From positions 1 to 48,295 of the forward strand of contig DATHJB010000175.1 in the NCBI GenBank assembly GCA_035316325.1: 48,295 nucleotides of DNA, in the 5' to 3' direction. The notes beneath the pieces were generated by a model. The model was not told the DNA's origin, did no database searches, and saw only the letters and a list, made by a program, of their open reading frames with translations. Positions 1 through 48,295 of the stretch are shown in pieces; the stretch's first letter is position 1, and every line of letters starts with the position of its first letter. The position numbers and the translations under genes were made by a program. The stretch is from Acidimicrobiales bacterium. GTDB taxonomy: Bacteria > Actinomycetota > Acidimicrobiia > Acidimicrobiales > VFJN01.

Positions 1-3
1 GTC

Positions 4-987
4 ATGCGACGCGTCGTGTGCGAGGCCGTGGGGGACCTGGGCGGGCTGAAGGTGGTCGACGAGGACCCGCCGGTGCCGCGGGCCGGGCAGGTGCTGGTCG
101 ACGTGGCGGCGGCGGGTGTGAACTTCGTCGACGGGCTGTTCGTGCAGGGGCTGTACCAGATCAAGCCGCCGACGCCGTTCACGCCGGGCAGCGAGGTGGC
201 GGGGGTGGTCGCGGCGCTGGGGGAGGGCACCGACGCCGACGCCGCCGGGGTGGCCGTGGGCGACCGGGTGATGGTGCAGCTGGGCCTGGGCGGCTACGCC
301 GAGCAGGTGGTGGCGGGCGTGGCGTCGTTGGTGTCGCTGCCCGACGGCCTGTCGTTCGGGCAGGCGGCGACGCTGGTGCAGTCCTACGCCACGATGCTCT
401 TCGCCTTCACCCGGCGTACGGTCGTCGAGCCCGGTGAGACGGTCCTGGTGCTGGGCGCCGGGGGCGGCATCGGGCTGGCGGCGATCGACGTGGCCCGGGC
501 CCTGGGCCTGCGGGCGATCGCGGCGGCGTCGTCGGCCGACAAGCTCGACCGGGCGCTCGCGGCGGGCGCCGAGGCCGGCATCGACACCCGCAGCGAGGAC
601 GTGAAGGTCCGGGCCCGTGAGCTGTCGGGCGGTGGCATCGATCTGGTGGTCGACCCCGTCGGCGGGCCGCTGGCCGAGTCGGCGTTGCGGGCGCTGCGGG
701 TGGGCGGTCGCTACCTGGTGATCGGGTTCGCCAGCGGTGAGATCCCCCGGCTGCCCGCCAACCAGGTGCTGCTCAACAACCGTACGGTCGTCGGCGTCGA
801 CTGGGGCGCCTGGACGATGCAGCAGCCCGAGGCCCACGACGAGCTGCTGGCCGACCTGCTCGCGGTGGTCGCCGCCGGCCGCCTCCACCCGGTCGAGCCC
901 ACGGCGTACCCCCTCGACCAGGCCGCCCAGGCCCTCACCGACCTTGCCGAACGCCGGGTGTCCGGCAAGGTCGTCCTCGTCCCGTGA
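4..987 (+). CDS. Zinc-independent MDR family NADPH:quinone oxidoreductase
   Basis: This 327-residue protein belongs to the medium-chain dehydrogenase/reductase superfamily, quinone oxidoreductase branch, which reduces quinones or enones with NADPH in the cytosol. The N-terminal GroES-like half carries the GVNFVDGLFVQGLY stretch and TPGSEVAGVV typical of the branch, and the Rossmann half has the glycine-rich GAGGGIGLAAI turn at about residue 150 followed by a DPVGG segment. Catalytic-zinc cysteines are absent, which fits the QOR branch rather than alcohol dehydrogenases. Length is normal for the family. The ATG lies three bases into the window, so the upstream context is unseen. Its TGA overlaps the GTG start of the following serine hydrolase, so the two are probably co-translated. 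The substrate cannot be told. Confidence 0.9.
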   Translation: MRRVVCEAVGDLGGLKVVDEDPPVPRAGQVLVDVAAAGVNFVDGLFVQGLYQIKPPTPFTPGSEVAGVVAALGEGTDADAAGVAVGDRVMVQLGLGGYAEQVVAGVASLVSLPDGLSFGQAATLVQSYATMLFAFTRRTVVEPGETVLVLGAGGGIGLAAIDVARALGLRAIAAASSADKLDRALAAGAEAGIDTRSEDVKVRARELSGGGIDLVVDPVGGPLAESALRALRVGGRYLVIGFASGEIPRLPANQVLLNNRTVVGVDWGAWTMQQPEAHDELLADLLAVVAAGRLHPVEPTAYPLDQAAQALTDLAERRVSGKVVLVP

Positions 988-1994
988 GCGACCCCGGCCT
1001 GGCGGCGTCGATCGACCGCGTCGCCCGGGAGACCGGCTTCTCGGGCGTCGTGCGGGTCGACCTCCCCGGGCGGCCGCCGCTGGCCGCCGCCCTCGGGTGG
1101 GCCCACCGCGGCCACGGCATCGCCAACACCGTCGACACGCGGTTCGGCATCGCCAGCGGCGGCAAGGGCCTCACCGCGCTCACCGTGATGAGCCTCGTCG
1201 AGGACAGTCACCTCGGGCTCGACACCACCGCCCGCTCCCTGCTCGGCCCGGACCTGCCGCTGATCGACGACGCCGTCACCGTGGAGCACCTGCTGGCCCA
1301 CCGGTCCGGGATCGGCGACTACCTCCCCGAGGGCGACGGCGGCGACATCGCCGACCACGTGCTGCCCGTCCCCGTCCACGAGCTGGCCGACACCGAGCAG
1401 TACCTGCCCGTGCTCGACGGCCACCCCCAGGTCACGACGCCCGGCGAGCGCTTCGCCTACTGCAACGGGGGCTACGTCGTGCTGGCGCTGCTCGCCGAGC
1501 GGGCCACCGGCGTCGGCTTCCACGACCTGGTGCGGCGACGGGTGTGCGAGCCCGCCGGCCTCGGCGACACGGCGTTCCTGCGCTCCGACGAGCCCGACCG
1601 GTGCATCGCCCTCGGCTACCTCACCCCCGACGGCCTGCGCACGAACGTCCTCCACCTGCCGGTGCGGGGGAGCGGCGACGGCGGCATCCACTCCACTGCC
1701 GCCGACGTCGCCGCCCTGTGGCGGGCCTTGTCCACCGGGGGCGTGGTGGCCCCGGCGACCGCCGCCGAGATGGTGCGCCCCCGCAGCGACGTCCCCGAGG
1801 CGAAGATGCGCTACGGCCTGGGCTTCTGGTTGCACCCCCAGGCCGACCGGGTGATGCTCGAGGGCTACGACGCCGGCGTGTCGTTCCGCACGGTGCACGA
1901 CCCGGCCGACGGCACGACCCACACGGTCGTCGCCAACACCTCCGACGGCGCCTGGCCCCTCACCCGCCACCTCGACGAGGCGCTGTGGGGGTGA
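984..1994 (+). CDS. Serine hydrolase, beta-lactamase/class C-like family
   Basis: A 336-residue serine hydrolase of the beta-lactamase/penicillin-binding-protein fold (Pfam Beta-lactamase). The nucleophile motif SxxK is visible as SGGK at about residue 57, and the YxN motif as YCN at about residue 156; both are spaced as in class C-like esterases and D-aminopeptidases. No signal peptide is seen, so it may act in the cytosol, unlike true beta-lactamases. The GTG start overlaps the upstream oxidoreductase stop by four bases, implying translational coupling. It could be an esterase, amidase or peptidase; resistance function is not implied. Confidence 0.88.
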   Translation: MSDPGLAASIDRVARETGFSGVVRVDLPGRPPLAAALGWAHRGHGIANTVDTRFGIASGGKGLTALTVMSLVEDSHLGLDTTARSLLGPDLPLIDDAVTVEHLLAHRSGIGDYLPEGDGGDIADHVLPVPVHELADTEQYLPVLDGHPQVTTPGERFAYCNGGYVVLALLAERATGVGFHDLVRRRVCEPAGLGDTAFLRSDEPDRCIALGYLTPDGLRTNVLHLPVRGSGDGGIHSTAADVAALWRALSTGGVVAPATAAEMVRPRSDVPEAKMRYGLGFWLHPQADRVMLEGYDAGVSFRTVHDPADGTTHTVVANTSDGAWPLTRHLDEALWG

Positions 1995-2012
1995 GGGCCC
2001 AGGGCTGAGGAG

Positions 2013-2869
2013 CTACTGCTCGGCCTGGTAGATCCGCATCGTCAGCGGGGCGAAGATCAGCACCAGCGCGGCGCTCCAGGCGAGCACCCACACGATCTCC
2101 ATGCCGTCGACGTTCGCGTGCATCAGGTCGCGGGAGGCGCTGGTGAGGTGGGTGATCGGGTTGGCCTTCACGAACGCCTGCAGCCAGCCCGGCATGGTGG
2201 CGGGGTCGACGAAGACGTTGCTCGCGAAGGTCAGCGGGAACAGCACCATCATGCTGGTCTGCATCACGTTCTCCGGGGTCTGCAGCTTCATCCCCATCGA
2301 CGTCCAGACCCACGACAGGCTGAACGAGAACACCAGGATCAGCCCCACCGCAAGCAGCACGCCCAGCGGCCCGCCGTCGGGGCGGAAGCCCAACGCCACG
2401 CCGAGCACGATCACCACCAGCGACGCCATCGCGTAGCGGGCCGCGTCGGCCAGCAGCATCCCCACCAGCACCGCGGGCCGCCAGATCGGCAGCGAGCGGA
2501 ACCGGTCGAACACGCCCTTCGTGATGTCGGTGTTGATCGCCATGCCGGTGTACACGGTGATCATCGTGACGGTCATCACGAGGATGCCGGGCAGCAGGTC
2601 CTGCAGGTACTCCCGCGGCGACCCGGCCAGCGCGCCGCCGAAGAGGTACGTGAACATCAGCGTGAACATGATCGGGAACATCGTCACGTCGAACAGCTGC
2701 ATGGGGACGTGCTTGATCTTGAGCAGCGCCCGCCAGCCGAAGGTGACGGACGCGGAGAGGGCCGAGGGGCGGGGCGGCCGGGCGCGGGTCGACAGGGCCG
2801 CCCGTAGCGTCGTCTCGCTGATCGCCGGCTCGGCGCCGTTGGTCGTGGTGGTGGGGACGGACGTGGTGC

Positions 2870-2873
<4 letters not shown>
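2013..2873 (-). CDS. ABC-2 type permease of a Drr-like exporter
   Basis: The 286-residue membrane subunit of a two-gene ABC exporter, related to the daunorubicin-resistance permease DrrB. After a Thr/Pro-rich cytosolic N-terminus of about 60 residues there are about six hydrophobic segments, including [20 protein letters not shown] and the ABC-2 signature region around [16 protein letters not shown]. The C-terminal half ends with the family-typical [14 protein letters not shown] segment. The start is a GTG that overlaps the TGA of the ATPase gene by four bases, so expression is coupled to its partner. It is the last gene of the ArsR-SRPBCC-ATPase-permease operon. Substrate is unknown; hydrophobic drugs or lipids are usual for the family. 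Confidence 0.9.
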
Positions 2874-3876
<1,003 letters not shown>

Positions 3877-3880
<4 letters not shown>

Positions 3881-4668
3881 GTCGGGGCCACCTCCAGGCC
3901 CTGCAGCCAGGTGACCCAGGCGTCTTGCTCGCGGGCGACGTAGGCGGGCGCCTCGTCGGAGAACAGGTAGCCCGACACCAAGGCGATGGACACGCCGTCG
4001 CCCTTGTCGTAGGCACCGAGGGTCAGGTAGCCGGGCACACGGTCGTCGAGGCGCAGCAGCACCTGGCGCTCGCCCAGCGTCTCGACCCGCCCGGCGAGCC
4101 CACGGACCTCGACCTCCTGGGCCGGGCGCTCGACGCCGAGCGCGTCGCGGATGGCGGCGGTGACGGCCAGGGCGTCGCCCTTGACGTCGATCTCGGCCCT
4201 GAGGGTGGTGGCCGTCTGGCCGGGGAAGAGGGTGAGGTAGAGGCGCAGGTGGTCGAGGAACGGCGTCCAGCCCTCCTCCATCTGGTCGAAGAACTCCTGC
4301 TCCCAGTCGGCCCCCGAGCCGAAGGCGCTGCTCACCATCCGCACGACGCAGGTGCCACCGGAGCGGGCTTCCACCAGGAACTCCGTGGCGAGCGGCGTGA
4401 CCGTCGACGGGTCGTGGCTGGCGAGCAGGGCCCAGTCGGGCTCCTCGTAGGCGAGGCGGGCCGGCGGCTCCCAGCCGGTGATGGTCCCGGGCGAGTCGTC
4501 CTCGCCCATGTGGAAGAGGATCGACCCGCCGTCGTGCTCCTCCACGTCGGTGGGGATGAACCACGAGCTGATGCCCGTGGCCGTGGCGATGGCGTCCCAC
4601 ACCTGTTCAGCGGTGCCGGGCAGCTCGAAGGTGAGCTCGAGCCGGAGGGGGACGGCGGGGGTGGTCAT
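3877..4668 (-). CDS. SRPBCC/AHSA1-domain protein
   Basis: A 263-residue protein whose first 150 residues form an AHSA1-type START-like domain: a beta-strand start ([21 protein letters not shown]), a WF-containing segment, and a helix with [21 protein letters not shown]. The rest looks like a second, shorter domain of unclear type. SRPBCC folds hold hydrophobic ligands in a deep cavity. ArsR-type repressors are frequently found in front of AHSA1 genes in actinobacteria, and this pair follows that pattern with ATGA overlaps on both sides. A role as a ligand carrier or sensor feeding the adjacent exporter is inference from the operon. Confidence 0.85.
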
Positions 4669-5291
4669 GACGGAGGGGACTCCTCGGATCGGGGTTGGGC
4701 GGCGATGGCTCGGGGAGGGGTCGCCTCGGGCCGGGGATGAGAGGCGACGACCAGGCGGTGCGGCCGCCCGTCGTCGTGGTGGTAGCGGGCGACGAGGTCG
4801 ACCACCGAGGCGGTCAGCTCGTCGGCGAAGGCGGCCCGGTCGGCAGCGTTGCGGAAGCGGATCTCGGTGTCGATGGCCAGGGTTGGCAGGCGCTTGCCGG
4901 CGGCAGTGGCCCGGCGGGCGAGGCTGCCGACCTCGCGCACGATGCGACCGGCGACGGCCACGAGGTAGCCGGCGGAGAGGTGGTCGGCGTTGCGGGCGGG
5001 GTCGGCGCCGGTGTCGCCGAGGGCGGCGGGGGAGACGATGTAGCCGGCGGCGGTGGCTTGCAGCAGGCGTTCGGTGATGCCGCCACGCTTGCGCTCCTCG
5101 GTGAGGCGGACCAGGCCGTGGGCCTCGAGCGAGCGGAGGTGGTAGTTGACCTTCTGGCGGGCGATGCCGACGCGGCTGGCGAGCGACGCGGCGGAGCTCG
5201 GCTCGGTCAGCTCGGCGAGCAGCCGGGCGCGGACGGGGTCGAGCGCGACGGCCGCAGCCGCTGGGTCTTCGATCACCTCGACGTCGAGCAC
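4665..5291 (-). CDS. ArsR-family winged-helix transcriptional regulator
   Basis: A 208-residue regulator, first gene of the SRPBCC/ABC exporter operon. Residues 15-75 form the winged helix (ALDPVRARLLAELTEPSSAASLASRV, then a recognition helix ARQKVNYHLRSLEAHGLV and a charged wing). The C-terminal 110 residues hold a domain ending in a basic, disordered tail. Start is the GTG at 5291, chosen because no upstream ATG is in frame and because it lies just inside the palindrome at 5309-5326, which is the likely autoregulatory operator. No metal-binding cysteine cluster is seen, so it is not a classical metal sensor. A stop overlap with the next gene supports co-translation. Confidence 0.88.
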   Translation of the reverse strand: MLDVEVIEDPAAAAVALDPVRARLLAELTEPSSAASLASRVGIARQKVNYHLRSLEAHGLVRLTEERKRGGITERLLQATAAGYIVSPAALGDTGADPARNADHLSAGYLVAVAGRIVREVGSLARRATAAGKRLPTLAIDTEIRFRNAADRAAFADELTASVVDLVARYHHDDGRPHRLVVASHPRPEATPPRAIAAQPRSEESPPS

Positions 5292-5308
5292 GGCTACACC
5301 ATGCCTGC

Positions 5309-5326
5309 TGACAACATTTGTTGTCA
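5309..5326. promoter_or_regulatory. Perfect palindrome, likely operator between ArsR-type gene and sigma factor
   Basis: TGACAACATTTGTTGTCA is an inverted repeat with two perfect 8-base arms and a 2-base centre. It sits 17 bases upstream of the regulator start and 31 bases upstream of the sigma-factor ATG. On the minus strand a TTGACA hexamer is embedded in its outer arm. The local AT content is far above the surroundings. It is well placed to repress the exporter operon and possibly the divergent sigma gene. Confidence 0.75.
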
Positions 5327-5357
5327 AGGCTTGCACGGTGTGGGAGGCTGTTCGCCT

Positions 5358-6347
5358 ATGGCAGCTACCAAGGACTTCACGGACCTGGAGCCCCGGCTGG
5401 CCGAGCACCGCTCCGAGATCCGGGGCTACTGCTACCGGATGCTCGGCTCGTCGTTCGAGGCCGAGGACGCCGTGCAGGAGACGTTCGTGCGGGCGTGGAA
5501 GGGCTACGACCGCTTCGAGGGCCGCTCGGCGCTGCGGTCCTGGCTCTACCGGATCGCCACCAACGTGTGCCTCGACATGCTCAACGGCCGCAACCGGCGG
5601 GCCCGTCCCGTCGACATGGGGCCGAGGTCGACGGTCGACGACCACGACCTGCGGACGCTGCCCGAGGAGTCGTGGGTCGAGCCGATCCCCGACGGCGCCG
5701 TCACCCCCGTGGGCGCCGACCCGGCCGACCTGGCCCTGTCGCGGGAGAGCATCCGGCTGGCGTTCGTCGCCGCCCTGCAGCACCTGCCACCCCGGCAGCG
5801 GGCGGTGCTGATCCTGCGCGAGGTCCTGCGCTGGAAGGCCGACGAGGTGGCCGACCTGCTGGGCACGTCGGTGCCCTCGGTCAACAGCGCCCTGCAGCGG
5901 GCCCGGGCGACGCTGGCGTCCCGCGACCTGGGGTCGGCGTCGGAGCCGGAGCTGGCGTCGGAGGCGATGGACGACGCCCACGAGGAGCTGCTGGCCCGCT
6001 ACGTCGAGGCCTTCGAGCGCTACGACATCGAGTCGCTGGTGACGCTGCTCCACGACGACGCGGTGCAGTCGATGCCGCCCTTCGCCCTGTGGCTGCAGGG
6101 GTCCGACGAGATCGCCGGGTGGATGCTGGGCCCGGGCAGCGAGTGCCGGGGTTCCCGGCTGGTGTCGACGGCGGCCAACGGCTGCCCGGCGTTCGGCCAG
6201 TACCGGCCGGCCGAGTCGGGATCGGGCCACGACGCCTGGGCGCTGCAGGTGCTCGACGTGGTCGACGGGCGCATCGCCGCCATCAACTCCTTCCTCGACA
6301 CCGCCCGCATGTTCCCGCTCTTCGATCTGCCGTTGCATCTCGACTGA
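5358..6347 (+). CDS. ECF sigma factor with C-terminal SnoaL-like domain (SigG/SigJ-like)
   Basis: A 329-residue extracytoplasmic-function sigma factor. Region 2 is at about residues 10-80 (EIRGYCYRMLGSSFEAEDAVQETFVRAW), region 4 at about 130-190 (LPPRQRAVLILREVLRWKADEVADLLGTSVPSVNSALQRAR), and the last 120 residues are a SnoaL/NTF2-like domain. In the families with this tail (ECF41/ECF56 types, mycobacterial SigG and SigJ) the tail replaces a separate anti-sigma factor and modulates activity from within the protein. No anti-sigma gene is adjacent, consistent with that; the STAS gene is convergent. The ATG at 5358 begins just upstream of the conserved region. It shares an intergenic region with the ArsR-type operon. 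Confidence 0.92.
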   Translation: MAATKDFTDLEPRLAEHRSEIRGYCYRMLGSSFEAEDAVQETFVRAWKGYDRFEGRSALRSWLYRIATNVCLDMLNGRNRRARPVDMGPRSTVDDHDLRTLPEESWVEPIPDGAVTPVGADPADLALSRESIRLAFVAALQHLPPRQRAVLILREVLRWKADEVADLLGTSVPSVNSALQRARATLASRDLGSASEPELASEAMDDAHEELLARYVEAFERYDIESLVTLLHDDAVQSMPPFALWLQGSDEIAGWMLGPGSECRGSRLVSTAANGCPAFGQYRPAESGSGHDAWALQVLDVVDGRIAAINSFLDTARMFPLFDLPLHLD

Positions 6348-6710
6348 TCACTCCTCCGGGTCGCGGCCGTGGCCGTCTTGGTCGCGGCCGTGGCCGTCCA
6401 GGCCGACGACGTGGGCCAGGCCCATGAAGGTGAGCAGGCGGCGCAGGTCGTGGGAGGCGTGGCGCAGCTGCACGGGCCGACCGAGGCGGCGGGCGGTGAG
6501 TGCGACGCGGGCGATCACGTCGACGGTCATGGCGTCGGCGGCGGCGAGGGCGCTGACGTCGCACACGACCAGGCAGGAGTCGCCGCCTTCCAGCAGGAGG
6601 CGCAGCTCGGAGCAGCAGCCGCTGACGTCGTCCGCCGTGGCCCGCCCGATGACGGCGACCACCACCGTCCCGGGCGCGTCGTGAGGCCGGTGCACACGGA
6701 TCGCTGCCAT
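6348..6710 (-). CDS. STAS-domain protein, anti-sigma-factor-antagonist-like
   Basis: A 120-residue stand-alone STAS domain. The order beta strand (TVVVAVIGRAT), helix, strand CLVVCDVSAL, helix, and strand VQLRHAS matches the fold. The phosphoacceptor serine of SpoIIAA-type proteins should sit in a DLS motif; here the corresponding stretch is CDVSALAAADAMTVDVIA, where a serine follows DV. The C-terminus contains two copies of a Gly-His-Gly-Arg-Asp element (GHGRDQDGHGRDPEE). It is convergent with, and immediately abuts, the sigma-factor stop with no gap. Partner kinase or phosphatase genes are not in view. Confidence 0.75.
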   Translation of the reverse strand: MAAIRVHRPHDAPGTVVVAVIGRATADDVSGCCSELRLLLEGGDSCLVVCDVSALAAADAMTVDVIARVALTARRLGRPVQLRHASHDLRRLLTFMGLAHVVGLDGHGRDQDGHGRDPEE

Positions 6711-6758
6711 TGCCGAGGAAGACCGGCCCGAGCCCCGAAACTCATCGTTCTGCGGGGA

Positions 6759-7127
6759 TCACGGCAACGCCGCGACGGCGTCGACCTCCACGAGCTGGTC
6801 CGGATACCCGAGGACGCTCACGCCCAGCAGCGTCGACGGCGGCCGCGCCGGTGCGAGCCCCGCCGCCACGACGTCCCACACGGCGACGAGGTCGTCCCGT
6901 CCCCCGACCACGTACACGGTCGTCCGCACGATGTCCCCGACGCCGGCCCCGTGCTCCTCCAGCACCGCCAGCAGGTTCTCCACCACCCGCCTCGCCTGCC
7001 CGGTGTGATCTCCAGGCGAGACGACCACGCCTTCCTCGTCCAACGGACTGGCCCCCGCCGTGAACACCAGGGCCCCCTCCCGCACAACCCGCGCGTACTC
7101 GTACGCCACCCCGGGATACAGCCCCAT
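6759..7127 (-). CDS. RidA family protein (YjgF/YER057c/UK114)
   Basis: A 122-residue RidA-family protein. These trimeric proteins hydrolyse reactive enamines/imines made by PLP enzymes, or act in specialised catabolic steps. The family core is visible: VREGALVFTAGASPLDEEG near residue 15, QARRVVENLLAVLEEHGAGVGDIVRTTVYV in the middle and ARPPSTLLGVSVLGYPDQLVEVDAVAAL at the end. The conserved arginine that anchors the carboxylate in RidA (in R-x-CVE contexts) is not evident, so it may belong to another YjgF subgroup. The ATG at 7127 has AGGAG seven bases upstream. Confidence 0.88.
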   Translation of the reverse strand: MGLYPGVAYEYARVVREGALVFTAGASPLDEEGVVVSPGDHTGQARRVVENLLAVLEEHGAGVGDIVRTTVYVVGGRDDLVAVWDVVAAGLAPARPPSTLLGVSVLGYPDQLVEVDAVAALP

Positions 7128-7150
7128 CCACTCGCTCCTGTTCGTCGCCG

Positions 7151-7513
7151 TCAGATCGGCAGCCGGCGCACCCGCGCCCGCTCCTGGGTGAGGACGACGA
7201 TGGCACCGGCGGCGATGTCGGCCTCGAGCTGGTCGAGCGCCGCGACGAGCAGGGCCGCCTGCTCGTCGGGTCGATGAGGCGCCCGCCGGAGCAGGATGAC
7301 GCTCGGTGCCGGAAGTCGCCCTATTGCGAGGAGCTCGCCGAAGTCGGTGTCGACCGACACGACGCACCGGTCCGCCTCCCGTGCCACCGCCATGATGTCG
7401 CTGTCGGCAGCGCCCAGGAGCTTGAGGTCGCCGACGTGGATCGCGTCGTGACCTGCGTCTTCGAGCAGGCGAGCGACCCTCGCCGACAGGGACTCGTCGA
7501 TGAGGAGCTTCAA
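7151..7513 (-). CDS. DUF5615 PIN-like toxin-type protein
   Basis: A 120-residue DUF5615 protein. The family has a PIN-like fold and is usually the downstream partner of a DUF433 gene, forming a VapBC-like toxin-antitoxin module. The acidic residues of the active centre are visible: D6 and E7 in LLIDESLS, and the Asp pair in VVSVDTDFGEL. It starts inside the stop of the DUF433 gene (ATGA overlap at 7510-7513). RNase activity is inferred from the family and has been little tested. Confidence 0.88.
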   Translation of the reverse strand: MKLLIDESLSARVARLLEDAGHDAIHVGDLKLLGAADSDIMAVAREADRCVVSVDTDFGELLAIGRLPAPSVILLRRAPHRPDEQAALLVAALDQLEADIAAGAIVVLTQERARVRRLPI

Positions 7514-7740
7514 CCGGCGGGACGCAGGGGGATCTCGCGCTCGTCGACCACGGCGGCGGCGTAGCGGAGCGCGTCTCGGATGTCTTCGAGGGTGAGCTGG
7601 GGGAACTCGGCGAGGATCTCGTCGGTCCCCATGCCTTCGGCGACCATCCCCACGACCGTGGCCACCGGGATGCGGGTGCCGCGGATGCAGGGCACCCCAC
7701 CCATGATCCGGTGATCGACGGAGATCCGCTCGAAGGTCAC
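7510..7740 (-). CDS. DUF433 antitoxin-type protein
   Basis: A 76-residue DUF433 protein, with the family hallmarks IMGGVPCIRGTRIPVATVVGMVAEG followed by the helix EILAEFPQLTLEDIRDAL. These small helix-turn-helix-like proteins pair with DUF5615 toxins and resemble Xre/MerR-type antitoxins. The gene overlaps its partner by four bases and overlaps the upstream DUF5519 gene by four bases as well, so three proteins are made from one coupled message. Confidence 0.9.
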   Translation of the reverse strand: MTFERISVDHRIMGGVPCIRGTRIPVATVVGMVAEGMGTDEILAEFPQLTLEDIRDALRYAAAVVDEREIPLRPAG

Positions 7741-8069
7741 CTCACCATTTTAGGTGGCCGGTGGGCGGCGACGCGGTCGTAGTTCAGGCGGACGAGGGCG
7801 ATGCAGGTGTCGGCGTCGGTGTCGGAGGTCAGGTAGAGGGTGGTCCAGCCCGAGTCGGGATGGAGGTGGTGGGGGCCGGTGCGGCCGGCGGCGACGAGCT
7901 CGTCGCGGAGCGGGCGGGGGAACGGGATGTCGGCCTGGTGGTCGCCGTGGACATGGCCGAGCATCCGTCCCCGCAGGTAGAACTCCGTCTCACCGAAGCG
8001 GCCGATCTTGGTGCTGATGCCCGGCCAGCTGGTCACCGTGTCGACGATCCGGTCGCCTCGTCCGCTCAT
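7737..8069 (-). CDS. DUF5519 (luciferase-family) protein
   Basis: A 110-residue protein that looks like the small luciferase-family/DUF5519 group. It has the typical TEFYLRGRMLGHVHGDHQADIPFPRPLRDELVAAGR stretch with three histidines and the end ...HLHPDSGWTTLYL. The family name is historic and no light-producing chemistry should be assumed. It is the first gene of the coupled trio with DUF433 and DUF5615, overlapping DUF433 by four bases. Whether it belongs functionally to the toxin-antitoxin module is unknown. Confidence 0.75.
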   Translation of the reverse strand: MSGRGDRIVDTVTSWPGISTKIGRFGETEFYLRGRMLGHVHGDHQADIPFPRPLRDELVAAGRTGPHHLHPDSGWTTLYLTSDTDADTCIALVRLNYDRVAAHRPPKMVR

Positions 8070-8095
8070 CGGGTCACGCTACCGGCCCCCGGATG

Positions 8096-8515
8096 TCAGC
8101 GGCCGGGAGCTCGGCTGCGGACCTCCTGGAGGAGCCAGCCGTTGCCGTCGGGGTCGCTGAAGGCGGCGAACGTGCCGTAGTCGCGGTGCTCGGGGTCGAC
8201 CCCGGGCGTCTGGCCCTCGGGCCCGAAGTGGAACGGCTCGCTCACCTCGATGCCCTCGTCGACCAGCCCCTGGCGGGCCTTCTCGATGTCGGTGACCACC
8301 AGGTGCAGACCCTGCGCCGACCCGGGTGCCGACGGGGTCAGCCCCTTGCCGATGCTGATCGAGCACTCCGACCCCGGTGGCGTCAGCTGCACCACACGGA
8401 AGTCCTCGCCTGCCTGGTGGTCGACGTCCACCTTGAAGCCGGCGGTCTCGTAGAAGGCCTTGGCGCGGTCGACGTCGGTCACGGGCAGCACGATGAGCTC
8501 GAGCTTCAGGTCCAT
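8096..8515 (-). CDS. VOC-family (glyoxalase/bleomycin-resistance fold) protein
   Basis: A 139-residue vicinal-oxygen-chelate protein. The two beta-alpha-beta-beta-beta modules are seen: LELIVLPVTDVDRAKAFYETAGFKVD at the start, and LHLVVTDIEKARQGLVDEGIEV after residue 75. It ends with FSDPDGNGWLLQEV, the usual metal-ligand region. The ATG at 8515 was chosen over a longer reading frame because it has a GAAAGGA ribosome site eight bases upstream. It diverges from the SnoaL gene. The substrate is unknown. Confidence 0.88.
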   Translation of the reverse strand: MDLKLELIVLPVTDVDRAKAFYETAGFKVDVDHQAGEDFRVVQLTPPGSECSISIGKGLTPSAPGSAQGLHLVVTDIEKARQGLVDEGIEVSEPFHFGPEGQTPGVDPEHRDYGTFAAFSDPDGNGWLLQEVRSRAPGR

Positions 8516-8569
8516 GATCAGGTTCCTTTCATCGGGTGTCTCTGTGTGCAACGTCGGCGCCCGCGACAA

Positions 8570-8589
8570 CTCATCGGTGGATCGATGAG
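8570..8589. promoter_or_regulatory. Inverted repeat in divergent VOC/SnoaL promoter region
   Basis: Between the divergent VOC and SnoaL genes there is a perfect 7-base inverted repeat, CTCATCG/CGATGAG, with a 6-base spacer. It is flanked by an outer GTGCAAC ... GTTGCA pair. The arrangement suggests an operator serving one or both genes; the cognate regulator is not identified. Confidence 0.45.
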
Positions 8590-8633
8590 CCGCGGATTGT
8601 TGCACCGGCGACAGCGGGGGTAGTCAGAGGGCG

Positions 8634-8984
8634 ATGCCTGACACCGATGCCAAGAAGGTCGCGACCGCCTGCCTGGAGGCCTGGACCAGCGGCGACTTCG
8701 CCACCGCCCGATCGCTGATGCACGACGACATCACGTTCACCGGACCGCTCGGCGTCACCACAGGAGCCGACGCCTACATCGAGGGCGTGCAGGGCTTCGC
8801 CGCCATGGTCGACCGGGTCGACATCCACGAGGTGATCGCCGAGGGGGACGACGTGTGCGTGCAGTACGACCTGGTCGCCGGGGCGGCCGGGGCGATGCCG
8901 ACGGTCGGCTGGTACGAGGTGCACGACGGGCTGATCCGGTCGGTCCGGGCCTTCTTCGACCCCCGCCCGATGCTGTCCCCGTAG
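8634..8984 (+). CDS. SnoaL-like / NTF2-fold protein
   Basis: A 116-residue cone-shaped NTF2/SnoaL-like domain: an N-terminal helix (ATACLEAWTSGDFATARSLMHDDITFTG), a middle helix (GADAYIEGVQGFAAMVDRVDIHEVIAEGDDVCVQYDL) and a final strand with the pattern DGLIRSVRAFFDPRPML. Members are isomerases, cyclases or ligand binders; specificity is not readable. It is divergent from the VOC gene and ends 53 bases before the convergent dehydrogenase. Confidence 0.85.
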   Translation: MPDTDAKKVATACLEAWTSGDFATARSLMHDDITFTGPLGVTTGADAYIEGVQGFAAMVDRVDIHEVIAEGDDVCVQYDLVAGAAGAMPTVGWYEVHDGLIRSVRAFFDPRPMLSP

Positions 8985-9014
8985 CCCTCCGGCAGCCCTG
9001 CCCACTCCCCGCTC

Positions 9015-9049
9015 AGGTCGGGTCAGGTCAGGTCGGGTCAGGTCGGGTC
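9015..9049. repeat. Short tandem repeat at the 3' end of the dehydrogenase gene
   Basis: Three copies of the 10-base unit AGGTCGGGTC with an extra half unit (AGGTC) after the first copy. The array runs over the stop codon at 9038-9040, so the last two codons and the trailer are repeat-derived. It is prone to slippage and may be variable between strains. Confidence 0.8.
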
Positions 9050-9892
9050 GGCGAGGCGGGACAGGACGGTCTTCAGCGGGAGCGAGGCGTCGTCCTTGTC
9101 GTCGTGCCAGCGGAACAGGATGGCGGCGGCGGCCAGCGCCAGGTCGCGGGGCAGCTCCTCGGCCTCGAGGGCGTCGGCCACCTCGTGGAGCTCCGGCGTC
9201 CAGCGCCAGGCCTGGGCGGCGACCTCCGGCAGCTGCCCCGGCTCGGCCAGCGGCGACCGGGGGCTCAGCCGGGCCTCGGCGATCAGCGGCCGGGTGACGC
9301 CGTAGCGGGCCGCGTACGCCAGCGCCACGGCGGCCAGCACCGCGGTGGTCTTCTGGTAGCTGGAGTGCGCCATCTTGAGGGCGCTGGCGCTGCCGATCCC
9401 GCCGTCGAGCCGCACCGGCTCCACCGCCGTCCCGTCGAACAGCGACACCACGGTCTCGATGTCGGCATTGCGTCCGGCCAGGTACAGGGCCGTCTTCGCC
9501 GGGCTGTCCGACTCGGGCGGCGTGCCGAAGATGGCGGCGTCGAGCACCTCGGTGCCGCCGTGCATCAGCCGCTGGGCGATGCGGATGCAGCGTTGCGGGC
9601 TGGTGGCGTTGGCCTCGACGTAGAGGCCCTGGTAGCGCAGCTGGGCCACCTGCGTCGCCACCTGGACCGCGGCCCCCGGGGGGCAGATCGCGAACACCAC
9701 CTCGGCCCGGTCGAGCAGCTCGCCCAGGTCGGCGACCTGTTCGAGCCCGCCGCGGTCGGCCCGCTGCAGGGTGGCCTGGCTGCGACCGATCGGGCACCAC
9801 AGGACGCGCGCCCCCTTGCGATGTGCCTGCGCGGCTATGGCCGCGCCCATCGCACCCGGGTGGAGCACTCCGATGGTGGTCCCCATGCTCAT
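9038..9892 (-). CDS. NAD(P)-dependent beta-hydroxyacid-dehydrogenase-like protein (DUF1932 type)
   Basis: A 284-residue protein with an N-terminal NAD(P)-binding domain of the 6-phosphogluconate/beta-hydroxyacid dehydrogenase type (TIGVLHPGAMGAAIAAQAHRKG, where the usual GxGxxG reads HPGAMGA). The middle has the substrate-site pattern LDGGIGSASALKMAHSS, in which the lysine is the expected catalytic residue. The C-terminal 110 residues look like DUF1932. Length fits the group. The start ATG at 9892 is preceded by another ATG-like codon two residues downstream (MSM), so a start at 9886 is possible. The substrate is unknown. Confidence 0.85.
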   Translation of the reverse strand: MSMGTTIGVLHPGAMGAAIAAQAHRKGARVLWCPIGRSQATLQRADRGGLEQVADLGELLDRAEVVFAICPPGAAVQVATQVAQLRYQGLYVEANATSPQRCIRIAQRLMHGGTEVLDAAIFGTPPESDSPAKTALYLAGRNADIETVVSLFDGTAVEPVRLDGGIGSASALKMAHSSYQKTTAVLAAVALAYAARYGVTRPLIAEARLSPRSPLAEPGQLPEVAAQAWRWTPELHEVADALEAEELPRDLALAAAAILFRWHDDKDDASLPLKTVLSRLADPT

Positions 9893-9954
9893 CTGCTTTC
9901 CTCGCCACCAGACTCGCGCGTCACGCTAACCACCGTCGCGGGCAGGCTGAGCCA

Positions 9955-10560
9955 ATGACCGACGCGCACGGCGGCCCCTTCACCCGCGACGACCTCGACC
10001 AGGTGATGGCGGTCGCCGTCGACGCCTGGCGCTCGGGCGCCGACCGCGACTGGTCGGTGCCCGCCGGCACGCTGGAGTGGTCCTGCACCCGCACGGCCGA
10101 CCACACGGTCGATGCGGTCCTGGCGGTGGCGCTGTTCCTGGCCTCCGGGCGACAGGACGCCTACCCCGACTGGGGCTGGGGCGAGCTGACGATGGGCGCC
10201 GCGGCGACGCCGTCCAACCTGGTGGAGGCGCTGGGCGCGGTGGGGCGGGTGCTGTCGGGCGTGGTGGCGGTGGCCGACCCCGCGGTGCGAGCGGTGATCT
10301 GGGACGGGCGGGTGACCGGGACCGGCACGCCGCCCGACTTCGCCGCCCGCGGTGCTCTCGAGGCGGTCCTCCACGCCCACGACGTCTGCGCCGGCCTCGG
10401 AGTGCCGTTCGAGCCTCCGGCCGACGTCTGCGCCCGCCTCCGTGACCACACCGGCGGCTGGCCCCACTGGTCGGCCCCCGGTTGGAGCCCGCCTCCCGTC
10501 ACCGGCGACCCCTGGTCCGACCTCCTCACCGGCTCCGGCCGCGCCCGCCCCGTCGCCTGA
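9955..10560 (+). CDS. Maleylpyruvate-isomerase N-terminal/DinB-like protein
   Basis: A 201-residue protein resembling the MDMPI_N/DinB-like four-helix group: a Trp in LEWSCTRTADHTVDAVLAVALFLASGR, then helices, and the pattern GALEAVLHAHDVCAGLGVPFEPPADVCARL typical of TIGR03086-like proteins. In mycothiol-dependent enzymes three histidines bind a metal; here the HTVDAV and LHAHDV stretches offer them. The start ATG at 9955 was chosen because the upstream frame overlaps the divergent gene. Mycothiol-linked function is family knowledge, not shown here. Confidence 0.7.
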   Translation: MTDAHGGPFTRDDLDQVMAVAVDAWRSGADRDWSVPAGTLEWSCTRTADHTVDAVLAVALFLASGRQDAYPDWGWGELTMGAAATPSNLVEALGAVGRVLSGVVAVADPAVRAVIWDGRVTGTGTPPDFAARGALEAVLHAHDVCAGLGVPFEPPADVCARLRDHTGGWPHWSAPGWSPPPVTGDPWSDLLTGSGRARPVA

Positions 10561-10717
10561 CCTCACCCCGTCCCGTCCCGGGCCGCCCGCTCGGCGTGAC
10601 CCACCCCGGGCCGTCGTTGCCCGCCCGCCCAGCGTGACCACGGGCGCTTGTTCGTGGACAGGAGATCGCCAGGTCGGCGCCATCTGCCTGCCAAGCGCAC
10701 AGCAGATCCTCTTAGGC

Positions 10718-11452
10718 ATGAGGACCTACACGCATCCCACCTGGCGGCCGCAGCCTGCTGCGCGCCGCAGCGGTTGGTCGTGCCCAGCCCTCGTGCCCCT
10801 CGGCTACGCCGCCACCCGGGGTGTCCTGCACGTGAGCCCTGACGCACGAGTCGCCGCTCTGACCCTGGTCGCGATCCTGCTCGCCGGCATCCACCGCCTG
10901 GTTCCCGGGCTCGTCGAGCTGGGGGCCGGAGCCGCCGGCCTCGTGGCGAGCGTCTTCGCCGCCACCGAGGCCACCGGCTGCGGCGACGTGCTCGGCGGCG
11001 CCGGCACCGGCGTGGTGCTGGTGTACGGCGGCGTGATGTCGGCGTCGGCCTTCGTGCGGCTGCTCGGCTCCGTCAACGCCCGGGAGATGGCCCGACACCT
11101 GCTGGTGGCCGCCGCCGTCCTCGAGCTGGGCCTCCTGCTCGTGAGCCCCGCCGCCCGGGATGTCGTCGGCGCCGAGGACGACCTCACCGTCGCGATGATC
11201 CTGGCCGGCGCCCTCCTGGTCGCCACGCTCGTCGGCGTCCGGTCCCGGCGTGGCTTCCCCCTGCTCGGCGCCGGGCTGATCGTGACGCAGGGCGTGCACG
11301 CCCTCTCGAGCAACGCCTGCGCCGTCAGCCCGGCGCTGAGCCTGGTCGGCTCCCTCGTGTTCGTCGCCGTCGCCACGGCCATCGTCGCCCGAGGCGGCGG
11401 CGGCGACCTCCCCGACGACGACCCCGACGACGTCGTCTTCGAGACCGCCTGA
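10718..11452 (+). CDS. Multi-pass membrane protein of unknown function
   Basis: A 244-residue protein that I do not recognise. It shows about seven hydrophobic segments, beginning with ALTLVAILLAGIHRLVPGLVELGAGAAGLVASVF and later ATGCGDVLGGAGTGVVLVYGGVM, LLVAAAVLELGLLLV, TVAMILAGALLVATLVGV and a last one near LSLVGSLVFVAVATAIVA. The C-terminus is an acidic cytosolic tail (DLPDDDPDDVVFETA). Start is uncertain: the ATG at 10718 lacks a strong ribosome site. Codon use matches its neighbours. Confidence 0.6.
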   Translation: MRTYTHPTWRPQPAARRSGWSCPALVPLGYAATRGVLHVSPDARVAALTLVAILLAGIHRLVPGLVELGAGAAGLVASVFAATEATGCGDVLGGAGTGVVLVYGGVMSASAFVRLLGSVNAREMARHLLVAAAVLELGLLLVSPAARDVVGAEDDLTVAMILAGALLVATLVGVRSRRGFPLLGAGLIVTQGVHALSSNACAVSPALSLVGSLVFVAVATAIVARGGGGDLPDDDPDDVVFETA

Positions 11453-11652
11453 CCCGGAGGACCCGCACAACCAGCCCACCCGCCATCCCCACCGCCGCTC
11501 GAACCCCCAGCCCAGCCCGCTCCCCGGCCGCGACGTCCCCAACGCGCCGGGGAGCTAGGCGGTGACGCCGGGTAATCTTGGGAGTCGTTGCCAGGGCGGT
11601 GCCAAGACTTCGCGACTTGGTAGCCAACTCGATGGCGGAGGCGAGCGGAGCG

Positions 11653-13530
11653 ATGTCGACAAGCCATGCCCTCGACCGCCACACCGACGGCTCGGTCGGC
11701 CGGTACTGCGTCCGGTTCCTCCGGGGGAGTCTCGAGCTCGACTTCCCCGGGCACACGATCGATACGCCCACCGCGCCGGCGATGGTCGGGCCGCTGGTCG
11801 TCCTGGCGCTGAACCCCCGGCGCCCCCTGGCGCTGGAGACGCTCAAGACCTCGCTGTTCGACTACGACCCGTCCGACGTCACCACGGCCCAGATCCAGAC
11901 GCCGATCTCGCGGCTGCGGCTGGCGGGCCTGCCCATCCCGTCGCGCCAGTACCTCCTCGACGTGGCCCCGTCCGACGTCGACGTCGTGGACTTCGACTAC
12001 CGGGCCAAGGGCTTCATCGACCGTTGCGTCCGTCCGGACCGGGTGCCCGAAGCCGACGTCGAGGCGTTGATCGACGAGGGCTACGGGCTGCACCAGCTCT
12101 GGCAGGAGGATCCGGCGGTTGCCGTGGGCCACCAGCCGCGGCTGTTCGCCCTGTTCGAGCGGCACCGGCGTCGCAACCGGCGCTTCGGCGAGGTGCTGGT
12201 GCGCCTGCTGGTGCGGGCGGGGGAGCGCGACTGGGCTGGTGACATCCTCGACGAGTACGTCGACCGCTACGGCACCGACGAGATCCTCCAGGATCTGGAG
12301 CTGGCGGTCCGCCAACTGCCCCGACCGGCCGACCGCGACACGCCTGCACACGGTGTCGTGTTGCTGCCCGGTCCCGCGGCGCAGGGCGCGGCGCTCGCCG
12401 AGCTGTGGGACCGCGTCGCCGCGTCGACCCGGCTCGAGTTCGCCGAGCTGGCCATCAGCGCCCACAACCTCGACCGCATCTACGCCGTCGACATCGTCGC
12501 CGTCGACCACGAGAGTCGGGTGAGCCGCGTGCCGGTCGAGGCAGCAGGAGGCGCCGGCGCCAACACGGCGTTCGCCCTGGGGCGGCTCGGCCACCGCGTC
12601 GCCGTCACCGGGATGATCGCCGACGACCGCTACGGAGCCCTCCTGCGCCAGAGCCTCGACCAGGAGGACGTCGACTGCTCGAACCTCCTCGTCGTCCCCA
12701 GCTCGGTCGACCACTACACCGGGCACACGCTGATCTTCAGCGATCCCTACGGCCGGCGACAGGACATGGTCGTCCCGGGCGTCAACGAGCGGCTCGCCCA
12801 GACGCTGCGCGACGACAACGACGCCCGTGGCCGTCTCGGCGAGATGGCCGGGCAGAGCCGCCTGTTGAACCTCTCCTCGTTCACGGGTGATGCCGAGCGC
12901 CAGCTCCAGGAGGACCTGGTGGGACAGCTCCCCGAGGAGACCGTCGTGGCGTTCGAGCCCGGGCAGTTCTACGCGCACCTCGGCCTCGACCGGCTCGCTG
13001 CCTTCATCCTCCGCTGCGACGTGCTCAACGTGTACGAGCCCCGGCTGCGCCAGCTCGTCGACAACTCGTCGGCCGACACGGGCACAGGTCCGTACGTCTT
13101 CCGGGCCACGCTCGAGTCGCTGTTCCGCTGGCGGGCAATGCGGGTAAGCCGGCCATTGGTGGTAGTGGTGAAGAGAGAAGGTCACCGGCAACGGGCCGGT
13201 GAGGGAGCGTCCGAGGGCTACGAGATGATCACGATCGCAGTGGGCCGTAGCTCGGTGGAGGACCTCGTGTCGGCGCACGCCCGGGCCTCCGCAGAGCCTC
13301 TGGTGGCCGAGATCACCGGTCAGAGCGAAGCGATCGCAGCGGGCATCCACCTGGGCCTGCTCAGCGGGGCTCCGCTCGACGAGTGCGCCGATCTCGCCTT
13401 CGTGTGCGCCAACGAGGCCAACTCGGAGATCGGCGCCCGGGTCGGGCTGCCGCGGCGTTCGACGGTGGCGAACTCCTGGGACAAGTACTTCCCCGGCATG
13501 GACCTGCCCGCGTGGGTGCCGAGGGACTGA
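11653..13530 (+). CDS. SARP-like DNA-binding/BTAD protein fused to a degenerate PfkB kinase domain
   Basis: A 625-residue fusion. Residues about 25-115 read as a winged-helix DNA-binding region of the SARP type (LALNPRRPLALETLKTSL, then TTAQIQTPISRLRLAGLPI and RQYLLDVAPSDVDVVDF). Residues about 130-225 look like the helical BTAD repeat domain. Residues about 262-610 resemble a ribokinase/PfkB domain, with the first signature as GGAGANTAFALGRLG at 299-313. The second signature, normally DTTGAGD, reads EITGQSE at 553-559, so the anion-hole glycines and the catalytic Asp are altered (Glu at 559). It is therefore probably a sugar-binding pseudokinase controlling transcription. ATG 11632 is an alternative start. 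It is followed by an intact PfkB kinase and a phosphatase. Confidence 0.78.
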   Translation: MSTSHALDRHTDGSVGRYCVRFLRGSLELDFPGHTIDTPTAPAMVGPLVVLALNPRRPLALETLKTSLFDYDPSDVTTAQIQTPISRLRLAGLPIPSRQYLLDVAPSDVDVVDFDYRAKGFIDRCVRPDRVPEADVEALIDEGYGLHQLWQEDPAVAVGHQPRLFALFERHRRRNRRFGEVLVRLLVRAGERDWAGDILDEYVDRYGTDEILQDLELAVRQLPRPADRDTPAHGVVLLPGPAAQGAALAELWDRVAASTRLEFAELAISAHNLDRIYAVDIVAVDHESRVSRVPVEAAGGAGANTAFALGRLGHRVAVTGMIADDRYGALLRQSLDQEDVDCSNLLVVPSSVDHYTGHTLIFSDPYGRRQDMVVPGVNERLAQTLRDDNDARGRLGEMAGQSRLLNLSSFTGDAERQLQEDLVGQLPEETVVAFEPGQFYAHLGLDRLAAFILRCDVLNVYEPRLRQLVDNSSADTGTGPYVFRATLESLFRWRAMRVSRPLVVVVKREGHRQRAGEGASEGYEMITIAVGRSSVEDLVSAHARASAEPLVAEITGQSEAIAAGIHLGLLSGAPLDECADLAFVCANEANSEIGARVGLPRRSTVANSWDKYFPGMDLPAWVPRD

Positions 13531-13605
13531 GCGTGCCGGCTCCGGCGTGCCGACCGGCGCGGGCCCCCTAGGGCTCTCGGACAACGGCGAGCTGTGGGCG
13601 CGGAC

Positions 13606-14658
13606 ATGCAGGACTTGGATGTGATCGGGCTGGGGGCCCTCAACGTCGATCTCATCGCGCCCCGGCGCGACTCCGTGGCCGGCCCCGTCGACGACGACGA
13701 GACCGTGGCCACGATGCAGGAGGTGCTGGACCGCTGCACGATCGAGAGCGTGGTTCCGGCGATGTTCCTGGGCGGATCGGCCTTCAACGCGATCGTGATG
13801 CTGGCCCAGCTGCGGACGGGGCTCCGCCTGGGGATGGTGGGCATCAGCGCCGACGCCGACTACGGCCTGGTGGAGGCGCACGGCGACCGGCTCGGGGGTC
13901 TCGGGATCGCCGACCTCACGCGCCGGTCGGACGACCGTCCCGGGCTGTGCCTCTCGCTCCTGGAGGAGCACCGGCGACGGCTCTACACGTCACCGGAGGC
14001 CAACGTCGAGATCGCCGACTACCTGCGGGAGGACGACCGGCCCCGGAAGGCGGTGGCCCTCGCCCGGGTGCTGCACCTGACCTCCCTGCTGGAGGACCCG
14101 CTGATCCCCGGGTCGAACGACGTGGTCAGGGCGGTCGCCGGGTTCGTCGAAGCGGCCAAGAGCGACAACCCCGACCTGGTGCTGTCGTTCGACCCGGGCA
14201 GCACGTGGGTGGCCGGTCTCGGGCGCCTCCCGGACCTCCGCCGCATCTACGCCCTGGCCGACGTGCTGTACGTGAACCCGGTGGAGTACAGGGCCCTCAG
14301 CGGCTCGCCGTACCCGGGCGGTGGCCGGGCGGCGTCGCTGTCGGACCTGTGCCCGGCGGGGACGCAGGTGGTGGTGAAGCCTGCTCACCAGATCGTGGTC
14401 CACGGCGCCGACGGCCAGGAGCTGGCCCGGGTACCCCGTGTCGACAACGACGCCGCGGTCGATCCGACGGGCGCCGGAGATGCGGTCGCCGCCGGCGTGC
14501 TCGCTGCCCTCAGCGAGGACCGCAGCGTGGTCGACGGCTGCCGGCTAGGGCTGCGCATCGCCACGCAGCGCGTGTCCGACCTCGGCGACCGCGGGCACGT
14601 CGACCTGCGCCGGGCGCTCGGCGACCTGTGGCCCGACGGAACGTCGGCGTCGCGCTGA
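13606..14658 (+). CDS. PfkB-family carbohydrate/nucleoside kinase
   Basis: A 350-residue ribokinase-fold kinase. Start LDVIGLGALNVDLIAPR is the classic first strand; the first signature region is GGSAFNAIVMLAQL near residue 56, and the second signature DPTGAGDAVAAG is intact at 286-297, with D292 as the catalytic base. The substrate could be a sugar or a nucleoside. ATG 13606 is favoured, with GTG 13594 as an alternative. It lies 75 bases behind the SARP-pseudokinase gene, so the two may be co-expressed and may bind the same ligand. Confidence 0.9.
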   Translation: MQDLDVIGLGALNVDLIAPRRDSVAGPVDDDETVATMQEVLDRCTIESVVPAMFLGGSAFNAIVMLAQLRTGLRLGMVGISADADYGLVEAHGDRLGGLGIADLTRRSDDRPGLCLSLLEEHRRRLYTSPEANVEIADYLREDDRPRKAVALARVLHLTSLLEDPLIPGSNDVVRAVAGFVEAAKSDNPDLVLSFDPGSTWVAGLGRLPDLRRIYALADVLYVNPVEYRALSGSPYPGGGRAASLSDLCPAGTQVVVKPAHQIVVHGADGQELARVPRVDNDAAVDPTGAGDAVAAGVLAALSEDRSVVDGCRLGLRIATQRVSDLGDRGHVDLRRALGDLWPDGTSASR

Positions 14659-14815
14659 GAGGCCGAGTTGGCGGGTTGGCCAGCGGAGGGTCCCTATGCC
14701 GCATCGGCGCTGGTCGTAATGTCCGCTGTCAGACCGGCAGCAGGCTCCAGCGCGGGTGGCCGGGATGGTGTTGAATGTGTCTTTTACCCGCCGCGGATGA
14801 ACAACGGAGTTCTTC

Positions 14816-15658
14816 TTGCCTGTCCGGCTCATAGTCTTCGACCTCGACGGCACGCTCCTCGGCGGGGACAACCGACTTTCTGAGTACACGATCTCCGTGC
14901 TGAACGACGCGAGCCGGATCGAGGGCCTCACCCTGATGGCGGCGTCGGGGCGCAGTCGCTGGGCCGCTGAGCTGGTCCTCGACGGAACCGACGCCATCGA
15001 CTACGTGATCTGCTCGAACGGGGCGTCGTTGTACCGCCGCTCGACCGGCACCATCGTCAACCGCCGGTCGATCACCCCCGAGCGGGTCTCCGGTCTCTAC
15101 GCCCGGGTGCGCGAACTGCTGCCGAGCGCCTGCTGGGCGTGGGAGACCCAGCGCGGGATCGTCCCTGACGACGAGTTCCGGGTGCTCGGCACCCAGCCCG
15201 GGAAGGAGCTCGACGAGCTGCTGGCGTCGCCGGACCTGGAGCTGCAGGGTGATCCGGGGTTGCCGGTGGAGGAGCGTCTGGCCGCCTACGGGTACATCGT
15301 GCGGGGACTGCTGACCCACCCGGAGCTGTCGTGCCAGCAGGTCGTCGAGCGGCTGAAGAAGCACGTGCCGGCGCGGCTGTCGTCGTCGTCGGCGATGTTC
15401 ATCGAGGTCACGGCGCCGAAGATCCACAAGGGTCTCATGCTCCGGGAGTTCTGCGCCCGCCGCGGGATCGACGCCAGCGAGGTCGTCGCCTTCGGTGATC
15501 ACCTCAACGACCTCACGATGCTGCAGTGGGCCGGTCGGGGCATCGCCATGAACGGCGCCAACCGCGAGGTGGCCCGCCTCATCCCCGAGCAGACCGAACA
15601 CCCCCACGACCAGGACGGCGCCGCCTACGCGACCGCCAAGCTCATCGCCGACATGTAG
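14816..15658 (+). CDS. Cof-type HAD phosphatase (HAD-IIB)
   Basis: A 280-residue HAD hydrolase of the Cof/sugar-phosphatase type. Motif I is FDLDGTLLGGDN at residues 8-19 (nucleophile D9), motif II is the serine in AASGRSRWAAE, and motif IV is FGDHLNDLTMLQWAG with both Asp residues. The IIB cap lies between about 85 and 190. The TTG start at 14816 has CGGAG seven bases upstream. It follows the two PfkB-domain genes by 157 bases, so a kinase/phosphatase cycle on one metabolite is plausible but unproven. Confidence 0.88.
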   Translation: MPVRLIVFDLDGTLLGGDNRLSEYTISVLNDASRIEGLTLMAASGRSRWAAELVLDGTDAIDYVICSNGASLYRRSTGTIVNRRSITPERVSGLYARVRELLPSACWAWETQRGIVPDDEFRVLGTQPGKELDELLASPDLELQGDPGLPVEERLAAYGYIVRGLLTHPELSCQQVVERLKKHVPARLSSSSAMFIEVTAPKIHKGLMLREFCARRGIDASEVVAFGDHLNDLTMLQWAGRGIAMNGANREVARLIPEQTEHPHDQDGAAYATAKLIADM

Positions 15659-15709
15659 CTCACTCGTGCGCCGGCGGCGCCATGGTCACGTCGGCGGGTG
15701 ACGGGACGG

Positions 15710-16756
15710 TCAGTCTGGCGGCTCGAAGTCGGCGCGGACTCCCAGCAGGCGTATCGGGCGGGTGAGGTCGAAGCGGGCGAGGGCCTCGGCGGCGGCTCGC
15801 TCGAGGGTGTCGGAGTCGCTCGTGGGGGTCGGGAGGGGCACGCTGCGGGACTGGGTGAAGAACGGGGCGAAGCGCACCTTCACCGCCACCCGGACGACCA
15901 GGCGACCCTCGTCATCGACGTCCTTCGCCACCCGCCGGGCCAGCTCCACCAGGTGGTCGTCCAGCTCGGCCCGGTCGACGACGTTGCGCTGGAAGGTGAC
16001 CTCCCGGCTGCGGGAGCGGGGGAGGTACGGCTCGTCGCTCACCTTGGCATCGCCACCGCCGTAGGCGAGCACCCGGTAGTACGGGCCCATGGTGGGGCCG
16101 AAGCGCCGGGCGAGGGCGGCCGGGTCGGCCCGGGCCAGCTCGGCGACGGTGCGGATCCCCATCGCCTCCAGCTTCCGGGCGGTCTTGCCACCGATGCCCC
16201 ACAGCGCCTCGGTGGGCCGGTCGGCCATCACCTCGACCCAGTTGTGCCGGGTCAGCCGGAAGATGCCGGCCGGCTTGGCGAACCCGGTGGCGATCTTGGC
16301 CCGCAGGCGGGTGTCGCCGATGCCCACCGCGCACGACAGCCCGGTCTCCTCCCGCACGGTGTGCCGGACGACGGCCGCGAGCGTCTCGGGGTCGCGGGTG
16401 CGGGCGCCGAGGAACGCCTCGTCCCAGCCGAGCACCTCCACGACGAGGTCGGGCAGGGTCCGCAGGGCCTCCATGACCTGGGCCGACACCTCGTCGTAGG
16501 CGGGCGGGTCCGAGGGCAGGAACACGGCGTCGGGGCAGAGGCGGGCGGCGGTCCGCAGCGGCATGCCCGAGTGGACGCCGTAGGCCCGGGCCTCGTACGA
16601 CGCCGTCGCCACCACCGCCCGCTGCGTCGGGTCGCCGGCGCCGCCCACGACCACCGGTTTCCCCTGCAGCTCCGGCCGCCGCGCCACCTCGACCGCCGCC
16701 AGGAACTGGTCGAGGTCGACGTGCAGCACCCACCCCGGTTCGGACGCCATCGACAC
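15710..16756 (-). CDS. dinB: DNA polymerase IV (Y-family)
   Basis: A 348-residue translesion polymerase. The first catalytic Asp is in WVLHVDLDQFLAAVE, and the second acidic pair is in VLGWDEAFLGA; the palm motif YDEVSAQVME is also present. A helix-hairpin-helix (LWGIGGKTARKLEAMGI) and the little-finger domain follow. The usual SxDE reads GWDE, a Ser-to-Gly change seen in some actinobacterial DinB2-type enzymes. The C-terminal beta-clamp-binding peptide is not obvious. It lies four bases after the PaaX-type gene, so both may share one transcript. Confidence 0.92.
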   Translation of the reverse strand: MSMASEPGWVLHVDLDQFLAAVEVARRPELQGKPVVVGGAGDPTQRAVVATASYEARAYGVHSGMPLRTAARLCPDAVFLPSDPPAYDEVSAQVMEALRTLPDLVVEVLGWDEAFLGARTRDPETLAAVVRHTVREETGLSCAVGIGDTRLRAKIATGFAKPAGIFRLTRHNWVEVMADRPTEALWGIGGKTARKLEAMGIRTVAELARADPAALARRFGPTMGPYYRVLAYGGGDAKVSDEPYLPRSRSREVTFQRNVVDRAELDDHLVELARRVAKDVDDEGRLVVRVAVKVRFAPFFTQSRSVPLPTPTSDSDTLERAAAEALARFDLTRPIRLLGVRADFEPPD

Positions 16757-16760
16757 CCCG

Positions 16761-17507
16761 TCAGTATGCGGGCGTGCGCAGGGACCGGGTCAGGGCTCGC
16801 TTGAACTGCTGGTCGTGGTGCTCGTAGGCGTGGCGGAGGGCGGGGCCGGGCCAGTCGTGGGGGAGGAGCTCGTCGGGGAGGAGGGGGTCGGCCTGCAGGT
16901 GGCGGACCACGGCGATGGAGAGGCGGAAGCCCGACACCAGGTCGTCGAAGCCGCCCTCCATGGCCTCCCGCAAGCGGGCAGCGGTGGTGGACCAGGCGGC
17001 GAGGCCGAAGGAGTCGGCGGCCAGGTGGGTCGGGGTGGTGGCGCCGAAGAAGCGGACGCACTGGCGGTCGACGGTGGCCTGCTGGTGGGGCAGGCGGGCG
17101 TGGTCGAGGTTGTCGGGCCGGGCCCACACGCCCTCCCGGAGCGACGCCAGGCGCAGGGCGCTCGTGGCCCAGCGGAGCTCCTGGCGATCGGCCGGCGGGC
17201 GGCGCTCGGCCCGCACGACCGCCAGCTCCCAGGTGCCGTCCCAGGGGCGCCGGGGCGCGGCGTAGCTCTCGTCCACCCGCTGCTCCCGGTCCCGCAGCCG
17301 CCCGGCCAGGCGGTAGGTGCCGCCGTCCACGGCCAGCTCACTCGCCGCCACCATGCGCGACAGTGCCGTGCGGATGGCGCTCTCGCCGATCCCGAACAGC
17401 GACCCGGCATGCACCAGCTGCCCGACGGGGAGCCGCGACGGCCGGGCGGCGCCCAGCAGCGTGGTGGCGATCACCGACCGGGCGGTGAGGGGGACCTCGT
17501 CGACCAT
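16761..17507 (-). CDS. PaaX-family transcriptional regulator
   Basis: A 248-residue PaaX-type repressor. The winged helix spans about residues 10-65 (SVIATTLLGAARPSRLPVGQLVHAGSLFGIGESAIRTALSRMVAASELAVDGGTYRL), and the C-terminal PaaX domain contains the WDGTWELAVV segment and an effector part rich in Arg and Trp. Known PaaX proteins sense phenylacetyl-CoA. The gene is divergent from a Rieske oxygenase and a crotonase, which supports control of aromatic or acyl-CoA catabolism. A palindrome at 17514-17536 is the likely operator. Confidence 0.88.
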   Translation of the reverse strand: MVDEVPLTARSVIATTLLGAARPSRLPVGQLVHAGSLFGIGESAIRTALSRMVAASELAVDGGTYRLAGRLRDREQRVDESYAAPRRPWDGTWELAVVRAERRPPADRQELRWATSALRLASLREGVWARPDNLDHARLPHQQATVDRQCVRFFGATTPTHLAADSFGLAAWSTTAARLREAMEGGFDDLVSGFRLSIAVVRHLQADPLLPDELLPHDWPGPALRHAYEHHDQQFKRALTRSLRTPAY

Positions 17508-17513
17508 CTGTCA

Positions 17514-17536
17514 CAGAATACTCGACACGTGTTCTG
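17514..17536. promoter_or_regulatory. Palindrome in the PaaX/Rieske divergent promoter
   Basis: CAGAATAC and GTGTTCTG form an imperfect inverted repeat (7 of 8 pairs) with a 7-base spacer, seven bases upstream of the PaaX-type start and 20 bases upstream of the Rieske ATG. It includes CACGTG at 17526-17531. The position fits a PaaX operator that represses both directions. Confidence 0.6.
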
Positions 17537-17556
17537 CAAGATGTGAGGATATCTCC

Positions 17557-18693
17557 ATGCTGAAGGACGACCAGACGCTGGCACAGGCGGTGCTCGACCA
17601 CATCACCGCCGGGTCGACCGACACGGGCACCGCATCCTGGCGCGAGCCCGTGGCGAACTACCGGGACCGCCACCGGTTCGACGCCGAGCTGCGAGCCTTG
17701 CGACACGCACCAGCGGTCCTCTGCCCCACGGCGTCCCTCGCGGAGCCCGGGGCCTACCTCGCCCGGGAAGCGTTGGGCGTCTCCCTGCTGGCGGTGCGCG
17801 ACCGGGACGGCCGGGTGCGGGCCTTCCGCAACGCCTGCCGGCACCGGGGCATGGAGGTCGCCCGCGGCACCGGGTGCGCCAAGGCTCTGACCTGCCCCTA
17901 CCACGGCTGGACCTACGGGCTCGACGGCGGCCTGCGCCACGTCCCCCACGCCGCGGGCTTCCCCGACGTCGACCGGGCCACCCGCGGGCTGGTCGAGGTG
18001 GCGACCGTCGAGCGCCACGGCCTGGTCTTCGCCAGCCAGGACGGCACCGAGGCCGAGCCGCCCGAGATCGACGAGATCGCCGGCCTGCTCACCGGGCACA
18101 CCCTGGCGGGGGTGAACGAGCAGACCGAGCCCGCCAACTGGAAGATCGTCACCGAGACGTTCCTCGAGGGCCTGCACATCCGCTTCCTGCACCGCGACAC
18201 GTTCTTCCCGGTGCAGTACGACAACACGAACGTGGTCGAGCACTTCGGCCCGCACAGCCGGGTCACCTTCCCCTACCGGGCCGTCGCCCGCCTGGCCGAC
18301 CGGCCACCCGCCGAGCGCCGCGTCGACGGCAAGGTCACCCTCGTCCACCACCTGTTCCCGAACGCCGTCGTCGCCACCTTCCCGGGCCTGCGGCTGCTGT
18401 TCGTCCTGGAGCCCATGACCCCCGCCGAGACCCGGATCGTCACCTACTCCTTCACGCCTCCCGCGGCGCTGCCCACGCCACCCACGCCACCCACCTCGAC
18501 CGACGCCGAGCCGCCGCCGGGGGAGCGCCCGCTGCTCCTCGACGGCGGTGACGAGGACTTCGCCGCCGCCCGGTCCGTCCAGCGAGGCCTCGCCACCGGG
18601 GCCAACGAGTACCTCGAGTTCGGCCTCTACGAGTCGGCCATCGCCCACTTCCACCGCCACCTCGACCGGGCCGTCACGGAGGTGTCGGCATGA
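17557..18693 (+). CDS. Rieske [2Fe-2S] aromatic-ring-hydroxylating oxygenase, large-subunit type
   Basis: A 378-residue oxygenase. The Rieske cluster ligands are C94-x-H96 and C113-x2-H116 (ACRHRGMEV and CPYHGWTY). The mononuclear iron site is H207 and H212 in EGLHIRFLH, with Asp in GDEDFAAARSVQRGL at about 332-334. This is the two-His-one-carboxylate facial triad. A Pro-rich linker lies at about 305-315. Reductase and ferredoxin subunits are not adjacent, so electrons must come from elsewhere. The ATG at 17557 is favoured because the extended frame runs into the divergent gene. It overlaps the crotonase start by four bases. Confidence 0.9.
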   Translation: MLKDDQTLAQAVLDHITAGSTDTGTASWREPVANYRDRHRFDAELRALRHAPAVLCPTASLAEPGAYLAREALGVSLLAVRDRDGRVRAFRNACRHRGMEVARGTGCAKALTCPYHGWTYGLDGGLRHVPHAAGFPDVDRATRGLVEVATVERHGLVFASQDGTEAEPPEIDEIAGLLTGHTLAGVNEQTEPANWKIVTETFLEGLHIRFLHRDTFFPVQYDNTNVVEHFGPHSRVTFPYRAVARLADRPPAERRVDGKVTLVHHLFPNAVVATFPGLRLLFVLEPMTPAETRIVTYSFTPPAALPTPPTPPTSTDAEPPPGERPLLLDGGDEDFAAARSVQRGLATGANEYLEFGLYESAIAHFHRHLDRAVTEVSA

Positions 18694-19457
18694 CCGTCCA
18701 CATCGAAGCCGACGGGCCGGTCACGATCGTCACCATCGACCGGCCCGAGGTCGCCAACGCCGTCGACCGCCCCACGGCCGATGCCCTGGCCGACGCCTTC
18801 CGGGCCTTCGACGCCGACGCCCGAGCCCACGTGGCCGTCCTCACCGGCGCCGGGGGCACCTTCTGCGCCGGCGCCGACCTGAAGGCCATGCGGGACGACC
18901 GTGAGCGCATCAACCGGGTGGCGCCCGAGGGCGACGGCCCGCTCGGCCCCACCCGCATGCTCCTGGGCAAGCCCGTGATCGCCGCGGTCGAGGGCCACGC
19001 CGTGGCCGGCGGGCTGGAGCTCGCCGCCTGGTGCGACCTGCGGGTGGCCGCCGAGGACGCGGTGTTCGGGGTCTACTGCCGGCGCTGGGACGTCCCGCTG
19101 GTCGACGGCGGCACCATCCGGCTCACCCGCCTGCTCGGCCACAGCCACGCGCTCGACCTGATCCTCACCGGGCGCGGCGTCTCGGGCGACGAGGCCCAGC
19201 GCATGGGCCTGGCGAACCGGCTGGTCCCCAAGGACCGGGCCCGGGACGAGGCGGTGGCGCTGGCCCACGAGCTCGCCGTGCTCCCGCAGGCCGCCCTCCG
19301 CGGCGACCGCATGTCGTCCTACGAGCAGTGGTCGCAGGACCTCGACGCCGCCCTGCAGACCGAGCTCCAGCACGGCCTCCACACCCTGCGTACCGGCCAG
19401 ATGTCCTCCGGCCTCGACCGCTTCGCCTCCGGCACCTGGCGTCGACCACCAGAATGA
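18690..19457 (+). CDS. Crotonase/enoyl-CoA hydratase family protein
   Basis: A 255-residue crotonase-fold protein. The oxyanion-hole motifs are CAGADLKAM at about 63 and GHAVAGGLELAAWCDLRVA at about 103. Where many hydratases have a catalytic glutamate, this protein reads WDVPLVDGGTIRLTRLLG, a variant common in actinobacterial paralogues of uncertain activity. The gene overlaps the Rieske gene by four bases (ATGA), so both act in one coupled unit. Substrate and chemistry (hydration, isomerisation or other) are open. Confidence 0.88.
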   Translation: MTVHIEADGPVTIVTIDRPEVANAVDRPTADALADAFRAFDADARAHVAVLTGAGGTFCAGADLKAMRDDRERINRVAPEGDGPLGPTRMLLGKPVIAAVEGHAVAGGLELAAWCDLRVAAEDAVFGVYCRRWDVPLVDGGTIRLTRLLGHSHALDLILTGRGVSGDEAQRMGLANRLVPKDRARDEAVALAHELAVLPQAALRGDRMSSYEQWSQDLDAALQTELQHGLHTLRTGQMSSGLDRFASGTWRRPPE

Positions 19458-19461
19458 GGTG

Positions 19462-19890
19462 ATGGGCCCCGATCTCGATCGCCTCGCCCGCGCCTCGTCG
19501 CTGGCGATGGGCGCCGACGAGTACGCCGACGTCCCGGCCGATCTCCTCGCTCGGGTGCAGGCTGTCTGCGAGTCGCTGCCGGAGACCACCGAGCGCCAGG
19601 CCTGGGCGGGCACGCAGTGGCGGATCCGCAACCGGATGTTCGCCCACGTCGTCACCGTCGACTTCCCCGACGCCCCGGTCACGGCGCTGGTCTTCCGGGC
19701 CTCCGGCGACGAGCTCGACGCCCTCCGTCGCACGGGCCACCCGTTCTTCCGCCCCGCCTGGGGCACCGACGCGGTCGGGATGGCGCTCGACGCCGGCTCC
19801 GACTGGGGCGACGTCGCCCAGCTCCTCACCGAGAGCTACTGCGTGGTGGCGCCCAAGAAGCTCGTCGCGCAGGTCGACCGCCCCCGCTGA
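19462..19890 (+). CDS. MmcQ/YjbR-family protein
   Basis: A 142-residue protein of the MmcQ/YjbR family, a CyaY-like or double-wing fold annotated as DNA binding. The core ARVQAVCESLPETTERQAWAGTQWRIRNRMFAHV followed by an all-beta stretch and HPFFRPAWGTDAVGMALDAGSDWGDVAQLLTESYCVVAPKKL is typical. ATG 19462 is preceded by a GAGG ribosome site; a GTG at 19459 is an alternative. It stands five bases after the crotonase stop and may be part of that unit. Confidence 0.88.
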   Translation: MGPDLDRLARASSLAMGADEYADVPADLLARVQAVCESLPETTERQAWAGTQWRIRNRMFAHVVTVDFPDAPVTALVFRASGDELDALRRTGHPFFRPAWGTDAVGMALDAGSDWGDVAQLLTESYCVVAPKKLVAQVDRPR

Positions 19891-19921
19891 CCCGGGTGAC
19901 GGCGCGAACTACCCGGCGGGG

Positions 19922-20209
19922 TCAGGGCAGCGGGCCCCGGGTGATCGGGGTGGCGGGCAAGGGGTAGCGGTCGAGGTAGCCGACCACGGCTTCGATGGTC
20001 CGCCAGCCGTGGCCCTCGGTGGCCAGGTAGCCCCGGACGTCGAGCGTCCCCGGGGCGGTGTCACGGGCGGCCAGCACCTCGGCCACGACGTCGGCCAGCG
20101 TCAGCTCCGGGAAGTCCGCGATGTGCTCGTCGAGCAACCGGGCCTCCCGTTTGCGGCGCTGTCGGGCGAGATCGTCGTCGCCCTCCCGACGCTCCGTCGA
20201 GCTGGTCAT
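19922..20209 (-). CDS. Small protein of unknown function
   Basis: A 95-residue protein I cannot assign. The N-terminal third is a very charged helix (ERREGDDDLARQRRKREARLLDEHI), followed by FPELTLADVVAEVLAARDTAPGTLDVRGYLATEGHGWRTIEAVVGYLDRYPLP. The start ATG was chosen because a GAGGGG ribosome site lies about nine bases upstream. The frame runs on into the SDR remnant upstream, but this protein's own start is well supported. Confidence 0.6.
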   Translation of the reverse strand: MTSSTERREGDDDLARQRRKREARLLDEHIADFPELTLADVVAEVLAARDTAPGTLDVRGYLATEGHGWRTIEAVVGYLDRYPLPATPITRGPLP

Positions 20210-20419
20210 GGACGCCATCCCCTCGTTCGGCTCAGAAGAGAGTGACGCCCAGGTCGGGCCCTCGCGCCGAGGGCCCGAGTCGACTTCCAAGAGTGAGGTC
20301 ACGGTATCGGTCGCACCCCCCGAGCGCACCGGCCCCGGCCAGCACACGCAGCGGCGCCGACGAACCGAAACGGTCGCTCGACACGGCAGCGATGGCGACA
20401 GCCCGAGCACGGGCTCCGG

Positions 20420-20697
20420 TTGCGGATCGCCGGTGGTCGCCCACCAGCCTGTCGCCACGCCGGCCGGGTTGAGCACGTGGACCCGCACGCCTGTGCCCTC
20501 CAGTTCGTGCCGCAGAGCGAGGGAGAACCCCTGCACGCCCCACTTCGCTGCGCAGTAGGCGGTCCGGTTCGCCTCTGCGGCCTTCCCCGCGATCGAGGAC
20601 ACGTTCACGATGCGGCCGCCGCTTGCCGCCAGCATCGTGGGGAGCACGGCTCGGGTCGTCAGGTAGACGCCGGTGAGGCAGCTGTCGAGCCACACCC
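20420..20697 (-). pseudogene. Truncated short-chain dehydrogenase/reductase remnant
   Basis: About 90 residues of recognisable SDR sequence survive: GVYLTTRAVLPTML, then GGRIVNVSSIAGKAA with the catalytic serine, then YCAAKWGVQGFSLALRHEL with the YxxxK pair, and VRVHVLNPAGVATG. The N-terminal Rossmann TGxxxGIG region is gone (the frame upstream is non-homologous and meets the divergent DUF1992 gene), and the C-terminal substrate loop runs off into unrelated sequence. It is therefore a decayed fragment with both ends lost. Confidence 0.75.
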
Positions 20698-20757
20698 ATC
20701 GAGCCCTGATCGACGGCCCGGGTAGCCTCTTTGTGAAGCTGTTCACGAGGAGGCGAG

Positions 20758-21159
20758 ATGACCGAGCGCAAGCCTCCCGGCGTGAGCTGGGAGACATGGA
20801 TCGACCGCCAGATCCGCGAAGGCATGGAGCGCGGCGAGTTCGACGGCCTCCCCGGCTACGGCAAGCCCATCCGGGACCTGGATCAGCCGCGTGACGAGCT
20901 GTGGTGGGTGCGGGACAAGCTGCGGCGGGAGGACGCCCAGTTCCTGCCGCCCACCCTGGCGCTGCGCAAGGAGGTGGAGGACGCCCGGGAGCGCATCGCC
21001 GCCGCCACAGAGGAGAGCGATGTCCGCGCCATCGTGGCCGACATCAACGAGCGCATCGTCGAGGTCAACTCCCGCGCCACCGCCGGTCCCCCGTCGACGG
21101 TGGTGAAGCTCGACGAGGAGCACGTGGTCCGCCAGTGGCGGGAAGCCCGCCCGGGGTGA
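20758..21159 (+). CDS. DUF1992 (DnaJ homologue subfamily C member 28-like) protein
   Basis: A 133-residue protein of the DUF1992 family. The hallmark is the opening SWETWIDRQIREGMERGEFDGLPGYGKPIRDL, which matches the DNAJC28 conserved domain. Then come DELWWVRDKLRREDAQFLPPTLALRKEVEDARERIAAA and a coiled helix. Function in bacteria is not known. A GAGG ribosome site precedes the ATG. The 3' side faces the convergent GH130 gene across an unusual inverted repeat. Confidence 0.88.
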   Translation: MTERKPPGVSWETWIDRQIREGMERGEFDGLPGYGKPIRDLDQPRDELWWVRDKLRREDAQFLPPTLALRKEVEDARERIAAATEESDVRAIVADINERIVEVNSRATAGPPSTVVKLDEEHVVRQWREARPG

Positions 21160-21170
21160 CCGTCGCGTCC

Positions 21171-21267
21171 CGAGTCGTCTGTGGTCACCGATCCACAGTG
21201 GAGTCGTTCGTCGTCGGAGACCGACTACAGACGACTCGAGGACAACCGAACGACCACAAACGACTCG
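21171..21267. repeat. Four-element symmetric inverted repeat between convergent genes
   Basis: Four 16-base elements related to CGAGTCGTCTGTGGTC lie at 21171-21186 and 21200-21215 (forward) and at 21223-21238 and 21252-21267 (reverse). The two forward copies are 29 bases apart, and so are the two reverse copies, so the block is symmetric about base 21219. The outer arms pair at 15 of 16 positions and the inner arms over about 15 of 19. Folded, it makes a two-stem structure with an internal loop. Its place between two converging stops suggests a bidirectional terminator or a mobile repeat of the REP/BIME kind. Confidence 0.75.
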
Positions 21268-21307
21268 CCAACCCCTTGGAACTCCTGATCGACTTCTTCC
21301 GGAAGGA

Positions 21308-22648
21308 CTAGGCGCCGTCGTGGCGCAGCGCGGCCAGGAGGTCGGTGAGCCGGACCGTCGCGATGCCGATCGACGCGTCGGCGATGCCGTAGGGGATCAC
21401 GAGCGTGCCGGCGTGGAGAAGGGCGCCGCAGGAGTAGACGACGTTGGGCACGTAGCCGTCCTGCTCGTCGGCGGCGGGGGAGAGCAGCGGCGCCGCGAGG
21501 CGGCCGACCATCCGGGTCGGGTCGTCGAGGTCGAGGAGGACGGCGCCGATGCAGTAGGTGCGCACGGGGCCGACCCCGTGGGTGAGCACGAGCCAGCCCT
21601 CGTCGGTCTCGATCGGCGCCCCGCAGTTGCCGAGCTGGATCGTCTCCCAGGGCTGCCGGGGCAGCTGGTACGACACCGCCTCGTCCCAGCGGCGGGGATC
21701 GTCCGAGAAGGCGACGGCGTTCGTCTCCTCGTCGTAGCGGGACAGCGCCGCGAAGCGCCCGTCGACGCGCCGGGGGAACAGGGCGAGCCCCTTGTTGGCG
21801 GCCGCCGGCCCCACCAGCGGCGACGATGTGAACGAGGTGAGGTCGGGGCTCTCCATCAGGTGCTGGGTGATCCCGACGCCGTCGTAGGCGGTGTAGGTGG
21901 CGAGGTAGGTGACGCTGCCGTCGTCGTCGGTGAAGCGGACGAAGCGGGCGTCCTCGATGCCGTGCGACTCGGTGGCGGTCGCGGGCCACAGCACCCGCTC
22001 GGACAGGTCGGTCGTGGCCGGGAACGCCGTGGTGTAGCCGCGCTCGGTCGTGTCCGGGCCGTCCGGGCCGTCCGCGGCGACCGGGTCGACCGGGTCGACC
22101 GTGCCGACGACGGAGAACGGTCCCGGCTCGTCGAGGCTCACGAGGCCGTCGGCGGTGACGTGACCGGTCCGGAAGCCGACCGACGACCGGTGGCCCTCGC
22201 CGATGCCGCGGACGCTCATGACGAACCGGAGGCCGCCCGCCTCGGCGCCGGCCTGGTCGGGGTGGGCGACGAGCGACGGGTTGCACAGCGCCGCCGCCTC
22301 GATCGCGGCCTCCTGCGTGAACGTGGCGCCGAGCAGCTGCGACCGGGCGTCGGACCGCCCGACCGGGGCGTCGACGAGCTCGGCGATCCGCTCGGCGTGC
22401 CGGGCGAACGTGGCGGGCAGGTCCGGATGGCGGTGGCCGAAGCGGGCCATGACGTCGGCCATGGTCCGTTCCACCTGGTCGTCGTCGAGGGCGAGGATGC
22501 GTCCGGCCACCCCCGCGGCCCGCAACGGGCGACCGGCGACGAGCTCCGCACCCGGGACGAACAGCCGTGCGATCACCCGGGAGGGATCGGGCCGGAGTCG
22601 GGGCGCGGCGCGGACCACGGCCACGGCCGGGGCCCCCGCCGTGGTCAC
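21308..22648 (-). CDS. Glycoside hydrolase family 130-like protein (mannoside phosphorylase family)
   Basis: A 446-residue five-bladed beta-propeller enzyme of the GH130 type, a family of beta-mannoside phosphorylases and hydrolases. The catalytic-Asp segment is seen as SHGIEDARFVRF, and the propeller repeats include AALCNPSLVAHPDQ near residue 130, LGNCGAPIETDEGWLVLTHGVG and YVPNVVYSCGALLHAG. GH130 enzymes break mannosidic links using phosphate or water. The GTG start at 22648 overlaps the next gene's stop by four bases. It closes a three-gene minus-strand operon with a six-hairpin protein and a GT4 transferase, which suggests making and recycling a mannose-containing polymer. Confidence 0.85.
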   Translation of the reverse strand: MTTAGAPAVAVVRAAPRLRPDPSRVIARLFVPGAELVAGRPLRAAGVAGRILALDDDQVERTMADVMARFGHRHPDLPATFARHAERIAELVDAPVGRSDARSQLLGATFTQEAAIEAAALCNPSLVAHPDQAGAEAGGLRFVMSVRGIGEGHRSSVGFRTGHVTADGLVSLDEPGPFSVVGTVDPVDPVAADGPDGPDTTERGYTTAFPATTDLSERVLWPATATESHGIEDARFVRFTDDDGSVTYLATYTAYDGVGITQHLMESPDLTSFTSSPLVGPAAANKGLALFPRRVDGRFAALSRYDEETNAVAFSDDPRRWDEAVSYQLPRQPWETIQLGNCGAPIETDEGWLVLTHGVGPVRTYCIGAVLLDLDDPTRMVGRLAAPLLSPAADEQDGYVPNVVYSCGALLHAGTLVIPYGIADASIGIATVRLTDLLAALRHDGA

Positions 22649-23730
22649 GGCGCGACCGGTGCGAGGTCGCGTGCGTGCTGGAGCGTCGAGATCAGCGCCA
22701 GCGTCGACTCGGTGCCCTGGTTCAGGTTGGGGCCGTCGGCCCGCAGCCCGTCGTAGCCGCCGCCGGTCTCGGCGTCCCACATGACGGCGTGCCCGTCGTT
22801 GTCGCCGAGGAACCACGCCACGGCCCGGTCGACCCCGGCCAGGAACGTGCGCGGGTCGATCAGCTCCAGCGGGTCGTCCGTGGGCCACATGTCGCTGCGG
22901 GTGAGCCGCGAGGCCCGGACGCAGGCGTCGGCCAGCGCCGCGACCTCGATCGGCTGCTGGTCGAAGGCGGGGCGGGGGTCGCCGGAACCCAGGCCGCCCA
23001 CCGGCGTGACCGAGAGGTGCCCGTCGGCGGTCTCGTGGTCGAGGAGCCACGTGAGCAGGGTGAGCCCGTCGTCCCGCACGCGCTCGCGGCCCAGGGCGGC
23101 GCCGATGGCGATCATGGCGTCGGGCAGGACGGCGTTGGCGTAGGTGAGGCGTGGCTCCGGCCACGGCCACGACGGGTCGGACCCGCACGCGCCGATCACG
23201 TCGGCCGCGGCGGCGAGCAGCCCCCGGGCCCGGATGTGGCCGGGACGCGCCGCGGCGACCTCGGCGGCGCCCAGCGCGGCGAAGGCCATCGCCCGCGGCC
23301 ACGGCGAGCGCTGCTCGGTGCCCCGCTCGAAGTGGGCGAGTGCGGCCTTGCGCACCTCGTGGTCGGGGTTGCGGGCCGCGGCGGTGCCGAAGGCCCACAG
23401 GCTGCGTCCCCAGCAGTCGTCGGTGCCGTGGCCGTCCAGCCAGCGTCCCCGCACGTCCATCCGGTTGCGGCTGGCGCCGACACCGTCCTGGGCCTCGGCG
23501 AGGAACCGCAGCGCCGTCCGGGCCAGGCCCACGACCAGCGGGTCGGGTTCGGGCTCGCGGCTCGTCACGACCAGCACGCGGGCCATGTCGTCGGTGCAGT
23601 AGCCGTGCACCCGGCGCGGGTCGGCGTGGTCGGCGTGCTCGAACGTGCCGCGCTCGTCGCTCATGCGGCCCAGGTGCCGGAACGACGGCGACGGCGGGTG
23701 CGGGTGCGGCGGCCCGGTCGTGACCATCAT
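22645..23730 (-). CDS. Alpha/alpha-toroid (six-hairpin) glycosidase-like protein
   Basis: A 361-residue protein, probably of the six-hairpin glycosidase fold. The N-terminus has a TFEHADHADPRRVHGYCTDDMARVL stretch and the middle an RWLDGHGTDDCWGRSLWAFGTAA motif; repeated helices with Trp/Asp pairs follow. Genes like this are found between GT4 and GH130 genes in many bacteria and are often annotated loosely as glycosyltransferases. I cannot identify the catalytic residues with certainty. It overlaps both neighbours by four bases. Starts are ATG 23730 or 23727. Confidence 0.65.
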   Translation of the reverse strand: MMVTTGPPHPHPPSPSFRHLGRMSDERGTFEHADHADPRRVHGYCTDDMARVLVVTSREPEPDPLVVGLARTALRFLAEAQDGVGASRNRMDVRGRWLDGHGTDDCWGRSLWAFGTAAARNPDHEVRKAALAHFERGTEQRSPWPRAMAFAALGAAEVAAARPGHIRARGLLAAAADVIGACGSDPSWPWPEPRLTYANAVLPDAMIAIGAALGRERVRDDGLTLLTWLLDHETADGHLSVTPVGGLGSGDPRPAFDQQPIEVAALADACVRASRLTRSDMWPTDDPLELIDPRTFLAGVDRAVAWFLGDNDGHAVMWDAETGGGYDGLRADGPNLNQGTESTLALISTLQHARDLAPVAP

Positions 23731-24899
23731 GCGGGCACCGCCTCGTGCTCGTCGAGGATGTGGTCGGCGAGATCGGCGTACTGCCCGGCGACCGCGGGCC
23801 AGCCGAGTCCGGGAGCGAGCCGGGCGGCTTCGGCGGCCATGGCCAGGGCCAGGTCGGGGTCGGTCAGCACACGTCGGAGCGCCACGGCCAGGGCGCCGGC
23901 ATCGCCGTGGGGGACGACGATGCCCGCCCCGCTCGACAGCAGCTCGACGGCGTGGGGGAAGGCGGTCGCCACGATCGGCCGGCCGGCGGCGACGGCGTCG
24001 ACCAGCACCCCGGAGGTGACCTGGTCGCGGGAGTCGTAGGGCAGCACGACGACCGAGGCGTCCTGGATCAGCTGCGTGAGGGAGCGCACGTCGCGGTAGC
24101 TGGCGTCGAACTTCACCGAGGCCGCCAACCGTCGGGCCCAGGTCCGCTCGACGAGCATGTCCCGGTAGACGTCGCCCTCGAACGCCAGCACCTTCGGGTG
24201 GGTGCGCCCGGCGACGACGTAGCGGGGCCGCGGCTGCAGGTCCTGCAGGTCGCCCATGGCGTCGATCGCCCACTCGATGCCCTTGCCCCGGCCGATCAGC
24301 CCCCAGGTGAGGAGCATCGGGCGGGTCGGCGGCGCGGGGTTCCGGCGGGGTGCCGGCACCACGGCGCCGTGGGGGATCGTCGTGACCTTGGCGGCGTCGA
24401 CGTCGAAGCGGTCGTACAACCGTTGCCGGGCGGCCTCGGTCATGACGACGACCGAGCTCGCCGCGTCGACCACCGCCTCCAGCACCATGCGCTGGTGGGG
24501 GGTCGGCTCCAGGAGCACGGTGTGCAGCACCACGATCGACGGGATCGTCAGCCCACGCAGGATGCCGACCACCTCGTCGCCGTCGGGCCCGCCATAGATG
24601 CCGTACTCGTGCTGCACGATCGCCACGTCGCAGCGGTCGAGGCAACCGGTCGCCTCCTCCACCGAGGCGGGGAGGCCGTTCTCGAGCTCGGCCATCACGC
24701 GGGGGTCCGGCGACCCGATGCCGTCGGCCACGCGCACGATGCCGACGTTGGCCCCGCTGTCGAGCAGGCTGTCCGTCAGCGCGGCCGTGAACGTCGCCAG
24801 CCCGCACGCGGTGGGCGGGAAGGTGCTCAGGACGCCGTACGAGCGGCCTGCCCCCGGGCGCGGGACAGACGGCGGGAACGACAAATGGTCAACGCGCAC
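23727..24899 (-). CDS. Glycosyltransferase family 4 protein
   Basis: A 390-residue GT-B retaining transferase. The N-terminal acceptor domain starts YGVLSTFPPTACGLATFTAALTDSL, which has the G-G-type turn of GT4 enzymes. The nucleotide-sugar site is seen as LLTWGLIGRGKGIEWAIDAM and later VVLPYDSRDQVTSGVLVDAVAAGRPIVATAFPHAVELL, the usual ExxPxxxxE-like position lacking the first Glu (YDSRDQVTS). First gene of the minus-strand GT4/six-hairpin/GH130 operon; divergent from a second GT4 gene. Probably cytosolic, using a nucleotide sugar such as GDP-mannose, though donor identity is inference. Confidence 0.85.
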   Translation of the reverse strand: MRVDHLSFPPSVPRPGAGRSYGVLSTFPPTACGLATFTAALTDSLLDSGANVGIVRVADGIGSPDPRVMAELENGLPASVEEATGCLDRCDVAIVQHEYGIYGGPDGDEVVGILRGLTIPSIVVLHTVLLEPTPHQRMVLEAVVDAASSVVVMTEAARQRLYDRFDVDAAKVTTIPHGAVVPAPRRNPAPPTRPMLLTWGLIGRGKGIEWAIDAMGDLQDLQPRPRYVVAGRTHPKVLAFEGDVYRDMLVERTWARRLAASVKFDASYRDVRSLTQLIQDASVVVLPYDSRDQVTSGVLVDAVAAGRPIVATAFPHAVELLSSGAGIVVPHGDAGALAVALRRVLTDPDLALAMAAEAARLAPGLGWPAVAGQYADLADHILDEHEAVPA

Positions 24900-24968
24900 G
24901 CACGAGCTCCTCAGAGTGGGCTCAGTCGAGGCGTCGTACCTGCGTGGCGAGGCGACTCTTCCAAGAAG

Positions 24969-24981
24969 GTCTGCTGCAGAC
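24969..24981. promoter_or_regulatory. Palindrome between the divergent glycosyltransferase genes
   Basis: GTCTGC-T-GCAGAC, a perfect 6-base inverted repeat around one central base, lies 30 bases upstream of the rightward GT4 start and 70 bases from the leftward one. It may be an operator shared by the two units. No cognate regulator gene is nearby. Confidence 0.4.
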
Positions 24982-25010
24982 TACCGGTCCCCATCTCCGA
25001 GGAGCCGACA

Positions 25011-26063
25011 ATGAACGCATCCTTCGCCCGCCGACCCGAGCGGTCGAACGGGTGCCTGCGCGTCGCCGTTCTCGCGCCCCTCGCGTGGCGGGTGCCGCCA
25101 CGGCACTACGGCCCGTGGGAGCTGTTCGCGTCGCTGCTCACCGAGGGACTGGTGGCGGCCGGCCACGACGTCACCCTCTTCGCCAGCGGCGACTCCCGGA
25201 CCGCGGCGGCGCTGTCGTCGGTCGTGGCCCACGGCTGGTCCGAGGACCCCGACGTCGACCCGAAGGTGGCGGAGTGCCTGCACATCGCGGCGGTGTTCGA
25301 GCGGGCGGACGAGTTCGACATCGTCCACAACAGCTTCGACTTCCTGCCGCTGACCTACAGCGGGCTGGTCGACACGCCGGTCGTGACCACGATCCACGGC
25401 TTCTCGTCGCCCCGGATCGTCCCCGTGTACGAGCGCTACAACGGTCGCGGGGCGTACGTCGCCATCAGCGACGCCGACCGGCACCCGGCGCTCGACTACG
25501 CGGCGACGATCCACCACGGCATCGACACCACGGCGTTCGGCCTCCATCCCGGCCCTGGCGGCTACCTGCTGTTCTTCGGCCGCATCCACCCGGAGAAGGG
25601 CACGGCCGAGGCGATCGAGGTGGCGGCGCGCGCCGGGGTGCCGCTGCTGATCGCCGGGATCGTCCAGGACCAGGGCTACTTCGACGCCGCGGTGGCCCCG
25701 CACGTCGACGGCGACCGCGTCCGGTTCCTGGGGCCGATCGGCACGGAGCGCCGGGCCGAACTGCTGGGCGGTGCCGACGCGCTGCTCCACCTGATCGACT
25801 TCGAGGAGCCGTTCGGCTTCAGCGTGGTCGAGGCGATGGCCTGCGGGACGCCGGTGGTCGCCTTCGACCGGGGCTCGATGCCCGAGCTGGTCGACCACGG
25901 GCGCACCGGTTTCGTGGTGGCCGACGTCGACGCAGCGGTGCGATCGGTCGCTGCCGCCGGCTCGCTCGACCGCGTGGCGATCCACGAGCACGCTGTCGCC
26001 CGCTTCGGCCGGCAGCGCATGGTCGACGAGTACGTCGCCGTCTACGACCACGTCCTCCGCTGA
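25011..26063 (+). CDS. Glycosyltransferase family 4 protein
   Basis: A 350-residue GT4 transferase. The N-terminal domain begins LRVAVLAPLAWRVPPRHYGPWELFASLLTEGLVAAGHDVTLFASGDS, typical of a family often annotated as capsule or trehalose-type glycosyltransferases. The donor site is YLLFFGRIHPEKGTAEAIEVAARAGVPLLIAG, and the E-x7-E motif is EEPFGFSVVEAMACGTPVVAFDRGSMPELV. The ATG at 25011 has AGGAG seven bases upstream. Together with the divergent GT4, six-hairpin and GH130 genes it makes a four-gene glycan module. Confidence 0.9.
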   Translation: MNASFARRPERSNGCLRVAVLAPLAWRVPPRHYGPWELFASLLTEGLVAAGHDVTLFASGDSRTAAALSSVVAHGWSEDPDVDPKVAECLHIAAVFERADEFDIVHNSFDFLPLTYSGLVDTPVVTTIHGFSSPRIVPVYERYNGRGAYVAISDADRHPALDYAATIHHGIDTTAFGLHPGPGGYLLFFGRIHPEKGTAEAIEVAARAGVPLLIAGIVQDQGYFDAAVAPHVDGDRVRFLGPIGTERRAELLGGADALLHLIDFEEPFGFSVVEAMACGTPVVAFDRGSMPELVDHGRTGFVVADVDAAVRSVAAAGSLDRVAIHEHAVARFGRQRMVDEYVAVYDHVLR

Positions 26064-26085
26064 CGGCGGGGCCGGCCCGCTCGAG

Positions 26086-26220
26086 TCAGCGGCGGCGGAG
26101 GTCGATCGTGTCGAACGGGCTCGGGCCCTTGCCCTGCTTCAGCTTCTTGGCTGCCCGCTTCTCCTTCAACGACTTGCCGGCCTTCTTGCCGTTCGACTTG
26201 TGGGGGGATTTGTCAGCCAT
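26086..26220 (-). CDS. Very small basic protein
   Basis: A 44-residue protein, extremely rich in Lys (KKAGKSLKEKRAAKKLKQGKG) and ending PSPFDTIDLRRR. Small, highly basic proteins of this kind are widespread in actinobacteria and have no known role, perhaps nucleic-acid binding. The ATG at 26220 lies inside the 3' end of the winged-helix gene (overlap of eight bases), so the pair is co-transcribed. Confidence 0.65.
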   Translation of the reverse strand: MADKSPHKSNGKKAGKSLKEKRAAKKLKQGKGPSPFDTIDLRRR

Positions 26221-26533
26221 GGTTGATCCTGTCCTTACGGTGCGGTTGGCGGTGGGCGTTGACGCCCACGAGGAGGTCGAGGAGCTCGCCGACGGTCCGT
26301 TCCCGGTCGATGGAGTCACCCAGCGGCACGTGCTCCTGGATGTTGTACCGGTTGCGGCGGCCGTCCTTGTCCTTCACGACGTAGCCGGCGTCGGCGAGGT
26401 CGGTGACGATGTCGTGGGCGCGGCGCTCGGTGATGCCGACCTGGGCGGCGATGTCTCGCAGCCGCACGCCCGGGTCGTGGGCGATGCAGAGGAGCGCACG
26501 AGCGTGGTTGGTGAGCAGGCTCCAACTTCCCAT
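26213..26533 (-). CDS. Winged-helix (MarR-like) regulator
   Basis: A 106-residue winged-helix protein: WSLLTNHARALLCIAHDPGVRLRDIAAQVGITERRAHDIVTDLADAGYVVKDKDGRRNRYNIQEH, with a clear HTH and wing. It has only a short dimerisation tail. Such single-domain proteins are numerous in soil actinobacteria and their ligands are unknown. It is preceded by an AT-rich intergenic stretch, shared with the rightward small membrane-protein gene, and overlaps the small basic protein gene. Confidence 0.85.
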   Translation of the reverse strand: MGSWSLLTNHARALLCIAHDPGVRLRDIAAQVGITERRAHDIVTDLADAGYVVKDKDGRRNRYNIQEHVPLGDSIDRERTVGELLDLLVGVNAHRQPHRKDRINHG

Positions 26534-26658
26534 GCCGAAAACTGTACCCTAATTCTTGAACTACGTTGCATGTTTTCTGTTTCAGCTATATCGTTCTCGC
26601 TGAGGACTGGGGTGGTGGCCGCGAAGGTCATCGCCCTGGGCCAAAGAAAGGAACGATC
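26534..26658. promoter_or_regulatory. AT-rich divergent promoter region
   Basis: The 125 bases between the winged-helix gene and the small membrane-protein gene are strikingly AT-rich for this window. Toward the plus strand, TATATC at 26587-26592 resembles a -10 element, with TTGCAT 15 bases upstream as a poor -35. A leftward -10-like TACAGT is near 26540-26546. The winged-helix protein probably controls its own promoter here. No clear palindrome was found. Confidence 0.4.
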
Positions 26659-26739
26659 ATGGAGCTTCTGCTCCTCGTGATTGCCGTCGTCCTGGGCGTA
26701 GGCCTCTTCCGCTACCTGCGGACGCGCGCCGCTCACTGA
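26659..26739 (+). CDS. 26-residue single-pass membrane peptide
   Basis: An open frame ATG...TGA encodes a 26-residue peptide, MELLLLVIAVVLGVGLFRYL plus RTRAAH. It is a hydrophobic helix with a short basic tail. The ATG is preceded by AAAGGA at a good distance, and the frame lies in an otherwise unexplained gap. Such peptides often are toxins of small TA modules or membrane regulators, but nothing here shows which. It is too short for routine ORF callers. Confidence 0.5.
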   Translation: MELLLLVIAVVLGVGLFRYLRTRAAH

Positions 26740-26805
26740 CGCCCTCGCTTGCGCCGCCGGGGACCAACCTCCCGGCGCGCAGGCCCGAGCCTTCGAAGGA
26801 GCGAC

Positions 26806-27078
26806 GTGGAACGTGCCCAGATCGTCCTCGACCGCAGCCGCGCCCTGGCAGCGGCGACCGCCCGGCCCCCGGACATCACCGAGGCCGCGGTCGATCTCCT
26901 CCAGGCGGCAGGCGACGACACGACGCTGCGCCACGCGCTCCGCATCGGTCGCACCCGCCTCCGCCGTGACCCCGCCGACCCGGCGGTCCAGCACGCGGTC
27001 CACCTCCTCGAGTCCGTGATCACCTTCCTCGGCCAGAAGCCGAGCCAACACGAGCTCACCACCACCGCCTCGAGCTAG
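26806..27078 (+). CDS. Small hypothetical protein
   Basis: A 90-residue, mostly helical protein without a recognised family. It has an N-terminal helix (ERAQIVLDRSRALAAATARPPDITEAAVDLLQAAGDD), then TLRHALRIGRTRLRRDPADPAVQHAVHLLESVITFL. The GTG at 26806 has an AGGAG site five bases upstream. It follows the 26-residue peptide gene by 66 bases and may be co-transcribed with it. No transmembrane or signal sequence. Confidence 0.6.
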   Translation: MERAQIVLDRSRALAAATARPPDITEAAVDLLQAAGDDTTLRHALRIGRTRLRRDPADPAVQHAVHLLESVITFLGQKPSQHELTTTASS

Positions 27079-27342
27079 TGGGGGCCGACCGGCTCGCCTG
27101 GTGAGGCGGTGAGCCCGGTCCCCGCATGATCCTGCGGTGCCAGACGACCGTTTCGGTCACCACACACCGCAGCGAACGTGCCTGCCCACGGTCACACCGG
27201 CTGGTGACTGGCGTACGTCCCGAGTCGACTGTGGGTGTCATCTCTCCAGCCCCCTGCCCCTCCTGGTGGGGGCGCCGTCGCGTCAGCGTCAGGACGTCCC
27301 CGGGCCTCCTGTCGTCCGCAGGCGGAGAGCGGAAGGCGGAAC
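27079..27342. other. Intergenic region without a convincing gene
   Basis: About 260 bases with no supported reading frame. It contains one solitary copy of the short element CGTCCCGAGTCGACTGTGG at 27216-27234, which differs by one base from the start of the inverted-repeat block at 21166-21184. Otherwise I see nothing structured. Confidence 0.5.
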
Positions 27343-27657
27343 ATGAGGATCATCTACGTGGCCCTGGTGGCCTTAGTCGTGGCGTGCGGCGGCAGCGACG
27401 ACGCCGAGCCCCCGATCCAACAGTCGGACGTCGGCCCCGACGACGTGGCAGCGGGGAACTATGACATCGCCTACACGGTGTGCGGCTACGTGTTGGACGG
27501 CACCGCCGACAAGGGCGACATCACCGCTGACCCTGAGAGCAACCCGGCGGCGTTCGCACACGAGTACGCCGAGGGCTACGGCGACGTCTACCGGCAGCCT
27601 GTCTACGACGGGTGCCTCGACGCCGTGGAGGGCCGGGCGAAGGACCCACCGGGCTGA
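27343..27657 (+). CDS. Predicted small lipoprotein
   Basis: A 104-residue secreted lipoprotein. The N-terminus MRIIYVALVALVVACGGSDD is a short signal with a lipobox VVAC at residues 12-15. The mature part is acidic and contains two further cysteines (TVCGYVLDG and YDGCLDAV) that could form a disulphide. The family is not recognised. The ATG at 27343 follows an AAGGCGG ribosome site. Confidence 0.75.
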   Translation: MRIIYVALVALVVACGGSDDAEPPIQQSDVGPDDVAAGNYDIAYTVCGYVLDGTADKGDITADPESNPAAFAHEYAEGYGDVYRQPVYDGCLDAVEGRAKDPPG

Positions 27658-27770
27658 CCTGAGCCCTCGCGCACGTGGCCTCTTAGGCCGGCCGGTCGAT
27701 GGCCAAACGTGCGGCCCGCGAGGCGATGGGGGCGTCGACGCGGCGTCTGCGGTCTCCCGGAAGGCGCCGC

Positions 27771-27805
27771 GTCCCCCGCCTTTGGCTCCACCTTCGGTGG
27801 GGGAC
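27771..27805. terminator. GC-rich hairpin
   Basis: GTCCCCCGCC pairs with GGTGGGGGAC around a 15-base loop (9 of 10 pairs). It sits about 115 bases downstream of the lipoprotein stop, in a gene-free stretch. No U-tract follows, so termination is only a guess. Confidence 0.45.
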
Positions 27806-27888
27806 GTGAGCGCCCAAAGCGCAGCGCTCCGACTAGACCCAAGAGACCTGGACGGGCCATCAACCGCCTCGGTGGTGCGTCCGGAGAG

Positions 27889-27924
27889 GCAGCAGCTCCC
27901 CTAGCGAGACCGGGGAGCTGCTGC
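27889..27924. terminator. Strong perfect hairpin downstream of the broken zinc-ribbon gene
   Basis: Two perfect 13-base arms (GCAGCAGCTCCCC and GGGGAGCTGCTGC) enclose a 10-base loop. It begins three bases after the minus-strand stop at 27928-27930, so it probably ends leftward transcription of that gene. It lacks a run of U, as is common in GC-rich actinobacterial terminators. Confidence 0.7.
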
Positions 27925-27927
27925 GCG

Positions 27928-28120
27928 TCAGGCCTCGAGGTCGACGCCCAGACGGCGCGACAGGGTGGCGAGCACGTGCTCGACCTTCTGGTCGAAGTGC
28001 GAGTAGGCCGCCATCTTGCACGTGAAGGGCCGAACGAGTCGATGACGCTGGTGCCGCAGCGCGGGCACGCAGAGACGACGTCGGGCGGAGAGCGATGGAG
28101 ACCGCTACCGTCGGCTCGTT
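27928..28120 (-). pseudogene. Frameshifted zinc-ribbon-type protein fragment
   Basis: Two frames together spell a credible protein end: CPRCGTSVIDSF in one frame, then, after restoring one base in a C-run, PFTCKMAAYSHFDQKVEHVLATLSRRLGVDLEA up to a stop at 27928. The CxxC and following Cys resemble a zinc ribbon. No start codon is found upstream in frame, so it is also truncated at the 5' side, abutting the divergent lipoprotein gene. It could instead be a sequencing error in an intact small gene. Confidence 0.4.
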
Positions 28121-28142
28121 GCGCACAGTGGGGGAGGGCGGA

Positions 28143-29357
28143 ATGAGGCGGGTCTTTGCCTTTGGGGCGTCGGCATGTGTGATCGTCGGGCTGGCCGGTT
28201 GTTGGCCGGCGTCGGGTCAGGGCCCGGATCGTCGGGCGCACAACGAGGTCGAGACCGGGTTCGCGGTCGACACGGTGGATGGCTTCACCGAGCTGTGGAC
28301 CGGCACGACCGACCAGCTGGGACCTCGGGGGGTCGGCCCTCCGGTCGTGTCCACCGACGGGGGCGTCTACGCGACAACGACGCGCTCGGTCTACGCCTTC
28401 GAGGCGACCACCGGTGCTCCCCGCTGGGTCTCCACCCCTCATGCGTCCACGCCGAACGCCGAGGTCGACACCGAGGTCATCGTCCTCGCCAGCCAGCTCT
28501 ACGCGAGCGTGCGGCTGTCCGACGGCCGGTGGGAGATGGCCATCTGCCAGCTGAGCACCGGGTTCTGCGACACCTTGGCCGGTGAGCTCCAGGCCCGGAT
28601 GGAGGCCATACGGGAGGGCCCCGACCGGCTGCAGGTGCTGGTGTCGCAGTTCGCATCGGTGGCCGGCGGCGGCACCGTCCAGCGGGGTTGGGCCTACCTC
28701 GGTGCACAGAACGTCCTGCTCACCGACCAGCCCAACGCCGCACGTCTGACGCTCGGCGTCACCCAGTTCTTCCATGCTGGCATCGGGGTCGGAACCGCCC
28801 CGGCCAACGGTGTCCGCGCGTTCCCCACGGCCGGCGGCTCGGGCTGGGCCACACCCATCGACGGTGCCGACGCGACGTCTCCAGTGCTCAGCGCCGACGG
28901 CACGACCGTCTACGTCGGCACCGACGCCGGGACCGTGTACGCGCTGGCCGCTGCCGACGGCGCCGTGCTCTGGTCGGCACCCGTGGGCAGTGCGGTCACG
29001 GCGGCGCCGGCCCTCGCCGGCGACACGCTCTACGTCCCGACCGCGTCGGGCTCGCTGGTCGCTCTCTCGGCGACCGGCTGCGGTGCGGCCACCTGCACCC
29101 CTTCGTGGTCGACCGCCGCAGGCAGCAAGATCACTGTCCAACCGGCCGTCGCCGCGGGCGTCGTCTTCACGGGCTCCGCCGACGGGGCGGTCCGTGCCTA
29201 CGACGCCGCCGGTTGCGCGGCCGCCACCTGCACCCCGTCGTGGTCGGACGCCACCGGCAGCCGCATCACCGGCGCACCCGCGATCAGCCTCGGCAAGCTC
29301 TTCGTCGGCACCCAGGACGGCCGCCTGATCGCCTACGGCCTCCCACCCACTCCCTGA
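28143..29357 (+). CDS. PQQ-like beta-propeller lipoprotein
   Basis: A 404-residue exported lipoprotein. The signal peptide ends in the lipobox LAGC at residues 17-20 (MRRVFAFGASACVIVGLAGC). From about residue 70 onward, PQQ-like blades repeat: DGGVYATTTRSVYAFEATTGAPRW, DGTTVYVGTDAGTVYALAAADGAVLWSA, GDTLYVPTASGSLVALSA and GKLFVGTQDGRLIAYGL. Two repeats carry an inserted CGAATCTPSWS or CAAATCTPSWS loop with paired Cys. Such propellers usually act as scaffolds rather than true PQQ enzymes. The ribosome site is GGAGGG before the ATG. Confidence 0.85.
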   Translation: MRRVFAFGASACVIVGLAGCWPASGQGPDRRAHNEVETGFAVDTVDGFTELWTGTTDQLGPRGVGPPVVSTDGGVYATTTRSVYAFEATTGAPRWVSTPHASTPNAEVDTEVIVLASQLYASVRLSDGRWEMAICQLSTGFCDTLAGELQARMEAIREGPDRLQVLVSQFASVAGGGTVQRGWAYLGAQNVLLTDQPNAARLTLGVTQFFHAGIGVGTAPANGVRAFPTAGGSGWATPIDGADATSPVLSADGTTVYVGTDAGTVYALAAADGAVLWSAPVGSAVTAAPALAGDTLYVPTASGSLVALSATGCGAATCTPSWSTAAGSKITVQPAVAAGVVFTGSADGAVRAYDAAGCAAATCTPSWSDATGSRITGAPAISLGKLFVGTQDGRLIAYGLPPTP

Positions 29358-29428
29358 TCCGGCGGACCCTGCGTCCGCTTCCTCCACGAGCGGCGACACC
29401 GGGTTGCGGTTGCGGCCGGAGGCGGTCT

Positions 29429-29447
29429 GGCCGTACATTGGCCGTAC
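29429..29447. promoter_or_regulatory. Direct repeats, likely operator of the DUF1778/GNAT module
   Basis: GGCCGTAC occurs at 29429-29436 and again at 29440-29447, eleven bases apart, about 20 bases upstream of the antitoxin start. The half-site GTAC is self-complementary. Ribbon-helix-helix antitoxins bind such repeats, and here each turn of DNA would present one site. This element is absent from the second copy of the module at 46.7 kb. Confidence 0.6.
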
Positions 29448-29466
29448 GCGAAGGAGGAGCGGTTCG

Positions 29467-29751
29467 ATGCCTGCAACCGAGCCACGACGACGGAGCCGGC
29501 GCCTGGAGCTCCGTACGACCCCTGGCGAGCGTGAGTTGATCGATCGTGCGGTCGCTGTGAGCGATACCGACGTCACCGAGTTCGTGATCAGCAATGCTGT
29601 CGAGGCGGCTCGGCGGGTGTTGGCCGACCGTGATCGGTTCGATCTGGATGCCAAGGCAGTCGAGGGATGGGATGCCGTCAACTCCCGGCCGGCGCGAGAT
29701 CTGCCCGGGCTCCGTCGCCTGATGGATCGTCCTTCACCCTTCACTGAATGA
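29467..29751 (+). CDS. DUF1778 (TacA-like) antitoxin
   Basis: A 94-residue ribbon-helix-helix antitoxin of the DUF1778 family. The N-terminal strand and helices are SRRLELRTTPGERELIDRAVAVSDTDVTEFVISNAVEAARRVLADRDRF, the hallmark of TacA/AtaR-type antitoxins. The C-terminal part, rich in Arg and Pro (RPARDLPGLRRLMDRPSPFTE), is the toxin-binding tail. The gene overlaps the acetyltransferase toxin gene by four bases (ATGA). A strong AAGGAGGAG ribosome site precedes the ATG. Confidence 0.92.
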   Translation: MPATEPRRRSRRLELRTTPGERELIDRAVAVSDTDVTEFVISNAVEAARRVLADRDRFDLDAKAVEGWDAVNSRPARDLPGLRRLMDRPSPFTE

Positions 29752-30266
29752 CCGGGCGCTACCGAGCGCCCGAGCCGCTCGCCGATCACCACGAGCTCGA
29801 CGGCTTCGAATGCCGGTCGTCGGAGCAGACCGAGTGGCTGCGGCGCTACGCCCGCCAGTCGGCCAGCACGGGAACGACGAAGGTGTTCGTGGTGACCGGG
29901 ACGGAGAGCCCTGCGGTGGTCGCCTACTACGGCTGGTGCATGGCGCAGCTCTCCACGATCGCAGCACCGGCTCGGCTCCGTCGGGGTACCGGCCGCTATC
30001 CCCAGCCCGTGGCGCTGTTGGCCCGTCTCGGGGTCGGCGTCAGCCACGAGGGCCGTGGTCTGGGCGCCGGCCTGCTCCAGGACGTCTTCGCCCGCCTCGT
30101 CGAGCTGTCCGACGACATCGGTTGTCGTGGCCTTCTCGTCCATGCCGAGTCCACCGAAGCCAGAGACTTCTACCTCCACCTCGTCCCAGAGTTGGAGGAG
30201 AGCCCGACCGACCCGCTCCATCTCGTCTTGCTGATGAAGGACATCCGCCGGACCATCCGGCGATAG
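29748..30266 (+). CDS. GNAT-family acetyltransferase toxin (TacT/AtaT-like)
   Basis: A 172-residue GNAT protein of the type that acetylates aminoacyl-tRNA to stop translation. The family core is LDGFECRSSEQTEWLRRYARQSASTGTTKVFVV and VAYYGWCMAQLS, and the acetyl-CoA loop HEGRGLGAGLLQDVFARL. The C-terminus has YLHLVPELEESPTDPLHLVLLMKDIRRTIRR with the conserved catalytic Tyr region near FYLHL. It is paired with the upstream DUF1778 antitoxin and shares the start-stop overlap. A second, orphan copy lies at 46906-47469. Confidence 0.92.
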   Translation: MTGRYRAPEPLADHHELDGFECRSSEQTEWLRRYARQSASTGTTKVFVVTGTESPAVVAYYGWCMAQLSTIAAPARLRRGTGRYPQPVALLARLGVGVSHEGRGLGAGLLQDVFARLVELSDDIGCRGLLVHAESTEARDFYLHLVPELEESPTDPLHLVLLMKDIRRTIRR

Positions 30267-30335
30267 CGGGTGGCGGCCTACGGTGCCGGTGGTCGTCGTC
30301 GGCGATCGTGAGGTCTGTTCGGTGGAGGTGTGGTG

Positions 30336-31262
30336 ATGGAGGTCGGCCTGGGGCTCGCGGCGTTGGGGCGGCCCGCGTACATCAACCTCGGCCGTGACCG
30401 GGCGCTGCCGGTCGACCGGACGGTGGAGGCGCTGCGGGAGGCGAGCTGGCAGGTCCTGGATGCCGCCTACGCCGCCGGCGTTCGCTGGGTGGATGTGGCG
30501 CGCTCGTACGGTCGGGCCGAGGAGTTCCTGGCGGGATGGCTGGCCGACCGGGGCGTGAGCGATCTGACCGTCTCCAGCAAGTGGGGCTACGCCTACGTCG
30601 GCGGTTGGCGCACCGATGCGGAGGTCCACGAGACCAAGGAGCACTCGCTCGCCCGGTTCTCCCAGCAGTGGGCGGAGAGCCAGGCGCTGCTGGGTGGGCA
30701 GATCGCCCACTACCAGGTGCACTCCCTGACCCCCGACAGCCCGGTGTTCGCCGACCGGCCGCTCCTGGAGGCGTTGGCCGGTCTGGCCGCTCAGGGGGTA
30801 CGGGTGGGGTTCTCCACCTCCGGGCCGGCGCAGGCCGAGGTCGTCGAGCGCGCCTTGACCCTGCAGGTCGCCGGGCAGCCGGTCTTCACTGCCGTCCAGT
30901 CGACGTGGAACGTGTCGGAGCCGTCGGTCGGCCCCACGCTCGACCAGGCGCATCGCCACGGGGTTCTCGTCCTGGTCAAGGAGACGTTGGCCAACGGCCG
31001 GCTCGCAGAGCGACCGCCGGCCGGGTTGGTCGAGTTGGCGGAGCGGCACGGGGTCACCCCCGACGCCGTCGCGGTCGGAGCGGTGCTGTCCCAGCCCTGG
31101 GCCGACACCGTGCTGGTGGGGCCGGTCAGCCCCGGGCAGCTCGCCAGCAACCTGCACGCGTCGGCGCTGCGGCTGACCGATCACGACATGGAGCAGCTGG
31201 CGATGCTGGCCGAGCCGAGCGAGGACTACTGGTCACAGCGCAGCGCGCTGCGCTGGCATTGA
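30336..31262 (+). CDS. Aldo/keto reductase
   Basis: A 308-residue AKR-fold oxidoreductase, NADPH dependent by family. The catalytic tetrad is visible: Asp in VRWVDVARSYG, Tyr in the same segment, Lys in SSKWGYAYV and His in AHYQVHSL. The C-terminal part (SEPSVGPTLDQAHRHGVLVLVKETLANGRLA, then DAVAVGAVLSQPWADTVLVG) completes the TIM barrel. ATG 30336 is seven bases from a GGAGG site; GTG codons at 30330 and 30333 are alternatives. The neighbouring sugar-importer genes may be a coincidence. Confidence 0.9.
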   Translation: MEVGLGLAALGRPAYINLGRDRALPVDRTVEALREASWQVLDAAYAAGVRWVDVARSYGRAEEFLAGWLADRGVSDLTVSSKWGYAYVGGWRTDAEVHETKEHSLARFSQQWAESQALLGGQIAHYQVHSLTPDSPVFADRPLLEALAGLAAQGVRVGFSTSGPAQAEVVERALTLQVAGQPVFTAVQSTWNVSEPSVGPTLDQAHRHGVLVLVKETLANGRLAERPPAGLVELAERHGVTPDAVAVGAVLSQPWADTVLVGPVSPGQLASNLHASALRLTDHDMEQLAMLAEPSEDYWSQRSALRWH

Positions 31263-31286
31263 CCGACGGCGAGGGAGGGAGGTTCC

Positions 31287-32300
31287 TCACGGTGGGGGGA
31301 TCTCACCGGAGCCGCGGGTCAGGAGACGGGTCTTCAGGACGACGGTGCGCGGGGGTGCGGTGTCGCCCTCGATGCGGGCGAGGAGCATCTGGGCGGCGGT
31401 GGCTCCCAGCGCGGCCGGATCCTGCTGCACCACCGTGACGGGGGGTGCGAGGCGGTCGGCGAGCGGGAAGTCGTCGAAGCCGACCAGGGCCGTGGCCCGC
31501 GGCCGGTCGTCCTGCGAGAACGCGGCGATCGCCCCGATCGTGATCATGTTGTTGCCGGTGAAGATGGCCGTCGGCGGGTGGCGTGCCGTCATCAGCTCCC
31601 GGGCCGCCTCGGTCGCCTGGGCCGCGGTCCTGACGCCTCGGCGCACATGGCTCGGTGTGGGCTCGATCCGGGCGTCGCCGAGCGCGTCGAGGTAGCCGGT
31701 GTAGCGCTCCTCGGCGGTCCAGATGTCGTCGCGGTCGCCCAGGAACCCGATGCGCTCGTGACCCTGACCGATCAGGTGGGCGATCGCATCACGTGTGCCG
31801 GGGCGATTGTCGACGACCACGGTGTCGACCTCGAGCCCGTCGCCGGGGCGGTCGACGCACACGACCCGGGTCCCCATGGCCATCTGGGTGCGGAGGAAGC
31901 GCTGGCTGCCGGCGACGGGCACCACCACCAGCCCGTCGACCCGCCGGGCGCAGAACGCGGCGACGACCTCCTGCTCGCGCCGGCGGTCGTCGTTGGTGCT
32001 GCCCACCAGCACGAGGAAGCCCCGGCGCATGGCGACGTCCTCCACCGCCCGGGCCAGCGCCGACCAGAAGGTGTTGGCGACATCGTCGACGACGAGCCCG
32101 ATCGTCCCAGTGGTCTGGCCCTGACGGCGCAGCTGTCGGGCCATGTCGTTGCGCTGGTACCCCAGCTTGCGGATGGCCCGCTCCACTCGCGACACCTTGT
32201 CCGGGAGCACGCCCGTGTCGCCGTTCACGACGCGCGACACCGTCATGTGGCTCACCCCGGCGGCGCGGGCGACGTCCTTCATCGTGGGACGTTTCGGCAT
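31287..32300 (-). CDS. LacI-family transcriptional regulator
   Basis: A 337-residue LacI/GalR regulator. The HTH is MKDVARAAGVSHMTVSRVVNGDTGVLPDKVSRVERAIRKLGYQRN, with the hinge helix NDMARQLRRQ. The rest is a periplasmic-binding-protein-like effector domain starting TGTIGLVVDDVANTFWSALARAVEDVAMRRGF. It is divergent from the binding-protein gene of a sugar importer, with AACGTT operators between them, so it most likely represses the importer in the absence of its sugar. Start is ATG 32300; ATG 32282 (MKDVA) would cut the basic leader. Confidence 0.93.
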   Translation of the reverse strand: MPKRPTMKDVARAAGVSHMTVSRVVNGDTGVLPDKVSRVERAIRKLGYQRNDMARQLRRQGQTTGTIGLVVDDVANTFWSALARAVEDVAMRRGFLVLVGSTNDDRRREQEVVAAFCARRVDGLVVVPVAGSQRFLRTQMAMGTRVVCVDRPGDGLEVDTVVVDNRPGTRDAIAHLIGQGHERIGFLGDRDDIWTAEERYTGYLDALGDARIEPTPSHVRRGVRTAAQATEAARELMTARHPPTAIFTGNNMITIGAIAAFSQDDRPRATALVGFDDFPLADRLAPPVTVVQQDPAALGATAAQMLLARIEGDTAPPRTVVLKTRLLTRGSGEIPPP

Positions 32301-32308
32301 CGGTGCTT

Positions 32309-32387
32309 GGGAACGTTAACGGGCGGAAGAACCTTGACACATAGGGCCTCAGACTTCGACAATCGGCACGGAGGTGTGAACGTTCCC
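32309..32387. promoter_or_regulatory. LacI-type operators and promoter of the sugar importer
   Basis: Two AACGTT-centred sites face each other: GGGAACGTT at 32309-32317 and AACGTTCCC at 32379-32387, a perfect 9-base inverted pair 61 bases apart. The second has the core palindrome GAACGTTC. Between them lies a promoter for the importer: TTGACA at 32334-32339, an 18-base spacer, and GACAAT at 32358-32363. A CG-centred palindrome is the rule for LacI-family operators. Dimers at both sites could loop the DNA and cover the promoter. Confidence 0.8.
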
Positions 32388-32438
32388 AGAGCGCGCGCAC
32401 CCCGGATCAGATTGCGACAGCGACAGGGGGGCTCACCG

Positions 32439-33728
32439 ATGAGGTTCGGTCGGAGGGGACGTGCGATCGCCGCCACCGCAGTGGTAGGAGTGCTCCTACT
32501 CGGAGCCTGCGGCGACGACGACGATGACAGCGGTGGCAGCGCCGCCATCAGCAACGAGTTCGAGTTCTTCTCCTGGTGGACGGGAGGCGGCGACTCCGAA
32601 GGCAAGGAGGCTCTGCTCGCCCTGTTCGCGGACCAGAACCCCGACGTCGAGATCGTCGACTCGGCCATCGCCGGCGGGGCGGGCACCAACGCCCAGGCCG
32701 AGCTGGCCAACCGGCTGCTCGCCGACAACCCGCCCGACTCCTACCAGCGCCACGCCGGCAAGGAGCTCGTCGCCGACATCGAGGCCGACGAGGTGGAGGA
32801 CCTCGACTCCCTCTACGACGACGAGGGCTGGCGGGATGTGTTCCCCGAGCAGCTGCTCGACCTGATCACGTCCGACGGCAAGCTCTACTCGGTGCCGGTC
32901 AACATCCACCGGTCCAACGTGCTCTGGTACAACCCGGCCGTCCTCGACGAGGTCGGCATCGCCGCTCCCCCGACGACCTGGGACGAGTTCCTGACCCAGG
33001 CCACCACGCTCGAGGCCGCCGGCAAGATCCCGCTCACGGTGGGCCCCACGTGGACGCAGCAGCACCTCCTGGAGAACGTGCTCCTGGGTGAGCTGGGCCC
33101 CGACGTCTACAGCGGCCTGTGGGACGTGTCCACCGACTGGGAGTCCGCCGAGGTCGTCGACGCGCTGGACATGTTCACCGAGGTGCTCGGCCACTCCAAC
33201 CTCGACTCGGCCGCGGCCGACTGGCAGCCCGCCATCGACCCGCTCATCGAGGGCGACGCCGCCTACAACGTGATGGGCGACTGGGCCGACACCTACTTCC
33301 GGGTCGAGAAGGAGCTCACCTGGGAGACCGACTACGGCGCCACCACGTCGCCCGGCACCGACGGCGTCTTCAACTTCCTGTCCGACACCTTCACCCTGCC
33401 GCAGGACGCCCCGCACCGCGAGACCGCCATCGAATGGCTCAAGCTGGCCGGCTCCAAGGAAGGGCAGGACACCTTCAACCCGGTGAAGGGCTCGATCCCG
33501 GCCCGGATCGACGGCGACCCGTCGCTCTACACCGACTACCTGCAGGTGCCGTTCGAGGACTGGACCGACCCGTCCACGACGATCGTCGGCTCGCTGGCCC
33601 ACGGCGTGGTCGCCGACAACGCCTGGAAGACCGAGATCGACTCGGCGCTGCAGGAGTTCGTCGAGAGCGGTGACGCCGAAGGGTTCGCCGGGGCCGTGAA
33701 GCAGGCCTACGAGGACACCCAGAACTAG
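32439..33728 (+). CDS. Extracellular sugar-binding lipoprotein of a CUT1 ABC importer
   Basis: A 429-residue solute-binding protein, anchored as a lipoprotein (lipobox LLLGAC, cysteine at residue 24). The mature part is a family-1 sugar-binding fold: EFEFFSWWTGGGDSEGKEALLALFADQNPDVEI, then YSVPVNIHRSNVLWYNPAVLDEVGIAAPPTTWDEF. The segment FNPVKGSIPARIDGD is typical of glucose/mannose-binding proteins, so the substrate may be glucose or a related sugar rather than a long oligosaccharide. A GGGGG ribosome site precedes the ATG. First gene of the importer operon under the LacI-type regulator. Confidence 0.9.
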   Translation: MRFGRRGRAIAATAVVGVLLLGACGDDDDDSGGSAAISNEFEFFSWWTGGGDSEGKEALLALFADQNPDVEIVDSAIAGGAGTNAQAELANRLLADNPPDSYQRHAGKELVADIEADEVEDLDSLYDDEGWRDVFPEQLLDLITSDGKLYSVPVNIHRSNVLWYNPAVLDEVGIAAPPTTWDEFLTQATTLEAAGKIPLTVGPTWTQQHLLENVLLGELGPDVYSGLWDVSTDWESAEVVDALDMFTEVLGHSNLDSAAADWQPAIDPLIEGDAAYNVMGDWADTYFRVEKELTWETDYGATTSPGTDGVFNFLSDTFTLPQDAPHRETAIEWLKLAGSKEGQDTFNPVKGSIPARIDGDPSLYTDYLQVPFEDWTDPSTTIVGSLAHGVVADNAWKTEIDSALQEFVESGDAEGFAGAVKQAYEDTQN

Positions 33729-33763
33729 GGCCAGGGAAGCGAGGGCGAGGGAGGCAGCGCGCC

Positions 33764-34654
33764 GTGCACCGGATACGTCGATGGGCGCCCGGTCTGTTGC
33801 TCGTCTCGCCCTCGCTGATCCTGCTGGGGGTCTTCGTCTACGGGTTCCTGGGATGGAACCTGAGGGTGTCGTTGAGCGACTGGCGGGGCCTGCGCCCCGA
33901 CTACGCCTACGCCGGCACCGACAACTACCAGCGCCTGCCGGACGACACCCGCTTCACCGACGACGTGGAGAACGTGCTGGTGTTCACCGCGGTGTTCGTG
34001 GTCGGCACGCTGCTGCTCGGCTTCCTGCTGGCGCTGCTGATCGAGCGGGGCGTCCGGGGCGAGGGCTTCTTCCGGGGCGTGTTCCTGTTCCCCATGGCGA
34101 TCTCGTTCATCGCCACCGCGATCATCTGGCGTTGGCTGCTCAACAACGCCGGTGGCGCGCAGGAGACCGGCCTCAACAAGCTCTTCGGCCAGGTGGGCCT
34201 GGACTTCCTGGCCAACGACTGGTTCAAGTCCCGCGGGACCTGGGCGCCCGCGGCCATCGCCCTGCCGGCGGGCTGGGCACTGTCGGGCTACGTGATGGCC
34301 CTGTTCCTGGCCGGCCTCCGGGGCGTGTCGGACGACCTGCGCGAGGCCGCCCGGGTCGACGGGGCCAACGAGCCTCGGGTCTTCTGGCACGTGGTGCGGC
34401 CGATGCTGCTGCCGGTCGTGATGAGCGCGGTGGTGATCCTGGCGCACATCTCGCTGAAGACGTTCGACCTGATGTTCGCCATGGACGTCGAGAGCCGCAA
34501 GATCGAGACGCCGGCCCTGTACATGTGGTTCACCACGTTCGACGGGCTCAACTTCTCGCGGGGCGCCGCGATCGCCACGCTGCTCGTGGCGGGGATCTCC
34601 GTCGTGGTCGTCCCGTACATCTGGTACTCGATCCGGATGGAGCGGCGCCGATGA
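33764..34654 (+). CDS. Sugar ABC importer permease, MalF type
   Basis: A 296-residue permease with six hydrophobic helices (LLLVSPSLILLGVFVYGFLGW, NVLVFTAVFVVGTLLLGFLLALLI and so on). The EAA loop that contacts the ATPase is visible as SDDLREAARVDGANEPRVFWHVVRPMLLP. It starts with GTG at 33764, 35 bases after the binding-protein stop. It shares a four-base overlap (ATGA) with the second permease gene. Confidence 0.92.
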   Translation: MHRIRRWAPGLLLVSPSLILLGVFVYGFLGWNLRVSLSDWRGLRPDYAYAGTDNYQRLPDDTRFTDDVENVLVFTAVFVVGTLLLGFLLALLIERGVRGEGFFRGVFLFPMAISFIATAIIWRWLLNNAGGAQETGLNKLFGQVGLDFLANDWFKSRGTWAPAAIALPAGWALSGYVMALFLAGLRGVSDDLREAARVDGANEPRVFWHVVRPMLLPVVMSAVVILAHISLKTFDLMFAMDVESRKIETPALYMWFTTFDGLNFSRGAAIATLLVAGISVVVVPYIWYSIRMERRR

Positions 34655-35553
34655 CGGTGGCCGAGGTGGCCGTCGACGACGGGGCCGACGCGGCCGACGG
34701 GGCCGACGTCGCTCCGACCGACGGGCGGATCCGCTCGCGCTGGGCGCCGTGGTTCACCACCTTGCGCTACGGGGCGCTGGTGGCGCTGGTCGGGATGTTC
34801 CTCGTCCCCGTGTACGTGCTGGTCGTGACGGCCTTCAAGGACCCGACGGAGGTGAGCCCGTCGCAGATGTGGGCGCTGCCGGACTCGCTGTCGCTCGACA
34901 CGTTCCGCACGGTCTGGCCGGAGATGGAGGACGGGTTCCGCAACAGCGTGATGATGGCGGTCCCGGCCAGCATCATCGCGTCGTTCCTGGGCGCGGCCAA
35001 CGGCTTCGTGCTCGCCAAGTGGCGCTTCCCCGGCGCCGACGTCGTCTTCCCGCTGATCCTCTTCGGCATGTTCATCCCGTACCAGGCGGTGCTGATCCCG
35101 CTGAACCAGCTGATGAGCGACCTCGACATGCACGACCTCGGCGGCCTGACCCTGGTGCACGTCGTCTACGGCCTGCCGATCACCACGCTGATCTTCCGCA
35201 GCTACTTCAGCGGGATCTCCGACGAGCTGATCGACGCCGCGCAGGTCGACGGGGCGGGGATGCTGCGCACCTTCGTCTTCGTCGCCCTGCCGGTGGCGCT
35301 CCCCGCGTTCGCGGTGTCGATGATCTGGGAGTTCACCTCGTCGTGGAACGACTTCATCTTCGGCCTGGTGCTGACGTCGCGCCAGGACTGGCCGGTGACG
35401 ATCGCGCTCAACAACATCGCGGGGAGCCAGGTCGTGCCGTTCCACGAGGCGGTCGCCGCCGCGCTGCTGGCGAGCCTCCCCACCCTGGCGGTCTACGTGG
35501 TGATGGGCCGGTTCTTCATGCGCGGGCTGATGGCAGGAGCGTTGAAGGGATGA
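34651..35553 (+). CDS. Sugar ABC importer permease, MalG type
   Basis: A 300-residue permease. After an Asp/Ala-rich cytosolic leader (EVAVDDGADAADGADVAPTDG) come six helices, starting LRYGALVALVGMFLVPVYVLVVTAF. The EAA motif is SDELIDAAQVDGAGMLRTFVFVALPVALP. It overlaps both the upstream permease and the ATPase start by four bases. Confidence 0.92.
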   Translation: MTVAEVAVDDGADAADGADVAPTDGRIRSRWAPWFTTLRYGALVALVGMFLVPVYVLVVTAFKDPTEVSPSQMWALPDSLSLDTFRTVWPEMEDGFRNSVMMAVPASIIASFLGAANGFVLAKWRFPGADVVFPLILFGMFIPYQAVLIPLNQLMSDLDMHDLGGLTLVHVVYGLPITTLIFRSYFSGISDELIDAAQVDGAGMLRTFVFVALPVALPAFAVSMIWEFTSSWNDFIFGLVLTSRQDWPVTIALNNIAGSQVVPFHEAVAAALLASLPTLAVYVVMGRFFMRGLMAGALKG

Positions 35554-36749
35554 GCGAGACCGAAGCCGAGACCGAGAGCGACGCCGAGCCCCGGGCCGCG
35601 GGGGTGCGGCTGGAGAGCGTCGGCAAGCGCTTCAAGGGCGGGGTCGACGCCATCCGCGACGTGACGCTGCAGGTCGAGGCGGGTGAGTTCATGGTGCTCG
35701 TCGGCCCCTCGGGCTGCGGGAAGTCGACGCTGCTGCGCCTGGTGGCCGGGCTCGAGGAGGTGTCGTCCGGGCGCATACACATCGGCGACGACGACGTCAC
35801 CAACCGGCTCCCGCAGCACCGGGACGTGGCCATGGTGTTCCAGAGCTACGCCCTGTACCCGCGGATGTCGGTGCGGCGGAACCTGGCGTTCGGGCTGCGC
35901 ATGCGACGGATGCCCAAGGAGCAGCGCAACCGGCGCGTCGCCGAGGTCGCCGAGGTCCTCGGGCTCGAGCACCTCCTGGACCGCCGGCCGGCGGCGCTGT
36001 CGGGCGGGCAGCGCCAGCGGGTGGCGATGGGCCGGGCCATCGTGCGCGAGCCCCGGGTGTTCCTGATGGACGAACCGCTGTCCAACCTCGACGCCAAGCT
36101 CCGGGTGGCGCTGCGAGCCGAGCTGTCGCTGCTGCACAAGCGCCTCGGCGTCACGACGGTCTACGTCACGCACGACCAGATCGAGGCGATGACGCTGGGC
36201 CAGCGCGTGGCCGTGCTGCGCGACGGCGTGCTGCAGCAGTGCGACCGGCCCCAGGAGGTCTACCTGCATCCCACCAACCTGTTCGTGGCGGCCTTCATCG
36301 GCTCCCCGGCGATGAACTTCGTCGACGCCGCCGTCGAGCGCGGGGTCGTCTCGTTCGCCGGGGTGACCGTCCCCCTGCCCGCCGGCTCACCCCTGGCCGA
36401 GGCCGACCGCAAGGTGATCCTCGGGATCCGACCGACGGGGTTCACCCCCGCGGCCGACCGGGGCTGGCCCACCCTGCAGGCCACGCCCGAGGTGGTCGAG
36501 GAGCTCGGTGACGAGCGCTTCGTCGTCTTCGACGTGGCCGCGCCCCGCGTCGACACCGATGCCACCCGCGCGGCCGTGGAGGCCAGCACCGCCGACGATG
36601 CGCTCCTCCTGCCGGAGGATCGGGCCCGCTTCACCGTGCGGCTGCCGACCGACGTCCCGGTCCCGGTCGGCGAACCCCTCACCCTGTCGATCGATCCGGG
36701 CCGCCTCTACTTCTTCGACCCCGACACCGGCGACGCCGTCCCGAGCTGA
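35550..36749 (+). CDS. Sugar ABC importer ATPase (MsmK/UgpC/MalK type)
   Basis: A 399-residue ATPase. Walker A is GPSGCGKST, the signature LSGGQRQRVAMGRAI, Walker B VFLMDEPLSNLDAK and the H-loop YVTHDQIEAMT. The C-terminal 150 residues are the OB-fold regulatory domain of the MalK class, ending FDPDTGDAVPS. Full MalK-type enzymes in actinobacteria often serve several importers; this one is encoded with its own permeases and would therefore be dedicated. It ends the four-gene operon. Confidence 0.94.
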   Translation: MSETEAETESDAEPRAAGVRLESVGKRFKGGVDAIRDVTLQVEAGEFMVLVGPSGCGKSTLLRLVAGLEEVSSGRIHIGDDDVTNRLPQHRDVAMVFQSYALYPRMSVRRNLAFGLRMRRMPKEQRNRRVAEVAEVLGLEHLLDRRPAALSGGQRQRVAMGRAIVREPRVFLMDEPLSNLDAKLRVALRAELSLLHKRLGVTTVYVTHDQIEAMTLGQRVAVLRDGVLQQCDRPQEVYLHPTNLFVAAFIGSPAMNFVDAAVERGVVSFAGVTVPLPAGSPLAEADRKVILGIRPTGFTPAADRGWPTLQATPEVVEELGDERFVVFDVAAPRVDTDATRAAVEASTADDALLLPEDRARFTVRLPTDVPVPVGEPLTLSIDPGRLYFFDPDTGDAVPS

Positions 36750-36768
36750 TCGCCGGGGCGCGGGGCGG

Positions 36769-37632
36769 TCAGAAGAGGGTGGGTGGGGGAGCGGCGACCG
36801 TGGGCTCCGGGAGCGGGACGACCTCGACGGTGGCTGCGGCCCGGACGTCGTCGTGGAACCGTCGGGCCAGGCCGAGGGCCTCGTCGTTGTCGGGCGTGTG
36901 GACGAACACCGTCGGGCTGCGGCCCTCGGCCAGCCAGCCGGCGACCACCGGCACCCATGGCTGCCAGCCCGCCACGGTGGCGTCCATGTCGTCGCGCCCC
37001 AGGAAGCGGACCACCGGCCGGTCCCCGATCGCCACCGTCCGGCGCGGCAACCGGGGCTTGGTGGCCCAGGCCTCCCGCTCGGCGTCGCTGGTGGGCGGGC
37101 GGGCGAACAGGGTGGTGGTGTCGAACGTGGTCCACTCGGCGCCCCGGTCGGCCAGCAGCCCGGCCAGTGCCCGATCGGCGGGCCCGCCGTCGAAGAAGGC
37201 CGGGTGCCGCACCTCGACGGCGTAGCGGTGGGCCGTCGGTGCCCGGGCCAGGAACGCGGCCAGCGCTCCCAGGTCGCCGGGCCCGAAGCCGGCGGGGAGC
37301 TGGACGGCCAGCACCTCGGCCCGCCCGCCCAGCGGTGCCAGCAGGTCGACCACCTCCCGCAGGTCGGCTTCGGCGTTGCGGAGCCGGCGCTGGTGGGTGA
37401 TCAGCTGCGGCAGCTTGAAGAGGAACCGGAAGCCCGCCGGGGTCTCGGCTGCCCAGGCTGCCACCGTGGCCGGCGCCGGCAGGCCGTAGGCGGTGGTGTT
37501 GCCCTCGACCGCCGTGCACCACGTGGCGTAGGCGGGGAGCTGGGCGGCGCGGCGGAGGCCGTCGGGCAGGAAGCGCCCCTGCCACCCCTTGTGCGCCCAC
37601 ATCGCACAGCCGACCTGCAACTCCGCAGCCAC
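36769..37632 (-). CDS. DUF72 (YecE-like) protein
   Basis: A 287-residue TIM-barrel-like DUF72 protein. Typical segments are LQVGCAMWAHKGWQGRFLPD, FLFKLPQLITHQRRLRNAEAD, LAVQLPAGFGPGDLGALAAFLA, and the end VFVHTPDNDEALGLARRF. Bacterial members have no settled function. It is convergent with the importer operon and is monocistronic. Confidence 0.9.
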   Translation of the reverse strand: MAAELQVGCAMWAHKGWQGRFLPDGLRRAAQLPAYATWCTAVEGNTTAYGLPAPATVAAWAAETPAGFRFLFKLPQLITHQRRLRNAEADLREVVDLLAPLGGRAEVLAVQLPAGFGPGDLGALAAFLARAPTAHRYAVEVRHPAFFDGGPADRALAGLLADRGAEWTTFDTTTLFARPPTSDAEREAWATKPRLPRRTVAIGDRPVVRFLGRDDMDATVAGWQPWVPVVAGWLAEGRSPTVFVHTPDNDEALGLARRFHDDVRAAATVEVVPLPEPTVAAPPPTLF

Positions 37633-37781
37633 ACCCCGATAGTGCCACCGGCGGCCGCTGGGTGCCCGGCTCCGGCATGCCAGAATGCCCGCTGGTACAG
37701 CGCCGGCGCCGGCCCCAGCGCTCTGCAGGTGGGGCGGTCGTAGAGAAGGAGACGGGGGCGGGACGCCCGCCCTGACACATC

Positions 37782-40190
37782 GTGAAGACCACGCACGTCA
37801 ACCCTTCGATCGACCGTCGCCTGGCCGACGAGCTCGACGTCCGCAGCGGCCAGGTGGAAGCGGCCGTGGCCCTGCTCGACGGGGGCGCCACCGTGCCGTT
37901 CGTCGCCCGCTACCGCAAGGAAGCCACCGGCGGGCTCGACGACACCCAGCTCCGCAACCTGGAAGAGCGCCTGGGCTACCTGCGCGAGCTCGAGGACCGC
38001 CGCGCGACGATCCTCGAGTCGATCCGGGAGCAGGGCAAGCTCGACGCCGAGCTGGAAGCCAAGGTCCTGGCTGCCGAGACCAAGGCCCGGCTGGAGGACA
38101 TCTACCTCCCGTACAAGCCCAAGCGCCGGACCAAGGCGCAGATCGCCCGCGAGGCCGGCCTGGCGCCGCTGGCCGACCTGCTGCTCACCGAACCGGGCAC
38201 GGAACCCCAGGCCGCCGCGGCCGGCTACGTCGACGAGGGCAAGGGCGTCGCCGACGCCGATGCTGCCCTGCAAGGCGCCCGGGCCATCCTCACCGAGCGC
38301 TTCGCCGAGGACGCCGACCTCCTCGGCGAGCTGCGGGAGCGCATGTGGACGAAGGGCCGGCTGGTGGCGCGGGCCCGCGACGGCGAGGAGGAGCGCGGCG
38401 CCAAGTACTCCGACTACTTCTCCTTCGGCGAGGCCTTCACGGAACTGCCATCCCACCGGACGCTGGCGCTGCTGCGCGGGGAGGGGGAGAAGGTCCTCGA
38501 CCTCAGCCTGGTCCCGGACCCCGACCACGACGACGGGGCCGGCCACGGGTCGGGGGCCGCCGGCCTGTCACCCTCGGAGCAGGCCATCGCCCACCGCTTC
38601 GGGGTCGCCGATCGGGGTCGGGCCGCCGACGGGTGGCTCGTCGAGACGGTGCGGTGGGCCTGGCGGACGCGGGTGCTGGTCCACCTGCAGATCGACCTGC
38701 GGTCCCGCTTGCGGGCCGCTGCCGAGGACGGTGCCGTCGGGGTCTTCGCGTCCAACCTGCGGGACCTCCTGCTGGCGGCGCCGGCCGGGACCCGGACCAC
38801 CATGGGCCTCGACCCCGGCCTCCGGACCGGGGTGAAGGTGGCCGTGGTCGACGCGACCGGCAAGGTGGTGGCCACCGACACCATCTACCCGCACGCTCCC
38901 CGGCGCCAGTGGGATCAGGCCCTCGCCTCCCTGGCCAAGTTGGTGGAGGCCCACGACGTGGAGCTGGTGGCCATCGGCAACGGCACCGCGTCCCGGGAGA
39001 CCGACAAGCTGGCCGGTGACCTCGTGGCCCGACTGCCGGGCCGCACGGTGGTCAAGACCATCGTCTCCGAAGCCGGTGCCTCGGTCTACTCCGCCTCGGC
39101 CTTCGCCTCGCAGGAGCTCCCCGACATGGACGTCTCGTTGCGCGGCGCCGTCTCCATCGCCCGCCGCCTGCAGGACCCGCTGGCCGAGCTGGTCAAGATC
39201 GACCCCCGGTCGATCGGGGTGGGCCAGTACCAGCACGACATCGCCGAGCACAAGCTCTCACGCTCCCTGGAAGCGGTCGTCGAGGACTGCGTGAACGCGG
39301 TCGGCGTCGACGTCAACACCGCCTCGGCGCCGCTGCTCGCCCGGGTCTCGGGCATCAGCTCGTCGGTGGCCGAGAACATCGTCACCCACCGCGACAGCAC
39401 CGGGCCCTTCCGGAGCCGCGCCCAGCTGAAGAAGGTGCCCCGCATCGGTCCCGCCGCCTTCGAGCAGTGCGCCGGCTTCCTGCGCATCCGGGATGGCGAC
39501 GACCCGTTGGACGCGTCGGCCGTCCACCCGGAGTCCTACCCGGTGGTCCGGCGGATGGCGGAGCGCAGCGACAGCGACGTCACCGCACTGATCGGCAACA
39601 CGGCCCTGCTGCGCAGCCTGAAGCCCGGCGACTTCACGGACGAGACGTTCGGCCTGCCGACGGTCACCGACATCCTCACCGAGCTGGAGAAGCCGGGGCG
39701 CGACCCGCGCCCGGCCTTCCAGACCGCCGAGTTCAAGGAGGGTGTCGAGACCCTCCAGGACCTCCGCGACGGCATGATCCTGGAGGGCGTGGTCTCCAAC
39801 GTGGCGGCCTTCGGCGCCTTCGTCGACGTCGGCGTCCACCAGGACGGGCTGGTCCACATCTCCGCCATGTCGAACCGCTATGTGGCCGACCCGCGTGACG
39901 TGGTCAAACCGGGGGACATCGTCAGGGTCAAGGTGCTGGCCGTGGACCTGCCCCGCAAGCGCATCGCCCTGACCCTCCGGCTGGACGACGATCCTGCCCA
40001 GGGCGGACGATCGGGCCGGGACGAGCGTCGCAGCCCGCGTGACCAGGATCGTCAGGGCGGCCAGGGCAGTGGCGACCGCGCCCGTGACCAGGGTCAGGGT
40101 CGACGTCGGGGCGGGGGCAAGAGCCGGGACGGCGGGTCGGGACCCGACACCGCCATGGCGGACGCGCTCCGCCGCGCCGGCCTGGCCTGA
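37782..40190 (+). CDS. tex: Tex-family RNA-binding transcription accessory protein
   Basis: An 802-residue Tex protein. The N-terminal helical region begins DELDVRSGQVEAAVALLDGGATVPFVARYRKEATGGLDD and contains EDIYLPYKPKRRTKAQIAREAGL, a Tex hallmark. The YqgF-like RNase H fold starts TTMGLDPGLRTGVKVAVVDATG. The helix-hairpin-helix pair comes next (VNTASAPLLARVSGISSSVAENIV). The S1 domain is at about residues 660-730 (MILEGVVSNVAAFGAFVDVGVHQDGLVHISAMSNRYV). A disordered Gly/Arg/Asp/Gln tail ends the protein. Start is GTG 37782. Confidence 0.94.
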   Translation: MKTTHVNPSIDRRLADELDVRSGQVEAAVALLDGGATVPFVARYRKEATGGLDDTQLRNLEERLGYLRELEDRRATILESIREQGKLDAELEAKVLAAETKARLEDIYLPYKPKRRTKAQIAREAGLAPLADLLLTEPGTEPQAAAAGYVDEGKGVADADAALQGARAILTERFAEDADLLGELRERMWTKGRLVARARDGEEERGAKYSDYFSFGEAFTELPSHRTLALLRGEGEKVLDLSLVPDPDHDDGAGHGSGAAGLSPSEQAIAHRFGVADRGRAADGWLVETVRWAWRTRVLVHLQIDLRSRLRAAAEDGAVGVFASNLRDLLLAAPAGTRTTMGLDPGLRTGVKVAVVDATGKVVATDTIYPHAPRRQWDQALASLAKLVEAHDVELVAIGNGTASRETDKLAGDLVARLPGRTVVKTIVSEAGASVYSASAFASQELPDMDVSLRGAVSIARRLQDPLAELVKIDPRSIGVGQYQHDIAEHKLSRSLEAVVEDCVNAVGVDVNTASAPLLARVSGISSSVAENIVTHRDSTGPFRSRAQLKKVPRIGPAAFEQCAGFLRIRDGDDPLDASAVHPESYPVVRRMAERSDSDVTALIGNTALLRSLKPGDFTDETFGLPTVTDILTELEKPGRDPRPAFQTAEFKEGVETLQDLRDGMILEGVVSNVAAFGAFVDVGVHQDGLVHISAMSNRYVADPRDVVKPGDIVRVKVLAVDLPRKRIALTLRLDDDPAQGGRSGRDERRSPRDQDRQGGQGSGDRARDQGQGRRRGGGKSRDGGSGPDTAMADALRRAGLA

Positions 40191-40267
40191 CACTCCGGGG
40201 CGTCGGGTGCGTGGCGGCGAGGTGACTGTCCGCGGGGCGGCGGCTGCGCGTCGTTAGCCTCTGACGG

Positions 40268-41038
40268 GTGCTTGGCCTTCCTTCCCAGGTCAGGGCATGC
40301 CTCTTCGATCTCGACGGCGTGCTCACCAAGACGGCCGTCGTGCACGCGGCGGCGTGGAAGGAGATGTTCGACGACTTCCTCCGCGCCTGGTCCGAGCGCA
40401 CCGGTGCGCCGTTCGTGCCCTTCGACGCCCACGACGACTACGGCCGCTACGTCGACGGGCGCCCACGGCTCGACGGCACCCGGGCGTTCCTGAGGTCGCG
40501 CGGCATCGAGCTGCCCGAGGGTGGCCCCGACGACCCGCCCGACACCTGGACGATCCACGGCCTGGGAAACCGCAAGCAGGCGCTCGTCCTCGCTCGCCTG
40601 GCGCAGGGCAGGATCGAGATCTACGAGGGCTCCGTGCGCTATGTCCGGGCGGCGCGGGCTGCCGGCCTGTCGACGGCCGTGGTGTCGTCGAGCGCCAACA
40701 CCCGGCAGGTCCTGGAGGCGGTGGGCATCACCGACCTGTTCGACACCCGCATCGACGGCCTCGTCGCCGAGGAACGGGGCCTGGCGGGCAAGCCGGCACC
40801 GGATACCTTCCTCGCCGGCGCGGAAGCCCTGGGTGCCGAGCCGGCGTCCGCCGCGGTGTTCGAGGACGCGCTGGCCGGCGTCGAGGCCGGGCGGGCCGGA
40901 GGCTTCGCCGTCGTCGTGGGGGTCGACCGGGTCGGTCAGGCCGACGAGCTGCGACGGCACGGCGCCGACGTCGTCGTGCGGGACCTGAGCGAACTGCTGG
41001 ACGAGGGCCAGATCGAGGGCGAGGGCCAGGGCACATGA
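40268..41038 (+). CDS. HAD sugar phosphomutase, beta-phosphoglucomutase-like
   Basis: A 256-residue HAD protein of the beta-phosphoglucomutase type, which interconverts beta-glucose 1-phosphate and glucose 6-phosphate. Motif I is [28 protein letters not shown], with the DxD pair and the TAxxH-like substrate segment. Then come the cap with the [14 protein letters not shown] and GLGNRKQ motifs. Motif II lies in [17 protein letters not shown] and motif IV in [34 protein letters not shown]. The GTG start is followed by FDLDG within 15 residues. It overlaps the GH65 gene by four bases, so the two enzymes are made together. Confidence 0.9.
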
Positions 41039-43407
41039 GCGAGGCGGCCGGCTACTCCGTCGAGCCCTGGGCCGTCACCGAGCGCGGCCTCGATCTCGAC
41101 GGCCTGGCCCGCAGCGAGTCGGTGTTCGCCCTGTCCAACGGCCACATCGGCCTGCGTGGCAACCTCGACGAGGGCGATCCCCACGGCCTACCGGGCACGT
41201 ACCTCAACTCCTTCTACGAGCTGCGGCCGCTGCCGTACGCCGAGGCCGGCTACGGCTACCCGGCATCCGGCCAGACGGTGATCAACGTGACCAACGGCAA
41301 GCTGATCCGCCTCCTGGTCGACGACGAGCCCTTCGACGTCCGCTACGGCACCGTGAGCTCGCACGAGCGCCGGCTGGACCTCCGAGCGGGGACGCTGTCC
41401 CGGCAGGTGGAATGGACGTCGCCCGCCGGTGACTCGGTGCGCATCTCGTCGACGCGCCTCGTGTCACTGACCCACCGGGCCGTGGCCGCCATCAGCTACG
41501 TGGTCGAACCGGTCGACAAGGCGCTGCGCATCGTGCTCCAGTCCGAGCTGGTGGCCAACGAGGAGCTGCCACCGCAGAGCAAGGATCCCCGGGCCGCGGC
41601 GGCGCTCTCGCACCCGCTGGTCAGCGAGGAGCACACCGCGCATGGCACCCGGGCCGTGATGATCCATCAGACCCGCCAGAGCGGTCTGCGGGTCGCCGCG
41701 GGCATGCGGCACCTCGTCGAGTGCGACAGCCAGGACGTCGATCAGGAGATGACCACCGAGCCCGACGTCTGCCGGCTCACGCTGGCGACCCGCCTCGAGC
41801 CCGGTCAACGGCTGCGACTGGTCAAGTTCGTCGCCTACGGCTGGTCGAGCCAACGCACCCGGCCGGCGCTGCTCGACCAGGTGGTGGCCGCCTTGGCCGG
41901 CGCCCACGTCGCGGGCTGGGACGGCCTGGTCGCCGAGCAGCGGGCCTATCTCGACGAGTACTGGGCCGGCGCCGACGTCGAGCTCGACGGCGACCCCGAG
42001 GTGCAGCAGGCGGTGCGGTTCGGCCTGTTCCACATCCTCCAGTCCGCGGCGCGGGCCGAGCAGAGGCCGATCCCGGCCAAGGGCCTCACCGGGCCCGGCT
42101 ACGACGGCCACACCTTCTGGGACACCGAGACCTTCGTCCTCCCGGTGCTGACCTACACCCAGCCCGCCGCGGCCGCCGACGCGCTGCGCTGGCGGCTGCT
42201 CACGCTGCCGCTGGCCCTGGACCGGGCCCGCGAGCTGGGCCTCGACGGCGCGACGTTTCCGTGGCGGACACTGCGGGGCTGGGAGTCGTCGGCCTACTGG
42301 CCCGCAGGCACCGCCGCCTTCCACATCAACGGCGACATCGCCGACGCCATCGTTCGCTACCTCGACGCCACCGACGACGCCGACTTCGAGCGGGACGTGG
42401 CCGCCGAGATCCTGATCCAGACCGCACGCTTGTGGCGGAGCCTCGGCCACCACGACGCCGACGGGTGGTTCCGCATCGACGGCGTCACCGGGCCCGACGA
42501 GTACAGCGCCATCGCCGACAACAACGTGTACACCAACCTGGTGGCCCAGCAGAACCTGGCGGTCGCGGCGGACGTCGCGGCCCGGCAGTCGGCGGCGGCC
42601 GAGCGCCTCGGGGTCACCGAGGAGGAGATGGCCTCGTGGCGCGACGCCGCCGCCGCCATGCTCATCCCCTACGACGAGCGGCTCGGCGTCCATCCGCAGA
42701 GCGAGGCCTTCACCGACCACGCCCGCTGGGACTTCGCCCACACGCGGTCCGACGACTACCCGCTGCTGCTGCACCATCCCTACTTCGACCTGTACCGCAA
42801 GCAGGTGGTGAAGCAGGCCGACCTGGTCCTCGCGCTGCACCTGCACGGCCACGCCTTCACGCGCGAGCAGAAGGACCGCGACTTCACCTACTACGAGGCA
42901 CTGACCGTGCGCGACTCGTCGCTGTCGGCGCCGACGCAGGCGATCATGGCCGCCGAGCTGGGACACATGGAGCTGGCCCACGACTACCTGGGCGAGGCCG
43001 CCCTGGTCGACCTGGCCGACGTGTGGCTCAACACCAGCGACGGCCTGCACATGGCCTCGCTCGCCGGTGGGTGGGCCGCGTTGGTGGCGGGCTTCGGTGG
43101 GATGCGGGCCCGCAACCACCAGCTGACCTTCGCCCCGCGGCTGCCGGCCGGGATCACCCGCCTGGCGTTCCGGATCCGGTACCGGGGACGGCGCATCGCC
43201 GTCACCGCCCGCCGCGACGAAGCCACGTACGAGCTGCTCGAAGGCCCCCCGATCGCCATCACCTCCCACGGCGCCCCGCTCGACCTCGGCAACCAGGCCG
43301 TACGGCAGCCCATCCCACCGATCGACCGCAAGGACCGCCCGACCCAGCCCCCCGGCCGCGCACCGCGCCCCCGCGGCCCCCACCCGGCCCACCACGACGA
43401 CCGCTGA
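41035..43407 (+). CDS. GH65 alpha-glucoside phosphorylase
   Basis: A 790-residue glycoside hydrolase family 65 enzyme. The family splits trehalose, maltose, kojibiose, nigerose or similar disaccharides with phosphate, giving beta-glucose 1-phosphate. The N-terminal domain starts [19 protein letters not shown], the (alpha/alpha)6 barrel includes [17 protein letters not shown], and the general-acid glutamate is in [10 protein letters not shown] (E489). The C-terminal tail is basic and Pro-rich ([22 protein letters not shown]) and is not conserved. Coupled with the HAD mutase, which completes the route to glucose 6-phosphate. Exact disaccharide specificity is not readable. Confidence 0.93.
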
Positions 43408-43421
43408 TCCGCCCACTGACG

Positions 43422-43451
43422 CCACTTTCTGGCCCTTGAAGTGGCTACAAT
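43422..43451 (+). promoter_or_regulatory. vapBC promoter with operator-like inverted repeat
   Basis: TACAAT at 43446-43451 is a good -10 element only eight bases before the vapB ATG, so the message is probably leaderless. CCACTT and AAGTGG at 43422-43427 and 43439-43444 form a perfect inverted pair that covers the -35 side. Such placement suits autorepression by a VapB-VapC complex. Confidence 0.6.
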
Positions 43452-43459
43452 CGGGTGCC

Positions 43460-43717
43460 ATGGATGTGGGGATACGGGACCTGCGTGACAATCTGAGCCG
43501 CTACATCGAACGGGTGCGTGGTGGGGACGAGTTGGTGATCACCGACCGGGGATCGGCGGTGGCGAGGATCGTGCCGGTGGAGGGCGGGCGGAGGCTGGAT
43601 CGTCTGGTCGCGGAGGGCCTGGTCACACCCGCTGCGAGACGGCAGAGGACACGTCCTGCCAGGCGGGTCAAGGCGCGGGGAACTGTGAGTGACCTCGTGG
43701 CCGAGCAGCGTCGTTGA
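43460..43717 (+). CDS. vapB: Phd/YefM-like antitoxin of a VapBC module
   Basis: An 85-residue antitoxin of the prevent-host-death type. MDVGIRDLRDNLSRYIERVRGGDELVITDRGSAVARIVPVEGG is the textbook N-terminal fold. The C-terminal third is very basic (ARRQRTRPARRVKARG), and would wrap the toxin. The ATG has a -10 element only eight bases upstream and no ribosome site, so it is probably translated from a leaderless message. It overlaps the toxin gene by four bases. Confidence 0.92.
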   Translation: MDVGIRDLRDNLSRYIERVRGGDELVITDRGSAVARIVPVEGGRRLDRLVAEGLVTPAARRQRTRPARRVKARGTVSDLVAEQRR

Positions 43718-44139
43718 TCTGCTACTTCGACACGTCGGCTCTGATCCCGTTGGTGGTCGAGGAGGCGGGAAGCGGTGTCGCCGGTCGTCTGTGGGACGAG
43801 GCCGATCATGTCGTGTCCTCACGGCTGGCCTACGCGGAGGCGCGTGCCGCGTTGGCGCAGGCGCACCGGACCGACCGGATCGATGCCGTCGGCCTGCGTC
43901 GGGCGGTTGCCGATCTCGAGGTCCTGGTCGGAGACCTGGACCTGGTCGAGGTCGGGGCGGACGTGGTGCACCGTGCAGGTGAGCTGGCGGAGCGGTTGGC
44001 ACTGAGGGGCTACGACGCGGTCCACCTCGGCTCAGCGGAGTCAGTCGCCGATCCCGATCTCGTGCTGGTGGCCGGTGACCGCCAGCTGCTGCGTGCCGCG
44101 GGCGAACTGCAGATCGCCATCGCCGACGTCAACCACTGA
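43714..44139 (+). CDS. vapC: PIN-domain RNase toxin VapC
   Basis: A 141-residue PIN-domain toxin. The acidic active site is complete: D6 in MICYFDTSALIPL, E42 in LAYAEARAAL, D101 in GYDAVHL and D122 in AGDRQLL. VapC toxins cleave tRNA or rRNA. The start is a TTG that overlaps the antitoxin stop. Its 3' end runs over the end of the convergent broken SWIM gene by 11 bases. Confidence 0.92.
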   Translation: MICYFDTSALIPLVVEEAGSGVAGRLWDEADHVVSSRLAYAEARAALAQAHRTDRIDAVGLRRAVADLEVLVGDLDLVEVGADVVHRAGELAERLALRGYDAVHLGSAESVADPDLVLVAGDRQLLRAAGELQIAIADVNH

Positions 44140-44700
44140 CAGGGAGTCGGGTGGCGTCGCTGTCACCGGCGACACCCAACGCGACGTAGGCCGGTCGCAG
44201 CAGCTCGATCAATGCTCGCCCGCGGATGGTTCCGGTGGGTGGGGGCTGGTCGAGCAGCGAGGTGCTGGGGGTGGTCGCCGGGCTGCTGGCCGGGAGGGCG
44301 CCCTGCAGGGTGAAGAACGAGTCCAGGCTGGCCTCCAGAGGTGGGGCCGCCTCGGCAGCGGGGGTTCGGCGGTCCGGGCGGCCCCGACGTTGGCGAGCAG
44401 GTCGTCGCGCTCGCGTCCTCGCCACGCCAGGATGGTGAACAGGTCGTCGTCGAACGCTTCGTCCAGGAGGTAGACACGGCTGCGATGTGCTTGCAGGGCA
44501 CCTCGTGGTCCGGGCACGGAGCAGTCCATCGACAGCTCGGCGGCCGACCGGGGGGAACAGCGACAAGCCTTCATCGGTGAACACCGCTTCGATGTCCTCG
44601 AGCATCTCGCCGGCCAGCAGTCGGGCCGTGTACCAGGCGTCGTCGGCGAGGGCGCGCTCCCGCCGGGACGACGAGCGCCGGGCGAACGGTCTGCCGGCGA
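44129..44700 (-). pseudogene. SWIM zinc-finger protein, destroyed by three frameshifts
   Basis: Reading three frames in turn recovers a SWIM protein. The first frame gives FARRSSSRRERALADDAWYT then LLAGEMLEDIEAVFTDEGLSLFPP. The second gives the finger itself, C-x-W-T-A-P-C-P-D-x-E-x-PCKHIAAV. The third gives YLLDEAFDDDLFTILAWRGRERDDLLANVGA. The first frame then returns with PPLEASLDSFFTLQGALPASS to the stop at 44129. Three single-base indels and a missing N-terminal half (usually about 100 residues more) make it non-functional. SWIM genes normally lie next to SNF2-type helicase genes; none is here. Confidence 0.85.
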
Positions 44701-44816
44701 CCGGCTGTCCCGGCTTCGGTCACCAGCGGGCATGTGGCTGCAAGGCCAAGCAGCCGCGGTGCACCTCACCGGAGCACGACCACTGGGTCGTCCCGCCATG
44801 ATTTGCTATTACTGCG
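44701..44816. other. Gene-free spacer, junction of the island's unknown gene
   Basis: The 115 bases between the broken SWIM gene and the promoter of the 604-residue gene hold no supported frame. Toward the right the composition shifts from typical high GC to AT-rich, at about 44800. The shift may be the left border of an acquired segment, but no direct repeat or integration site is evident. Confidence 0.4.
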
Positions 44817-44850
44817 CGGTCACTTATTGATGACCGTCTTACGTAGTAAG
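44817..44850. promoter_or_regulatory. Paired palindromes upstream of the unknown 604-residue gene
   Basis: CGGTCA and TGACCG (44817-44822 and 44831-44836) form a perfect 6-base inverted repeat with an 8-base AT-rich spacer. A second palindrome, CTTAC-GTA-GTAAG, lies at 44838-44850, nine bases before the ATG at 44859. The whole stretch is AT-rich. They may be operator sites or a hairpin affecting translation. No ribosome site is seen, so leaderless initiation is possible. Confidence 0.55.
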
Positions 44851-44858
44851 TTGCACCG

Positions 44859-46673
44859 ATGGCGGAATCACGGACGGATCTACCCGTCCTCAACGCGGCC
44901 CACTTGGCGCCGTACATTTCATTGCAGATCGTGAAGTGCAACGGCGGTGACCGAGCCAGGGCACTACCTGTCATCAAGTCAAGGCTCATGGGCCTCGCCT
45001 CGAAGGCACGAGGAAATCACAGCCGTTCCGTCGTCGCCGACGGCGTCGACATCGTCACCTTGGAAGAGGGAAATCCCCCCGACGAGGTCGAGGCCTTCTC
45101 GTACGTCCACCGCAGACCTGCCTCCTGGTGGCACGGACCCGAAGACGACGACACAGCACCACCAGAGCAGTCCACGGAGCTGATCGTTCTCATTCGGCGA
45201 GGCGACTATGTCGCCATCTCGGGGACCGAGTTCCGCAGGCAGATCGAGGCCTGGATACGGAAGGACCTGGCACCGTTCCGGCTCCTGCCAGAGTGGGTCC
45301 TTCAGCAAGCATTTCTGGCTGGCCGGACCAAGGGTCTCTGGCTTGAGGGAGTCCACCATCGCTCATCGGTGAAGCCGGACACGAAGACAACGACCGGCAT
45401 CGACCTGCGCGACACGTTGTCGCAGCAGGACAGCACCTACGCCTTGAACGCGGGACTCGCCGAGCTGGCTGACAGTCCCGACCGCGTGGCGCTGACAGGT
45501 AGCGCAGGCACGACGCCAAGGAAGTCAGTCGTCTGGAACAAGCAGGCCGGCTCCTTCACCGCGTTTCTTCAAGCATGCGTCGAGGTACTCGACCTCATAG
45601 TCGAGACCGAAGAGACCGGCCGGGACGAGGCAGTGTTCGGCCAGCTGGCGGAGAGCGTCGATGATCTCAGTGGCGTTCGCGGCGCCTACGAGGTGATAGT
45701 GCCCGTCGCCGGTCTCCTGCTGGATCCGTCGACGGCGGAGGACCAACAGCTGGTGACGCTCGCTTCGAGCATCACCAGCGTCACCGGGTCCGACAGCCCG
45801 AACTGCACAGTGGGCTTGGGTCTCAACGGCAACGAAGCAGGCCGAGCCAGGATCAACGTGCAGGAGTATGACGGACGGATCAAGCTCGATGTCCGGACGG
45901 AATCGACCAGCGACCCTTCCACGTTCCCGGATCTCCGGGACCACTTGGACGATCTCGGAACTTTGCGGATCTACTACGAGTCAGGCCACGTGATCAACGG
46001 CGACCGGATCTACCAGCCTCGGATCGACGCAGTGCCTTTCAGAGGTTGGCAGTTCCGGACAATCGAACCCTTCGATATAGGCCGGGAGAAGCCGGCGACG
46101 AATGAGCCAGAAATTCACGCCCTCTGCGGCACCGACAGCGACGACTCGTTGTTCGGGTGGGTCACGAAGGCGTTCTCATCCGGAGTACTCATTTGTGACG
46201 ACGGATCGGGAGAGATGGCCGACTTCCTCCACATCGATGAGGAGCGCGTCCTCAGCCTGATCCATGTCAAGGCGGCCCACTCGAGATCCGATCGCCGCGG
46301 GATCTCGGCTTCTGCCTACGAGCTGGTCGCAGGCCAGGCTACGAAGAACCTTCTCTATCTGGACCATCAGCGGCTACTCACAAGAATTGACTCCACGCTG
46401 ACCACCGCGAGGGCAGCGTGGGCCGATGGCGAACGCTGTTCCGGCCGACAGTCGTTCCGAGATGCCCTGCTTAAGCGCCGGCCAAGCGATCCGAGCCAGG
46501 TCGTGATCGTGCAGCCGCACGTTCGGGAGTCGGTCTACACAGCGGCACTCAACTCGTTTCCTCCGACACCGGATCTGTTGCGACTCAAGCTGCTCGACAC
46601 GATTCTGAACACTGCAGCATCCTCGATCGCCGAGAACGGCGGCGCTCGGCTGCTCGTCGTCGGCAGTAACTGA
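44859..46673 (+). CDS. Unrecognised 604-residue protein with a nuclease-like motif
   Basis: I do not recognise the family. The protein has no signal peptide or membrane segment and is of mixed secondary structure. A block at about 444-500 stands out: LICDDGSGEMADFLHID (447-460), then LSLIHVKAA with H469 and K471, and then AYELVAGQATKNLLYLD with Q493. The order Asp/Glu...(H)xK...Q resembles the PD-(D/E)xK nuclease core of Mrr-type or Holliday-resolvase-type enzymes. The GC content is clearly below that of its neighbours and rare codons are more common, which suggests transfer. It stands alone between a dead SWIM gene and a dead antitoxin. A defence role is a hypothesis only. Confidence 0.6.
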   Translation: MAESRTDLPVLNAAHLAPYISLQIVKCNGGDRARALPVIKSRLMGLASKARGNHSRSVVADGVDIVTLEEGNPPDEVEAFSYVHRRPASWWHGPEDDDTAPPEQSTELIVLIRRGDYVAISGTEFRRQIEAWIRKDLAPFRLLPEWVLQQAFLAGRTKGLWLEGVHHRSSVKPDTKTTTGIDLRDTLSQQDSTYALNAGLAELADSPDRVALTGSAGTTPRKSVVWNKQAGSFTAFLQACVEVLDLIVETEETGRDEAVFGQLAESVDDLSGVRGAYEVIVPVAGLLLDPSTAEDQQLVTLASSITSVTGSDSPNCTVGLGLNGNEAGRARINVQEYDGRIKLDVRTESTSDPSTFPDLRDHLDDLGTLRIYYESGHVINGDRIYQPRIDAVPFRGWQFRTIEPFDIGREKPATNEPEIHALCGTDSDDSLFGWVTKAFSSGVLICDDGSGEMADFLHIDEERVLSLIHVKAAHSRSDRRGISASAYELVAGQATKNLLYLDHQRLLTRIDSTLTTARAAWADGERCSGRQSFRDALLKRRPSDPSQVVIVQPHVRESVYTAALNSFPPTPDLLRLKLLDTILNTAASSIAENGGARLLVVGSN

Positions 46674-46693
46674 CGATTGACGGAGTCGTCGAG

Positions 46694-46909
46694 TCGAGAT
46701 CGATCGTGCAGTTGCGGCGAGCGACACCGACGTCACCGAGTTCGTGGTCAGCAATGCCGTCGAGGCCGCGCGACGGTGTTGGCGGACCGAGATCGCTTCG
46801 ATCTGGAAGCAAGGCAGTCGACGCATGGGATGCCATCAACGCGCGGCCGGCGCGAGAGCTGTCGGGGCTTCATCGTTTGATGGATCGTCCTTCACCTTTC
46901 GTTGAATGA
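46694..46909 (+). pseudogene. Broken DUF1778 antitoxin, second copy
   Basis: The sequence is a close relative of the antitoxin at 29467-29751. It starts at the IDRAVA region (the first 30 or so codons are lost), continues as SDTDVTEFVVSNAVEAAR, suffers a one-base loss, continues VLADRDRFDLE, suffers a second loss, and ends AVDAWDAINARPARELSGLHRLMDRPSPFVE. The ATGA overlap with the toxin start at 46906 survives. The RHH DNA-binding strand is missing, so no working antitoxin is made. Confidence 0.85.
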
Positions 46910-47469
46910 CCGGGCGCTACAGCGCGCCCGAACTGCTCGCCGGTCACCACGAGCTCGATGGCTTCGAATGCCAGTCCTCGGAGCAGACCGATTGGCTGCG
47001 GCGCCATGCCCGTCAGTCGGCGAGTACAGGAACGACGAGGGTATTCGTCGTCGCCCAGGCCGAGAGCCCTGTCGTGGTGGCGTACTACGGCTGGTGCATG
47101 GCGCAGCTCTCCACGATCGCGGCTCCCGCTCGGCTCCCTCGAGGTGCCGGTCGCTATCCCCAGCCTGTGGCGCTGCTGGCCCGTCTCGGTGTCGACGTCC
47201 GTCACGAGGGCCAGGGTCTGGGTGTCGGCCTGCTTCAAGTCGTGTTCGCCCGCCTCGTTGGGCTGTCAGAGGACATCGGCTGTCGGGGCCTGCTCGTCCA
47301 CGCGGAGTCTCCTGAGGCCAGGGAGTTCTACCTCCACCTGCTTCCCGAGTTCGAGGAGAGCCCGACCGATCCGCTCCATCTCGTTCTGCTGATGAAGGAC
47401 ATCCGCCGGACGGTGGGCCGACAACCGTTGTGGAGCTACTCGGCGCCTTTCATCATCCGATGCCAGTAG
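46906..47469 (+). CDS. GNAT toxin (TacT/AtaT-like), orphan second copy
   Basis: A 187-residue GNAT protein, about 80 percent identical to the first copy at 29748-30266 by eye. The acetyl-CoA loop reads HEGQGLGVGLLQVVF instead of HEGRGLGAGLLQDVF, and the catalytic region REFYLHLLPEFEESPTDPLHLVLLMKDIRRT is kept. The C-terminus differs: after RRT it runs GRQPLWSYSAPFIIRCQ, because the original stop has been lost, and it overlaps the convergent HNH gene by 34 bases. Its own antitoxin is broken, so either it is inactive, or is restrained by the antitoxin made at 29.5 kb. Confidence 0.85.
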   Translation: MTGRYSAPELLAGHHELDGFECQSSEQTDWLRRHARQSASTGTTRVFVVAQAESPVVVAYYGWCMAQLSTIAAPARLPRGAGRYPQPVALLARLGVDVRHEGQGLGVGLLQVVFARLVGLSEDIGCRGLLVHAESPEAREFYLHLLPEFEESPTDPLHLVLLMKDIRRTVGRQPLWSYSAPFIIRCQ

Positions 47470-47865
47470 TCGTGGCAGTCGGGGCACAGCCATGCGGTGG
47501 GCCACATCTCAGCTTCGTCGCCGCCGAAGATGGCTCGAGGTGCGAAGTGATGCAGCTCGGTCCCGAAGGCTCCGCAGCGAGCGCAAGGCGGCCGGCTGGT
47601 TCGTTCGTCCAGCACGATCGGAAGTCCGTCGGCGGAACGTTCGCCGAGCCACTGGCCCGGGCTCGACGGCGTAGCCGCATTCGGCGCAGCCTCGATACAG
47701 ATGCCGAGAGCCGTTCGCGAAGACTTGGACAATCTCGACTGGGGCTCGGGTGTGCTGGCAGCTCGTCTGGGACTCGCGGATCGCCTGCATCTCTGCAGCC
47801 CGGGCGCGAAGGCGTGCGAGACGCTCGGGTAGTCGAGACGAACCTGTGCCGCGCGGTGTAGCCAT
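47436..47865 (-). pseudogene. Frameshifted HNH-type nuclease gene
   Basis: Two frames join to make a plausible 143-residue protein. The first starts MATPRGTGSSRLPERLARLRARAAEM, with a C-x2-C zinc pair at YRGCAECGYAVEPG. After a one-base gain in a GC run it continues GQWLGERSADGLPIVLDE, then CARCGAFGTELHHFAPRAIFG and CPDCHDYWHRMMKGAE. The two CxxC pairs, HH and the closing CHxxWH resemble an HNH nuclease core. It could be a sequencing error rather than a true pseudogene. It is convergent with the orphan GNAT gene. Confidence 0.6.
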
Positions 47866-47989
47866 CGTTCCGCCTCCGCTCGCTCACCTCCATCGCACCA
47901 GACCAGCGGTTCTTTAGGAAGAGGCGCGTCATTCCGAGGCGGGAGAACTCGGGCGAGCTGGCGTTCGAAAAATAGCGAGAAACGCAGAA

Positions 47990-48009
47990 CTTACGGAAAA
48001 TTTCCTAAG
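47990..48009. repeat. AT-rich near-perfect palindrome
   Basis: CTTAcGGAAA-a-TTTCCTAAG is a near-perfect palindrome with one bulged base, lying in the gene-free stretch between the HNH gene and the peroxiredoxin. Its AT content contrasts with the surroundings. It may be a terminator, an operator for the peroxiredoxin, or the right border of the island. The rest of 47866-48069 holds nothing else I can support. Confidence 0.4.
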
Positions 48010-48069
48010 AGGTCTGAAAAGCGGTGAGTTTGGCGTACTGGCAATGCTGGCGCCCGGTAAGGTCGGCGC

Positions 48070-48295
48070 ATGCCCAAGACCGGAGACAAAGCCCCCGATT
48101 TCACCCTGCTCGACCAGGACGGCAACCCCTTCACCCTGTCCGCCGCCGGCGCCACCACGCTCGTCTACTTCTATCCCAAGGCCGACACGCCGGGGTGTAC
48201 CGCGCAGGCGTGCGGGTTGCGGGACATCCTCGGCGACATCGGTGACACCAAGGTGGTGGGCATCAGCCCCGACAAGCCCGCGAAGCAGAAGAAGT
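48070..48295 (+). CDS. bcp: Thioredoxin-dependent peroxiredoxin (Bcp/PrxQ type), cut by window end
   Basis: The first 75 residues of an atypical two-Cys peroxiredoxin. PDFTLLDQDGNPFTL is the usual start, and the active site YFYPKADTPGCTAQACGLRD has the peroxidatic C43 in TPGCT and the resolving C48 five residues later, as in the PrxQ/Bcp class. Further on is VVGISPDKPAKQKK. These enzymes reduce hydroperoxides with thioredoxin in the cytosol. The gene runs off the right end of the window. The ATG at 48070 starts just before the first strand. Confidence 0.92.
   Translation, partial: MPKTGDKAPDFTLLDQDGNPFTLSAAGATTLVYFYPKADTPGCTAQACGLRDILGDIGDTKVVGISPDKPAKQKK

Follow-up and report, generated by a model that had tools for sequence, protein, structure and literature searches.

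A candidate stand-alone defence protein of an Acidimicrobiales bacterium, predicted to combine an RdgC-like fold with a PD-(D/E)xK-like nuclease domain

The DNA analysed here (the window) is a stretch of 48 295 nucleotides from an Acidimicrobiales bacterium, contig DATHJB010000175.1. An intact open reading frame with an ATG start occupies positions 44859–46673 of the forward strand and codes for a protein of 604 amino acids, as the preliminary description of this DNA had reported. The frame is a gene and not a chance reading, since 37 full-length relatives, together with plasmid copies, align with the protein from end to end. Its GC content is 62.1 per cent (64, 47 and 76 per cent for GC1, GC2 and GC3) against 71.5 per cent for the window, and about one of 465 stretches of the same size has a lower value; the gene is thus as poor in GC as had been claimed, which suggests that it was gained recently. 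Scans for promoters and terminators returned nothing above chance.

The surroundings had been described as toxin–antitoxin and decayed nuclease-type genes, which is correct in part. There is a Phd/YefM antitoxin and PIN toxin pair on the forward strand (43436–44139, both above the Pfam cut-offs) and a possible HNH remnant (47436–47732, below the cut-off). The element at 44129–44799 on the reverse strand appears to be SWIM-like and not a nuclease: its overlapping frames hold CKHIAAV and YLLDEAFDDDLFTILAWRGRERDDLL and have the look of a frameshifted SWIM zinc-finger protein (weak Pfam SWIM match, E = 0.48). Within positions 46677–47469 of the forward strand, a GNAT-type frame resembling TacT toxins (46906–47469, below the Pfam cut-off) is preceded by a possible broken frame of a DUF1778-like antitoxin, for which no Pfam match was obtained. 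Beside the gene, the window contains no recognised defence system or conserved neighbour, and toxin–antitoxin and decayed genes are found instead.

Searches of Pfam, NCBIfam and PHROG assigned the 604-residue protein to no family even at E = 10, apart from a meaningless PHROG match (E = 0.47), and a sequence search of the PDB gave no family either. The earlier statement that no family could be named therefore stands for Pfam, NCBIfam and PHROG. It does not extend to the PADLOC candidate PDC-S71 (PDLC05077), whose model matches residues 428–502 (E = 2e-12), or to a group of SF2 helicase fusions discussed below. The Pfam models Mrr_cat and Hjc did not match the protein at E = 10, a result with which a distant relation is compatible.

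A tblastn search of plasmids retrieved 17 records, nine of which cover at least 80 per cent of the query with 24–30 per cent identity. No relative was detected in genome contigs with the single protein as query; when the alignment of these plasmid relatives (A1) was used against GTDB genomes, 61 loci were found in Actinomycetota, Pseudomonadota, Planctomycetota, Acidobacteriota, Verrucomicrobiota and other phyla. The phage and viral collections searched contain no relative. Relatives are scattered over plasmids and chromosomes, and the full-length ones are only 23–37 per cent identical to the window protein. The alignment A2 comprises 38 full-length proteins, and in the tree the window protein lies within an actinobacterial clade of 13 members (support 100/100). 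A survey of 41 genomes from the same family and order gave one other match, a partial copy of 312 amino acids restricted to the nuclease part, and the gene is therefore sporadic. That copy (L104, 7356–9944, genome G263 of the same order) adjoins a DNA methyltransferase and a gene resembling MvaI/BcnI-type restriction enzymes. A 1161-residue frame at locus L023, considered as an N-terminal fusion, was rejected because the added stretch has the look of a spurious frame in the high-GC DNA upstream.

The AlphaFold model of the full protein, built from 38 sequences, has a pLDDT of 90 and a pTM of 0.85. From the N-terminus, the protein (44859–46673) consists of a region predicted to resemble the RdgC clamp fold (residues 16–255, positions 44904–45623), a middle alpha/beta region with weak and scattered structure matches and no assigned fold (residues 256–400, positions 45624–46058) and a C-terminal PD-(D/E)xK-like nuclease domain (residues 401–604, positions 46059–46670), all on the forward strand. 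The core of this last domain follows the order alpha-beta-beta-beta-alpha-beta (helix 431–438, strands 443–446, 456–459 and 465–470, helix 484–501, strand 546–556). In the VIA-align comparison, seven of the 12 matches with Z of at least 5 fall on residues ~401–604, and all seven are PD-(D/E)xK enzymes. They include FokI (Z = 7.4, 3.1 Å over 129 residues), EndoMS (6.5), Nt.BspD6I (6.0), SduA of Shedu (5.9) and NucS (5.6). Every fold match of the protein has a Z below 8, so that the weight of the assignment rests on the agreement of the matches, the order of the motifs and the invariance of the residues. Taken together, these make residues ~401–604 a probable restriction-endonuclease-like domain, for which DNA cleavage would be the expected activity. 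A PD-(D/E)xK-like fold had been proposed from the letters alone, with a likeness to Mrr and Holliday-junction resolvases; the model bears out the fold, and the likeness is not specifically to Mrr or Holliday-type enzymes. Angiogenin/RNase A matches in the Foldseek search (probability about 0.1) were dismissed as noise.

Conservation in the family is highest in the predicted catalytic block of residues 447–497 (positions 46197–46349, forward strand), DDGSGEMADF...HVK...GQATKN, with the motif D-x3-E-x2-D-x13-H-x-K-x21-Q-x2-K. The residues singled out earlier are all there, D447, E452 and K471 in CDDGSGE-M-ADFLHI...LIHVK and GQATKN at 492–497. Loss of the named Asp, Glu and Lys among homologues would have counted against the proposal; E452 and K471 are present in all 55 proteins compared and D447 in 53, as is K496. 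D448, E452, D455, H469, K471 and Q493 are invariant (55/55) across three sub-lineages, namely the stand-alone proteins, the SF2-helicase fusions (L065–L076) and the true PDC-S71 members L101 and L102. Of the columns of A2, 25 are invariant, and 19 of these fall beyond residue 400.

The motif II Asp (D455) and the motif III Lys (K471) are thus found in every sequence. The literal Asp or Glu two residues before the Lys is absent and is replaced by H469 in 55/55, giving HxK for (D/E)xK; we therefore use the label PD-(D/E)xK-like and do not claim full membership of the superfamily. The fold and the order of conserved residues are those of FokI, EndoMS/NucS, Nt.BspD6I and Shedu SduA, from which the window protein differs by the HxK and by an additional invariant residue, E452, three positions before D455. 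The universal histidine in place of the motif III acid could mark a lost catalytic residue, in which case the domain would be a dead nuclease fold that only binds DNA. We regard this as very improbable: dead copies normally lose their catalytic residues, whereas E452, D455, H469, K471 and Q493 are strictly invariant over three lineages, as under selection on catalysis.

Two sister families share this domain. Residues 11–604 of the family align with residues 415–967 of a group of SF2 helicases (hhalign probability 99.9, E = 2e-31, 528 columns). These helicases (L065–L077) are ~970–1100 amino acids long and carry N-terminal ResIII/DEAD and, mostly, Helicase_C domains; they have the C-terminal half and its invariant residues in common with the window protein, which differs in having no helicase motor. 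From this collinearity with the post-helicase half, the window protein is the helicase-less form. In the second family, PDC-S71, the true members score E = 1e-139 to 8e-222 over positions 3–589 of the PADLOC model. The match of the window protein covers positions 409–481 of 589 and does not span most of the model, so that it falls outside full PDC-S71 membership; all 10 family members scanned match the model at the nuclease block. PDC-S71 proteins are also single proteins of ~600 amino acids with the same C-terminal block (DD..E.AD..HxK..Q..KN). Homology is confined to the C-terminal ~180 residues (hhalign 96 per cent, E = 3e-9), the shared nuclease domain, and the N-terminal parts align poorly. 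Judging from these profile comparisons, PDC-S71 is an uncharacterised sister family. PADLOC candidates of this kind were found by guilt-by-embedding (PMC12988326), and our literature search found no published mechanism for PDC-S71.

The N-terminal region (residues 16–255) resembles, in its predicted structure, the fold of RdgC, Iml3 and CENP-L/N, a DNA clamp. In RdgC, this fold comprises base, centre and tip domains, which build a dimeric ring. The likeness, as well as the helicase relation, had gone unnoticed in the preliminary description. W90, W161, K176, G180 and D191 are invariant in this region (alignments A2 and A4). Against whole RdgC chains, VIA-align gave Z values of 6.5–6.9 over 194–199 residues at 4.5 Å, followed by Iml3 and CENP-L. 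With residues 1–404 folded alone, the best matches were again RdgC (Z = 6.7 and 6.6), then CENP-N, Chl4 and Iml3. Foldseek with the full model placed RdgC at the top (E = 6.6e-4), and eight viral structures also matched with E no higher than 2e-4, most of them annotated as RdgC or recombination-associated protein. When only the N-terminal part was submitted, Foldseek returned no significant match, and RdgC did not appear among the top 50. Homology to RdgC by sequence profile was rejected (hhalign probability 0.4 against 22 RdgC sequences; no match to Pfam PF04381), and no sequence relation between RdgC and the window protein is detectable. Because the part alone did not retrieve RdgC and the profiles do not align, we consider the resemblance to be structural and moderately supported, and it is possibly a case of analogy, not homology. 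The fold group returned agrees with one described in 2024, in which RexA, RdgC, IML3 and CHL4 form a single group of DNA-binding folds; RexA of lambda, a phage-exclusion protein, is thereby placed with the RdgC type (PMC11077077). The predicted fold of residues 16–255 is thus like that of both RdgC (PF04381) and lambda RexA. Neither RdgC nor RexA is known to have a nuclease domain.

The survey of homologue neighbourhoods proposed in the preliminary description was carried out. Relatives lie near Gabija (GajB, E about 0), a CBASS CD-NTase with a SAVED-HNH effector and JetD of Wadjet; further neighbours are type I restriction–modification systems, LmuB of Lamassu and an Abi_C protein. This proximity is an association, for which no enrichment factor is given. 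Since relatives are found among defence genes in many bacteria, the protein makes a good candidate antiviral nuclease encoded by a single gene. A nuclease of repair or recombination, carried on mobile elements and handling intermediates of replication or recombination in the manner of RdgC with no direct role in defence, would account for the RdgC-like fold and for the many plasmid copies near repABC or integrases, and RdgC is itself also carried by phages. We nevertheless judge it improbable, given the recurrent proximity to defence systems across unrelated phyla, the kinship with the defence candidate PDC-S71 and the sporadic distribution.

The commonest Pfam family among close neighbours is a Tle1-like phospholipase (PF09994, DUF2235). 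In 12 loci (L037 and L060 being near copies) its gene precedes the family gene on the same strand, and in two it is on the opposite strand; the gaps to the nuclease gene are mostly below 170 bp, and an insertion sequence intervenes in L012. On the tree, the DUF2235 label requires four changes, whereas shuffled labels need 10.1 on average, and the pairing is therefore clustered, yet it has been gained or lost more than once. A patatin gene stands before the family gene at L052, and another is separated by 5 bp from the helicase form that follows it at L065. Around the latter (6310–10564), a ThiF-like E1 lies upstream and a JAB-like protein downstream, so that this helicase form is found beside lipase and ubiquitin-like genes. 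In L037, L042 and L060 (Rhodobacterales and relatives) the genes form a compact composite island in the order Gabija pair, DUF2235, clamp-nuclease, CD-NTase and SAVED-HNH effector. Our literature search returned nothing on DUF2235 with CBASS. In two actinobacteria (L026, 5782–9905; L028, 4988–9885), a UPF1-like helicase (AAA_11/AAA_12) and an unnamed protein of ~410 amino acids immediately precede the family gene; this may be a two-gene defence module that has not been described.

These neighbourhoods bear on the main rival explanation, an activated suicide effector that stays silent until a second messenger or a partner is present and then destroys host and phage DNA together. For proteins of the proteobacterial branch, CBASS or the phospholipase module next to them would supply the trigger. 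The position downstream of DUF2235 in 12 loci, often near a CD-NTase and SAVED effector, the repeated gain or loss of the phospholipase association and the patatin gene adjacent to a helicase form all speak for it. The 13-member actinobacterial clade of the window protein has no phospholipase partner, and the window yielded no conserved neighbour. The explanation fits the proteobacterial branch better than this clade, and for the window protein we consider it unlikely, if less so than a role confined to repair.

We give somewhat better than even chances to a stand-alone, DNA-cutting defence effector, loaded as a clamp and armed with a PD-(D/E)xK-like nuclease. The N-terminal RdgC/RexA/Iml3-like part would dimerise into a clamp or ring around DNA, with no strict sequence preference. 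The C-terminal domain would act as a metal-dependent nuclease with an E/D/HxK/Q site (E452, D455, H469, K471 and Q493) and cut the DNA held by the clamp. The target may be DNA opened or exposed by the replication or recombination of phages or plasmids, and host DNA would be spared. The protein probably acts on such exposed DNA and does not translocate, because it is the motor-less sister of the SF2 helicase-clamp-nuclease proteins. Such a clamp-nuclease would be used against incoming DNA. The analysis itself establishes the order of the domains, the invariant residues, the collinearity with helicases and the defence genes near relatives; binding and cleavage of DNA, dimer formation, phage as the target and the means of sparing host DNA are inferred.

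Each part of this design has known counterparts (nuclease effectors, RdgC/RexA clamps, SF2 helicase-nucleases), and our literature search found no description of an RdgC-nuclease fusion or of a clamp-nuclease combination. More tentatively, and with the balance somewhat against it, the family may represent an undescribed class of defence: an RdgC/RexA-type clamp with an HxK nuclease, with or without an SF2 motor, that has repeatedly and independently acquired phospholipase partners (DUF2235/Tle1-like and patatin) in the company of CBASS and Gabija, for a two-hit attack by DNA cutting and membrane damage.

If the clamp-nuclease reading is true, it would provide a mechanism for PDC-S71 and its sisters, a defence candidate that so far has a catalogue number only. 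A single DNA-clamp fold would then connect phage exclusion by RexA, the control of recombination by RdgC and restriction-type nucleases. Comparison of the versions with and without a helicase offers a natural experiment: it could show whether a motor is required for a clamp nuclease to discriminate between phage and host DNA.
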